A stretch of 47,305 nucleotides of DNA from Terriglobia bacterium (GTDB taxonomy: Bacteria; Acidobacteriota; Terriglobia; Terriglobales; Acidobacteriaceae), in the NCBI GenBank assembly GCA_020073015.1, contig JAIQFZ010000021.1, positions 1-47,305 of the forward strand. The letters are read 5' to 3'. Positions 1 to 47,305 of this stretch are shown here, one piece after another (within the stretch, counting starts at the first letter, position 1; each line of letters starts with the position of its first letter). Below the pieces are notes generated by a model that searched no databases, was not told the DNA's origin, and was given only the letters and a program-made list of their open reading frames with translations. Made by a program: the position numbers and the translations under genes.

Positions 1-53
1 ATTTCTTTGCCGAGTGAGCGATCGAGAAAGAAGGTAAGTTCAGGCTGCTTCAA
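1..53 (-). CDS. VapC45-like PIN-domain toxin (5' end only, cut by window edge)
   Basis: On the minus strand a TTG at 53 opens a frame reading MKQPELTFFLDRSLGKE before it runs off the window. The FFLDRSLG start, with the first acidic residue of a PIN nuclease site, fits VapC45-type PIN-like toxins (inference from family knowledge; only 17 residues are visible). It overlaps the end of the antitoxin gene by 14 bp, the usual arrangement of a translationally coupled toxin-antitoxin operon with the antitoxin first. The rest of the active site cannot be seen. Confidence 0.55.
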   Translation of the reverse strand, partial: MKQPELTFFLDRSLGKE

Positions 54-753
54 GCTGGAGTTCGCAACGAATCGCTTCTTCTATTTCTAGCCGGGGCCGG
101 CCATAGTCTCGAGCCAACTCTTCCATGGACTCCCCAGCCTTGTATCGTTCCGCTAAGATCCCAGTTGGAATACCAGTTCCGTGCAACACGGGTTTGCCAA
201 AAGAGATTCTGGGGTCAATCGCGATGAGCTTTGGCTCGTCCAGTTGTCTCTTCCGGGTAAAGGGATATAGGCGTACGACAAGCCCCGCCGGGTCACGCTC
301 AATCCTTTGCAGGTGAGCCTGCAGCACCTCGCGCATCGCCATTTGGCCAGACCGGGTAACGTTGATTAGTCTTCCCCACTCTTGGACGAAAAGATCAAGA
401 CCGTCGGTTTCGAAGCGATGGTCAGCGAGCGGGTGCTTCGAGCCAAGCTGATCTCGAAGGTACTCAATAGCGATGCGAACCTTGTCTAGGGGTATTTGGT
501 GCTCTCGACGGATTGCATCGAGGACATGAACTTCTACCAGGTTGAGAAAAGACAGAACCGGAGGATTCAACGTGGGGACGATAACAATGGGCTTAAAGAA
601 CTTCTTGCCTGACTTGGTTGGGTACGGTCGCCCCGCCACCCACGAGCGCACGGTAGGACGTGGGATCAACAGATAGTGGGCTGCCTCCGCAATTGCGTAA
701 GCCGGCATCAACCGCGGGTCGCGGTCGCCGTAGACGAGTGAAGTTTTCCTCAC
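40..753 (-). CDS. DUF433-family antitoxin with N-terminal HTH (VapB45-like)
   Basis: 237 residues from a GTG start. The N-terminal part (about 15-110, containing YAIAEAAHYLLIPRPTVRSW) looks like the helix-turn-helix of VapB45-like antitoxins. The C-terminal part (about 175-230, containing IDPRISFGKPVLHGTGIPT) is the DUF433 domain. Such proteins bind and neutralise a PIN-domain RNase and repress their own operon. Its stop lies inside the next gene on the same strand, which begins like a PIN-like toxin, so the context supports the assignment. The start codon follows a TATACT box by only 6 nt with no Shine-Dalgarno sequence, so the mRNA may be leaderless and the operator would overlap this promoter. 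Confidence 0.75.
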   Translation of the reverse strand: MRKTSLVYGDRDPRLMPAYAIAEAAHYLLIPRPTVRSWVAGRPYPTKSGKKFFKPIVIVPTLNPPVLSFLNLVEVHVLDAIRREHQIPLDKVRIAIEYLRDQLGSKHPLADHRFETDGLDLFVQEWGRLINVTRSGQMAMREVLQAHLQRIERDPAGLVVRLYPFTRKRQLDEPKLIAIDPRISFGKPVLHGTGIPTGILAERYKAGESMEELARDYGRPRLEIEEAIRCELQLEAA

Positions 754-759
754 GAGCGG

Positions 760-765
760 AGTATA
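760..765 (-). promoter_or_regulatory. -10 box of antitoxin gene, start-codon proximal
   Basis: On the minus strand TATACT ends 6 nt before the GTG at 753. A transcript would begin at or within a base or two of the start codon. No clear -35 hexamer is visible. Confidence 0.4.
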
Positions 766-808
766 GCACCTAGAATCCAGAGCTTATTGTGGGACTCTGA
801 GCCGGTAC

Positions 809-1273
809 TCAAAATGGATACACCGTCAGCGTCTTATCCGACTTCTGCACGAACATGCGGGCGTGCTCGGCCCGGTCGTTGACGATCACTTCGACCACCG
901 TGCCTCCAGCATTGCCGAAGGTCCCACTCCCGAAGCTCTTCGTTCCAGCCGAACCGTAGATGCGGTGGGATTTCACCACGCCCCACTCTCCGCCCGGGCC
1001 CCAATCGCGGTAAAAGTCAGCGTAGGTATATTGCGAATACTTCTGCGGATGCTGGCGCCAGCCGGGATCGTGGAAGTAGATGCCGTAGGCGGTTTCGTAA
1101 TCCTGCTTCTGGAGCGCGGTGAAGAATTTGTCGACGGCGTGCTCTTCGGGCCAGTTGCGGTACATCCAGGCGAGCGCGGCCAGAACCAATACGCCGAGAA
1201 TCGCGAGGGCGATCTTGATCTTGCGGCGCTTTTCCTTTGCGGGATCGTATTGCTGGGCGTCAAGCAGGGTCAT
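809..1273 (-). CDS. Hypothetical membrane-anchored protein
   Basis: 154 residues if translation starts at the ATG at 1273, which gives MTLLDAQQYDPAKEKRRKIK followed by one hydrophobic helix (about residues 21-38, IALAILGVLVLAALAWMY). An in-frame upstream extension to 1363 reads as non-coding, so I reject it. After the helix is a domain of about 115 residues rich in aromatic residues (FFTALQKQDYETAYGIYF), probably extracytoplasmic. The 'FFTALQKQDYETAY' stretch resembles the first helices of small NTF2-like or DUF4878-type folds, but I cannot assign a function. It is divergent from the chemotaxis gene cheY. Confidence 0.6.
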   Translation of the reverse strand: MTLLDAQQYDPAKEKRRKIKIALAILGVLVLAALAWMYRNWPEEHAVDKFFTALQKQDYETAYGIYFHDPGWRQHPQKYSQYTYADFYRDWGPGGEWGVVKSHRIYGSAGTKSFGSGTFGNAGGTVVEVIVNDRAEHARMFVQKSDKTLTVYPF

Positions 1274-1463
1274 AGGGCTGCCACAAGAATAACGGATTTC
1301 ATGGGCCGAACGGTAGGTCGAGGCTGCAGAAGAGATAATCCGGCTTTGAGGCGGGGCTTCCAAGGCAGGCGCGGGAGATCATGTCCTCGTCGCGTCGTCA
1401 GCGCAACCTGTGTTCGGTCCCTCCTTTCGATGAGGACACCGTCGCCCGGCTCGTGCGGGTCCC

Positions 1464-1491
1464 TAAAGAGGCGAAATCATTTTGCCGATGT
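1464..1491 (+). promoter_or_regulatory. Candidate sigma-28 (FliA) promoter for cheY-cheX
   Basis: TAAA at 1464-1467 and GCCGATGT at 1484-1491, separated by 16 nt. The FliA consensus is TAAA-N15-GCCGATAA, so the spacing is one base long. It lies 74 nt before the cheY ATG. Two better matches stand before flgM and fliC in this window, which raises the likelihood that this one is real. Confidence 0.5.
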
Positions 1492-1565
1492 CACCTTTGT
1501 CAGCCAGAAGATGGCGGCGGCGCGGCATCACGGCCCGACTGTGAACCCGCGGAGTGGTGAAACCC

Positions 1566-1952
1566 ATGGAAAAGATCCGGGCGCTGATCGTCGACGACTC
1601 TTCGGTAATGCGCAAGATCGTCGAGCGCTCGCTGCGGCAGGCGGGCATCGAGCTGGAGAAAGTGGTGGAAGCTTCGAACGGGAGAGAAGCGCTGGAGGCA
1701 TTGCGCGAGAACCGGGTGGACCTGATCCTGTGTGACATCAATATGCCCATCATGGACGGGCTGGAATTTGTCCAGCAGATGCATACGGTGGAGAACGCCA
1801 AAGGGGTTCCCGTGGTCATGATTACGACTGAGGGCAGTGAATCCCACGTGGTGCAGGCGCTCTCCAGCGGCGCCCGGGGCTATATCCGCAAGCCGTTCAC
1901 TCCGGATCAAGTGAAAGAGCATGTCTTGCCCTTGCTGAGAAAGAAGTTATGA
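1566..1952 (+). CDS. cheY: CheY single-domain chemotaxis response regulator
   Basis: 128 residues, a lone receiver domain with no output domain. The acidic pair D10-D11, phospho-acceptor D57 (LILCDINMP), T87 and K109 (YIRKPF) are all present and fall at the numbers used for E. coli CheY. It would be phosphorylated by CheA and bind the flagellar switch. I chose the ATG at 1566, with GGAG at 1551-1554, rather than the GTG at 1554, because the receiver fold begins directly at MEKIRALIVDD. Its last codons overlap the start of cheX (ATGA), so the two are translationally coupled. A candidate sigma-28 promoter lies upstream. Confidence 0.92.
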   Translation: MEKIRALIVDDSSVMRKIVERSLRQAGIELEKVVEASNGREALEALRENRVDLILCDINMPIMDGLEFVQQMHTVENAKGVPVVMITTEGSESHVVQALSSGARGYIRKPFTPDQVKEHVLPLLRKKL

Positions 1953-2431
1953 GTGTCGATACTTCAGCCGCCGTCCGCTCACAGGAGGAGAACTGGCAGC
2001 CGGTCCTCGAACTCGCTGTCGAAGAGGTGTTCGAGATCATGGTGGGCTGCCGCGTGAAGCCGGCTCCGATATCCGAGCCCAAGCCAAACGGGGAGTTTAC
2101 AGCCATGATTGGTCTGGCGGGATCTCTCTGCGGAGTGCTCACGGTCGGCTGCGACGCTCAGACCGCCAGACAACTCGCCAAGGGCATGCTAGGGGACATC
2201 GTCAGCTCCAAAGACCAGGTCTCGGACGCGCTGGGCGAAATCTGCAACATGGTGGCCGGCAACTTCAAAAATAAGCTGACCGGGATGGACGGGCGCTGCC
2301 TGTTGAGCGTTCCGACGGTCATCAGCGGTGGCGAATACCAGTTTCGTTCGCTCGCCGCCGGGAACGTGTTGGATGTCTGCGTACTGTTTGAAGGCGCACC
2401 GGTGGCGGTGCGTCTGGAACTGCACGGCTGA
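1949..2431 (+). CDS. cheX: CheX/CheC-type CheY-P phosphatase
   Basis: 160 residues. The CheC/CheX/FliY phosphatase signature E-x2-N is present as E97 and N100 in ALGEICNMVAGNFKNKL. Only one such motif is seen, as in CheX (CheC has two). The preceding glycine-rich strand region (MIGLAGSLCGVLTVGC) fits the CheX fold. CheX removes phosphate from CheY-P and acts as a dimer in known cases. Start overlaps the cheY stop by 4 nt, so regulator and phosphatase are made together. I call it CheX rather than CheC from the single motif and the isolated context. Confidence 0.85.
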   Translation: MSVDTSAAVRSQEENWQPVLELAVEEVFEIMVGCRVKPAPISEPKPNGEFTAMIGLAGSLCGVLTVGCDAQTARQLAKGMLGDIVSSKDQVSDALGEICNMVAGNFKNKLTGMDGRCLLSVPTVISGGEYQFRSLAAGNVLDVCVLFEGAPVAVRLELHG

Positions 2432-2598
2432 TCCCACCTCGCACGATTCCTGAGCAAACTTTGCCGGACGTCCGGTTCTGCCCGGCAGGGTTTTCCGGTC
2501 GCAAGATATCTGAGAAATCTCCAACGCTTGCTCTCCGGGTTCGTGAGCCCAACCTGTTCAGAACAGATCACTTGAAGAAACCACCCCGTTTTCTGCAC

Positions 2599-2614
2599 TG
2601 GCGATTGGCGTGCA
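2599..2614 (+). promoter_or_regulatory. Candidate sigma-54 (-24/-12) promoter for the flgF operon
   Basis: TGGC at 2599-2602 and TGCA at 2611-2614. The invariant GG and GC are separated by 10 nt, as required for sigma-54, although the bases between match the consensus poorly. It ends 28 nt before the GTG of flgF. Flagellar rod and hook genes are often sigma-54 dependent. This is a weak single-site match. Confidence 0.35.
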
Positions 2615-2642
2615 CCTTCTCTTTCCGTAAGAAGGAGATAAC

Positions 2643-3377
2643 GTGGACAGTGGATTCTACGCGGCGTGCGCGGGGTTGCGGGCACAAAGCCAGGCGCTCG
2701 AAGTGTCGGCGCACAATCTCGCCAATGTGAACACGGCCGGATTCCGGGGCCAGCAGACCACGTTTCAGTCGCTGCTGGCGGTGGCGAACCCGACCGTTCC
2801 GACCGTGCTGAATCTGGCCACCAACAATTTCGGTGTGCTCGAAGGGTCGCATCTGGATCGGACCGCGGGCAACCTGGAGCACACCGGCAACCTGCTCGAT
2901 CTGGGAATCGAAGGCGCCGGGTTCTTCGTGATCCAGACCGCGGGCGGTACACGCTACACACGGAATGGCAGCTTCCGCGTTGCCCGCAGCGGGGAACTGG
3001 TGACCGCGGCGGGCGATCCGGTTCTGGGAGACCAGGGCGTGATCCGCGTTCCTGCCGGGGCGATCTCAGTCAGTGCGGATGGAACGCTTTCGGTCAACGG
3101 CGCGGCCGCGGGCACAATCCGGCTGGTCGAGTTCACTCCGGGGGCCCGGCTGACTTCAGAGAGCGGGACGCTGGTGGCCGCTCCGGACGGCAGCACCCAG
3201 CCCGCCAAGCTAACGGCCATCCAGCAGGGCACCCTCGAATCGTCGAACGTAAATGCGATCCAATCTGTGATGACGCTGATCGGAGTGCAGCGGCACGCCG
3301 AGATGCTGCAACGCGCGCTCTCGCTGTTTGACAGCGAATTCAACCGCATCGCAACCAGCGAACTACCCCGCGTCTAG
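2643..3377 (+). CDS. flgF: Flagellar proximal rod protein FlgF
   Basis: 244 residues from a GTG start 8 nt after a strong AAGGAG. The N-terminal rod/hook signature is clear (SAHNLANVNTAGFRGQQ), followed by the FlgE/F/G-like core (LDLGIEGAGFFVIQTAGGTRYTRNGSF) and the C-terminal helix that packs with the N-terminus (VNAIQSVMTLIGVQRHAEML). It would be secreted by the flagellar type III exporter and form part of the rod. Assignment to FlgF rather than FlgG rests on gene order and on the second paralogue directly downstream being the better FlgG. Confidence 0.85.
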   Translation: MDSGFYAACAGLRAQSQALEVSAHNLANVNTAGFRGQQTTFQSLLAVANPTVPTVLNLATNNFGVLEGSHLDRTAGNLEHTGNLLDLGIEGAGFFVIQTAGGTRYTRNGSFRVARSGELVTAAGDPVLGDQGVIRVPAGAISVSADGTLSVNGAAAGTIRLVEFTPGARLTSESGTLVAAPDGSTQPAKLTAIQQGTLESSNVNAIQSVMTLIGVQRHAEMLQRALSLFDSEFNRIATSELPRV

Positions 3378-3385
3378 GAGGCACC

Positions 3386-4177
3386 ATGTTCCGCTCACTC
3401 TACACCGCCGCCAGTGGGATGCAGGCGCAGCAGACCAACCTGGATACGATTGCCAACAATCTGGCCAACTCCAGCACGGCCGGTTTCCGCAGCCGCCGCA
3501 TGCAGTTCCAGGACCTGATCTACCAGAGCATGGTGATGCCGGGCGCGGCTTCGTCGCAGCAAACCACGGTTGCGACCGGACTGCAGGTCGGGCTAGGCAC
3601 GCGCTCGGCGGCGTCGGAGATCATTCAGTTGCAAGGCGATCTGAGCGCGACCGGTAACCCGCTCGATCTGGCGATCGAGGGGCAGGGATTCTTTCAAGTG
3701 CAATTGCCCACCGGCGAGATCGCCTACACGCGCAGCGGAGCGTTTCACCAGGACTCCCAGGGAAGCATCGTGACCTCGGACGGAAATCCGATGCAGCCTT
3801 CGATCACGATTCCACAAGGCGCGACCTCGCTCACGATCGCAGCGGACGGCACGGTGTCGGTCACGCTGGCAGGACAGACGGCGGCGCAGCAGGTCGGCAA
3901 TCTTCAACTTGCGCTGTTTCCGAACCCCGGCGGACTGAACAGTGTGGGCAAGAACCTGTTCCTGGCCACGACTGCCTCGGGCGATCCGGTGCTGGGCACG
4001 CCGGGCGGCAGCGACGGACTAGGGCAGATCGAACAGGGGTATCTGGAACAGTCGAATGTCAGCGTGGTGGATGAGTTCATCAGCATGATCGTGGCGCAGC
4101 GTGCCTACGAGGCCAGTTCGCGCGTGGTGCAGGCCGCCGATCAGATGTTCCAGCAAATCAACAATCTCGGACACTAG
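3386..4177 (+). CDS. flgG: Flagellar distal rod protein FlgG
   Basis: 263 residues, the usual FlgG length. N-terminus MFRSLYTAASGMQAQQTNLD, then the rod signature TIANNLANSSTAGFRSRR, the central domain (LDLAIEGQGFFQVQLPTGEIAYTRSG) and the C-terminal helix (VSVVDEFISMIVAQRAYEAS). It builds the distal rod that crosses the P and L rings encoded just downstream. The ATG follows an AGGAGG by 5 nt. Eight bases separate it from flgF. Confidence 0.95.
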   Translation: MFRSLYTAASGMQAQQTNLDTIANNLANSSTAGFRSRRMQFQDLIYQSMVMPGAASSQQTTVATGLQVGLGTRSAASEIIQLQGDLSATGNPLDLAIEGQGFFQVQLPTGEIAYTRSGAFHQDSQGSIVTSDGNPMQPSITIPQGATSLTIAADGTVSVTLAGQTAAQQVGNLQLALFPNPGGLNSVGKNLFLATTASGDPVLGTPGGSDGLGQIEQGYLEQSNVSVVDEFISMIVAQRAYEASSRVVQAADQMFQQINNLGH

Positions 4178-4187
4178 AGGTGGGGGA

Positions 4188-4772
4188 ATGATGGCCCGAT
4201 GCATTCTCGTTCTCGCCTGGTTGGCGCCCGCGCTTCTGGCTCAGGAAACTGGCCGGTCGTTTCCGCCCGTGACCCGGCAGGAAGTGTGGCAGGCAGTGGC
4301 GGGCGAACTGCGCGACCGCGGACTGCGCGAAGAACAATTGCCGCGCGCCGAGGATCTCGATCTCCCCGTGGCCGTGCCGGCCTCCCAGGGGCGGACGCTG
4401 CGGGTTGCGGCCGTCTGCTGGGACGCTGATCGGGGACGCGTCGAATTCCGTTTGGAGTGCCGCGAGGCGGTACAGTGCATTCCATTTCTCGCCTATGTGC
4501 CGTCGATCGACGTGCGGACGGCCGAACGCGCGCATGCGGGATCGTGCCGGTCGGGACCTGGTTCGGCGCCGGCGCAGCCCAAGAAAGTTGCGGTGCGCGC
4601 CGGAGAGCGGGCGATGGTGGTCTTGGTGGCGAACCGGTTGCGTCTGACTACGTCGGTGATATGCCTGGAGCGCGGCACGGAAGGAGAAATCATTCGCGTG
4701 AAGAATCAGGATGGCCACATTTTCCGGGCGCGGGTTAGGGCTCCTGCCGTGCTGGAGGCGTTGCCGCAATGA
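4188..4772 (+). CDS. flgA: FlgA-like P-ring assembly chaperone
   Basis: 194 residues from the ATG at 4188 (an ATG at 4191 is equally possible); GGTGGGGG precedes it. A signal peptide is seen (MMARCILVLAWLAPALLAQ). The C-terminal part (GEIIRVKNQDGHIFRARV) is the typical end of the FlgA SAF-like domain; the N-terminal half is divergent. FlgA binds FlgI in the periplasm and promotes P-ring assembly. Position between flgG and flgH-flgI supports the call. The stop overlaps the flgH start by 4 nt. Overall similarity is low, so the assignment leans on the C-terminus and the gene order. Confidence 0.75.
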   Translation: MMARCILVLAWLAPALLAQETGRSFPPVTRQEVWQAVAGELRDRGLREEQLPRAEDLDLPVAVPASQGRTLRVAAVCWDADRGRVEFRLECREAVQCIPFLAYVPSIDVRTAERAHAGSCRSGPGSAPAQPKKVAVRAGERAMVVLVANRLRLTTSVICLERGTEGEIIRVKNQDGHIFRARVRAPAVLEALPQ

Positions 4773-5473
4773 AAACGAATCGGGGAGGGAACGTGAGAAA
4801 TCTCGTGCTGGGCCTGCTGGTCACGGGTGCGGCAGTGGGGATGGCGTGGGGTCGGGACTCGCAGGGCAACACTCTGGCGAAGTATCTGGCGCGAGTGCAG
4901 ACCGCGGAACCTTTCGCTCCCGAGCTCACTCTCGGAAGTTGCTGGGTGGATTCCGGGCGGCTGGCATCGTTGAGCAGCGACTACAAGGCCGCCACCACCG
5001 GAGACCTGATCACGATTGTCGTGGTGCAGGATGTGAAGACCTCGAACACGGGCGCGGTCAGCACGGGGCGCAGCTTCAGTGCGAGCTCCGGGGTGGATGC
5101 GCTGCCCGGCAAAATCAAAGTTGGAGGCGCGGCGAACCTGCTCGGGCTGCATTCGGCCGAGACGCTGGCGGGCAAAGGCCAGGCATCTTCCACCTCGAGC
5201 GTGACCACAACCCTCGCGGGGCGGGTGGTGGCGGTGCTGCCGAGCGGAAACCTGGTGGTCCAGGCGGAACGGCTGATCAACATGAACAACGAGAAGCAGA
5301 CGATCGTGGTGCGTGGGGTGGTGCGCCGTGGCGATATTGGGCCCAACAACACGGTGGCCTCGAACACCATCGGAGATCTGGAACTTGAGATCAAGGGCAA
5401 GGGCGTGGTGAGCGATGGCGTGCGGCCTCCGCACCTGCTGCTGCGACTGTTGTTGCGCGTGTTCAATTTCTAG
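4769..5473 (+). CDS. flgH: Flagellar L-ring protein FlgH, without lipobox
   Basis: 234 residues from the ATG at 4769, which overlaps flgA (ATGA). A GTG at 4793 with GGGGAGGG six bases before it is a good alternative start and gives a shorter signal sequence (MRNLVLGLLVTGAAVG). The core is clear FlgH: GDLITIVVVQD, SGNLVVQAER, a strand with VVRGVVRRGDIGPNNTVASN and LELEIKGKGV. FlgH forms the outer-membrane bushing around the rod. Known FlgH proteins are lipoproteins, but no cysteine is present in or after the signal region before residue 58, so lipid anchoring at the usual place is not possible here. Confidence 0.88.
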   Translation: MKTNRGGNVRNLVLGLLVTGAAVGMAWGRDSQGNTLAKYLARVQTAEPFAPELTLGSCWVDSGRLASLSSDYKAATTGDLITIVVVQDVKTSNTGAVSTGRSFSASSGVDALPGKIKVGGAANLLGLHSAETLAGKGQASSTSSVTTTLAGRVVAVLPSGNLVVQAERLINMNNEKQTIVVRGVVRRGDIGPNNTVASNTIGDLELEIKGKGVVSDGVRPPHLLLRLLLRVFNF

Positions 5474-5480
5474 GAGCGAT

Positions 5481-6587
5481 ATGAAAGCAGCTTTTCTTGC
5501 CGGACTTTTGCTACTCGCGGTTCCGCCAACCCTGATGGCCACCGAACCGGTCGAGGTCAAGATCCGCGACCTCACCACCGTCGAAGGCGTGCGCGAGAAT
5601 CCGCTGATCGGATACGGCATGGTGGTTGGACTGACCGGCACCGGCGACCGCCAGCAAACCGTGTTCACCACCCAGACCCTGGCCAATATCTTGCAGCGCA
5701 TGGGCGCGCAGATTCCGGCGGCCACGGTGCGCGTCAACAACGTGGCTGCGGTCTTTGTAACCGCCAGCCTGCCGGCGTTTGCGCGGCCCGGCACCCAGCT
5801 GGACGTCACCGTGTCGTCGATGGGCGATGCCAAGAGTCTCGAAGGCGGGTTGCTCTTGCTGACGCCGCTGTATGGCGCCGACGGCCAGGTGTATGCCGCG
5901 GCCCAGGGGCCGGTGGCGGTCGGCGGGTATGCCGCCGGCGGCGCCGGTGCGAGCAAGCAGATGAACCATCCCACGATCGGGAGAGTTCCGGGTGGAGGGA
6001 GAGTGGAACGCAGCCTGGCGTTCGATTTCAACCGGCTGGCGCCGCTGTCGCTTCTTCTGCGGGAGCCGGATTTCAGCACGGCGGGCGGAATCTCCGACGC
6101 CATCAACCAGGAATTTGGGCGGGTGGTGGCGACCGCGCGCGACGGTGGACGCGTGGAAGTGAACCCGGCTGCGACCGGGCTTGCCAACCTGACCACAATC
6201 GTCGCGAAGATTGAGAACGTGGCCGTCAGCGTGCACCGGCGGGCGCGCGTGGTGGTCAATGAACGGACCGGAACCATCGTGCTTGGGAAAGATGTGCGGC
6301 TGGGCGCGGTGTCCATTTTGCATGGCGGCTTCTCGGTGCAGATCTCGACCGAGTATGCGGTCTCGCAGCCAGCGCCGCTCTCGCAAGGGAAGACCGAGGT
6401 CGTCGGTCAGTCCGATATACAGGCCAAGGACAGCTTGGCCAAACGCGTCGAGATTGCTGAAGGCGCTAGCGTCGAACAACTGGTCAACGGTCTGCAGAAC
6501 ATGGGCGCAACCGCGCGCGACGTGATCTCGATTCTGCAGGCCATCAAAGCAGCGGGCGCGCTCGACGCCGACCTGGAGGTGATCTGA
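5481..6587 (+). CDS. flgI: Flagellar P-ring protein FlgI
   Basis: 368 residues from the ATG at 5481, with TAGGAGCG just before it; a longer in-frame extension overlapping flgH is rejected because it lacks a signal peptide. Signal sequence MKAAFLAGLLLLAVPPTLMA. FlgI hallmarks are present: RENPLIGYGMVVGLTGTGD, LPAFARPGTQLDVTVSSMGDA, and the C-terminal VEQLVNGLQNMGATARDVISI with ILQAIKAAGAL. FlgI monomers form the periplasmic ring around the rod. The stop codon overlaps the flgJ start. Confidence 0.96.
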   Translation: MKAAFLAGLLLLAVPPTLMATEPVEVKIRDLTTVEGVRENPLIGYGMVVGLTGTGDRQQTVFTTQTLANILQRMGAQIPAATVRVNNVAAVFVTASLPAFARPGTQLDVTVSSMGDAKSLEGGLLLLTPLYGADGQVYAAAQGPVAVGGYAAGGAGASKQMNHPTIGRVPGGGRVERSLAFDFNRLAPLSLLLREPDFSTAGGISDAINQEFGRVVATARDGGRVEVNPAATGLANLTTIVAKIENVAVSVHRRARVVVNERTGTIVLGKDVRLGAVSILHGGFSVQISTEYAVSQPAPLSQGKTEVVGQSDIQAKDSLAKRVEIAEGASVEQLVNGLQNMGATARDVISILQAIKAAGALDADLEVI

Positions 6588-6910
6588 TGACGGGAGATGG
6601 GATGAATGTATCGCTGGCAGCGAGTTTGTCGCGCCTGGTAACCTCCAGCCCGCCACTGGGAAAAGGCGAGAAGGCGGCCCGCGACTTTGAAGCCATTCTG
6701 CTGACCTCGCTCATGGACTCTTTGCAGAAAACGTTTTCGGGCGTCGGGGAAGATGCAGCCCCGGGAGCGAGCGACTATCGGCTCATGGGAACGCAGGCTC
6801 TGGCCTCGGCGATCGCGGAGCAGGGCGGCATTGGAATTGCGCGGCTGATCCAGAGCCACTTACCGGCACCAAAGGTCGCGGGGGAAGGGCTGAACCGGGG
6901 AGTGCCCTAA
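6587..6910 (+). CDS. flgJ: FlgJ-type rod-binding protein (no muramidase domain)
   Basis: 107 residues. The rod-binding domain signature (ARDFEAILLTSLMDSLQKTF, then MGTQALASAIAEQGGIGIARLI) is present. Gammaproteobacterial FlgJ has a C-terminal peptidoglycan hydrolase; this protein ends after the rod-binding part, as in many other phyla, so a separate hydrolase must open the wall for the rod. Start overlaps the flgI stop (TGATG), placing it at the end of the same operon. A second ATG at 6602 is possible. Confidence 0.88.
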   Translation: MTGDGMNVSLAASLSRLVTSSPPLGKGEKAARDFEAILLTSLMDSLQKTFSGVGEDAAPGASDYRLMGTQALASAIAEQGGIGIARLIQSHLPAPKVAGEGLNRGVP

Positions 6911-6915
6911 AGGTC

Positions 6916-6942
6916 TAAAGTTTTTTCGAACCTCGCCGATGG
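6916..6942 (+). promoter_or_regulatory. Sigma-28 (FliA) promoter for flgM-flgN-flgK-flgL
   Basis: TAAAGTTT at 6916-6923, an 11-nt spacer, then GCCGATGG at 6935-6942. This matches the enterobacterial FliA consensus (TAAAGTTT-N11-GCCGATAA) at every position except the last two. It lies right after the flgJ stop and about 110 nt before flgM, so the late genes have their own promoter. Confidence 0.8.
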
Positions 6943-7053
6943 GAACACCAGACCTTGATGCGCGGATGCGCGCCGGGTAGGCGAGCGTGGTGTGCACATT
7001 AAGGTTTGTTAAGGATCTGTCGATAGACAAGGCAGAAGGGATCGGAGAGGGTT

Positions 7054-7356
7054 ATGAGAGTCGATCTGCTGACACATGGACCGGAGCCGCCGGACAACAA
7101 CAAAGCGAGTCGTGCGGGGCAGCGGACGGCAACGCCCCAGACGAGCGAGGCAGCCGGCACGGACCAAACGCATTTTTCATTTGACCAGGCGCGGGTGCAA
7201 TCGCTGGCAGCGGAAGTCATGGCGCAGCCCGAAATCCGCGGGCAGAAGGTTGGAGCGTTGCAGAACCTGCTGGTCACGGGCCGGTACACGGTCAGCGATG
7301 CGCAGATTGCCCAAGCCATGGTGGCCGAACGGGCCGGGGCGAACTCGGGCAAGTAG
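7054..7356 (+). CDS. flgM: Anti-sigma-28 factor FlgM
   Basis: 100 residues. The N-terminal half is polar and low in hydrophobic residues, as in the disordered, exported part of FlgM. The C-terminal half (FDQARVQSLAAEVMAQPEIR and VGALQNLLVTGRYTVSDAQIAQAMV) is the sigma-28 binding region. FlgM holds FliA inactive until the hook is complete, and is then exported. It sits directly behind a near-perfect FliA promoter, giving the usual negative feedback. ATG at 7054 follows GGAGAGGG. Confidence 0.9.
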   Translation: MRVDLLTHGPEPPDNNKASRAGQRTATPQTSEAAGTDQTHFSFDQARVQSLAAEVMAQPEIRGQKVGALQNLLVTGRYTVSDAQIAQAMVAERAGANSGK

Positions 7357-7367
7357 GGGAGTGAGCG

Positions 7368-7559
7368 GTGGATCCTCTGCTGACCAACGGGATCGATCCT
7401 TCGCTGCTGCGGGTGGTGGAGAAACGCGGCAGCGAGCGCGAGGCCGCGCCGCGGCGCCGGCGGACAGCCGCGCCGGAAAAAGCGATCAAGGACGAAGAGC
7501 GAGCCGCCGGGGAAGAAGATCCCGAGACTCCGAAGCACGCACTGGACGACTTGGCCTGA
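7368..7559 (+). CDS. Small charged protein between flgM and flgN
   Basis: 63 residues from a GTG at 7368, preceded by GGGGAG at a suitable distance. The N-terminus has a short hydrophobic stretch (MDPLLTNGIDPSLLRVV); the rest is strongly charged and rich in R, E, A and P, so probably disordered. I recognise no family. It is 11 nt behind flgM and its stop is followed at once by flgN, so it is almost certainly co-expressed with them; an accessory role in late flagellar export or regulation is only an inference from position. Confidence 0.6.
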   Translation: MDPLLTNGIDPSLLRVVEKRGSEREAAPRRRRTAAPEKAIKDEERAAGEEDPETPKHALDDLA

Positions 7560-7560
7560 G

Positions 7561-8037
7561 ATGAGTGGGCCGGATATGGCTGACATCGATACCTCCCTTC
7601 CCGAACTGAGTGCCGTGATCGAGCAGCGGTTGGGGCTGTTGCGCAGCTTGGCCGAGAGCCTGGAAGTCAGCCAGTTGGCGCTGGTCCGCAACGATGCGGA
7701 AGCGATTGCGCGCGGCGCGGCGCACCAGGCCGAACTCTGCCGGCAGTGGGGACTGCTCGAAGAACAACTGCGCAAAGCCGAGCCGCCTTCCACTCCGAGG
7801 GGCGAACATAGCCACGACCGCTCGCTGGATCGCGAGTACTCTGCGCGCCTCCAAGCCGAGTGGGACGAACTGGGAACGCGCATCCGCTATCTCACGCGCG
7901 TGCACTGGTCGTTGCTGCGGCACCTGCAGCGCAGCCTGGCGGTGCTCAGCCGTGTGGTCGAAAGTTGTGCGCCCACTTACACAGCGCCTGGCGCTGGCTT
8001 GTCTCGGCCGGAAGCCGGAACGGGGGCGAGAGAATAG
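7561..8037 (+). CDS. flgN: FlgN-like export chaperone for FlgK/FlgL
   Basis: 158 residues, mainly alpha-helical, with the FlgN-type early helix (LPELSAVIEQRLGLLRSLAES) and a long helix near the C-terminus (RIRYLTRVHWSLLRHLQRSLAVLSRVV). FlgN binds the C-termini of the hook-filament junction proteins in the cytosol and brings them to the export gate. Those proteins are encoded by the next two genes, which is strong support. An in-frame ATG at 7576 is a possible alternative start. Confidence 0.78.
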   Translation: MSGPDMADIDTSLPELSAVIEQRLGLLRSLAESLEVSQLALVRNDAEAIARGAAHQAELCRQWGLLEEQLRKAEPPSTPRGEHSHDRSLDREYSARLQAEWDELGTRIRYLTRVHWSLLRHLQRSLAVLSRVVESCAPTYTAPGAGLSRPEAGTGARE

Positions 8038-8040
8038 TCT

Positions 8041-9411
8041 ATGTCAGGCTTATACGGGTCACTCTCGGTCGCATTGAGTTCCTTGCTGGCCAGCCAGCAG
8101 GCGATGGAGGCCGCGACCAACAACGTGGCCAACGCCAACACGCCAGGGTATTCCCGCCAGCGTCCGGACATGGTTTCCGGGGATCCGATCGTTGAGGGGA
8201 ATCTCAGCTTCGGAACCGGAGTGGTTTTGCAGCGAATCCAAAGCTTGCGCGACCCGATTCTCGAAATACAGCTCAATCAGGAAACGCAACAGCAGAGCAA
8301 ACTCAATACATCGCTGGGTGCGCTGCAGCAGATGCAAACCATGTTTTCGAGCGCCAGTACCGGCATCGGCGCCGACATCACGAATTTCTTCACCAGCCTG
8401 CAACAACTTTCCACTGACCCCTCGAGCGTGTCGTTGCGGCAGGCCGTGCTGACCGCTGCCGGCAACCTGGCGACGGACTTCAATACCACCGCCCGGAATC
8501 TGCAAACGCAGCGCGGCAATCTGGACCGGAACGTGGTCCAGACGGTGGGCGAGATCAATAACCTGACCGCACAGATCGCCAGCGTCAGCCAGCAGATCGC
8601 AAATCTCGAAAATGTGCATCAGGACGCTGGCACCCTGGTCGACAAGCAGACCAACTTGATCCGGCAACTCTCGGGCCTGGTGGATGTCTCGGTCATCCAG
8701 ACCGAACATGGCATCGCCTTGACCACTTCGAACGGGACTCCCCTGGTGAGCGGCGGGGAGAGCTTCGCCCTGACCAGTCAGACCGGCAATGGTGGCCTGC
8801 AGCGCATCCTGGCCGGGAGCCAGGACATCACCGGCTCGCTGACGGGTGGGAGCCTGGCCGGTTTGATCCAGATTCGCGACCTGGAAATTCCCAGCCTCGC
8901 GAGCAGTCTCGATCAGCTGGCGGCGGGGCTGGCCAACGCCCTCAACACCGCCAATGGATCGGGCTTCGATCTAAGCGGCAACGCCGGCGGCGATCTCTTC
9001 GTGCCTCCGCCGGCGGGCGGGGTAGGCGCAGCGGCTGCGTTGACTGTCAATATCACCGACCCGGCGCTGATTGCCGCCAGTTCCGATGGCACTCCGGGCA
9101 GCAACGGAAACCTGGCTGCTCTGCTGGCGGTGCACGACCAGGCGGTCACGGCCGGGCAGAAGCCGCTCGATTTCTATTCCAACCTGGTGTTCAAGATTGG
9201 CAGCGACACCTCGAATGCCTCGGCCGATGTCGATGCCTCGGACCAGATCCTGCGGCAACTCCAGGATCAGCGTTCCAGCATTTCTGCCGTCTCGCTCGAC
9301 GAAGAAGCAGCCAACATGGTCAAGTATCAGACTGCCTACCAGGCGGCAGCCCGGGTCGTGACGACAGTCAACAGCATGCTCGATGCGGCGGTGAATCTGG
9401 GGAGGTACTGA
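8041..9411 (+). CDS. flgK: Hook-filament junction protein FlgK (HAP1)
   Basis: 456 residues. N-terminal signature SLSVALSSLLASQQAMEAATNNVANANTPGYSRQRP at about 7-42 (quoted in part: NNVANANTPGYSRQRP), a long helical region, and a C-terminal helix (VSLDEEAANMVKYQTAYQAA, then VVTTVNSMLDAAVNLGRY). It is shorter than the enterobacterial protein (about 550), mostly in the middle, exposed part. It forms the first junction zone on the hook. It is 3 nt behind flgN and 3 nt ahead of flgL. Confidence 0.95.
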   Translation: MSGLYGSLSVALSSLLASQQAMEAATNNVANANTPGYSRQRPDMVSGDPIVEGNLSFGTGVVLQRIQSLRDPILEIQLNQETQQQSKLNTSLGALQQMQTMFSSASTGIGADITNFFTSLQQLSTDPSSVSLRQAVLTAAGNLATDFNTTARNLQTQRGNLDRNVVQTVGEINNLTAQIASVSQQIANLENVHQDAGTLVDKQTNLIRQLSGLVDVSVIQTEHGIALTTSNGTPLVSGGESFALTSQTGNGGLQRILAGSQDITGSLTGGSLAGLIQIRDLEIPSLASSLDQLAAGLANALNTANGSGFDLSGNAGGDLFVPPPAGGVGAAAALTVNITDPALIAASSDGTPGSNGNLAALLAVHDQAVTAGQKPLDFYSNLVFKIGSDTSNASADVDASDQILRQLQDQRSSISAVSLDEEAANMVKYQTAYQAAARVVTTVNSMLDAAVNLGRY

Positions 9412-9414
9412 TCG

Positions 9415-10302
9415 ATGCGCGTGAATCCAAATTATATGCCGGACTTGCTGGCGGCTCTGAACCAGGCGCAGTTGAATGTGCAGAAGGCTTCGCTGGAAGT
9501 TGCCACCGGCCGAAGCGTCAATCAGCCCTCCGACAATCCGGCCGCATCCGCGTTGCTGGTTCAGAACAACGACCAGACCAGCTTTAACACCATCTACCTG
9601 CAGAGCCTGGTGTCGATCCAGGGACAGTTGCAGACGGCCGATTCGACACTCAGTTCGGTGACCACCGCCCTGCAGCGGGCCATCAGCCTGGGGGTGGAGG
9701 GCGCGAACGGAACACTCTCCGATAGTAACCGCGCGGCGATCGCCACCGAATTGCAGGGGATTCAGGACCAGATCGTATCGTTGGCCAACACGTCCTATCA
9801 GGGCCGCTACATCTTCTCAGGCACGCTCATCAATGCGCCTCCCTTTGTGGCCGACGGCACGGTTGCCTCGGGGGTCCGCTATGACGGCAACGATGTCGTC
9901 AACACTGTGACCATCGGCAATGGATACCAGTTGGCGGTGAACCAGCCGGGTTCGCAGCTGTTTGCGTCGCCGGGACACGACATTTTTCTGGCGCTGACGA
10001 ATATGATCCAGGCTCTGCAATCCAATTCCGGATACGACACGGCGGTCACAGCGATACGCGACGCCTACGACCATCTCTCGGCGCAACGCGTGTTCTATGG
10101 CAATTCGATGAACCAGGCCCAGTCGCAGACCACGTACCTGAATGCCGCCAAGCTCCAGCTCAGCCAAGAGCAGAACTCTCTGGGCGGCGCCGACATGGCG
10201 GCGGCCGCGACCCGCCTGGCCAGCACCGAGACCTCTACGCAGGCCACCCTGGCCGCCATCAGCAAGTATTCGCAGATGAATCTGTTCGATTACCTGAAGT
10301 GA
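9415..10302 (+). CDS. flgL: Hook-filament junction protein FlgL (HAP3)
   Basis: 295 residues. The flagellin-like N-terminal domain is clear (LAALNQAQLNVQKASLEVAT, GRSVNQPSDNPAASALLVQN) as are the middle ISLANTSYQGRYIFSGT-type segment (IVSLANTSYQGRYIFSGT) and the C-terminal helix (MAAAATRLASTETSTQATLA, then KYSQMNLFDYLK). FlgL forms the second junction zone, on which the filament is built. It is the last gene of the flgM operon; the next genes face it on the other strand. Confidence 0.94.
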   Translation: MRVNPNYMPDLLAALNQAQLNVQKASLEVATGRSVNQPSDNPAASALLVQNNDQTSFNTIYLQSLVSIQGQLQTADSTLSSVTTALQRAISLGVEGANGTLSDSNRAAIATELQGIQDQIVSLANTSYQGRYIFSGTLINAPPFVADGTVASGVRYDGNDVVNTVTIGNGYQLAVNQPGSQLFASPGHDIFLALTNMIQALQSNSGYDTAVTAIRDAYDHLSAQRVFYGNSMNQAQSQTTYLNAAKLQLSQEQNSLGGADMAAAATRLASTETSTQATLAAISKYSQMNLFDYLK

Positions 10303-10369
10303 GGGTAGCACCGGCTCGAATGACGTGTCTTGATTCCCAGCGGTGGGGCTTGCCGATTCGATAGGCAAT

Positions 10370-10726
10370 TCAGAGTATCTTTTTGCTGGCTCGTGTCCAA
10401 GCGGCGGCGGCCGCTACATGCAGCTGTGCGTTTTCCAGCCGCGTCTTTTCAGCCAGCAGGCGCCCGTGCAAGTCGGGCAGGAACTGCTTCAGCTTTTCCA
10501 GGTTGCTGCGATATTCGAGCGATTCTTGTTCGAGCGCCGCACCGGCGTCGGAATTGAGCGGCAGGCGCCCCAGACACTCCGCTGCCCGCAGAAGCTGGCT
10601 GAGAATGTCAGAGAAGTCCTGGGGCCGGATGGTCACACAGTCCTTCCGCTCGGGACGGAGACGAATCAGCGCAGAACGCAGACTGTCATTCACCTGCCGC
10701 AAGGTTTCGAGCGTGTCCGGCGGCAT
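10370..10726 (-). CDS. FliT-like flagellar chaperone (tentative)
   Basis: 118 residues, predicted almost wholly helical, with a C-terminal coiled-coil-like segment (ESLEYRSNLEKLKQFLPDLH, then LAEKTRLENAQLHVAAAAAW). Its start overlaps the fliS stop (TAATG), so translation is coupled to fliS, as is usual for fliT. FliT in other bacteria is a small helical chaperone for the cap protein FliD, encoded three genes upstream here. Sequence similarity to FliT is not strong enough for me to be sure; a FlgN-type chaperone is the alternative. Confidence 0.5.
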   Translation of the reverse strand: MPPDTLETLRQVNDSLRSALIRLRPERKDCVTIRPQDFSDILSQLLRAAECLGRLPLNSDAGAALEQESLEYRSNLEKLKQFLPDLHGRLLAEKTRLENAQLHVAAAAAWTRASKKIL

Positions 10727-11181
10727 TATCCCTTCCAGTCCAGGCGCACCGGTTGGGACTCGAGGTCGGCGGTGCCGGAAGGAACCGCGCGGGCCGCAGT
10801 CGTGACCGATGGGCTCTCAGTTCGCTCAACCTCGATCCATGCTTCTCGCACCGCCAGCACGTCCGTGATCAGCTGCTGAATTCCTGCTTTCGAAGGAAAG
10901 AATTGTACCTGCACCAGATTTTGGCGCAGAACGTTATAAAAATGTTCGAGATCCTGGGCGACCTTGCATCCTTGGTCGAAGTCCAGTGGCGATTGCAGAT
11001 GCCCAATGACCAGAATCGCGTGGTTGATCAGCTTGGTCCGCAGCACAATGTCGTTCTGCTCGATCGCCTGCGCGGCCTGAGTCAGGTCTTGAATGATCTG
11101 CTCGTAGAGCAAGACCACGAGCCGTACAGCCGTGGCGCCACGAACGTCGTTTTCGCGATAGGTGGTGCGAGCGTCCGTCAT
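10726..11181 (-). CDS. fliS: Flagellin export chaperone FliS
   Basis: 151 residues. The N-terminal Y-R-E and the helix VRGATAVRLVVLLYEQIIQD, followed by LRTKLINHAILVIGHLQSPLD and LEHFYNVLRQNLVQVQ, match FliS. It binds the C-terminal disordered end of flagellin and prevents early polymerisation. The last 35 residues or so extend beyond the usual FliS length (about 125-135) and look disordered. It starts 2 nt after fliD ends and overlaps the FliT-like gene. Confidence 0.9.
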   Translation of the reverse strand: MTDARTTYRENDVRGATAVRLVVLLYEQIIQDLTQAAQAIEQNDIVLRTKLINHAILVIGHLQSPLDFDQGCKVAQDLEHFYNVLRQNLVQVQFFPSKAGIQQLITDVLAVREAWIEVERTESPSVTTAARAVPSGTADLESQPVRLDWKG

Positions 11182-11183
11182 AG

Positions 11184-12632
11184 CTATGATCCTGTAGACG
11201 ATCCGGTGTTGGGCGTCGTGTTGGTGGACGTGTTGGGTGTGACGGAATAGTTGCCGTTCATGGCGCCAAGCATAGCCGTCACGGTGTACAGAAGAGACGG
11301 ATAGGCTTCGAGGGTCGCATTGACCAGGGCGTACTGCCTGGTCAACATTGCTTGTTGCGCGGCCAAGCGGTCTTGCAAATTGGTGATCTGGGTGGCGAGC
11401 GCCTTCTGCTGAGCCTTGTTTCCGGCAATATCGACGTTGAGTATGCCGTCGGTTACATCCGTCAGGTCGACGAGGTCATTGTTGAAATCCTGGGCAAAGC
11501 CAGCACCCGAGGCATTCTGAAAGAAGCTCTGAACCGCACTCGGGTTGGTGGCGAGCACATGGGCGAGTGCGGGGTGGGTGTCGGTTGCGACTTGGTTCAC
11601 CGTCAGTGTTCCGTCATTATTCATGTCGATGCCCAACGCGGCCAGGTTGACCAACTCGCTAGCTCCCGTCATGGAGTAGGTCACATCATTGAGCAAACTG
11701 GACTGCAATGAGCGCAGGAAACTGTCGCCACCCAGCGGCCCTTCATTGTTGGTGGCCGGATTCACCGTGAACTGGGTGTTGAGGTTGTTAACCACCGCGT
11801 TGTAGGCATTCACGAAGTTGTTGATCGCCGTCGTGGCTTGGGCCGTATCGGGTCCGACCGTGACCTGGACGGGCGCTCCCGAATCGGTGCTGGCCAGATT
11901 CAGCGTAACCCCGCTAATGACGCCGGTCACGGTGTTGGTAGCACTGCTGATCGGTACGCCATCAACCGTCAGAGATGCGTTGGTCCCGCCCACGGGAGCG
12001 TTGAAGTTGAGGCTGGTGTCGTTGCTGGTAACCGACATTGCTCCCGGGGTCCCAGGGGACTGACTATAAAGCGCCAAACGCGCCCCATTGGCATCGGTGA
12101 CGACGTTGGCCGTGACGCCCCAATTCTGGGCGTTGATGTAGCTCGCCAACGTGCTGACCGTGTCATTGCTGCCCTGCGTGATAACGATGTCATACGTTGT
12201 GCCGCTGGCTCCCCCCACTTGCAGCTGGATGTCGCCGGTGGTGGTGCCGCTCGCCAAGAATGATGTGTTGCCGTCTTGCAGTGGATCGGTGTAGAGAGTG
12301 CCCGTAGTCGCCAGTTTGGAGACTACGATCTGATGAGTGCCCGCCGCCGCCGTCGTCTGGGCACTAGCGGTCAGGATGCTGGTGTCTGACGAGGTTGCCG
12401 ACTGGGACGCCAGGGGTCCGGTGGGGTTCGCGAGTGCGACCACTGCCGACGCTAGACTCGTGAGGTTGTTGTTGATCCCTGCCAGCAACCCGGCCTGGGT
12501 GGATAGATCCGTCTGCTCGTTCTGCCAGGCGGTCAACGGGCCGGTTTGCTGGTTGAGAATCTGGTTCACGATGGATTTGACATCAATGCCATTCCCATTC
12601 AGCAGCGACGTGGCATTAAAGCTGATTGCCAT
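11184..12632 (-). CDS. fliD: Filament cap protein FliD (HAP2)
   Basis: 482 residues. FliD N-terminal domain (GIDVKSIVNQILNQQTGPLT, then QTDLSTQAGLLAGINNNLTS), flagellin hook-associated motif in the middle, and C-terminal domain (KAQQKALATQITNLQDRLAA, MLTRQYALVNATLEAY). The region about 80-260 is rich in T, S, G and A, as in other surface-exposed caps. It caps the filament and folds new flagellin. It precedes fliS and the FliT-like gene as one operon. The ATG is preceded by AGGAG on the minus strand. Confidence 0.93.
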   Translation of the reverse strand: MAISFNATSLLNGNGIDVKSIVNQILNQQTGPLTAWQNEQTDLSTQAGLLAGINNNLTSLASAVVALANPTGPLASQSATSSDTSILTASAQTTAAAGTHQIVVSKLATTGTLYTDPLQDGNTSFLASGTTTGDIQLQVGGASGTTYDIVITQGSNDTVSTLASYINAQNWGVTANVVTDANGARLALYSQSPGTPGAMSVTSNDTSLNFNAPVGGTNASLTVDGVPISSATNTVTGVISGVTLNLASTDSGAPVQVTVGPDTAQATTAINNFVNAYNAVVNNLNTQFTVNPATNNEGPLGGDSFLRSLQSSLLNDVTYSMTGASELVNLAALGIDMNNDGTLTVNQVATDTHPALAHVLATNPSAVQSFFQNASGAGFAQDFNNDLVDLTDVTDGILNVDIAGNKAQQKALATQITNLQDRLAAQQAMLTRQYALVNATLEAYPSLLYTVTAMLGAMNGNYSVTPNTSTNTTPNTGSSTGS

Positions 12633-12670
12633 TCCCTTTCTCCTCTCCCTTCACCGGACCCCAGCTCCGT

Positions 12671-13009
12671 TTAAAGCGAAACTTTGCCCCTGGCAGCAAT
12701 TCGTTGCAGCAGTTCTTGAGTCTGCTGAATGTTGCGGATCTGCTGGGCGCTGGGCACTTGCAGGACCAGCGCACCCGACTGCTTGTCTAAGAGTTGGTAA
12801 ACCACCATGTCGCTCGACGTATCCAGTTGCAATTTGACTTCATGCTCTGGGATTACGGATGGAGCGGGGGTATATTGCGTCTCGGCGATTTCCGCCTTTG
12901 GCGCATTTCCCGAAGCAGTACCACGCAGGGAAGGTGCGACGTACACCTTTTTCTCGGGAGTCTGACGCTCAACCTCAGCCGAAGTGGCTTGCACCGGGTC
13001 CACGTTCAT
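12671..13009 (-). CDS. flaG: FlaG family protein
   Basis: 112 residues. The C-terminal half (KLQLDTSSDMVVYQLLDKQS, then VLQVPSAQQIRNIQQTQELL) is the FlaG domain, which has the form VkViDkxTgEVIrQIPsee in other bacteria. The N-terminal half is polar and probably disordered. FlaG influences filament length in some species; its exact role is not settled. It lies between the fliC terminator and fliD and has only a weak ribosome-binding site. Confidence 0.82.
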   Translation of the reverse strand: MNVDPVQATSAEVERQTPEKKVYVAPSLRGTASGNAPKAEIAETQYTPAPSVIPEHEVKLQLDTSSDMVVYQLLDKQSGALVLQVPSAQQIRNIQQTQELLQRIAARGKVSL

Positions 13010-13028
13010 AACTCAGCCATTCTTCTGC

Positions 13029-13069
13029 AAAAAATCGAAAGGAGGCGGGATCAAACCGCCCCCTTTCGA
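13029..13069 (-). terminator. Intrinsic terminator of fliC
   Basis: On the minus strand, just after the fliC stop codon: an inverted repeat (13035-13069) with arms starting TCGAAAGG and ending CCTTTCGA, GC-rich in the centre, followed by six T (13034-13029). It would end most fliC transcripts; flaG-fliD-fliS would need read-through or another promoter, and I see no second sigma-28 site in the 68-nt gap. Confidence 0.8.
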
Positions 13070-13077
13070 CTGAATAC

Positions 13078-15078
13078 TTATTGAAGCAGCTTGAGTACCA
13101 GCTGCTGCTGCTGGTTGGCCTGGGCCAGAGCGGAAACGCCGGTCTGTTCCAGGATGGAGTACTTCGCCAAGGTGGCCACCGTCGATGGAATGTCGGCGGC
13201 GCGGACACCGTCTTCTGCACCCGTCAGATTCTGCACTTGGTTGGTGATGACGTTGGCGGCGCTCTGCAGGCGGTTGACGGTTGCGCCAATCGTGCCGCGC
13301 AAGCCAGCAACCGTTTGGATGGCGCTGTTGATAGTCGCCAAAGCGGCGGTAGCGTCGGCTTGGGTTAACAGGTCGTTGATCGATCCACTGGCGCCACCAG
13401 TCAAGCCTGTAGCACCACCGAAGGTGTTGGCCGTCCCGGTTACCCCTGTGATGATGCTGTTACCGGCGGTGCCGGGAGTCAATGCGGTGAATGCGACCGA
13501 CGTTGCACCGGCCACTGCTTTGGCGGAAGTATTGGCGGCTGCGCTGCTTCCGTAGGCGTAGTTAACGCCCGCGCCGCTTCCGCCGTTGACGGCATTCGCC
13601 AGGTTGGCCAGGCTGGCAGCGTTGGTGGAGCCCACCAGGACCTGGATCTGATTTGCCGTGGGGGTGCTGAGGGAGTTCACGAAAGTGTAGGTTTGGGTGC
13701 CCACCGTTACGGTATTACCTGCGACGGCGGAAGGAGCGGCTCCGGCAGCGGTACCTCCCGAGAAATAAGTCGCGCCACTCCAGGTGCCTCCACCGTTTGA
13801 ACCCACAGCGATAAAGTTGCCGTTGACGCCAGGGTTAATCGCTGTGAAAACGACCGCGCCTCCACTGGGTGCGGCCGCCGTGGCGCTCGTATTGGCCGAA
13901 GTATTGCTGCTGTATTGCGTTCCGGCGCCGGCTGCACCGTTGACTGCCGCCACCAGATTCGTCAGGGCCGTAGCTGCGCTACCGCCTGCGTCGGCAACCT
14001 CGTTCGCCGTCGCAGTGGTGCTGAGGGCAGCCACGAAGGTGTAGGTTTGGCCACCAATGGTTACCGTGCTGCCAGCCAGGCCGCCAGCGAGGGTTCCGTT
14101 CGCGCCAAAATTTGTCCCCGACGACGAATACGCGATCGAGTTTCCGGCGGTGCCGTTCACGAGTGCCTTGACGGTGATCGTGGTTCCGGTGGATGCGGTG
14201 GCCGTGACGCTAGCATTGGCGACTGTTCCGGTTCCGTAAGCAATGCCTGCGCCACCAGACGTGGCATTGATCGCAGCCATCAGATTCGCCAACGTGGCAG
14301 TTTCGTTTGCGGCCGCGGTACCCCCGGAACCGATGAGAACCTGATTGGCAGCGGGAGCAGCGGTGAGCGAGGTAACGAACGAGTATTGCGTGCTACCGAT
14401 CGTCAGGGTGTCGCCGTTGACGGGAGCCGCCACGGCGGTGAGCGTCGAGGTGGCAGCCGCACCGAGAACCGTCGGAGCGGCTCCGGTGAGGGTGTCAGTG
14501 GCAGCAGCCGCAGCCGCGCCCGCCGCTTGGCTGAGGGTGCCGGTGGCGGCCACCGCACCTCCCAAGCTAAGGCCACTGGAAGATAACGTTCCGGTGGTCA
14601 CGCCGATGAGACTGTTGCTGCTCGCGCCGCTGTCACTCAAGAAGACATTGAGAGTATTCGCGGTGAACACCTGCCCGGCGTTGTAATTCGTCTTGGACCC
14701 GATGCGGTCGATTTCGCTCTTGATGGCGGTATATTCGGCGTCCAGCGCAACCCGTTGCTGATTGGAGACGGTACCGGTCGCAGATTCGGTAGCCAGTGTA
14801 ACGGCGCGGTTGAGCAGGGTGGTGACCTGCGCCAGCGATCCATCCGCCACCTGCAGTTCGCCCACGCCGTCATTGGCATTTCGAGCGGATTGGGTAAGGG
14901 CGGTAATGTTGCCCTGTAACCCATCGGCAATCGCCAAGCCAGCGGCATCATCCGCGCCACTGTTGATGCGCGACCCGGACGATAGTTGAAAGAGAGCTTT
15001 CTGCAGATGTGCGTTCGTGATCGTCAATTGGTTTTGCGCGGCCAACGACGCGATATTGTTCAGTACACTCAGCGACAT
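13078..15078 (-). CDS. fliC: Flagellin FliC, large form with repeated outer domain
   Basis: 666 residues from the ATG at 15078, with AAGGAG 8 nt before it; an upstream in-frame extension is rejected. The N-terminal D0/D1 (residues 1-145: MSLSVLNNIASLAAQNQLTI, FQLSSGSRINSGADDAAGLA, NANDGVGELQVADGSLAQV) and C-terminal D1/D0 (about 563-666, ending NQQQQLVLKLLQ) are conserved. Between them, about 220-562 holds three tandem repeats of about 110 residues, rich in A, G, T and S, so the subunit has an unusually big outer domain. Expression is probably from the sigma-28 promoter at 15181-15205. The export chaperone FliS is encoded nearby. Confidence 0.95.
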   Translation of the reverse strand: MSLSVLNNIASLAAQNQLTITNAHLQKALFQLSSGSRINSGADDAAGLAIADGLQGNITALTQSARNANDGVGELQVADGSLAQVTTLLNRAVTLATESATGTVSNQQRVALDAEYTAIKSEIDRIGSKTNYNAGQVFTANTLNVFLSDSGASSNSLIGVTTGTLSSSGLSLGGAVAATGTLSQAAGAAAAAATDTLTGAAPTVLGAAATSTLTAVAAPVNGDTLTIGSTQYSFVTSLTAAPAANQVLIGSGGTAAANETATLANLMAAINATSGGAGIAYGTGTVANASVTATASTGTTITVKALVNGTAGNSIAYSSSGTNFGANGTLAGGLAGSTVTIGGQTYTFVAALSTTATANEVADAGGSAATALTNLVAAVNGAAGAGTQYSSNTSANTSATAAAPSGGAVVFTAINPGVNGNFIAVGSNGGGTWSGATYFSGGTAAGAAPSAVAGNTVTVGTQTYTFVNSLSTPTANQIQVLVGSTNAASLANLANAVNGGSGAGVNYAYGSSAAANTSAKAVAGATSVAFTALTPGTAGNSIITGVTGTANTFGGATGLTGGASGSINDLLTQADATAALATINSAIQTVAGLRGTIGATVNRLQSAANVITNQVQNLTGAEDGVRAADIPSTVATLAKYSILEQTGVSALAQANQQQQLVLKLLQ
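13393..14418 (-). repeat. Three tandem ~110-residue repeats in the outer domain of flagellin
   Basis: Flagellin residues 221-335, 336-452 and 453-562. Each unit starts with TLTIGSTQYSFV, TVTIGGQTYTFV or TVTVGTQTYTFV, then has ATLANLMAAINA, ALTNLVAAVNGA or SLANLANAVNGG, then an AGxxY motif, an ANxS motif, and an NGTAGNSI / NPGVNGNF / TPGTAGNSI segment. The units are diverged, so the duplication is not recent. They are predicted to face the outside of the filament. Confidence 0.85.
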
Positions 15079-15180
15079 GGAAGTGCTCCTTTTTGGTTCC
15101 GATTTATGGGATCCGTCCCCGAAACCTTCCCGGAGCTCGTTCCGTTGTCCTGCGGAACCCAATTGCGCTTCACTGTGCAC

Positions 15181-15205
15181 ATCGGCGTCCGGCACGGACG
15201 CTTTA
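15181..15205 (-). promoter_or_regulatory. Sigma-28 (FliA) promoter of fliC
   Basis: On the minus strand: TAAA (15205-15202), a 15-nt spacer, then GCCGAT (15186-15181). This is the exact consensus spacing. It implies a 5' untranslated region of roughly 95 nt before the fliC ATG at 15078. Confidence 0.8.
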
Positions 15206-15209
15206 TTTC

Positions 15210-15270
15210 CACAGGTACTACCCGGTTTAGCCCCTTAGTAACCTGTGCCCAGGCACCACTCGTGCGTGCC
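15210..15270. repeat. Inverted repeats between fliC and flbD
   Basis: CACAGGT (15210-15216) pairs with ACCTGTG (15241-15247), and the stem continues with ACTA/TAGT past one bulged base. Directly beside it GTGCC (15245-15249), GGCAC (15252-15256) and GTGCC (15266-15270) allow two mutually exclusive small hairpins. The block lies upstream of the fliC sigma-28 promoter and about 75-130 nt before the flbD start, so it is either a regulator-binding site or part of the flbD leader. No known riboswitch class fits. Confidence 0.4.
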
Positions 15271-15343
15271 CCCTCTGCTTCTGTCGATCCTTAATTACAG
15301 AGACCATGGAAGAGCGATCGGTCTCCTCAACCAGGCGGCCAAC

Positions 15344-15604
15344 ATGATCCAACTGACCCGGCTCAACAATCATCCCCTGGCCGTGAATTCGGACCTGATC
15401 AAATTCGTCGAGCAGGCGCCGGACACGGTCATCACGCTGGTCAATGGTGAAAAAATCGTGGTCCGGGAGAGTGCGCAGGAAGTTCTCGAGCGCGTGGTGC
15501 AATTCCGCCGGTCGGTGTTGCAGGGGATCATGCTCTGGTGGGATAACCACTCCGCCCTGCCTCCCGTGGTGGATGGTGACCGCCGCACGGCGGGCGAGAA
15601 ATAG
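15344..15604 (+). CDS. flbD: FlbD-family flagellar protein
   Basis: 86 residues from the ATG at 15344. The start MIQLTRLNNHPLAVNSDLIK and the motif DTVITLVNGEKIVVRES are characteristic of the small FlbD family found just ahead of motA in many bacteria (this is the Gram-positive/spirochaete FlbD, unrelated to the Caulobacter regulator of that name). Its relative SwrD raises motor torque in Bacillus. Nine bases separate it from motA, with which it is clearly co-transcribed. Confidence 0.85.
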   Translation: MIQLTRLNNHPLAVNSDLIKFVEQAPDTVITLVNGEKIVVRESAQEVLERVVQFRRSVLQGIMLWWDNHSALPPVVDGDRRTAGEK

Positions 15605-15612
15605 GAGGCCGC

Positions 15613-16398
15613 TTGGACAAAGCAACCTTCGGCGGTCTCCTGTTAGCGGTCGGCGGAATCGTGCTGGGCCTGTTGTTGGAGGGTGGAAACCTGGGGCAGG
15701 TGCTCCAACCGACTGCGGCCATGATCGTATTCGGAGGCACCCTGGGCGCGGTCTTGATTCAGTACCCGCTGCCCGTGGCAGTCAGCGCATTCCGACGCTT
15801 GGCCCATATATTCCTCGAACCCGGAGAGAACGCGCGCGCCACGGTTGAGATGCTGGTCAAGTACGCCAACCAGGCACGGCGGGAAGGCATCATCTCGCTC
15901 GACAAAGAACTCCCCAACATCCACGAGCCGTTCTTGCGGCGCGCTCTCACCTTGGCGGTGGACGGAACCGAACCCCAGGAACTCCGCAAGATCATGGAAC
16001 TCGAACTCGATAACCAGGCAGAGCAGGAAGAGAAAATTCCGCAACTGTTCGAATCGGCGGGCGGATTTTCTCCCACCATTGGCATCATCGGAGCCGTGCT
16101 GGGACTGATTCAGGTCATGCAGCACCTCGACAAAATCGACGAAGTCGGCCGCGGGATTGCCGTGGCTTTTGTGGCCACCATTTACGGCGTGGGCGCCGCC
16201 AATCTCTTCCTTTTGCCTTCCGCAGGAAAACTCAAGATTCGGATCCGCGACGAGCAAGTCATCCGCGAGATGACGCTCGAAGGCGTGATCTCCATCCTCG
16301 AGGGAATGAACCCTCGCATGCTGGAATCGAAGCTCCTGGGATTTTTGACGCAGGCCCATGAATCTCCCGAGACGCCGCCCGAGGTCTCCAGCGCATGA
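15613..16398 (+). CDS. motA: Flagellar motor stator protein MotA
   Basis: 261 residues from a TTG start 6 nt after AGGAGG. Four membrane helices: two near the N-terminus (FGGLLLAVGGIVLGLLLEGG, MIVFGGTLGAVLIQYPL), a cytoplasmic loop (about 55-150) and two more (FSPTIGIIGAVLGLIQVM, GIAVAFVATIYGVGAANLF). The conserved proline of the third helix is in SPTIG, and the helix-4 region carries the ion-channel face. With MotB it forms the ion-driven stator. The stop overlaps the motB start (ATGA). Confidence 0.94.
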   Translation: MDKATFGGLLLAVGGIVLGLLLEGGNLGQVLQPTAAMIVFGGTLGAVLIQYPLPVAVSAFRRLAHIFLEPGENARATVEMLVKYANQARREGIISLDKELPNIHEPFLRRALTLAVDGTEPQELRKIMELELDNQAEQEEKIPQLFESAGGFSPTIGIIGAVLGLIQVMQHLDKIDEVGRGIAVAFVATIYGVGAANLFLLPSAGKLKIRIRDEQVIREMTLEGVISILEGMNPRMLESKLLGFLTQAHESPETPPEVSSA

Positions 16399-17258
16399 GC
16401 CGCCGTCGAAAACCTGCCAGCCATTCCAATCACGAACGCTGGTTGGTTTCCTATGCCGATTTCATCACTCTCCTGTTTGCCTTCTTTGTCGTGCTGTATG
16501 CATCGTCGCAGGTCGACAAGCGGAAAGTCGGCAAGCTGGCCATGGCCATCCAAGTTGCATTTCAGGAGATGGGCGTCTTTCAGGCCTCCACCACGCAAGT
16601 GCCCCTCAATCCCGACTCGCCCATGCCGTTCCGTGAGGCGCAAGCGGTCGAGAACGTGCAGCATACCGCGAGCCTGGGCCGGATTGTATCGCGCCCCGAT
16701 GGCGCGCTGGGCGGGGGGCCGGAAAACGGCGACTTAGTCCAGTTGGAGAACGAATTGCAGAAAGCTCTCGCTGCGGAGATCAAGCGCAAGGAAATTGCGA
16801 TGCGGCGCGAGCCGGACGGCCTAGTGATCAGCCTGCGGGAGGTGGGTTTCTTTGAGAGTGGTTCGGCGCAGATGAAGTCTTCGTCGCACGCCGCATTCGA
16901 CCAAATCGCCACCATGCTCCTGCAGCGCGACTATCGCTTGCGGATCGAGGGCCACACCGACGACGTCCCGATTCATACCACCCGTTTCTCTTCCAACTGG
17001 GAACTCTCCACCGCGCGCGCGACGGAGATCGTTCGGATGCTGATTGTGCGAGATGGTTTTGCGCCGGATCGCCTCAGTGCTGCCGGGTATGCGGAGTATC
17101 ATCCGATTGCCGTCAATGGCACCGCGGAAGGGCGCGGCATGAATCGCCGGGTAGATATTGTGATCCTGGGCCACGCCCTGCCAGCACTGCCCGTCGCCAG
17201 CCGGGAACCGCAAATGGTGCAGCCGTCGCTAACGGCCGAGCCCAGGCCGCATTCCTGA
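16395..17258 (+). CDS. motB: Flagellar motor stator protein MotB
   Basis: 287 residues. Short cytoplasmic N-terminus, one membrane helix (SYADFITLLFAFFVVLYASS) with the ion-binding aspartate D22, a plug/linker region, and a C-terminal OmpA-like peptidoglycan-binding domain (LRIEGHTDDVPIHTTRFSSN, ELSTARATEIVRMLI, RLSAAGYAEYHPIA, NRRVDIVI). It anchors the stator to the wall. The residues around D22 do not let me decide between proton and sodium use. It is the last motility gene here. Confidence 0.94.
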   Translation: MSRRRKPASHSNHERWLVSYADFITLLFAFFVVLYASSQVDKRKVGKLAMAIQVAFQEMGVFQASTTQVPLNPDSPMPFREAQAVENVQHTASLGRIVSRPDGALGGGPENGDLVQLENELQKALAAEIKRKEIAMRREPDGLVISLREVGFFESGSAQMKSSSHAAFDQIATMLLQRDYRLRIEGHTDDVPIHTTRFSSNWELSTARATEIVRMLIVRDGFAPDRLSAAGYAEYHPIAVNGTAEGRGMNRRVDIVILGHALPALPVASREPQMVQPSLTAEPRPHS

Positions 17259-17276
17259 GTGCTGCCCGAAAGCCGC

Positions 17277-17765
17277 CTAGAGCAGCAACTCCATGTACAG
17301 CGCACCTTCAATCGGGTTCGCCCGGTAGGGTGGAATTTCCTTGAACCCCATTCTGCGATAGAGTTCGACCGCGTCTTTCATGGACGATGCAATCGTATCC
17401 AACCGCATGCGCTCATAGCCGATCCCACGTGCCTCGGCGATCAGGCGGTCGACCAGGATCCGGCCCAAGCCTCTCCCGCGATACGCCGGACGCACGTAAA
17501 GTCGCTTCATCTCGCAGACATTCGCTTCGAGTTTCCGCAAGGCCACGCATCCGGCGGCCTGCTGCTCGCAGTGCGCCAAAAGCAATCGGCCTGTGGGAGC
17601 GGCGTAGGCGCCCGGCAGGCTCTTGAGTTCTTCGTCGAAACTCTGGAAGCACAGGCTGAAGCCGAGCGACTCGGCGTATTCGAGAAAAAGCGCCCGGGTT
17701 TGGTCGATATGCTCGGGGAGTGTGGCCTGAATCAGTTCGGCTCTGCCTTCAGGAGCCGCCGTCAC
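17277..17765 (-). CDS. GNAT-family N-acetyltransferase
   Basis: 162 residues from a GTG at 17765, 7 nt after the stop of the upstream gene; the frame further upstream overlaps that gene and is not believable. The acetyl-CoA site is seen in VRPAYRGRGLGRILVDRLI, preceded by the strand CEMKRLYV and followed by ERMRLDTIASSMKDAVELYRRMGF (parts quoted: LDTIASSMKDAVELYRRMGF). It transfers an acetyl group to an unknown small molecule or protein. It is probably co-transcribed with the upstream periplasmic protein gene, although no functional link is evident. Confidence 0.85.
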   Translation of the reverse strand: MTAAPEGRAELIQATLPEHIDQTRALFLEYAESLGFSLCFQSFDEELKSLPGAYAAPTGRLLLAHCEQQAAGCVALRKLEANVCEMKRLYVRPAYRGRGLGRILVDRLIAEARGIGYERMRLDTIASSMKDAVELYRRMGFKEIPPYRANPIEGALYMELLL

Positions 17766-17772
17766 AGGGCCC

Positions 17773-18615
17773 TCAGTTGGAGCCGGTGGCAGCCGCCGAT
17801 TCCGGAGACAGGAGAACCGGCTGGCAGTCGGAATTGACGATATCGACGACCGTGCGCCCGACCAGTGCGGCTTTCGCTTCGGTGTGGATGTGCGTGGGGA
17901 GTGTGAACCCGTTGACCTCGGCGTATTCCTGCACGAAGTCAATCTTATTGACGAAAATCGAAGGCGACTTGACGACGCGGCCCTCGGCCCGCACCAGGCT
18001 GCCGGTGCTGGCATCGAGGTAGATATGCCCTTTGAACAGTCCGGGGCGCTTTTTCCGCGGCTTGACTTGGTACACGTGAACTACGTGGTCCGCAATTTGC
18101 GTGGTGCTCTTGTGGGAAAACTTGTAGTTCTCCGGGCGAAGTGCGGTGACCGAAGGATCGTCTTTCTGGATGTGGTCCACTTCCGACTGCAGCAGTCGGG
18201 CGATCACGTTGGTCTTCACGAAGCCGTCACCGACGAAATGCAGAGCTTTGAAGGTCAGGGTGCGCGGCACGCTGTAGTAGCGCTCCAGGTCCAGTTCCCC
18301 ATGCTGCGAACTGCGCGGCAATTCCGCCCGAATGACGGTGGCTGCGGAATATCCGGCCAGTGTCTGTGCCTGGCGAGCGGAGCGTTTCTGGAAAGACTCA
18401 AGGGCAAGATCCGCCGACATCTGCGGACGCGAGACCACGGGCACCAGATCGGGGGTGGACACACCCAGCCCGGCCAGCCTGGGAACGCTCTCGCCGGGGG
18501 CGGATGCCGCAGCGACCGGTGTGGCCAGCGCGGCCGCGGGGCCGAAGGACTGGGCCGCCGAAACACCAGACAACACTGATCCTAGAACCAAAAATATGAC
18601 TGCTGAAGGTTTCAT
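17773..18615 (-). CDS. Periplasmic LolA-like protein of unknown function
   Basis: 280 residues from the ATG at 18615, which gives a clean signal peptide (MKPSAVIFLVLGSVLSGVSA). The first 60 residues of the mature part are rich in A, P and S. The C-terminal half (VYQVKPRKKRPGLFKGHIYL, DASTGSLVRAEGRVVKSPSI, EYAEVNGFTLPTHIHTEAKA) alternates short strands in the way of LolA/LolB-fold and outer-membrane lipoprotein-sorting-like proteins. No catalytic motif is visible. The assignment is from strand pattern only. It is divergent from the ThyX-like gene. Confidence 0.6.
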   Translation of the reverse strand: MKPSAVIFLVLGSVLSGVSAAQSFGPAAALATPVAAASAPGESVPRLAGLGVSTPDLVPVVSRPQMSADLALESFQKRSARQAQTLAGYSAATVIRAELPRSSQHGELDLERYYSVPRTLTFKALHFVGDGFVKTNVIARLLQSEVDHIQKDDPSVTALRPENYKFSHKSTTQIADHVVHVYQVKPRKKRPGLFKGHIYLDASTGSLVRAEGRVVKSPSIFVNKIDFVQEYAEVNGFTLPTHIHTEAKAALVGRTVVDIVNSDCQPVLLSPESAAATGSN

Positions 18616-18783
18616 GGAAAATATGGAATACATACTTTTATAACAGGATTCCCGGTAATTTGAAAAGTGACAAGCGGTACACCGCGCAGCCCCAGGTGTC
18701 ATAATCGGAGGTTCGCGGGCCTAACTCCGCACGTTCGTGTGATTGCGCGCCGGGTACCGGACGGTTAAGATTCCTCCACTCCC

Positions 18784-20385
18784 ATGTCTTCAGTAATCTC
18801 GACCGAACCCATGCCTTCCGAACCTGTGTCTTCCGAACCCGTGTCCACCTCCGCGCCCGAACCCTCCGTCCAAGTCTTCGCCGTTTACGGTGTTGAGCCC
18901 GAGATTCAGGCCTACGCCATGGCCAGGTATTCCCGCTCGGCGCTCTCGATGAAAGAGGCGCTGAAAGAGATTACGCAGCAGAAGGCCGAGAAGTTCCTCA
19001 ACACCTTCTACTTCCAGTACGGACACCGTTCGATTGCGGATCTTGCGCACATCGCGCTGGCCATTGAGCGGCTTTCGATTCTCGCCGCCATCTTGGTCGC
19101 CGATGAGCAGCGCTGGGACGGCCAGGAGCGCTCCACCCGCTACCAGGATTTCAAGCGCAGCGGCTACACCACGCCCCAGTTCGGCGAGGATATCGGTTCG
19201 CGAGCGCTCTACCGTCAGACCGTCGATCAACTGTTCGTCGATTACGAGCAACTCTCGGAGACGATGTTCCAGTATCTCGCCGGGATCACGCCGAAGCCCG
19301 CCGAGATGAAGCAGGATGCTTACGAGCGTACGTTGCGTGCCCGCGCTTTCGATATCTCGCGCTATCTGCTGCCGCTCGCCACCAACACGTCGCTGGGGGA
19401 AATCGTCAACGCCCGCACGCTCGAATCGCAGGTTGCGCATTTGCTGTCACAACCCCACAAGGAGGTTCGCGATCTCGGGGTGTTGCTGAAAAAGGCGGCG
19501 CTATCGCCGGCGTACAACGCGAACGAAGAATCGCTGCAGGCGCTAGTCGCAGAGATCCGCGCCGTTTCACCCGCGCTTGCCGATCGCGCTGAGCAGGAAC
19601 TGCTGCGTGAGGTGCGCGTGGCGCCCACGCTGGTCAAATACGCGGACCCGAATCCGTACGAGATTGAGACTCGCCGCGAACTTCAGCAGGCTGCCGCCGA
19701 GTTGATGCAGGGCGCGGCGATCGAGCCGGCGCCGCTGGTCGATCTGCTGGACGCTGATCCGCTCGAAATCGAACTCGCTGCAACCCTGCTCTATGGCCAG
19801 TGTCACTACTCGTGCCGGCAGATTCGCCAGGCGGTCGAAGCAGTAGGTGAAGCGCGCCGCCGGGAAATTATCGACTTGGGCCTGCGCCACCGCGGCAAGC
19901 ACGACGAGTTGCTGCGCCCGTTTTCTGCCGGACAGCAGTTTCGCTTCGACATTCTCATGGACATTGGCGGCTTCCGCGACATGCACCGCCATCGGCGCTG
20001 CGTTCAGATCATGCAGGACTTCACCACCGCGCACGGCTATGACACGCCGCCGGAGGTCGGGGCTGCTGGAATCCGGGCGACCTATGAATCCACCATGAAG
20101 CGGGCCGAAGATGTAGTCAGAAAGCTTTCCGCTGCCGGAGGCGAAGAAGCCCAGCAGAATGCGCAGTACGCCATCCCACTCGCTTTCCGCAAGCGCACGC
20201 TGTTCAAGATGGATTTTGCCGAGGCCGTTTACATTTCCGAGCTGCGCACCACACCCGCTGGCCACGCCTCCTACCGCAACGTCGCCTACGCCATGTACGA
20301 GGCGGTGGCGAAGAAGTATCCCGCCCTGGCCCGGTACTTCCGCGTAGTTGATGTGCGCGAGCCGGTGGACTTACTCAACAGATGA
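18784..20385 (+). CDS. Tandem two-domain ThyX-like (flavin-dependent thymidylate synthase family) protein
   Basis: 533 residues, about twice the length of ThyX (220-250). After a low-complexity N-terminus (1-27) come two ThyX-like domains. The first (about 30-290) has FQYGHRSIADLAHIALAIER and the E-x-S-x-R-Y element (E115-R116-S117-T118-R119-Y120), but VADEQRW where ThyX has RHR. The second (about 310-530) has the RHR element (M400-H401-R402-H403-R404-R405) but MQDFTTAHGY instead of the S-x-R-Y part. ThyX makes dTMP from dUMP with FAD, NADPH and methylene-tetrahydrofolate. Here the two half-signatures are split between domains, so activity is uncertain. TAAGAT lies 12 nt before the ATG. Confidence 0.8.
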   Translation: MSSVISTEPMPSEPVSSEPVSTSAPEPSVQVFAVYGVEPEIQAYAMARYSRSALSMKEALKEITQQKAEKFLNTFYFQYGHRSIADLAHIALAIERLSILAAILVADEQRWDGQERSTRYQDFKRSGYTTPQFGEDIGSRALYRQTVDQLFVDYEQLSETMFQYLAGITPKPAEMKQDAYERTLRARAFDISRYLLPLATNTSLGEIVNARTLESQVAHLLSQPHKEVRDLGVLLKKAALSPAYNANEESLQALVAEIRAVSPALADRAEQELLREVRVAPTLVKYADPNPYEIETRRELQQAAAELMQGAAIEPAPLVDLLDADPLEIELAATLLYGQCHYSCRQIRQAVEAVGEARRREIIDLGLRHRGKHDELLRPFSAGQQFRFDILMDIGGFRDMHRHRRCVQIMQDFTTAHGYDTPPEVGAAGIRATYESTMKRAEDVVRKLSAAGGEEAQQNAQYAIPLAFRKRTLFKMDFAEAVYISELRTTPAGHASYRNVAYAMYEAVAKKYPALARYFRVVDVREPVDLLNR

Positions 20386-20396
20386 TTCTCGTGTGG

Positions 20397-20416
20397 CGCG
20401 GGCACTCTTGCCCGCG
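20397..20416. repeat. Short intergenic hairpin (CTCT loop)
   Basis: CGCGGGCA and TGCCCGCG around a CTCT loop, 8 bp perfect, 12 bp after the ThyX-like stop. No T-run follows. It resembles hairpins at 21707, 32403, 37016 and 40325. A direct repeat CGGCGCTCCACAA occurs twice at about 20518-20545 in the same gap. Confidence 0.55.
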
Positions 20417-20546
20417 AAACGCGTGCCCGACCGAGAAGATAGCGGTGGAAGTGTCTTCCTTCTTCGCCGCTGACGATTAGGACGAGCGTCTCGCCGTCCA
20501 GCCGGGTGCGGGGGCGCCCGGCGCTCCACAACCGGCGCTCCACAAA

Positions 20547-20576
20547 TTGACGCCACTCAATTCCAAACTCTAGAAT
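20547..20576 (+). promoter_or_regulatory. Sigma-70-type promoter of the fmdB-like gene (leaderless layout)
   Basis: TTGACG (20547-20552), 18-nt spacer, TAGAAT (20571-20576). The ATG at 20587 starts 10 nt after the -10 box and no Shine-Dalgarno sequence is present, so transcription would begin close to the start codon. Confidence 0.55.
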
Positions 20577-20586
20577 CACCTCACCC

Positions 20587-20913
20587 ATGCCCCTCTACGA
20601 ATACCAGTGCAAGAAGTGCAAACATCGCTTTGAGAAGATCCAGAAGTTCTCCGACAAGATGCTCACAAAGTGCCCCGAGTGCGGAGGCTCGATCGAGCAG
20701 ATGATTTCGGCCCCGGCCGTGCAGTTCAAGGGATCAGGCTGGTACGTGACCGACTACCCGAAGAAGAGTTCGGCTGCGCACACATCGTCCTCCGAATCCG
20801 ATGGCGGCTCGAAGGAGTCCAAGGATTCGAAGGAGACGAAAGAGACGAAGGAATCGAAGAAGGACGACAAGCCTAAGTCCGACACCTCGCACAAGAAGCA
20901 CAAGAGAGACTGA
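20587..20913 (+). CDS. FmdB-family zinc ribbon protein
   Basis: 108 residues. The first 45 residues are the FmdB/CxxC_CxxC_SSSS regulatory domain: MPLYEYQCKKCKHRFEKIQK with CxxC at C8-C11, and a second CxxC in TKCPECGGSIEQMI. It continues with the family motif VQFKGSGWYVTDY. The tail (about 62-108) is a lysine/glutamate/serine-rich low-complexity stretch with repeated SKE/TKE units, likely disordered. Founding members were proposed to regulate formamidase and amidase expression; the general function is not known. Confidence 0.85.
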   Translation: MPLYEYQCKKCKHRFEKIQKFSDKMLTKCPECGGSIEQMISAPAVQFKGSGWYVTDYPKKSSAAHTSSSESDGGSKESKDSKETKETKESKKDDKPKSDTSHKKHKRD

Positions 20914-20965
20914 GATCCTGCACCCTGAATCCTTCTGTCCCTGTCCGCATCTAACACAACTGCAA

Positions 20966-20983
20966 TAGTCGTTACAACGACTA
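20966..20983. promoter_or_regulatory. 18-bp perfect palindromic operator candidate before the pirin gene
   Basis: TAGTCGTT-AC-AACGACTA: two 8-bp arms with 2 bp between, ending 15 bp before the pirin ATG and overlapping the probable transcription start. The size and symmetry fit a dimeric winged-helix or TetR-type repressor. No cognate regulator gene is seen in the window. Confidence 0.5.
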
Positions 20984-20998
20984 AATGGAGCGAGCATC

Positions 20999-21697
20999 AT
21001 GATCACCATCCGGCACAGCATCGAACGCGGCGGCGGAGACTACGGCTGGCTGAAGACCCACCACACCTTCAGCTTCAACGACTACTGGGATGAAAAATGG
21101 ATGGGCTTCCGGTCGCTGCGCGTGATCAACGAAGACTTTGTCGCGCCCGGCGGCGGTTTCCCGACGCATCCGCACCGCGATATGGAGATCATCACCTACA
21201 TCCTCTCCGGCAAACTCGAACACAAGGACAGCCTCGGCACAGGATCGGTGATCCTTCCCGGCGACGGCCAGCGCATGACGGCCGGCCGCGGCATCCGGCA
21301 CAGCGAATTCAATCCGTCGACGACGGACTCCGCCCACCTGCTGCAGATCTGGATTCTGCCCGACAAGCAGGGGCACGAACCCAGCTACGAGCAGAAGAGT
21401 TTTCCGGAAGCCGAGAAGCGCGGCAAGCTCCGCCTGATCGCCTCGAACGATGGCGCCGACGGCTCGGTGAAGATCAACCAGGATGCGAAGCTCTTCGTCT
21501 CACTGCTTGCCCCGGGCGAAGAAGTGAAGCATACGCTGGGAGCGAAACGCCACGCCTGGGTGCAGGTTGCCAAGGGCGAAATCGAACTGAACGGCGAGAA
21601 GTTGAATCAGGGTGATGGCGCGGCCGTGAGCGACGAAGCCCTGTTGCGAATCAGAGCCACCAAAGAGGCGGAAGTCCTTCTGTTCGATCTGGCGTAA
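20999..21697 (+). CDS. Pirin-family bicupin (YhaK-like)
   Basis: 232 residues. The N-terminal cupin carries the metal-ligand motif H-x-H (FPTHPHRDMEIITYILSGKL), followed by GDGQRMTAGRGIRHSE, with the third histidine and a glutamate; a second cupin-like half follows (LFVSLLAPGEEVKHTLGAKR). YhaK/pirin proteins bind iron or other metals and some oxidise quercetin or respond to oxidative conditions. The substrate here is unknown. GGAG stands 9-12 nt before the ATG. A palindromic operator candidate overlaps its promoter region, so it may be induced by a stress signal. Confidence 0.85.
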   Translation: MITIRHSIERGGGDYGWLKTHHTFSFNDYWDEKWMGFRSLRVINEDFVAPGGGFPTHPHRDMEIITYILSGKLEHKDSLGTGSVILPGDGQRMTAGRGIRHSEFNPSTTDSAHLLQIWILPDKQGHEPSYEQKSFPEAEKRGKLRLIASNDGADGSVKINQDAKLFVSLLAPGEEVKHTLGAKRHAWVQVAKGEIELNGEKLNQGDGAAVSDEALLRIRATKEAEVLLFDLA

Positions 21698-21706
21698 GTA
21701 GATCAC

Positions 21707-21736
21707 GTAGGGACAGCCGCCCTCGGCTGTCCCTAC
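21707..21736. terminator. Long perfect hairpin between convergent genes
   Basis: GTAGGGACAGCCG and CGGCTGTCCCTAC, 13 bp perfect, loop CCCT. It lies between the pirin stop (21697) and the pgeF stop (21733-21735), even overlapping the latter. With no T-run it is not a classical terminator, but the position between convergent genes suggests transcript 3' end formation or stability for both. Confidence 0.5.
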
Positions 21737-22617
21737 GCGCACTTTGAAATTCCCACCACTCCCATCAGTCTTCCTGTCACACCCTTGTCGGCGCGGAAGC
21801 TGAACAACAAATCTGGGTGGCAGGCGGTGCACAGAGCGGACGCCTCGATATTCTTGGCGATCACACCCGCGTCCAGTAGCTGCCGCCGGTTCGCTTCCAC
21901 CAAGTCGAGGAAGAGCTTCACCGGTAACTCGCTGTGTCCGGGAGCGCGCGCCGTCAAAAACAGCAGCGGATACCTCTCGCGAACCGGGTCGGACTCCTTC
22001 ACCTCGCGGAAAAGTTCTGCCGCATACGCAAACTGAGTTTCGAACTTGTTGCGCACTTCTTCGCCGACCTCGTAGCAGCACCCGTGTACGCCCGGCCCAA
22101 CTGCTGCGACCAGATTTCGCGGATTGCTCCCGAAGTGCCGCCGCATCTCGCCGACGCCCTTCTCCACGATTCGCTTCCCTGTGCCGCGCCAGCCCGCGTG
22201 GAACACACCCACGGCCCGCCGTTTCTGGTCCACCACGATTACCGGAAGACAGTCGGCAGTCTGCACGGCCAGCAGCAACCCTGGGACATCGGTGATCAGT
22301 CCATCGCCGACCAGAATCTGCTCGGGTACGTGCTCGACACGATGGATCAAGTCAGAGTGAATCTGTCGCAGGGTAACGAGGGGCCAGCCTTTGCGCCCGT
22401 TTCCAACCCCCAGCCTTTTGAGGAAGAGTTCGCGGTTGCGCTCGACCGCCCTGCGGGAGTCGTGCTGCGTGAATCCAAGATTCAGCGCATTTCCGCCGTA
22501 CGCACGCGACACTCCCCCGCGCCGCGTCGAGAACGCATGCACCAGCCAGGGCAGCTTGGACACATTGTCGGAATGCAGAGGTTGTAGTTTGTTCGTTGCG
22601 AGGCCCTTGGTCACCAC
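21733..22617 (-). CDS. pgeF: PgeF (YfiH/LACC1) family, multicopper-like polyphenol oxidase domain
   Basis: 294 residues from a GTG at 22617. Core motifs: HAFSTRRGGVS, LRQIHSD, LAVQTADCLPVIVVD and GVFHAGWRGTGKRIV, which supply the His-Cys-His metal site, and the C-terminal CTACHPDLLFSFRADKG. E. coli PgeF removes wrongly incorporated residues from peptidoglycan precursors; other members have purine nucleoside activity. An ATG at 22680 is in frame, but the stretch between does not look coding. A TATGAT box lies 6 nt before the GTG, the same leaderless layout as at the antitoxin gene. Its end overlaps a 13-bp hairpin. Confidence 0.88.
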   Translation of the reverse strand: MVTKGLATNKLQPLHSDNVSKLPWLVHAFSTRRGGVSRAYGGNALNLGFTQHDSRRAVERNRELFLKRLGVGNGRKGWPLVTLRQIHSDLIHRVEHVPEQILVGDGLITDVPGLLLAVQTADCLPVIVVDQKRRAVGVFHAGWRGTGKRIVEKGVGEMRRHFGSNPRNLVAAVGPGVHGCCYEVGEEVRNKFETQFAYAAELFREVKESDPVRERYPLLFLTARAPGHSELPVKLFLDLVEANRRQLLDAGVIAKNIEASALCTACHPDLLFSFRADKGVTGRLMGVVGISKCA

Positions 22618-22623
22618 TCTTCG

Positions 22624-22629
22624 ATCATA
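22624..22629 (-). promoter_or_regulatory. -10 box of pgeF, start-codon proximal
   Basis: TATGAT on the minus strand, separated by 6 nt from the GTG at 22617. It supports the GTG as start and a leaderless transcript. Confidence 0.4.
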
Positions 22630-22717
22630 CCGGAACGCGCTCCCGCGACACGCAGCAGAGGCAGGATGGTTCTTCCACATTTGCAGTCGTGAGCGACGTG
22701 CTGTTTTGATTGGGGCT

Positions 22718-23179
22718 TCAGTTTTCCGACTTGATTCGCGCCAGCGTCCTGATGACGGAGACGTCTTCAGGTCCATTTACGCTGATCCGCACCCCTGTCC
22801 CTTCCGCATACCGCGGCGCTTCCGCGATGATCTTCCGCACTCGCGCCGGAAGCGGGCTTTGCTGGGCCGCCGTCACCGCCTTGTCGCCCAGAACCAGCGC
22901 GGCTTGAAAGGAGCCTCGAAGTGGGATCAGATAGACGATCGTCCGTTCCCCGTGCTTCAGGCGCAGCGACCATCCTGCCTTGGGAGAATAGGATTTCCAC
23001 TCCTGGACATCGATCTGGTTCTCTCGTGCAAGATCGCTGGCCAGTTCGTCCCAAAGGGCTTTAGTGGGACCCAAAGCAGCGGCCAGTTCATCGTTACTCG
23101 GCCTCTCCGATTTGCCGACGAAAGCATTGGGCGAGACAGCTGAGGCTGGGCTTTTCGCCTTCGTTTTCCTGGCTTTCAC
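22718..23179 (-). CDS. DUF3788 family protein
   Basis: 153 residues from a GTG at 23179. The first 25 residues are basic and probably disordered (KARKTKAKSPASA). The rest has the pattern of DUF3788: WDELASDLARENQIDVQEWK, YSPKAGWSLRLKHGERTIVY, LIPLRGSFQAALVLGDKAV and a C-terminal VRKIIAEAPRYAEGTGVRIS. The function of the family is unknown; it probably folds as a small alpha/beta domain in the cytosol. It is separated by about 100 nt from pgeF and 20 nt from the YceI gene upstream, so it may share the YceI transcript. Confidence 0.75.
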   Translation of the reverse strand: MKARKTKAKSPASAVSPNAFVGKSERPSNDELAAALGPTKALWDELASDLARENQIDVQEWKSYSPKAGWSLRLKHGERTIVYLIPLRGSFQAALVLGDKAVTAAQQSPLPARVRKIIAEAPRYAEGTGVRISVNGPEDVSVIRTLARIKSEN

Positions 23180-23199
23180 GCCCTCAACTGTACGCGCGA

Positions 23200-23802
23200 T
23201 TACTTCTTTTTGACCATCTCCACGTCAATCTGGATCTTGACGTTGTCTCCGACTACGGCCTCGCCCGTCTTGAGGAGGTTGTTGTACATGAGCCCAAAAT
23301 CCTTGCGGTTGATGGTGGTGGTCGCCGAAAATCCGCGCCGCACGTTGCCCCAAGGGTCGTTCAGTTCGGGCGTCGGGCCCTCAACGTCAAGCGTCACCTC
23401 GCGGGTCGTGCCGTGAATGGTCAGATCGCCAATCACCTGCAGCTTGCCGCCGGCGTTCGAAATGCGTTTGGACTTGAATTCCATCGTTGGATATTTCTCA
23501 ACGTCGAAGAAGTGGGGACTCCTCAAGTCCTTATCCCGGGCTTCGACTCGCGTATCGACGGAACTGACGTCGATGGTTGCCGACACCTGGGACTGCGTGA
23601 TGTCCTTCTCGCTCAAAACTGCGCTGCCGGTCACCTTCGTAAAATTCCCGCTGACGTTCGAGATTGCCATGTGCCGGACCGTAAACTGCGCGGTCGAGTG
23701 GTTGGGATCTATCGTCCAGTTTGAGATTTGTGCGAGTGCAGAGAGACTCGCGAAAAGAGTTACGGCCGAGATTGCACCCGTCCATTTAGCTGTTTTCAGC
23801 AT
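23200..23802 (-). CDS. YceI-family periplasmic lipid-binding-like protein
   Basis: 200 residues. Signal peptide MLKTAKWTGAISAVTLFASL ending in SALAQ, then the YceI beta-barrel: WTIDPNHSTAQFTVRHMAIS, GSAVLSEKDI, SHFFDVEKYP-like SPHFFDVEKYPTMEFKS, LTIHGTTREVTLDVE and the C-terminal VVGDNVKIQIDVEMVKKK. The family binds isoprenoid chains in a lipocalin-like pocket; its exact role in most bacteria is open. Spacing to the DUF3788 gene downstream is 20 nt. Confidence 0.9.
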   Translation of the reverse strand: MLKTAKWTGAISAVTLFASLSALAQISNWTIDPNHSTAQFTVRHMAISNVSGNFTKVTGSAVLSEKDITQSQVSATIDVSSVDTRVEARDKDLRSPHFFDVEKYPTMEFKSKRISNAGGKLQVIGDLTIHGTTREVTLDVEGPTPELNDPWGNVRRGFSATTTINRKDFGLMYNNLLKTGEAVVGDNVKIQIDVEMVKKK

Positions 23803-24018
23803 GACCGATCTTTATCCTTGATATTGAGTTTTCCAGGATGTTCCAACAGATTCTACTTTTGGGATAGGAATTTTCCGACGTGTCGCAGAATCAGAACAGT
23901 ATTGAGATGTGAAGGGATCTATCAACGATGCAAAATCCGTATCCGCCCGCGTACTGGCTCACATCCCCGATTCCCGACTGGCGCTTGCCTGCGACTGGTA
24001 GTGTACGAAATTTGATCA

Positions 24019-24095
24019 AACCACAAAGGGCACGAAGTCAAACGAAGGCGTGAGGTTCAAGGGTTCCTTCGTGTACCTCCGTATCCTTCGTGGTT
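24019..24095. repeat. Long imperfect palindromic repeat in the 23803-24166 gap
   Basis: The left arm starts at 24019 with AACCACAAAGGGCACGAAG. The right arm ends at 24095 with CCTTCGTGGTT and contains CCTTCGTG twice. The arms are imperfect reverse complements around a centre of about 25 nt. This has the look of a dispersed REP-like element (inference). The rest of the 364-nt gap holds the upstream region of the YceI gene and the promoter of the next gene; I see no other gene in it. Confidence 0.5.
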
Positions 24096-24126
24096 AACTC
24101 ACGACACCACCCTGTGGTCAGACCGT

Positions 24127-24156
24127 TTGCTCCGCCCTCCAGTCCGGCGCTATAGT
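24127..24156 (+). promoter_or_regulatory. Promoter of the 120-residue hypothetical gene (leaderless layout)
   Basis: TTGCTC (24127-24132), 18-nt spacer, TATAGT (24151-24156), then only 10 nt to the ATG at 24167 without a Shine-Dalgarno sequence. Confidence 0.45.
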
Positions 24157-24166
24157 TTTAGAGCCC

Positions 24167-24529
24167 ATGTTTACCGATTTCACCGTCACCGATCGCTGGA
24201 CGAAGAAGCAAGTGCACTGCTTGTATCAGGCCCTGGTGGTCGCCATCGCGACCCGCCATGCCGACGCCGTGGACATCAAGTTCCTCGTGGAGGGCCGCGC
24301 GGTTTGGGTTGCCCTGCCCCATCCGGCCTGGGTTGAGTACAAGAATCGGACCGGCAAGACCATCACCGACGCGCTGGCAAAGGGAATCGCTGGCCATTTC
24401 CTGAAAACGGCCCTGGAATCGGGTGAGGGCGTAGGCCGCGAGATGTATTCGCTTACGGTTGATGAAACGCTCAAACACCTGGAGGCAGTTGTGGCCGCGG
24501 GCGATCTTCCGGTGGCTGCCGCACGCTAG
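24167..24529 (+). CDS. Hypothetical protein, 120 residues
   Basis: I do not recognise the family. The start MFTDFTVTDRWTKKQVHCLY leads into a helix, a short strand pair (DAVDIKFLVEGRAVWVALP) and a longer helical C-terminus (TLKHLEAVVAAGDLPVAAAR). No signal peptide, membrane helix or metal motif is seen, so it is probably a soluble cytosolic protein. Codon use and third-position GC look like the neighbours and the promoter is well placed, which is why I accept it as real. It stands alone between the YceI gene and pckG. Confidence 0.65.
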   Translation: MFTDFTVTDRWTKKQVHCLYQALVVAIATRHADAVDIKFLVEGRAVWVALPHPAWVEYKNRTGKTITDALAKGIAGHFLKTALESGEGVGREMYSLTVDETLKHLEAVVAAGDLPVAAAR

Positions 24530-24609
24530 CCCAGCCCTTTGTTTTTCAGAGGTTTGCGCCCCGCGCCGTAGCTAACATCACAACCGGCTGTGATCCCAAA
24601 CACTTCTTC

Positions 24610-24814
24610 CCCCGTCGCACGCGGGGATAATCGAGTGGCCGTCACGGAGAGGACCTGAAATCACGTGGCGGTTCGCTCTTGGATTCGGCACTTGGAAAGA
24701 TCCCTCCGAATGAGGGACAATGTTGGCCCTGTCCTGGGTGGTACGGGCAGACTCTTCGTATCGCCACGCCTTCTGCCCGCGTGTCATCTTCCATGGCGCG
24801 GTATGGGATCGCGC
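24610..24814 (+). promoter_or_regulatory. Structured leader of pckG
   Basis: The 312-nt gap before pckG contains a row of five hairpins: CCCCG/CGGGG (24610-24614, 24622-24626), CCGTCAC/GTGGCGG (24639-24645, 24665-24671, one G-U), TCCCTC/GAGGGA (24701-24706, 24712-24717), CGGGCAGA/TCTGCCCG (24744-24751, 24772-24779) and GCGCG/CGCGC (24796-24800, 24810-24814). None of the riboswitch classes I know fits. A short GGGTGGTAC before the fourth stem recalls the T-box but the rest of a T-box is missing. Either a cis-regulatory RNA or protein-binding DNA is possible. Confidence 0.4.
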
Positions 24815-24841
24815 AGATTGCTGTCCGAGGAGATCATTGTT

Positions 24842-26671
24842 ATGTCCAGTCTTACTTTGGATGTGGAAACCATGAACGAAACGAAGCATAAACGTTTGGC
24901 CGAGTGGGTCGAGGAGACTGCCCGGTTGTGCAAGCCGGATCGCGTTCACTGGTGTGACGGCTCCCACGAGGAATATCAGGCCATGCTGCGCTTGATGATC
25001 TTGTCCGGCACCGCGATCCCGCTCGCCGAGGATAAGCGCCCCAACAGCATCCTCGTCCGCTCGAATCCTGCTGACGTCGCCCGCGTTGAGGACCGCACCT
25101 ACATCTGCGCCCGGACCAAAGAGGACGCCGGTCCCACCAACAACTGGGAAGATCCCGACAAGATGAGGCAGAAACTCAACGGCCTCTACGCCGGAGCGAT
25201 GACGGGACGCACCATGTACGTCATTCCCTACAGCATGGGCCCCATCGGTTCGCCGATTGCGAATATAGGCGTCCAGATCACCGACTCGGCGTACGTGGTA
25301 GCCAACATGCACATCATGGCCCGGGTTGGCACGCGCGTGCTCCAGGTTCTGGGCGCAGATGGCGACTTTGTGCGCGGGCTGCACTCGGTGGGTGCGCCGC
25401 TTGGGCCCAACGATCAGGATTCACCGTGGCCCAACAACGCGCAGGACAAATACATCTGCCATTTCCCGGAGACGCGCGAGATCTGGTCCTACGGCTCGGG
25501 CTACGGCGGCAATGCATTGCTAGGCAAGAAGTGTCACGCGCTGCGGATTGCCTCGGTGCAGGCGCGCGACGAGGGCTGGATGGCGGAGCACATGCTCATC
25601 CTGAAGATGACCAGTCCCTCGGGACAGGTCAAGTACATGACCGGGGCGTTTCCCTCTGCCTGCGGCAAGACCAACCTTGCCATGCTGATTCCAACCATTC
25701 CGGGCTGGAAGATTCAGACCGTGGGCGACGACATCGCGTGGATGAAATTCGGCGCCGATGGCCGTCTGTACGCCATCAACCCCGAGCACGGCTTCTTCGG
25801 GGTTGCGCCCGGCACGAGCATGAAGTCGAACCAGAACGCCATGCTGACCGCGACCAGGAACTCCATCTTTACCAATTGCGCCATGACCCCGGACGGCGAC
25901 GTCTGGTGGGAGCAAATGACCGACACCAAGCCGCCCGAGTTGATCGACTGGCTGCGTCGCCCGTGGACGCCCGCTTCTCCACGCAAGGCGGCGCATCCCA
26001 ATGCCCGGTTTACGACCCCGGCGAGTCAGTGCCCCGTCATCGCTCCAGAATGGGAGGACCCGAAGGGTGTGCCGATCGACGCGATCCTCTTCGGTGGCCG
26101 CCGAGCCGGCGTAGTCCCACTCGTGACCGAGTCCTTAACTTGGCAGCACGGAACATTCTTAGGCGCGACTGCAAGCAGCGAAACCACTGCTGCGGCCGTC
26201 GGCAAAGTCGGCCAACTCCGCCGCGACCCCATGGCCATGCTGCCGTTCTGCGGCTACAACATGGGCGACTACTTTGGACACTACCTCGATATCGGGAAGC
26301 GTCCGGGCGCCAAGCTGCCCAAGATTTTCTATGTGAACTGGTTTCGCACCGACGAAAACGGCAAGTTCCTCTGGCCCGGCTACGGTGAGAACAGCCGTGT
26401 GCTGAAGTGGATCTTTGAGCGTTGCGATGGAAAGGTTCACGCGGTCGAGACACCGATTGGCCGGCTTCCCGAGCCCGCCGACCTTGATACCAACGGGCTC
26501 GACCTGCCCGCTGCCAATGTCGCGAAGCTTCTCAGCGTCGATGTCGACGGTTGGCTAGCCGAAGTCCCGCTCATCCGCGAACACTTCGCCAAGTTCGGCA
26601 GCCATCTTCCGGAAGGCCTGAACCGCGAGATTGCGGAGTTGGAAGATCGGCTACGGAAGGCGAAGAAGTGA
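24842..26671 (+). CDS. pckG: Phosphoenolpyruvate carboxykinase (GTP)
   Basis: 609 residues from the ATG at 24842 (GAGGAG lies 12 nt before it); an upstream extension to 24665 does not look like protein. It converts oxaloacetate and GTP to PEP, GDP and CO2, the entry to gluconeogenesis. GTP-type signatures: [26 protein letters not shown] (P-loop with the reactive cysteine), [10 protein letters not shown] (kinase-2), [10 protein letters not shown], and [14 protein letters not shown]. Length is normal for the family. A strongly folded leader precedes it and a terminator follows, so it is a single-gene transcription unit. Confidence 0.97.
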
Positions 26672-26699
26672 ACAGCGTTTGGTCGCGCGCCTGAAACAA

Positions 26700-26728
26700 A
26701 AACCCGGGAGCTCGTTCCCGGGTTTCTT
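26700..26728 (+). terminator. Terminator of pckG
   Basis: AAACCCGGGA (26700-26709) and TCCCGGGTTT (26716-26725) with loop GCTCGT, followed by CTTCTT, 28 nt after the pckG stop. The 10-bp perfect stem and pyrimidine tail fit intrinsic termination; the A-run on the other arm makes it partly bidirectional. Confidence 0.75.
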
Positions 26729-26806
26729 CTTGCTCGGCTCGAGTGTAATCCGAGACTCAGAGACCAGGACAAGCCATCCGCCAGAAGTCTGTGCTTAAAT
26801 CGGATT

Positions 26807-27064
26807 ATGTTCGCACGGAAAGTCCGCGTGGAGTATCGTCAGGGCGAGTTGCTTCAACCCTGCCCCTTGAAGTGGCTCGACAGTTTCAGCATGCGCAATT
26901 TCACCAACGCTACCGTCTTCGATGACACTCTGCCGGTTGCCGATGGGATCATGGAAATCGGAACTCACGTCCCACTCGACCAACTGAGAGACGCGATGGA
27001 GGACTGGTTCCATCGCAAAAGCTACCTGCCCAAGGACGGAACGCTCGTTTTGACTCAGAACTGA
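26807..27064 (+). CDS. Hypothetical protein, 85 residues
   Basis: I do not recognise it. The sequence starts MFARKVRVEYRQGELLQPCP and ends with VPLDQLRDAMEDWFHRKSYL then GTLVLTQN; no signal peptide or membrane helix. TTAAAT lies 6 nt before the ATG with no Shine-Dalgarno sequence. Its last 10 bp overlap the end of the convergent sensor gene. Length and codon use are consistent with a real small gene, but nothing more can be said. Confidence 0.5.
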   Translation: MFARKVRVEYRQGELLQPCPLKWLDSFSMRNFTNATVFDDTLPVADGIMEIGTHVPLDQLRDAMEDWFHRKSYLPKDGTLVLTQN

Positions 27065-30000
27065 GGCCCGCCGCCGAGGCTGGTGGTTTTCTCGGATTTG
27101 AGCTGGCGCGCGAACAATCGAACGATCATGCCGTCGAATCGCGTCCCACTCAGCTTTTCGAGTTCCACGATGGCCTGCTCGTGCGTTTTTGCCGGAGCGA
27201 AGGAACGATCGCTTGTCATATTCACGTAGGCGTCCGTAACCGCCAAGATCCGCCCCCAGAGCGGAATCGTTTCACCGCGCAGGCCAAACGGATACCCCGA
27301 TCCGTCGAAGGCTTCGTGATGGGCCTCCACCGCCTGTTCGACGGCCCGGTTGCCCGGGATCGCCCGTAACACCTCGGCCCCCCATTGCGCGTGGCCTTTG
27401 ACTACCGAAGACTCATCTTCCGTCAGGGTGCCGGCTTTATTCAGAATGCGTTCCGAGACAAACAGCTTGCCCACGTCATGCACGCGCGCCGCAAATTTCA
27501 CCTCCGCCACTTCCTGCGGAGGCAGATTCAGGCCCTGCGCGATCAGCCCGGCATAGTGCGCGCACTGCTCACCGTGCCCGGAAGCATGGAGCTCCCTTAG
27601 CTCTGTCGCACGTGCCAGAGTCTCGATCGCTTCCTTCAGGGCATGCTGGTCGGTTGCATCGTCACTGCCACAGAGCTTGTGCAGGGTTTCGACCAGTTCT
27701 TCCAGATGCTCCGGGCCATTGTGTTCGCGCTGCAGAAATCCTTCGATGTAACCGAAAACCAGTTGTTGCTGCACCGTAGAACCTGCCCGATCGGGGAATG
27801 GTTCCGCCGTGGCAACATGGTTCCCGCCTGTCTTCTTGGCCACGTACATGCCGGCGTCGGCAACGCGGATCAGATCCTCGACGGCAAACCCGTGCACGGG
27901 GAAACAGGCCACCCCGAAACTGCCTGTGATGTGATGTTCCTCCAGCATCGGATCGGTGGCCAGCCACAAACGCAGTCTTTCCGCCAGGACCTGCGCCTGC
28001 TCAATGCCGGTTTCCGGCATCAGGATGATGAATTCGTCCCCGCCGTAGCGTGCGACCACGTTCGACTGCCGGCATTTTTGTTCCAACAGTCGCCCCACGC
28101 GCGCCAGCACAAGATCGCCTTCCAGGTGTCCGAGCGTGTCATTCACCTCTTTGAACTTGTCCAGATCGATCAGCACCACCGAGAAAGGCCGGCCCGAACG
28201 CGAGGCGCGTTTCCATTCCGAACTGAGCGCCTCCCAGAAGAAGCGCCGGGTCTTGATACCGGTCAAGCCGTCAGTGATCGACTGCTGCTGCAGTTTCTGG
28301 AAGACGAAGGAGTTGTGCAGGGCCGTCGCCAGCAGATCGGCCAGCGTGTTCAGAATCAAAACATCCTGCGGATGGAAGGCGTTCTCGTTTCGGCTCTCGA
28401 CGTTCAACACGCCCAGCAGCGTTTCGCCATAGCTGATCGGAAGGCAGAGCACCGCGCGCGATTCCGGCAGCACGCCCGCCAACTGTCCCTGGCCGGCGTT
28501 CTGCACCAACGCGCTCTCGCCGGTACGGGCGACCCGTCCTAAAATGCCACTGCCCACGGAGATCCGCCTTCCCAGCGCTTGCGACGTCGTGCCTGCCTCG
28601 GCCTTGATCTCGATGTCCTTGGTGGCGTAGTCCATGATGCCGATGCCGATGTGATCGTAGCGGAAGTTCTTCTGGATCTCGCGCACGATGTCGTCCATCA
28701 TCTGTTCGGCGTCTTCGCTCGAGATGGCGGTCTTCGAAATGTTGTTCAGGAACGCAAGGTGCTTGACCCGCCGCTGTTCCTCCGCAAATAACCGCGCATT
28801 CTCAACCGCGACTCCCAGCTGACCGGCGGCGGTTCGCATGACCTCCAAGTCCTGTTCGAGATACTGAAACTCTCGTTCGGTGCTCAACGCTGCCATCACT
28901 CCCGCTGGCTTCCCGCCCAGCAGAATGGGCACTGCACAGAACGATCGCGCGGGCCGCGGAGGAACGACCTCCACTCCCAGTTTGGCTCGCATCTGTTCCA
29001 GGTCGGATTGAATCAGCATCGGCTGCCCCGTCCGGATGATGTATTCGGTCAGCCCGTTCGCAGCCTTGCGCGAGCGTTTCGGAAGGATCTTCCCACCTTC
29101 CACTTCCAGCTCGAAATGGATCTCATCTTCCTCCTGGAACGCGATGTAGAAGTTACTGGTGTCGAAAATCTGTCCCAGCTCAACTTGCACGGTGCGCAAC
29201 ACCTCGTCCTGGTCCAGATGGGAGCTAATCGCCTGCCCGATCTCGGTGAGCAGCTCATATTCCTTGGTGCGCCGCTCCGCTTCGTGCATGACGACATAGT
29301 TTTCCAGCGTCAGCGCAATCTGCAGCGAAAGCCCGATCAGCAAACGAAGGTTCGACGAGCCGAACATGCGCCGTTCCGCATGCGGAAACAAAATGACGCC
29401 AAAGTTGTGTTCCCGCGTTTGCAGGCTCACCGCCATCAGGTCTTTAATTCCCTCCGCCAGCAGCGTCTCCTTGAACGCTTCAAACTTCCCACCCGGAAGT
29501 GCCGGCAGAGGCTCTCCCATGTCAGCGAGATTCCCGAAAGTCACGACCCCGCCGCGACGGTAGGCGAGCTCGGTGATGTAGTCGCCGGCCTGCGACTTGT
29601 GCAACTTCTCCAGAAATTCCTGCGAAAACCCTTTCTGCACGGAAGGAACCGTACCCCTCCACTGCTCGGAAATGAAGACGATGGCCCGCCGCGAAGGCAG
29701 CGGCGCTACCAGCCGTTCCAGAAAGCTCTGCAGACTCGGAATCAGTTCGTGACCCGACAGCAGCCGCCGGGGGTCCACGCCCAACGTTGAGAACGCCAGC
29801 GCGTTCTCCTGCACCGCATTGCGCTCGTTTTCAAACAGCACCATTACCATCGCGATGGCCAGCAGCATTTGCGGAATCGGACCGAGAAAATCTCCCAGTC
29901 GTCCAAACAACTCGAGGTAGGGCTGCCGTAATTGTCCCGCTCCCATCAACGCACCCCACAGCGCCAGAGAAAATGCCAACATCCGAAACGCCATGGAGTT

Positions 30001-30459
30001 CTTGCGGAAAGCGTAGCGATAAAAGTGAAACGAGCTGTACAACAGCACTGCCGCGAGCCCTACTTCCAGCCGGTACCACGGAAGTTTGACCTTTTCGGTG
30101 AACGCACCGTCGACCAGATGTGCGCGCAGGTTCACATACGTTAAGCCAATCCCGGTCAGCGCCAGTGCGGTGTCATACCACTTCAGCTGAAACGGCTCGC
30201 GCATCAGCCGGGTCGAGACGCAGATGCAGATCGCCATCCCTACCAACAGCAGGTTGCTCACGAAAAACAGCAAGGCCGAAGGCCGCTGGAAGTACTCCAC
30301 GGCCTCAATCGCATAATGCAGAGTGTAGGCGGCCCATGCCAGCTGCCAAGCCCGGAAATAGCTGTGGCGGTTCTGCTCGTACAGGTAGGTGAAAACCAGA
30401 AATACCAGCAGGGCGACAGCCCCGGGAATAATGACCAGACCTGTGGTTACGCTATTCAT
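27055..30459 (-). CDS. Membrane sensor with GAF, GGDEF and HD-GYP domains (c-di-GMP turnover)
   Basis: 1134 residues. About 1-215: several membrane helices, seven by eye (beginning LVIIPGAVALLVFLVFTYLY). About 235-395, 410-560 and 580-735: three GAF-like regions. About 750-910: diguanylate cyclase with an intact YGGDEF signature; the upstream inhibitory RxxD site is degenerate (RQSN). About 945-1120: HD-GYP phosphodiesterase with VHDVGK, HHEAFDGSGYP and DAYVNM. It may thus both make and break c-di-GMP, a signal that usually slows motility. There is no obvious partner next to it. It converges with the 85-residue gene and diverges from gltX. Confidence 0.93.
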   Translation of the reverse strand: MNSVTTGLVIIPGAVALLVFLVFTYLYEQNRHSYFRAWQLAWAAYTLHYAIEAVEYFQRPSALLFFVSNLLLVGMAICICVSTRLMREPFQLKWYDTALALTGIGLTYVNLRAHLVDGAFTEKVKLPWYRLEVGLAAVLLYSSFHFYRYAFRKNSMAFRMLAFSLALWGALMGAGQLRQPYLELFGRLGDFLGPIPQMLLAIAMVMVLFENERNAVQENALAFSTLGVDPRRLLSGHELIPSLQSFLERLVAPLPSRRAIVFISEQWRGTVPSVQKGFSQEFLEKLHKSQAGDYITELAYRRGGVVTFGNLADMGEPLPALPGGKFEAFKETLLAEGIKDLMAVSLQTREHNFGVILFPHAERRMFGSSNLRLLIGLSLQIALTLENYVVMHEAERRTKEYELLTEIGQAISSHLDQDEVLRTVQVELGQIFDTSNFYIAFQEEDEIHFELEVEGGKILPKRSRKAANGLTEYIIRTGQPMLIQSDLEQMRAKLGVEVVPPRPARSFCAVPILLGGKPAGVMAALSTEREFQYLEQDLEVMRTAAGQLGVAVENARLFAEEQRRVKHLAFLNNISKTAISSEDAEQMMDDIVREIQKNFRYDHIGIGIMDYATKDIEIKAEAGTTSQALGRRISVGSGILGRVARTGESALVQNAGQGQLAGVLPESRAVLCLPISYGETLLGVLNVESRNENAFHPQDVLILNTLADLLATALHNSFVFQKLQQQSITDGLTGIKTRRFFWEALSSEWKRASRSGRPFSVVLIDLDKFKEVNDTLGHLEGDLVLARVGRLLEQKCRQSNVVARYGGDEFIILMPETGIEQAQVLAERLRLWLATDPMLEEHHITGSFGVACFPVHGFAVEDLIRVADAGMYVAKKTGGNHVATAEPFPDRAGSTVQQQLVFGYIEGFLQREHNGPEHLEELVETLHKLCGSDDATDQHALKEAIETLARATELRELHASGHGEQCAHYAGLIAQGLNLPPQEVAEVKFAARVHDVGKLFVSERILNKAGTLTEDESSVVKGHAQWGAEVLRAIPGNRAVEQAVEAHHEAFDGSGYPFGLRGETIPLWGRILAVTDAYVNMTSDRSFAPAKTHEQAIVELEKLSGTRFDGMIVRLFARQLKSEKTTSLGGGPQF

Positions 30460-30739
30460 TGCGACTCTGCCACCTGACGCCGAACCCGCCGGAGCCTTCT
30501 CTTGGATTTCATCCTGTCACAACTAGACAGTCCGAAACAATAGTGAGTCTTTCTGGCTGGTTCCGTTCCTGGGTACCGATTATCAAAGAGTATCTTCCTA
30601 TAAGATGTAGGGGTACCAGTGAGATCGCGGGCCTACAGGTTACCTTCGTAATCCACCGGTAACCATGCGTCGGGCTGACAACCGTATCCAGAAAATGGTA
30701 GGTGAGGTCTCAGAGCCCAGAGCGTAATCTACGTTCCGC

Positions 30740-30745
30740 TATACT
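30740..30745 (+). promoter_or_regulatory. -10 box of gltX, start-codon proximal
   Basis: TATACT, 8 nt before the gltX ATG at 30754, with no Shine-Dalgarno sequence. The -35 region is not recognisable. The remaining 290 nt of the gap before gltX contain only small inverted repeats (GTTACC/GGTAAC around 30640-30665). Confidence 0.4.
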
Positions 30746-30753
30746 CAGAATTT

Positions 30754-32382
30754 ATGCTTCGTGTTCGATTCGCACCGTCTCCTACGGGTTTTCTGCACGT
30801 TGGCAGCGCCCGGACCTTCATCTTCAACTGGCTCTACGCCCGTCGCAACGGTGGAACCATGGTTCTCCGCCTCGACGACACCGACGTCGAGCGCAACACG
30901 GAAGCCTCGGTCAACTCCATCTTTGAGGGCCTGCGGTGGCTCGATCTGGGCTGGGACGAAGAATACAAGCAGTCCGAGCGGCTTGCGCTCCACCGGCAGA
31001 TGGCCGATGCCATCTTTCAAAAGGGACTCGCCTACCGCGACTTCACGCCCGCTCACACCGGCGACAGCGAGAAGTCCGGTCCGGTTAAGGTCGATCCCAA
31101 GGATCTGCGTGTGGATACGGTCGCCTCGCCGCCGTCAGTCACGGTTCGAATCACGCACGTTCCGACCGGCACGGTTGTAGCCTCGAACGACGAAAGATCA
31201 GAGGCGAAGAACCGCGAAAAAGCCCTGCTCATGCTTCGCGAGCGGCTGAGCGAGGGGACGCGCGGCACCTGGCTCTTCAACCCCGGCATGCGCGAGCTCT
31301 CCCGCGCGGAAAGCGACCGCCGTGCCGCGGCTGGAGAATCCTTCGCCCTCCGCTTCCGCGTCCCCCGCGGTCTTGGAGAAGAAGTCCGTTTCACCGACGC
31401 TGTGTACGGCGAGCAAGTCAAAGCCGCCGACGACATCGAAGACTTCGCACTCCTCCGCAGCGACGGCATGCCAACGTATCACCTGGCATCGTGTGCCGAT
31501 GACGTGGATCTCAACATCAGCCACATCATCCGCGGCCAGGACCACCTCTCGAACACCTACAAGCACGTTTTGATCTTTGAAGCGGCGGGCGGCAAGGCGC
31601 CCCAGTTCGCGCATCTCCCCCTGCTCGTTGCGCCCGACGGATCGAAGCTCTCCAAGCGCCGCCACGGCCCGGTCGTCAGCGTGACTACCTACCGCGACGC
31701 CGGCTTCCTCCCCGGAGCCTTCATTAATTTTCTATGCCTGCTAGGCTGGTCGCCCAAAGACGATCGCACACACATGTCCCGCCAGGAGTTGATTGACGCC
31801 TTCTCCCTGGAAGGCATTAACCGCGCCAATGCGGTGGTGAACTTCAAGGAACCAGCCGCAACACCCGAAGAAACCTTCGATCCCAAAGCTATCTGGCTGA
31901 ATGCAGAGCGCATCCGCGCCCTTTCCATCGACGACCTCAGCGCGCGCTTGCTCCCCATCGTCCATGCCGCCGGACTCCAGACCACTCCCGAGAAGATGCG
32001 TGCCATCACCCCGCTCATCCGCGAGCGCATCAAGCTGCTGCGCGATGTCCTGACCGCCGCCGACTTCTTCTTCGTCGACCAACTGCCGCCCTACGACCCC
32101 GCTGAGCTCATCCCGCAGAAAGGGGACGCCGCCATGGCGCACAAAGTTTTGACCCGAGCCCGCGAGGTCCTGGCCCAAACCGAATTCAAGCACGACCCCC
32201 TCGACCAAGCCCTCCGCGCCGCCGCGCAGGAGTTCGGCCTAAAAGCCGGACAAATGTTCCAACCCATCCGAGTAGCCGTCTGCGGAAGGAAGAACGCCCC
32301 ACCGCTGTTCGAGACACTGGAAGTGGTAGGTAAAGAGAAGACGCTCGAGCGAATCGAGCAAGCGATTCAAAAATCCCAATAG
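30754..32382 (+). CDS. gltX: Glutamyl-tRNA synthetase with an inserted release-factor-like segment
   Basis: 542 residues, longer than usual (about 470-500). It charges tRNA-Glu. Class I signatures: [15 protein letters not shown] (HIGH), [26 protein letters not shown] and KLSKRRHG (KMSKS). Residues 110-170, at the acceptor-binding insertion where a zinc motif or a short loop normally sits, read as class I release factor domain 3: [40 protein letters not shown]. The GGQ loop between the first two blocks is missing. The frame is intact on both sides and synthetase sequence resumes at [14 protein letters not shown]. The C-terminal anticodon-binding domain is normal. It is the first of three tRNA-Glu/Gln-related genes in 12 kb. 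Confidence 0.95.
31081..31263 (+). other. Release-factor-like insert in gltX
   Basis: GltX residues 110-170. Aligned by eye to E. coli RF1 from memory: PKDLRVDT against PADLRIDT, then [20 protein letters not shown] against [20 protein letters not shown], then [14 protein letters not shown] against KNKAKALSVLGARI. Between the first two blocks RF1 has about 17 residues including GGQ; here there are 8 (VASPPSVT). The match is in frame and covers most of the compact alpha/beta core of the domain. Confidence 0.75.
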
Positions 32383-32402
32383 CCCCCAAGGGTCGATGGA
32401 GC

Positions 32403-32422
32403 GACGGGCGTCCTCGCCCGTC
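32403..32422. repeat. Short hairpin after gltX (TCCT loop)
   Basis: GACGGGCG and CGCCCGTC around TCCT, 8 bp perfect, 20 nt after the gltX stop and without a T-run. It may mark the gltX 3' end. The 468-nt gap 32383-32850 contains this hairpin, a sigma-70-type promoter at 32561 and a probable long leader of the next gene; I see no gene in it. Confidence 0.55.
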
Positions 32423-32560
32423 CAGCCCCGCTGACTTCACCCCAGTGTGGCAGGCTGCCGAAAGAATCCTGGTTTTGGTGGCGTCGCGCGAGCGCTCCGG
32501 AGTCGGGGCTGCCCCGCCCCGATGATGCAGGGAATTTACAAATCGATACCAGATTATTCA

Positions 32561-32588
32561 TTGACAACCCCAAAATGTGAGGTACCAT
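32561..32588 (+). promoter_or_regulatory. Candidate sigma-70-type promoter of the secreted cysteine-rich protein
   Basis: TTGACA (perfect -35, 32561-32566), 16-nt spacer, TACCAT (32583-32588). The gene starts at 32851, so a leader of about 255 nt would follow; it contains GGCCG/CGGCC (around 32602-32620) and CCGC/GCGG hairpins but no riboswitch I can name. Confidence 0.5.
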
Positions 32589-32850
32589 TCCGCTACTGAA
32601 GTAGGCCGTTTGCATGCGGCCTTGAAATTAGGCGTAAAGAGTCCGCGCCAAAGTGCGGGCTGCCTTCCCCACCCTCAGTTACATATCGACTCGGGCCCGA
32701 GATTTTGCACCCACAAGAGTACTGGGCTGCAAATCTCAATCAGGCGTGTGCGGCCTGTATTCAAGTTTGTATGGCAGCACATGCAATTGGTCTTGGGGCG
32801 TCCCCGTGACCGAAGCGAATATGTCTACAGCGACACCAGAGGAGAATCAA

Positions 32851-34581
32851 ATGAAACAAAATTCCAGATTCATCTCAAGGAGCTTGCTCTCAGCGACCAT
32901 GCTCTTTATCTTCGCGACCGCAGCACTCGCCGCGAATACGCGACCCCGGCCAAGTGTCCAGCAAGGCATAGGCTATGGCGGTGCGGCGACGGAAGTGGTC
33001 TTGAGCGATCTCCCGGATGTCACGGCGGCAGACTTGGCCGCTACCAAGCCGGAAGCGTCTCCCCGCAACCCGCATTTTACAGATGCCCAGTATGGGGCCG
33101 CGAAGCTGGCTGCCTTACACCACGGCATCAGCTCCCGACCGCAGGACGCTGCCCGTCAACTAATCCCCAGAAATCCGGCGATAAAGGCCGCGTCGACCGA
33201 TACTCCTGGGGCTTTCGTTGATTTTTTTGGCGCAAGCCAGGGCTGCAATGGCCTAGGCTGGACTCCGTCCGATATGGGCCTGGCAGTGAGCTCGCTCTAT
33301 GTCGTACAGGTCGTCAACGAGTGCGTTACGGTGTGGAGCAAGGCAGGCGCACTACTCTCCGGCCCCAAGGATCTCTGCGGCATTTTTGGCCTGCCTGCGA
33401 ATGCCGGAAGTCACGGCTGCTTCGATCCACGTGCACTGTATGACGCTCAGGCGAACAAATTTGTCATTAGCGCTAGCTACCAGGATGGCACGGGAACCGC
33501 CTATATCCTGATTGCGGCGGCGGGCAAACCGTCGGGCGCCTGGCACTCCCATAAGATTGTAAGAGGCGCCGGGCTGGCCGATTATCCGACGCTTGGGCAG
33601 ACTGCCTACATCAACAATCCCAACAACTCGCTCATCACCGTCTGCGACAACTTCTTCGGCATTACCTTCTATGCCGAGTGCTTGCTCATGCCCAAGGCCG
33701 GTGTGTACGGCAAATTAGGAGGCTTCCCGGTCTTCTTTGGCTTCTCGCTCGGCGGCTTGCCTCTGGATACGCTCCAGCCGGCCAACGTCTATGAGCTTTC
33801 CGACAATCCACGCGCCCAGTTCGCGGTCGATAGCGTCAACTACAACGGCGGCGACGGCTTTTGTGACGCAAACCATACCTTCGATCAGGGCCTGGTGGTC
33901 TGGGCCTTTTCCGGCGCAACTGCCGGTCAAGCCAGAGCCGCTGGCTGGTATACCGGCTGTAACACCAGCGCGTACTCGTTCCCGGGTTCGGCCGACAACG
34001 CCGGGTTCTGTTCCGCCTGCATCGAGACTCTCGACAATCGAATCAGTGGAATGGTGTACTACTCCCAGGGCGAGCTCTTTCCCACGATTGACACCAACAA
34101 TGGGGCCGCCAGCGCAGTCCTGGGCTGGAAGGTACATCCGTACCTTGACGATAACGGCTTCGGCTGCACGGGGGGCGTGAATTGCCCCTTAATCACCGCT
34201 GTTACCATCGAGCAGGAGTATTGCTATGACTGCGGCGGTGGGAATAGCTTTGAAGCGTACTTCGGGGACGTAGCGCCCAACCCGGAGAACGACTGGGTGA
34301 TGTTCGCCACATTTTCAGGTACGGGCGTCTCCCCGGGACAATTCTATACGTCGAACCGCGTGAGCTGGGCAACTCCTTTCCATGATGGCGGCATTTACAG
34401 CTGCGTGAACGATGCCGCGTACACTCAGGGCCGCTGGGGAGACTACGGCGCGGCGGCACCGGACGACCCGGGAACGAACCTCAAGAATGCCGCGGCTGTC
34501 TGGGGCAGTGGCATGTACGTCCAGCCCAGCGGCGCCTGGGGTACGTGTGTCGCGGGAGTCCGTCCCCAGGACGGACCGTAG
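32851..34581 (+). CDS. Secreted cysteine-rich protein of unknown function
   Basis: 576 residues from the ATG at 32851 with AGAGGAG 7 nt before it; an in-frame ATG at 32821 is less well placed. Signal peptide MKQNSRFISRSLLSATMLFI ending in AALAAN. The mature part begins polar, then has a repeated-strand pattern with motifs such as GWTPSDMGLAVSSLYVVQVV, CFDPRALYDAQANKFVISAS and LADYPTLGQTAYINN, seen in secreted proteins of several soil bacteria, possibly a beta-propeller. By my count it has 16 cysteines, an even number, spread over the mature chain, which suggests disulfides. No catalytic motif is apparent. Confidence 0.75.
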   Translation: MKQNSRFISRSLLSATMLFIFATAALAANTRPRPSVQQGIGYGGAATEVVLSDLPDVTAADLAATKPEASPRNPHFTDAQYGAAKLAALHHGISSRPQDAARQLIPRNPAIKAASTDTPGAFVDFFGASQGCNGLGWTPSDMGLAVSSLYVVQVVNECVTVWSKAGALLSGPKDLCGIFGLPANAGSHGCFDPRALYDAQANKFVISASYQDGTGTAYILIAAAGKPSGAWHSHKIVRGAGLADYPTLGQTAYINNPNNSLITVCDNFFGITFYAECLLMPKAGVYGKLGGFPVFFGFSLGGLPLDTLQPANVYELSDNPRAQFAVDSVNYNGGDGFCDANHTFDQGLVVWAFSGATAGQARAAGWYTGCNTSAYSFPGSADNAGFCSACIETLDNRISGMVYYSQGELFPTIDTNNGAASAVLGWKVHPYLDDNGFGCTGGVNCPLITAVTIEQEYCYDCGGGNSFEAYFGDVAPNPENDWVMFATFSGTGVSPGQFYTSNRVSWATPFHDGGIYSCVNDAAYTQGRWGDYGAAAPDDPGTNLKNAAAVWGSGMYVQPSGAWGTCVAGVRPQDGP

Positions 34582-34616
34582 TCCCAGGGATCGGCCAGAG
34601 AGAGCGTATATTTCAG

Positions 34617-34656
34617 TCCGGGCAGGGCCAGCATCCTGGCTCGGCCCGGATTTTTT
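34617..34656 (+). terminator. Intrinsic terminator of the secreted protein gene
   Basis: TCCGGGC (34617-34623) pairs with GCCCGGA (34644-34650); GCCAG/CTGGC forms an inner stem around CATC; six T follow (34651-34656). It lies 36 nt after the stop codon. Confidence 0.85.
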
Positions 34657-34771
34657 GGGATACCTTTTGGGGCGAGAACCCGCTCGGGCCGTTCCGCGTG
34701 ATTGTTAATTCATTCGGTCTGAAAGCCGCGATAGCGTCGCGAGCGACTTTCATTCCCCAGGAGGGATGGGC

Positions 34772-35791
34772 GTGCGTCGTCATGCATGGCGTTTAACAAC
34801 GCTGGTTTTCGTGTTAGGGGTTGGGTTCACGGCGAGTCTGGCGCATGCCCAGAACCAGGCGCCGGTCGCGTCCAGTCCAGCCGCCGAGAGCCCCGCCGCT
34901 GTTCACAGAGCGGAGGCCGAGGCAGACGATGTCAGCCCCGGCACACCGGTAATCACCCTCGAGGGGCTTTGCGATCCCGCGTCTGCTACGGCCATGACCC
35001 ACAAAAAGCCTTGCCGAACCGTGATCACGCGCTCTGAGTTTGAGGAACTCGCGGAAGCCTCCGATGCCGATTCCGGCGCAGCCAGAACTCAGTTTGCCAA
35101 TTTCTTCGCCAAATTCTCGTTGCTCGCCCGCGAGGCCCAAAAGCGAGGAATGGACCAGGACCCGGTTTTCCAGAGAAAGCTTGAACTCGCGCGGATTCAG
35201 CTGTTAGGCCAAATCCTGATCCGGGATCTACAGGCAAAGTCCAACCAGTTCACTCCGGGCGAGTTGGAAAACTTCTTTCGTGAAAATCCCGCGCTGTTCG
35301 AACAAGCCGCGATTCAGCGCGTGTACATCCCGAAAACTAAGTTCAAGGATCTGCCGAATGGTGTCCAGCAACCCATACCCGAGAGCGCGCCTGAAATGAA
35401 GCTGGTGGCCGAGGCACTCCTCGCACGTGCGCGGACGGGCGCTGATTTCGAGACGCTTCAGAAAGAAGCACTGGACACCGCGAATCTGAAGGCAGAGCAC
35501 GACGCCAACCTCGGCAAGATGTCGCGCGATCATTTACGGCGCACTCACCAGGTCGTATTCGATCTGAAGCCGGGCGAGGTTTCCGCGCTATTTGAGGAGC
35601 CAGATGAGGGTTACTACATCTATAGGATGGGTTCCAGAGAGATGCCCTCGTTTGAAGCTACTAAATCCGACGCTGCGACCGCGTTTCAGAAACGGCGCAT
35701 GGATACCTGGATGAACAACATCACAGGCCCGGCGAAGATGAACCAGCAGTACTTCGGCGCAGCCGCCGCCGGGAGCAGCCCGGCACAGTGA
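34772..35791 (+). CDS. Periplasmic parvulin-type peptidyl-prolyl isomerase (SurA/PpiC-like)
   Basis: 339 residues from a GTG at 34772, 7 nt after AGGAGG; the ATG at 34766 is too close to that site. Signal peptide MRRHAWRLTTLVFVLGVGFT ending in SLAHAQ. An N-terminal helical SurA_N-like part (about 85-165, including FFAKFSLLAREAQKRGMDQD) is followed by a parvulin domain (about 175-300: TPGELENFFRENPALFEQAA, FETLQKEALDTANLKAEHDA, VFDLKPGEVSALFEEPDEGY). Such proteins help outer-membrane and secreted proteins fold. Being next to a disulfide-rich secreted protein may be chance. Confidence 0.82.
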   Translation: MRRHAWRLTTLVFVLGVGFTASLAHAQNQAPVASSPAAESPAAVHRAEAEADDVSPGTPVITLEGLCDPASATAMTHKKPCRTVITRSEFEELAEASDADSGAARTQFANFFAKFSLLAREAQKRGMDQDPVFQRKLELARIQLLGQILIRDLQAKSNQFTPGELENFFRENPALFEQAAIQRVYIPKTKFKDLPNGVQQPIPESAPEMKLVAEALLARARTGADFETLQKEALDTANLKAEHDANLGKMSRDHLRRTHQVVFDLKPGEVSALFEEPDEGYYIYRMGSREMPSFEATKSDAATAFQKRRMDTWMNNITGPAKMNQQYFGAAAAGSSPAQ

Positions 35792-35812
35792 TTCTCGTGC
35801 TTCAACCCGGTA

Positions 35813-36952
35813 TTACCCCACGTACCGCAGCGCTTCTACAATATTCATTCGCGATGCCCGGCGAGAAGGAACGACTGCGCTCGCCCCGCCAACCAGAATC
35901 GCAACCAGTAACGGCAGGATTACGGTCGACAAGTTGATCTTTACAAAGACCGCAAAGATCACTCCTTGCGCCGAATGGGCAATCGCGTAAATCAGTCCGT
36001 AGGCCGCGAGGGTTGCCAGGAGCCACGCGCCCAGGCAAAGCGCCGCCGACTCTCCGACAAACAACGCCATGATCGTCTCAGGTGCGAAGCCCAGCGTCCG
36101 CAGCACAGCCACCTCGCGCGTGCGCTCCCGAATCGACATCGCAATCGTGTTCGCGGCCACCAGCAGAGAAGTAAACAGCACGGCCCCACAAATGCTGAGG
36201 ATGAAGGCTTTCACGTTGCCCAGGGTTGCGACCATGTCGAGATCAAACGCATGTTCACTCTCGGCCCGGGTCGGTGCCGTCGAGTTGTGGAACAACTCGT
36301 CCACCTGGCGGGAAATGCGGCCCACATGTTCGGGAGAGTCCGCCTTTAACAGAAGAACTTCTGCCTTGTCGTAGTGGGCAGCCTCCTGCACGTATTTCCA
36401 GTTGAAGTAGATGACACCGGCGGGAAACGACCCCTTCACTGTGCCGCGCAAGGTCAGCTCCAGGTCGGTGGGGAACCTTTGGCCGCGCAGGAATATCTTA
36501 TCTCCCAGCTTCCATCCCATTGTGCGCGCCAACTCGCGATCGGCAACGGCGCCCGCGGGGTCCTGTTGCCACGCCTTCACCTGTTCGCCAGGAATCTCGT
36601 AGTCATCGTAGACCTGCAGGAATTCGCTGGGGTCCGTGCCGATTTGGCCGAAGCCTTCTCCTTGGTCTTTGTAGAGCCCGTGAAAATGATTCATGGGCGC
36701 AACGCCCACCACGCCCGGCACTGCGCGAATCTTCTCCCGGTAGGAACTGGGCATGGCCGCGAAAAAAGAGACACGATGCCGGCAGACCAGCCGAAGCGCC
36801 GACCCCCGGGTCCATGACTCGTAGTAGAAACTCCTCCAGATCGAAGCCATGAAAGTCAGCAGCAGGAAGGAGAAGCCGAGGCTGAGAACCGTCAAGACAG
36901 TGCGCCGCTTGTTGCGCCACAGATTGCGGACGACAAACCGAGAGAGGGTCAC
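35813..36952 (-). CDS. FtsX/MacB-type ABC transporter permease
   Basis: 379 residues. One membrane helix at the N-terminus (RRTVLTVLSLGFSFLLLTFM), a large periplasmic MacB_PCD-like domain (about 45-245) and three helices at the C-terminus belonging to the FtsX domain (FILSICGAVLFTSLLVAANT, IRERTREVAVLRTLGFAPE, VILPLLVAILVGGASAVVPS, RRASRMNIVEALRY). The REREVAVLRTLG-type coupling helix is typical. It would work with an ATPase of the LolD/MacB kind, but none is next to it on the downstream side; the ATPase could lie elsewhere. Substrate unknown. Confidence 0.88.
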   Translation of the reverse strand: MTLSRFVVRNLWRNKRRTVLTVLSLGFSFLLLTFMASIWRSFYYESWTRGSALRLVCRHRVSFFAAMPSSYREKIRAVPGVVGVAPMNHFHGLYKDQGEGFGQIGTDPSEFLQVYDDYEIPGEQVKAWQQDPAGAVADRELARTMGWKLGDKIFLRGQRFPTDLELTLRGTVKGSFPAGVIYFNWKYVQEAAHYDKAEVLLLKADSPEHVGRISRQVDELFHNSTAPTRAESEHAFDLDMVATLGNVKAFILSICGAVLFTSLLVAANTIAMSIRERTREVAVLRTLGFAPETIMALFVGESAALCLGAWLLATLAAYGLIYAIAHSAQGVIFAVFVKINLSTVILPLLVAILVGGASAVVPSRRASRMNIVEALRYVG

Positions 36953-37015
36953 GAGCAGCCCCTAGGCCATTAGACACCGTGCCGAACGCGTTTGTGCCGA
37001 CATGAGACCGTGGAG

Positions 37016-37028
37016 GGCGTCTCGCCCG
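37016..37028. repeat. Short hairpin between permease and rhomboid genes
   Basis: GGGCG and CGCCC around TCT, 5 bp, embedded in GTGGAGGGCGTCTCGCCCGG. It is the shortest member of the hairpin set also seen at 20397, 21707, 32403 and 40325. Confidence 0.35.
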
Positions 37029-37042
37029 GCTCTCCAGCAGAA

Positions 37043-38482
37043 CTAGTGTTGATCCCGAAACTGCTTGGCCCTCTGTCTTGCGTCCTCGGCCTCGCGCTGC
37101 ATGCCTTTCGCCTGGTAGGAGTCCGCCAGGGCCTCTTCGTTGTCGGGATCGTCTCCGTTGTCGCGCTGCTTCAGGAAGGATGCGATGGCATCGTCATAGA
37201 GCTTCAGCTTGCTCTGCATCAGGCCCATGTCGTAAAACACGCTCTGATATTCGGGATCGAGCTGAGCCGTTCGCTTGTATTCCTCGAGCGCCTCCGAATA
37301 CTTATTCTCAAAGGAGAAAACCGCAGCCAGTCCGGAGTGTGCGTCCGCGCTGTTCGGATTGAGTTTCAGAAGCTGTGTGAAAGCCTCGCGAGCCTGCTGC
37401 GGGCGCTTCAGCTCCAGTTCGGTGAATCCCAAAACATAGAAAGCGCCTTCATTACGCGGGTTCAGCTCGATGACCCGCTTCAGCTCCATTTCCGCTTTCG
37501 CAAAATCGCGCTTGATTACATAAGCGCGCGCCAGTTCGAAGTGGGCAGGTGCATAGTCAGGATGTTGGCGAACCACGGTCTCCAGCCGGGGGATCGCGTC
37601 ATCCGTGTTGCCCACGGCTAAGGACTGGCGCGCGTGATCCATGGAAAAAATGTAGGCACGGGAACGGTGCAGCCAAGTGATGCCGCCAGCAACCAGCAAC
37701 AGCCCGACAAGAAGCACAGCGACTCTGCGAAACGGCTCATCACGGGTGGGAGCTAAGCGAGCGATGAGCGCGCCCAGAATCAATCCGGAGACAAGCCCTC
37801 CGACGTGGGCGGCGTTGTCGGTGCGGCCCCACATCGCTCCGAAAACGAGGTTGTAGCCCGCGAACATCACTACGCTACGTAGCGTTCCCGCCACGGCGGC
37901 CCGGGGGAGAGAAAATTCCCCGAGATAGAACGATGCGATGAGCGCCCCGGCGATGCCGAAGATTGCTCCCGAAGCTCCAGCACTGAGGCCTGTGGGATGC
38001 CAAGCCGCGCTGGTTACGCTCGCGGCGACACCGGTGATCAGGTACACGGACCCAAATGTCCAATGACCGTAGAGCGATTCGGCCAGCCTGCCCAGGTCCC
38101 ACAGGCACCACATGTTGAATCCGATGTGGATGATGCCAATGTGGACAAAGACGCAGGTGAGCAGTCGCCACCACTGGCCACTGACGGTAAGAGGCGCAAA
38201 ATTGGCTTGCCATTGAACCAGTTCCTGCCAAGTGGGCTCCATGATCGAGACGCCGGCGAGCGCCATCGCGAGGAAGACCGCGACGTTGATCCCAAAAAAG
38301 GCCTGGGTGACGACCATGGATGTGGATTGCCGCCTCAGCCACGGCGCGGCCTCGACCCGCTGCACGGCGTTCTCCGGCTCTTCGCCGCGCTGCGCAGCTT
38401 CGTGCTGCACGCACCACTGGCAGATCTTCCTGCCGAACATGAGCGCGGGCAGCTTGCGGCCGCATTGAACACAATTTGCCAT
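37043..38482 (-). CDS. Rhomboid intramembrane protease with zinc ribbon and TPR domain
   Basis: 479 residues. Residues 1-26: a small zinc-ribbon-like motif with two CxxC pairs (CVQC, CQWC). About 55-245: rhomboid core with the active-site serine S171 in GASGAIFG, the partner histidine H226 in NAAHVGGL and N123 in the HIGFNMW segment, so it should be active. About 275-479: TPR repeats (YAPAHFELARAYVIKRDFAK, AFYVLGFTELELKRPQQARE, ADAHSGLAAVFSFENKYSEA). It cleaves membrane-protein substrates; the TPR part probably recruits them or a partner. Single gene, divergent from glnS. Confidence 0.92.
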   Translation of the reverse strand: MANCVQCGRKLPALMFGRKICQWCVQHEAAQRGEEPENAVQRVEAAPWLRRQSTSMVVTQAFFGINVAVFLAMALAGVSIMEPTWQELVQWQANFAPLTVSGQWWRLLTCVFVHIGIIHIGFNMWCLWDLGRLAESLYGHWTFGSVYLITGVAASVTSAAWHPTGLSAGASGAIFGIAGALIASFYLGEFSLPRAAVAGTLRSVVMFAGYNLVFGAMWGRTDNAAHVGGLVSGLILGALIARLAPTRDEPFRRVAVLLVGLLLVAGGITWLHRSRAYIFSMDHARQSLAVGNTDDAIPRLETVVRQHPDYAPAHFELARAYVIKRDFAKAEMELKRVIELNPRNEGAFYVLGFTELELKRPQQAREAFTQLLKLNPNSADAHSGLAAVFSFENKYSEALEEYKRTAQLDPEYQSVFYDMGLMQSKLKLYDDAIASFLKQRDNGDDPDNEEALADSYQAKGMQREAEDARQRAKQFRDQH

Positions 38483-38579
38483 TGACGAAAATTTGGTTAA
38501 GAGCCACTACTCATGCTCTCGTTATAAGACTTTAGCAAACCTTATCAGCCCGCGTGGTAACCGCGAATCGGCTCCCCCG

Positions 38580-38587
38580 TATAAAAT
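38580..38587 (+). promoter_or_regulatory. -10 box of glnS, start-codon proximal
   Basis: TATAAAAT, with TATAAA ending 11 nt or TAAAAT ending 9 nt before the ATG at 38597, and no Shine-Dalgarno sequence between. No good -35 is seen. Confidence 0.45.
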
Positions 38588-38596
38588 GGCAAGAAC

Positions 38597-40327
38597 ATGA
38601 GTCCTACGAGTCCATCCACCGACGCCGGGAAAAAGCCGTCGCCTGAGCCGACGCCCGCGCCCTCGAACTTTATTCGCGACACCATGATTCGCGACTTGGA
38701 AACGAAGAAGTACGGCGATGCCGTCCTCCAGACGCGTTTTCCTCCCGAGCCCAACGGCTACCTGCACATTGGCCACGCGAAGGCCATCTGCCTCGACTTC
38801 GGCCTGGCCGATGAGTTCGCCGGCAAGACCAACCTGCGCTTTGACGATACCAACCCGGAAAAAGAAGAGCAGGAGTACGTCGACTCCATCATGAAAGACG
38901 TGCGCTGGCTCGGCTTCGAGTGGGACGGGCTCTACTACGCGTCCGACTACTTCGACCAGTTGTATGAGTGGGCCATCAAGCTGATCAAGGATGGTAAGGC
39001 GTACGTCGATGACCTGACCGCCGACGAGATCCGTCAGCACCGTGGGACGCTGACCGAGCCCGGCAAGGACAGCCCGTATCGCAACCGGCCCGTTGCAGAG
39101 AATCTCGATCTGTTCGAACGCATGCGCCAAGGCGAGTTCCCGGACGGCACGCGCGTGCTGCGCGCCAAGATCGATATGACGTCGCCGAATCTGAACATGC
39201 GCGACCCGGTGATGTATCGCATCCTGCATGCCGAGCATCACCGGACCGGCGACAAATGGTGCATTTATCCGATGTATGACTACGCGCACGGGCAGTCGGA
39301 TTCGATCGAGCGCGTCACGCACTCCATGTGCACGCTGGAATTCGAAGATCACCGGCCGCTCTACAACTGGTTCATCCAGCAGCTGGGAATTTTTCCGTCG
39401 CAACAGATGGAGTTCGACCGCCTCAGCCTCACCTACACGCTCCTCAGCAAGCGCCGGCTGCTGAAGCTGGTGCAGGAGAAGCACGTGAACGGGTGGGACG
39501 ATCCGCGCATGCCGACGCTGTCGGGAATCCGGCGGCGCGGGTACCCGGCCGAGGCGATCCGGAATTTCTGTGCGGCCATCGGCGTGTCGAAGACGAATGG
39601 CACGCTCGAGTTGGCCATGCTGGAGCACTACATTCGCGAAGACCTGAACAAGCGAGCCCCGCGCGTCATGGCCGTCCTGCGACCATTGAAGGTAGTGATT
39701 GATAACTATCCGGAGAATCAGGTCGACGAAGTCGATGCGGTGAACAATCCCGAGGACGACAGCGCGGGCAAGCGCAAAGTGCCGTTCTCGAAGGTGCTCT
39801 ACATCGAGCAGGACGATTTCCGCGAAGTTCCGCCCAAGCAGTACTACCGGCTGTCGCCCGGGCGCGAAGTTCGCCTGCGCTACGGATACTTCATCACGGC
39901 CAAGAGTGTGGTGAAGAACGACAAGGGAGAAGTGGTCGAGGTGCACTGTACCTACGATCCGGCGACGCGGGGCGGGAACGCTCCCGATGGACGCAAGGTG
40001 AAATCAACCATCCACTGGGTTTCGGCCGCGCATGCGATCGATGCGGAAGTCCGCCTGTACGACAAACTCTTCAGCAAGGAAGATCCCAACCAGGTGGAGG
40101 AAGGGCAGGAGTTCACCGCCAACCTGAATCCGCAGTCCCTGGATGTAATTTCGCACGCCAAGCTGGAGCCTTCGCTGGCCAACGCGCCGGTTGAGAGCCG
40201 CTACCAGTTCGAGCGGTTGGGATATTTCTGCGTGGACCCGGATTCAAAGCCCGGACGTCCCGTGCTCAACCGCACCGTGGCGCTGAAGGACACCTGGGCC
40301 AAGATCGAGAAGCGAGCAGGATCGTAG
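38597..40327 (+). CDS. glnS: Glutaminyl-tRNA synthetase
   Basis: 576 residues (E. coli 554). After a proline/serine-rich N-terminus (1-25) comes the class I core: [20 protein letters not shown] (HIGH), [17 protein letters not shown] (the GlnRS-type tRNA/ATP contact), [20 protein letters not shown] and [11 protein letters not shown] (KMSKS). The two anticodon-binding beta-barrels follow from about 345. It attaches glutamine to tRNA-Gln directly, so the organism need not depend on the GatCAB amidation route for Gln-tRNA. Most bacteria with glnS are Proteobacteria, Deinococcus or Bacteroidetes; finding it here is compatible with old transfer. Confidence 0.97.
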
Positions 40328-40350
40328 AGACGCGGCTTGCCGCATCTCTA
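40325..40350. repeat. Short hairpin after glnS (CTTG loop)
   Basis: TAGAGACGCGG and CCGCATCTCTA around CTTG, 10 of 11 pairs, overlapping the glnS stop (TAG). No T-run directly behind. Same type as the other intergenic hairpins. Confidence 0.5.
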
Positions 40351-40356
40351 TTCAAG

Positions 40357-40385
40357 AAAAAACGGCTGGAATGATCCCAGCCGTT
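40357..40385 (-). terminator. Intrinsic terminator of the cytochrome c gene
   Basis: On the minus strand AACGGCTGG and CCAGCCGTT (40385-40377, 40369-40361) with a 7-nt loop, then a run of T (40362-40357). It lies 28 nt after the cytochrome c stop. Confidence 0.85.
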
Positions 40386-40412
40386 CTGGCCTTCGAACCC
40401 TTCGACACGCGC

Positions 40413-40730
40413 CTACTTCTTCAGCGTGCGGATGTGTTTCACGAGATCGCTGATCTGATCCTTGGAAAGCTTGCCATCGTAGGCCGGCATTTTGCCTTTG
40501 CCCTTGTCGATCACCGTGGTGAGCTCCGCGTCCGATTGCTTCTGAACTTCCGCAGAGCCCAGATCCTTAATCTTCAGGTTCTTGCCCATGGTGGTGTCGC
40601 CCGCACCGGTTGCGCCGTGGCAGGCTGCGCATTTCGCCTTGAAGTCGGCGCCACCATCCGCGAACGTGTAGGTCGAGAAGACCAGCGCCAGTGCAAGGAC
40701 CGCAAGAGATGCTCTAAGAATGGTTTTCAT
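40413..40730 (-). CDS. Periplasmic class I cytochrome c
   Basis: 105 residues. Signal peptide MKTILRASLAVLALALVFST ending in YTFA, then the haem-binding CAACH (C34, C37, H38) and the distal methionine M81 in KGKMPAYDGKLS. C-terminal helix ISDLVKHIRTLKK. The size and motifs fit a small soluble electron carrier of the cytochrome c6/c551 type. AGGAG precedes the ATG by 10 nt. It is a single-gene unit with its own terminator; the electron partner cannot be told from the neighbours. Confidence 0.93.
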   Translation of the reverse strand: MKTILRASLAVLALALVFSTYTFADGGADFKAKCAACHGATGAGDTTMGKNLKIKDLGSAEVQKQSDAELTTVIDKGKGKMPAYDGKLSKDQISDLVKHIRTLKK

Positions 40731-40996
40731 TCGTACAATTCTCCTAGAATGATTGAGTTTAGGCGCCCGTTCGTAGTGAGCGCGGCCGCTTCCGCAACTT
40801 CCCTACTTCCTACCCGGATAGTGGCTACCCAGTTAGACGCAGTTTTCGTTGCAAAAGTTTACGGCAGCGTAAGATACCACAAAGCCAGTAAGTTACGCAG
40901 TCCTTTTCCAACCCAGGCATGGCTTCGCAGGTGGCCCTTCACCGCATCGGTGCCCTACTAAATTGTTCGCGGCCAGGAATCGGAACCGGGCCAAAA

Positions 40997-41038
40997 GCCA
41001 CGCGACTCGGGGTGATATCCCGCAGTTGGGGGCGTGGC
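40997..41038 (+). promoter_or_regulatory. Nested hairpin in the leader of hemA
   Basis: GCCACGC (40997-41003) pairs with GCGTGGC (41032-41038); inside it CGGG/CCCG (41008-41011, 41019-41022). Other small inverted repeats lie around 40915-40955 and 41042-41070. The 440-nt gap 40731-41170 otherwise contains only the cytochrome c promoter side and I see no gene in it. Its length suggests a long hemA leader, possibly regulated. Confidence 0.3.
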
Positions 41039-41170
41039 GGACCTCGTTGCGAAAGACAACAACCGAGTTAAGTATCGTCAGTTCAATTTGTTGCAGCTTT
41101 CGTTCCAAAAGGGAAGTTTGGCCACTCCGATGCCCTACCTACATCAGAGTTCCTTTGCGGAGCGTGTCTC

Positions 41171-42409
41171 TTGGAGCCGACATTCGTGGTGGTGGGCCTG
41201 AATCACCGGACGGCGCCGGTCGAGGTTCGCGAGCGCTTCTGGATGAGCGGATGCCGGCAAGCCGAGGCCCTGTCCATGCTGTCGCAGGGCGAAGGAATCG
41301 AAGAAGTCCTGGTTTTTTCCACCTGCAACCGCACCGAATTCGTAGTCTGGGGCGATGCGACTTTGGCGGTAAATTCCGTCCTCAGGTTTCTGACCGCGGA
41401 ATACGACTTGAAACTCTGCGAGTGGAACAGTTTCTATCGCCTGCTGGATGATGAGGCACTCGCCCATGCGTTCCGCGTCGCCTGTGGGCTGGACTCGATG
41501 TGCATCGGGGAGGAACAGATTGGCCGACAGGTGAGTTCCGCGTGGCAGCAGGCGCGGAATGCCGGCAGCTCGGGGCGGTCCCTGGATGCGGTGCTGCGCA
41601 AGGCGCTGGGCGTCCGCCGGCGCGTGCGCAAGGAGACGGCGCTCGGTTCCCACTTCGTTTCAGCCCCGTACGCCGCAGTCGAACTCGCAGAACAAATCTT
41701 CGGATCGCTGTCCAGCCGAAACATCGTTCTGCTGGGCGCCGGCAAACTGGGCGAGATTGCCTCCAAGGCACTCGTCAGCCGCGGAGCGCAGTCCGTTACT
41801 GTGATCAACCGCACCGACGCCCGCGCTGAGGAGCTGGCTCGTAAGTCTGGCATCCGGGCATGCGTCTTTACCGATCGCTGGGCATCTTTCGCGCAGGCGG
41901 ATCTGGTGGTCAGTGCCACGGCGGCTCCGGGATTTGCTTTCACCGTCGAAGACATGAGGCGGCTGGCGAGCGATCGAAAGGGGCGCAAGCTGGTGTTGAT
42001 CGACCTGGCTCTGCCTCGCGATATCGATCCAGCGGTGCGCGAATTTGAAGGCGTGCTGCTGTACGACCTCGAGGACCTGGAGCGCGCCGTCGAGTCGAGG
42101 TCTGGGATGCGAGCAGGCGAGCGCGAGGCCGAACAGATTGTGCTCAAGGAAGTGCAAGGATTCAGAAAAGAACTCATGGCGGATCACGCCGCTCCGGAGT
42201 TGACTGCGCTGCGCCTCCGCCTGGATGAGATTTGCCGGCAAGAATTGGAGTCCTTCCGGCTTGAGCAGGGGCCATTTCCCAAAGACCAGGATCAACTGAT
42301 CGCGGCCGTCAGTGCCCGGATTACTCATAAGATCGCCGGCTCGTTGGCCAGGGAATTGAAAGGACATCCAGAGGCCAGAAAGCATGGGCACGTGTCAGCG
42401 ACTGTCTGA
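41171..42409 (+). CDS. hemA: Glutamyl-tRNA reductase
   Basis: 412 residues from a TTG at 41171, 8 nt after GGAG; this start is supported by the conserved beginning VVVGLNHRTAPVEVRERF. It reduces Glu-tRNA to glutamate-1-semialdehyde, the first step of tetrapyrrole synthesis. Catalytic C52 in FSTCNRTE, GLDSMCIGEEQI, the NADPH-binding LLGAGKLGEIASKAL, VINRTDARAEELA and LIDLALPRDIDPAV are all present, then the C-terminal dimerisation helix. The substrate is the product of GltX encoded 9 kb upstream. No other hem gene follows in the window. Confidence 0.95.
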   Translation: MEPTFVVVGLNHRTAPVEVRERFWMSGCRQAEALSMLSQGEGIEEVLVFSTCNRTEFVVWGDATLAVNSVLRFLTAEYDLKLCEWNSFYRLLDDEALAHAFRVACGLDSMCIGEEQIGRQVSSAWQQARNAGSSGRSLDAVLRKALGVRRRVRKETALGSHFVSAPYAAVELAEQIFGSLSSRNIVLLGAGKLGEIASKALVSRGAQSVTVINRTDARAEELARKSGIRACVFTDRWASFAQADLVVSATAAPGFAFTVEDMRRLASDRKGRKLVLIDLALPRDIDPAVREFEGVLLYDLEDLERAVESRSGMRAGEREAEQIVLKEVQGFRKELMADHAAPELTALRLRLDEICRQELESFRLEQGPFPKDQDQLIAAVSARITHKIAGSLARELKGHPEARKHGHVSATV

Positions 42410-42459
42410 TTAGGCTCTGGGCTTTCGGCTCTAGGTTCTCTGGAGCTCGGCTTTTCGCT

Positions 42460-42837
42460 TTACGCTGCGGGTTTCTGAATCGTCTCCCGGAACTTCGCGA
42501 TCATTCCATTCAACATTCTTCCAACGGCATCGGCCTGCTGGCGCACATCTTCGTAATCGGTCTTGGTCAGGAAGCCCAGCGACTCGGCAATTTCCAACTG
42601 CGTCTGGACCTCGTACATCGATCCCCGCGCATGACTCAGGAACTGCAGAAGTTCTTTGTCAGACGAACGCCCTTTGCCCTCAGCGATATTGCTGGGTACG
42701 GAGATCGCGGCGCGGCGAAGCTGACCTGAGAGTCCGTACATTTCCTCCGCAGGAAATTTTCGAGTCATGCGATAGATCTTCAGTGTGAGTTCCATAGCGC
42801 CCTGCCAGACCTTTAGATCGTGATAAGTGCCTCCCAT
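42460..42837 (-). CDS. Four-helix-bundle protein (23S rRNA intervening-sequence protein family)
   Basis: 125 residues from the ATG at 42837, preceded by GGAGG at 8 nt; a longer frame upstream is not coding. Family motifs: YHDLKVWQGAMELTLKIYRM, LRRAAISVPSNIAEGKGRSS, FLSHARGSMYEVQTQLEIAE. The family was named after proteins encoded within 23S rRNA intervening sequences, but most members, like this one, stand alone. They form pentamers in solved structures; function unknown. It faces hemA and follows the long outer-membrane protein gene. Confidence 0.88.
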   Translation of the reverse strand: MGGTYHDLKVWQGAMELTLKIYRMTRKFPAEEMYGLSGQLRRAAISVPSNIAEGKGRSSDKELLQFLSHARGSMYEVQTQLEIAESLGFLTKTDYEDVRQQADAVGRMLNGMIAKFRETIQKPAA

Positions 42838-43005
42838 AATTCGGTCCTCCGCTAAACGATAGTCGCCTGCCGAGGGTCCGATGGGCAGTGACCGAAGAAC
42901 CGCGAATTTGTGATGTTTCGTGGAGACCCAAAGAAAGAAGGCCCCGAATCCAAAAGGAATCGAGGCCGAAAACCTAGAGCCGAGAGCCAAAAGCCTAGCG
43001 CCGAA

Positions 43006-46000
43006 TTACCAGTTCAACTTGAGCGCAAACTGAAACTGCCGCGGATCGTAGGCTCCAGTGGCTTGGCCGGCGTTCTGGAAGAAGGGGCTGACGGCAGCCA
43101 CGTTGTATTTGTTGGCGATGTTGAACATGTCGACGATCAGATCCATGCTGAAGCGCTCGCCGAAGTGGATCTTCTTGGCAACCCGCAAATCGCCGAAGGC
43201 CGTCCACGGTGTGAGCCCTTTGTTGCGGCCCAGGGTGCCATCCAGCGACTGGAGGGTCACGAACGTGAAGGTCGTGGTGTCCAATGAACTGGGCGTAAAA
43301 ACCTGATAGCACGGCTGCTGAAGGATGCCAGTCGGTGAATACTTGGAGTTCACGGGGTCGGTACAGGCGGCGTTGGCTACCGTGTTGGGCCGCCCGGTCT
43401 TGGACGACAATTGAAAGTTGTCCTCGCTGCCTGTGATGATGTTGAAGGGCCGCCCCGAGGAGATTTCGACCAGCGGGGCAAACGTCCATTCACTGAATAA
43501 CTTGCTGGCAAAGCCGCTACCTGCCAGCTTGCCCGTCTGGTACACCCCACTGAAAACAAACCGGTGGCGTTGATCGAAAGTCGAATTGGAGCGATCCATG
43601 CCGGGGAAGTAGCTGTCCTGTGGCGACAGCGTGGACTGCAGGTCGGTCGAGTCGTCAATCGCGTGCGACCAGGTGTAGGAAGCGAGGAACTCATAGTGGG
43701 TGCTGAAGCGCTTGCGGAGATTCGCGCTCAACCCGTGATAGACCGAGCTGCCGTTGGAGTAGTTAGCATCCATATCGCCGAACGGAACACAGCCGACAAA
43801 GCTCACGGGATCGCACGCCGTGTTGAACCCGGCGGTACTGTAGCCGATCGCTTGGAGGTACTGCATGACCGCCGGCAGCACGTCTGTTACGCATTGCGCC
43901 GCGGGGCCACCGGTAGCGAGCAGGAGATTCGCAAACGAAGCGTTGATGCCTCCGGGACGGAAGAAGTTGGTCAACGCCGGCGAAACCCAAGGCAACCCAT
44001 TCGGATTGACACCGCAAAATGATGCGCCGGGAGCTAGCCCAACTGCTTCCGGTCCATGGGACGAACCAGACGTTGGATCGCTGTAGGCCGCCTGCCAGTT
44101 TGCCACCAAAAGATCTCCCCGCACGGTATTGGCGTTGATGGGATGGTTGAGGTGACGTCCGCCATTGAAGTTGTATGCCAGACTGAGAGCAAAGCCGCGG
44201 CCAAGGTCTCTCTCCACGGTCAAGTTGGCCTGCTGGGAATAGGCAAAGACGAAATTCTTGGCTTGGGGATAACCAAAGGGCTGGAAGACCAGCGGGAAAG
44301 CTGCGCCTCCAAACTCAGCTGGAGGATTGACTAGATAATTCTGTCCGAGGAACAGCGAGCTTGAGGGAGAGGTGACGCCACAACTGGTATCTGAGGCAGG
44401 ACAGGAGAATCGTTGTTGGTTCGCCGAGTAGCCTAATTGGCTTATGGGCATGCAATTCGAATTCCCCAGCACACCCGTGAAAGCGCTGGCGGCATTGAGG
44501 TTGCCGGGACTGTAAGGCGTCGATGCCGCGTTGCATGGTTGGCTAGGGCCGAAGGCCAGTTGGCCGCTCGAGGAACCGTCGGAGGCATCGCCCAGGAAGT
44601 ACAGACCCAGCAGAGGGTGGTCATAGAACATGCCAAACGAAGCCCGGACCACGGTCTTACCGTCCCCTTTCGGATCCCATGCTATGCCGATACGAGGCTG
44701 GAAGTTGTTCTTGTCTGTCTGGATTCCTTTCTGCAACCCCAACAGGTTGTAGGCTGGCAGGGCCAACCCCTGCGGCGGTTTGAAACTTGGCGGCTTCTCA
44801 ACATCGTAGCGCAAGCCGTAGTTCACGGTTAAATTCTGATTCACGCGCCAGCTGTCTTGCCAGAACACGCCGATCGGGATGTTGCGGAACGAATCGCTTG
44901 GGTTGCCAAGGCCTTGAATGTAGTCTCCCGGCAATCCCGCTCCGTATGCCTGCACCGGATTCAGTTCGGGGAACGGCTGGGGAAACGCAGCGAATTTGCC
45001 GAAGTCATATACCCCGCCATAGTTGACCGTGAAGATTGCCTTTACCGGAAGGTAATTAAAGTCTCCGCCGAATTTCATGTTGTGCCTTCCGACGGCCCAC
45101 GAAAAGTTGTCCGTGAACTGGTAGCGTTTTTCTGTACGCTGAATATAGGAGTAAGGTTCGCGGCCGAAATACCCGAAGCCGGGAATATTAACTGCGGGGT
45201 AGGTCCCAGCCTGAAGTCCCTTGTTGTAGAAATACGAGAGTCCGCGCCGTGCATACTGAAAGTGAAGCTCATTCACTTTGGTGGTGCCGATTGTCCATGT
45301 GTCCTGCACCACTCCTGCCACGTCGCGGTAGGACTGCTCCGATGTTCGCGAATAAGCGTTTTGCCCGAAGGGTTGGTCTTGTCCGCTGCCCTCGATGCCG
45401 GTCACGGTACTGGGACTCGCGCTCACGCGAAACGTGAGCCGGTTGTTGTTGGTCATGTTGTGATCGAGACGGAGCGAGTACGTGGTGGTGCCTTCAAACA
45501 CCGGGAAGTTCCCGCCCTGCAGTCCCAGCGGTTGATAAGAGGTGGGTACAGTCGAATAGGAGCTGCCCGGTGGAGTGGTCGTCGGGAATCCAGACCAGGC
45601 GTCAAGTAAACCGCCGGTGAGCACGGTGACCATCTGGCTAGGCCACGCTCCCTGCAGCGCCATTCCCGAAGAAGCGCCCGCCAGTACCTCGTATTTCTGA
45701 ATGTTCGCTAGCCCGATTGCCCCCACCTCTGCGGGCGTCAGGCCTTGCAAGAAGGCTGCCTGCGCCGGTGTCACCAGGATCGTCCCGAAGGGGAGTGGCA
45801 CGAGTCCGCCCGCCGTCTGCGCTGTGTCGAAACTCTGCAGGCCGTAATAGCCGATGTTCTGCGCCGACGCCGTGCTGAGGTCCTGGATTAACGGAGTGCT
45901 CGAGAACCCCGTTTCGTGCCGCCGCGTGGTCTCAGCAGAAAAGTAGTAGAAAGTCTTGTCCTTCTTGAGAGCGCCGCCGAACGCGACTCCTGCCTGCACA

Positions 46001-46833
46001 CGGGTATAAGCAGGATTCGAGACCGTGCTGAACGGGTTGACGGCCTGGAAATTGCGGTTGCGCAAGAATCCGTACACATCCCCGTGGAAATCGTTCGAGC
46101 CCGACCGCGTAATGATGTTGACCACACCTCCGGATGCCCGCCCATACTCCGGCGAATAACTGTTGGTGATGATCTGGAACTCCTGCACAGCCTCCTGCGA
46201 AACCGTCGAGCGCACGCCGTTGGTGGAATTATCGGTCGCATCCGCGCCATCGACGTTGACCATGTTCGAGCGGCCGCGCTGGCCGCTCATATTCAGCCCA
46301 GACGTGGGTGCGGCGCCGACATTGGGCGCGCTATCGCGCTGCACCTGCGAATCGGTCAGCGTGAACTGGATATAATTGCGGCCGTTGATCGGCAGGTTGT
46401 CGATGCGGCGCTCGCCGATCGTGTTGGTCGTCGAACTGCGCGAAGTCTCGACCAGTTCCGCCTGCGAGCTGACTTCCACAATTTCCCGGCCGGTCGCCAG
46501 CGTCAGGGCCACCGGCAACTCCGCCAGCTGGCCCACGGTGATGCTCACCCCCGGCGCTTCTGCCTTGGCGAAACCTGCGGCCTCGACCGTGACCGCATAG
46601 GTGCCCGGAGGCAGCAGATGCACGCTGTAACCACCCTGGCCGTCGCTCGCGCCGGTGCGTTCCAATCCTTTGGCTACGTCTCGTGCCGTGACGGTGGCGT
46701 TCGTGACCACGCCGCCCTTGGGATCTTTCACCGTGACGTGAAGATCGCCGGTGGCGGCGCCCTGGGCAAACGCCAGTTGATTTATCAATGCAAATAAAAC
46801 GGCGAAACAAAACAGACGCAGGGTCGTTTTCAT
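43006..46833 (-). CDS. Oar-like TonB-dependent outer-membrane protein with carboxypeptidase-regulatory domain
   Basis: 1275 residues from the ATG at 46833 with AGGAG 7-8 nt before it. Signal peptide MKTTLRLFCFAVLFALINQL ending in AFAQ. About 28-110: carboxypeptidase-regulatory-like beta-sandwich (GDLHVTVKDPKGGVVTNATV, YSVHLLPPGTYAVTVEAAGF). About 130-260: plug (RIDNLPINGRNYIQFTLTDS, GVVNIITRSGSNDFHGDVYG). The rest is a long barrel ending FQFALKLNW, with the terminal aromatic residue recognised by the BAM complex. Such proteins are numerous in Acidobacteriota and thought to take up large nutrients; substrate not deducible. Divergent from the DDAH-like gene. Confidence 0.93.
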   Translation of the reverse strand: MKTTLRLFCFAVLFALINQLAFAQGAATGDLHVTVKDPKGGVVTNATVTARDVAKGLERTGASDGQGGYSVHLLPPGTYAVTVEAAGFAKAEAPGVSITVGQLAELPVALTLATGREIVEVSSQAELVETSRSSTTNTIGERRIDNLPINGRNYIQFTLTDSQVQRDSAPNVGAAPTSGLNMSGQRGRSNMVNVDGADATDNSTNGVRSTVSQEAVQEFQIITNSYSPEYGRASGGVVNIITRSGSNDFHGDVYGFLRNRNFQAVNPFSTVSNPAYTRVQAGVAFGGALKKDKTFYYFSAETTRRHETGFSSTPLIQDLSTASAQNIGYYGLQSFDTAQTAGGLVPLPFGTILVTPAQAAFLQGLTPAEVGAIGLANIQKYEVLAGASSGMALQGAWPSQMVTVLTGGLLDAWSGFPTTTPPGSSYSTVPTSYQPLGLQGGNFPVFEGTTTYSLRLDHNMTNNNRLTFRVSASPSTVTGIEGSGQDQPFGQNAYSRTSEQSYRDVAGVVQDTWTIGTTKVNELHFQYARRGLSYFYNKGLQAGTYPAVNIPGFGYFGREPYSYIQRTEKRYQFTDNFSWAVGRHNMKFGGDFNYLPVKAIFTVNYGGVYDFGKFAAFPQPFPELNPVQAYGAGLPGDYIQGLGNPSDSFRNIPIGVFWQDSWRVNQNLTVNYGLRYDVEKPPSFKPPQGLALPAYNLLGLQKGIQTDKNNFQPRIGIAWDPKGDGKTVVRASFGMFYDHPLLGLYFLGDASDGSSSGQLAFGPSQPCNAASTPYSPGNLNAASAFTGVLGNSNCMPISQLGYSANQQRFSCPASDTSCGVTSPSSSLFLGQNYLVNPPAEFGGAAFPLVFQPFGYPQAKNFVFAYSQQANLTVERDLGRGFALSLAYNFNGGRHLNHPINANTVRGDLLVANWQAAYSDPTSGSSHGPEAVGLAPGASFCGVNPNGLPWVSPALTNFFRPGGINASFANLLLATGGPAAQCVTDVLPAVMQYLQAIGYSTAGFNTACDPVSFVGCVPFGDMDANYSNGSSVYHGLSANLRKRFSTHYEFLASYTWSHAIDDSTDLQSTLSPQDSYFPGMDRSNSTFDQRHRFVFSGVYQTGKLAGSGFASKLFSEWTFAPLVEISSGRPFNIITGSEDNFQLSSKTGRPNTVANAACTDPVNSKYSPTGILQQPCYQVFTPSSLDTTTFTFVTLQSLDGTLGRNKGLTPWTAFGDLRVAKKIHFGERFSMDLIVDMFNIANKYNVAAVSPFFQNAGQATGAYDPRQFQFALKLNW

Positions 46834-47085
46834 AAAGTCTCCTGGGCGCGCTTCCACCTTGGGGAGGCGGAGATCGAGGTGCACGGTTTTCTGGCCAGCT
46901 GCTTGAACTTCGAGCACGTTTTGAGGACAGAATACCCGCTGATATGTACATCAGAGCAGGGCGTTCGCGCAAGGAATAACGTCACACGGCCCGTGGATGA
47001 CGTTTACAGGCTGGTACTGTATCGGTACTCGCTTTTGCGTTGCCGGTCGCCGTTCTTTAGATTGCGAATGAGTCAGGAGCCTTCG

Positions 47086-47305
47086 ATGCGTACTAAGAAA
47101 TTCACCAGCCATTCCATGACCGGCGACCTGCTGCGCGTTCTCGTGTGTCCTCCGCGCAATGCCGCCTGGGATCGTGCTGAGAAGCTCGCCGCCTGGCGAG
47201 ACTTGGGATTTCAGCGGCTCCCGGAATTCGCCATAGCCCAGAGCCAGCACGACATTCTCTGCCGCCTGCTGTCTGAAGCCGGAGCCGAAGTCATTTGCCT
47301 GCCGC
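47086..47305 (+). CDS. DDAH/arginine-deiminase-like amidinohydrolase (5' part, cut by window edge)
   Basis: 73 codons from the ATG at 47086 (AGGAG 6 nt before) to the window edge with no stop. The visible part, including LLRVLVCPPRNAAWD, WRDLGFQRLPEFAIAQSQHD and LCRLLSEAGAEVICLP, matches the first repeat of the amidinotransferase fold as found in dimethylarginine dimethylaminohydrolase-like proteins. The catalytic His and Cys lie later and are not in view, so the substrate cannot be judged. Confidence 0.7.
   Translation, partial: MRTKKFTSHSMTGDLLRVLVCPPRNAAWDRAEKLAAWRDLGFQRLPEFAIAQSQHDILCRLLSEAGAEVICLP

Follow-up and report, generated by a model that had tools for sequence, protein, structure and literature searches.

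The putative zinc-binding region (pZBD) of bacterial glutamyl-tRNA synthetase (GluRS) is reported to position the acceptor arm of the tRNA (PMC4381286). According to the available part of that study, the zinc motif CxC...Yx3C is absent in 119 of 212 bacterial GluRSs and the entire pZBD is deleted in seven of the 212, and the lengths of this region lie mostly between 46 and 54 residues, with minor groups of 31-36 and 10-17 residues. In the transamidosome of T. maritima, the pZBD contacts GatCAB, and the authors suggest that this contact is its core role (PMC4381286). GluRS can also be of chimeric origin, as described for GluRS2, which combines a catalytic part and an anticodon-binding part (PMC3927822). 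Release factor domains, in turn, can be kept after losing their chemistry: the mitochondrial ribosomal protein MRPS35 possesses a hydrolase-type domain without the catalytic glutamine (PMC6514570). In the material available to us, MRPS35 is the nearest case that we found of a bacterial-type release factor domain that lacks this glutamine and is kept for structure.

Here we describe a GluRS that contains a domain derived from release factor 1 (RF1), a natural hybrid of two translation proteins present in a few related bacteria. The affected part of the enzyme is the same as in the GluRSs with a variable or deleted pZBD, with the difference that the RF1-derived domain adds 59 residues here, whereas the accessible part of PMC4381286 describes no foreign domain. 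The likeness to GluRS2 lies in the chimeric origin; GluRS2, however, joins two parts of GluRS, and the term 'release factor' is absent from the main text of PMC3927822. MRPS35 differs in being a ribosomal protein of proposed ICT1 ancestry, as far as the available text of PMC6514570 goes, and not a piece of RF1 within a synthetase. Domain 3 of RF1 (prfA, PF00472) resembles the insert in sequence, with identity to the best available RF1 at 37 of 58 positions, and in predicted core fold, but the insert lacks the GGQ loop, the codon-recognition domain and domain 1. No synthetase-release factor chimera is described among the literature matches listed, which cover open-access PMC and were available in part.

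The window that we analyzed is one entire contig of 47,305 nucleotides (JAIQFZ010000021.1) from the genome of a Terriglobia bacterium (G000; 5.5 Mb, 99.18% complete). The gene gltX (30754..32382, + strand) encodes a protein of 542 aa that scores 388.2 bits against TIGR00464 (cut-off 289.95), which identifies it as a bacterial GluRS, and a Pfam search recovered the catalytic domain PF00749 and the anticodon-binding domain PF19269. An alignment of 12 GluRSs located the motif HVGS at residues 15-18 (30796..30807, +), which we take to be the HIGH-type signature, and the motif KLSKR at residues 298-302 (31645..31659, +), presumably the KMSKS-type signature, whose positions K298, L299, S300, K301 and R302 are invariant in 12/12 aligned rows. 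This chimeric protein is the only full-length GluRS found in the genome. The remaining matches of GluRS or release factor type are a 303-aa frame, GlnRS, prfA and prfB; the 303-aa frame matches the catalytic domain only and is probably of the GluQRS type, judging by its extent. The neighboring gene on the reverse strand (27055..30459, -) encodes a GAF-GGDEF-HD protein by Pfam, and blastn synteny of this neighbor with the related loci L098, L006 and L018 indicates that gltX is at its native locus; reverse-strand frames of similar appearance were also noted by eye in L168 and L169. The window further contains glnS (38597..40327, +; PF00749, PF03950 and PF20974; TIGR00440, 749 bits), so that a direct route to Gln-tRNA exists. 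We also observed a 610-aa protein after gltX (32749-34578) with a signal-peptide-like start by eye and no Pfam match, a single protein with a Rhomboid protease domain followed by TPR repeats (37046-38482) and a frame of 533 aa (18784-20385) in which Thy1 (PF02511) matches twice, possibly a duplicated ThyX-type protein.

Alignments with insert-free GluRSs of the same genus and family delimit the inserted segment to about residues 109-167 (31078..31254, +; edges within a few codons), a net addition of 59 codons or 177 nt that is in frame and leaves the GluRS flanks intact. The exact edges cannot be fixed because the end residues align ambiguously on both sides. The blastn match of the insert-free L006 and L018 stops at window position 31079 and resumes at 31267, and the net length allows for ten bases that these two loci possess between the breakpoints. 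Homology to domain 3 of RF1 extends over residues 111-168 (31084..31257, +) based on PF00472 and TIGR00019. PF00472 itself matches residues 130-167 (E 7.2e-10; 39.3 bits relative to a cut-off of 35), and the excised insert alone reaches 46 bits (E 5.9e-12). A previous sequence-only reading of this DNA had described a gltX with intact flanks and an in-frame release factor-like domain at 31081-31263, made of two similar blocks, for which a PF00472 match was expected. The significant match confirms this description; the coordinates were right within about ten bases, and the two blocks are located at residues 115-158.

The same reading proposed that a piece of prfA, prfB or a small release factor-like gene had been inserted, which is borne out, and the donor can now be narrowed to RF1. 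The prfA model TIGR00019 matches residues 108-168 (E 4e-11), covering only positions 215-283 of its 361, and the matches to prfB (E 3.2e-9) and prfH (E 7.6e-5) are weaker. Against models purpose-built from 53 RF1-type and ten RF2 segments of the loci at hand, the insert scored 68.9 bits for RF1 and 52.7 bits for RF2. The insert of another carrier, G554, is nearer still to RF1, with 41/62 identical residues and 84.5 bits for RF1, the highest among the inserts, against 66.1 bits for RF2. RF2 and prfH were therefore rejected as donors, since the RF1 models score best. The genome encodes its own prfA and prfB elsewhere, and the GluRS segment is its sole further PF00472 match. In an iqtree analysis of 47 domain sequences, the inserts of the two carriers in the window's genus (g1) were placed among RF1s from elsewhere in the phylum, beside L070 (support 43). 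We also considered a mobile repeat. This was rejected: searching the insert DNA in 24 genomes of the genus yielded two strong matches, both in carriers, and the other 16 listed matches reached at most 61.7 bits, 12 of them at known RF1 places.

AlphaFold predicted a folded core (31105..31266, +) of three strands (residues 118-125, 128-135 and 140-144) and a helix from residue 150 to 167-171. It is bordered by two low-confidence linkers, residues 104-109 and 168-179 (the latter at 31255..31290, +), both with pLDDT < 50 in the full model. The full chimera was modeled with a mean pLDDT of 89.0 from an input of 20 rows, 12 of GluRS and eight of release factor domains; block means were 80-87 for residues 111-160 and 62 for residues 161-170. 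Because the release factor rows might bias this model, the insert was also folded alone, from two insert sequences only and without those rows. The resulting model (pLDDT 80.8, pTM 0.67) presents the same three strands and helix, with three of five models confident and two poor (pLDDT 42.2 and 41.0). Searching the PDB with the insert-only model, Foldseek placed release factors at ranks 1-34 and C12orf65 at rank 35 among the best 50 rows shown, with TMq of 0.56-0.73 and E-values from 4.5e-4 to 0.039, four of them at or below 0.001; such modest values are not surprising for a domain of this size. Some of the 35 carry the name of a ribosome complex as their title, and the identity of the chain as a release factor was confirmed by PDB list or title. 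The rows that follow within the best 50 are integrase cores (E ≥ 0.07), and the full model recovered GluRS structures first. These predictions suggest a beta-beta-beta-alpha core of release factor domain 3 that would fold by itself on flexible linkers, in agreement with the structure that the sequence-only reading had anticipated.

By alignment with the GluRSs of E. coli and Thermus, the insert falls after the strand AYRDF and before the MRELS stretch, in what corresponds to the pZBD. The earlier suggestion that this place touches the tRNA acceptor end is thus consistent with the reported positioning of the acceptor arm by the pZBD (PMC4381286, in its available part). The zinc motif CxC...Yx3C is absent from all 12 aligned GluRSs, the window's and those of 11 relatives, which present AYRDFT and no cysteine in the region. 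The insert-free L011 and L012 of the same genus possess a short insertion of the TTAGQ type that precedes the insert site by a few residues, which indicates that this loop varies in length. We found both gatB and glnS in G000 and in the second carrier of the genus (G001); they exceed the cut-offs in 20 and 22, respectively, of the 24 genomes of the genus, so that this background does not single out the carriers.

The insert was detected in five of 398 genomes drawn evenly from the family, some of them incomplete, and these five belong to three genera: G000 and G001 (genus g1), G611 and G734 (genus g7) and G554 (genus g292). Within g1, it was seen in two of 24 genomes, a set in which some genomes are incomplete and G011 has no full GluRS match, and another member of g7, G029, possesses a GluRS without the insert (L022). 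The loci of G611, G734 and G554 are GluRS frames with the segment at the same place. The relatives' GltX sequences thus show an insert that is common to four other species and patchily distributed. Among 29 aligned GluRSs, two contain the segment and 27 run from EKS-G or a similar sequence directly to WLF; these 29 come from 33 loci after omission of two release factor loci, the window repeat and L014, which lacks the anchor motif. A scan of contigs, with patterns limited in reach to close relatives, yielded one carrier (L098) and six release factors.

In a second draw, 397 genomes of the family were taken around G611, and a profile built from all five inserts listed G001, G611, G554 and G734 at 109.8-161.3 bits; the next matches reached at most 86.8 bits, with frames and extents typical of ordinary release factors. 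The two draws overlap, and G000 is absent from the listing of the second. G475 stood out by its three matches, of which two score alike and all have frames of release factor size. Across 396 genomes drawn from the phylum, we found no carrier besides the window's genome (best other match E 1.2e-14), using a query that might not detect inserts much more divergent than the one in G554. Scanning viral contigs with the whole enzyme and with the insert revealed no relative. A wider GluRS scan did find relatives on 16 viral contigs (L139-L154), one of them as a short match only and ten on contigs of 121-508 kb; no release factor insert was present in the ten of these 16 loci that were aligned.

The phylogenetic distribution of the insert suggests two scenarios. 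In trees of the GluRS flanks, carriers group with their own genera and not together: G611 and G734 group with G029 (support 97 in the protein tree and 67 in the DNA tree), and the two trees disagree on the position of G554. A tree of 22 GluRSs joins the two g1 carriers with a support of 1.000. Under one scenario, a single ancient insertion was followed by many losses; under the other, the segment passed from one gltX allele to another. Several independent insertions are improbable, given that g1 and g7 have the site, the frame and the eroded loop in common. In favor of transfer, the synonymous divergence (dS) between the g1 carriers and G611 is 0.65 and 0.79 in the insert compared to 1.43 and 1.23 in the flanks, and in the stretch that follows the insert on its right, G611 resembles the g1 carriers (0.768 and 0.798) more closely than it does any of 17 insert-free g1 genes (≤ 0.758). 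In contrast, the difference is small between g1 and G734 (1.04 vs 1.08 and 0.83 vs 1.17, insert vs flanks), dS between G611 and G734 is higher in the insert (0.77) than in the flanks (0.56), and the other stretches compared show no such pattern consistently. Overall, these comparisons may lean toward lateral transfer, weakly and not consistently.

The GGQ loop, which carries the catalytic motif in release factors, was claimed in the sequence-only reading to be replaced by a shorter stretch, and this holds. Its place is VASPPSV, residues 123-129 (31120..31140, +), as defined by alignment with the genome's own RF1 and the inserts of G001, G611 and G554. The 12-residue GGQ-bearing stretch of the own RF1 is reduced to PPSV in the window. 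The corresponding stretches are SPPSVAVRVTH in G001, SPGSVAVRITH in G611 and ASGDGEASTAVRITH in G554, and the contig of G734 starts after the position of the loop. At its core, the series runs from the GGQ loop of the own RF1 to GDGEAST in G554, PGSV in G611 and PPSV in G000 and G001: the loop is shrunk to SGDGE in G554 and deleted in the other three. The SQ of RF1 is also kept in G554, with SE in the other inserts. The most distant carrier thus keeps a longer relic of the loop together with SQ, and the erosion of the loop is visible across species. The series suggests, by sequence comparison, that the loop was first shortened and then lost. Both glutamines of CQ and SQ are present in 45/45 release factor domains and are lost in the g1 inserts. 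Among 32 columns nearly invariant in these 45 domains, 18 are kept by both g1 inserts, two are kept by one of them, five are changed and seven are deleted, which indicates that the core stayed and the tip went. On one viral contig (L158:801-998, IMGVR_UViG_2627853544_000002), we observed an RF1-like domain with GGGGGF at the tip in place of GGQ, which is possibly disarmed too.

We estimated dN/dS of the insert between carriers and obtained 0.25, 0.24, 0.15, 0.12, 0.11 and 0.10 for the six pairs without G554; dS was saturated or not computable in pairs with G554. A neutral simulation of five pairs, rough in that changes were treated as single hits, showed fewer amino acid changes than under neutrality, with P of 0.026, 0.0, 0.001, 0.0 and 0.0 out of 1000 simulations (0.011 or, with slightly different limits, 0.026 for G000-G001). 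The departure from neutrality is stronger in the pairs with other carriers, where the observed changes were six for a neutral mean of 13.5 in G611-G734, 11 for 21.9 in G001-G611, 15 for 22.7 in G000-G611 and 18 for 35.4 in G611-G554. The insert is therefore under purifying selection between carriers. Relative to the flanks, its constraint is looser. For G000-G001, dN and dS were 0.074 and 0.322 in the insert and 0.031 and 0.624 in the flanks, a dN/dS of 0.23 compared to 0.05, and the changed codons (non-synonymous to synonymous, 9:10 for the insert and 26:139 for the flanks) differ significantly (Fisher p 0.0028). Flank dN/dS was 0.08-0.11 in the other five pairs, with insert values between genera of 0.11-0.24, which indicates that the insert is clearly looser than its flanks within g1 and only slightly so between genera.

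We propose that the pZBD loop of GluRS received, in frame, the part of an RF1 gene that encodes domain 3. The GGQ loop would then have been shortened and lost, leaving a beta-beta-beta-alpha core that may fold alone on flexible linkers and act next to the tRNA acceptor arm as a contact module without catalytic function, with the tRNA, the ribosome or GatCAB as its partner. RF1 homology, fold, sharing between species, the erosion series, selection, the invariant columns and the pZBD site all support this reading. We assign a probability of about 0.5 to the retention of the disarmed RF1 domain as such a module in the only GluRS found in this genome. Alternatively, the same captured domain may have no job, with selection only keeping it folded and out of the way. 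This is a close rival that we take seriously, at somewhat short of an even chance. Indeed, some constraint would also be expected of a domain that folds by itself within a variable loop, which casts doubt on any role, and selection could act solely on folding and on not disturbing GluRS. The loop is variable, as seen in the pZBD lengths and the seven deletions among 212 bacterial GluRSs (PMC4381286, available part) and in the TTAGQ-type insertions of L011 and L012. In the pair G000-G001, constraint on the insert is weaker than on the surrounding GluRS. The distribution is patchy, and 393/398 family genomes, some of them incomplete, show no insert, which implies that it is dispensable there. 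The glutamines universal in 45 release factor domains are lost in the g1 inserts, the charge is balanced (ten K+R and nine D+E in the insert of G000, compared to 11 and seven in the own RF1), unlike that of a strong RNA binder, two of five insert-only models are poor, and pLDDT averages only 62 over residues 161-170 of the full model. A contact between GluRS and GatCAB may also be redundant in G000 and G001, given that glnS and gatB are both present there, as they are in most of the genus. Against an idle domain, however, stand its retention in three genera, a dN/dS of 0.10-0.15 in four pairs and 32 columns, polar and charged residues among them, that are invariant across four inserts, with 28 of the 32 identical to the RF1 consensus.

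Activity of the hybrid as a release factor, a rescue factor or a peptidyl-tRNA hydrolase is very improbable. The insert has the predicted fold of a release factor domain, but the four carriers whose sequence covers the tip have lost GGQ together with the VN after it, and searches of GltX with Pfam and TIGR models matched neither the stop codon-recognition domain nor domain 1 of class I release factors. The insert, as read from its sequence, would be incapable of hydrolyzing peptidyl-tRNA. An artefact of assembly or binning has a still smaller, practically negligible probability: although the G001 contig comes from a metagenome bin, the insert occurs in the genomes of five species and its copies differ by 20 to 63 substitutions across the five pairs compared, and that contig (L098, 46,691 bases) matches the window by blastn without a break from the GGDEF gene through gltX at 88% identity. 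Both edges are at the same place in three non-window carriers; only the right edge is seen in G734, whose contig begins inside the insert. The presence of the insert in four other species rules out an assembly join. Chance resemblance or convergence of the loop to domain 3 is equally negligible in view of the PF00472 E-value of 7e-10, the Foldseek matches to release factors and the even closer similarity of the G554 insert to RF1.

The contact-module reading can be extended further, although we regard the extension as rather unlikely: the disarmed RF1 domain would be a new kind of GluRS accessory module, spread from genus to genus as a gene segment by recombination of gltX alleles and docking in a release factor-like manner, either to guide the tRNA acceptor arm or the ribosome or to keep GluRS out of the GatCAB transamidosome. 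These results reveal a hybrid of two core translation proteins whose intermediates are preserved: a partly eroded loop stands between RF1 and the present form, so that the loss of the tip can be traced. The chimera offers a direct test of the purpose of the pZBD, tRNA binding or GatCAB contact, a question raised in the available part of PMC4381286. It also constitutes a case of a release factor fold reused without catalysis in bacteria, in which a foreign domain is tolerated, and apparently maintained, by an essential synthetase at the place where GluRS meets the acceptor arm of its tRNA.
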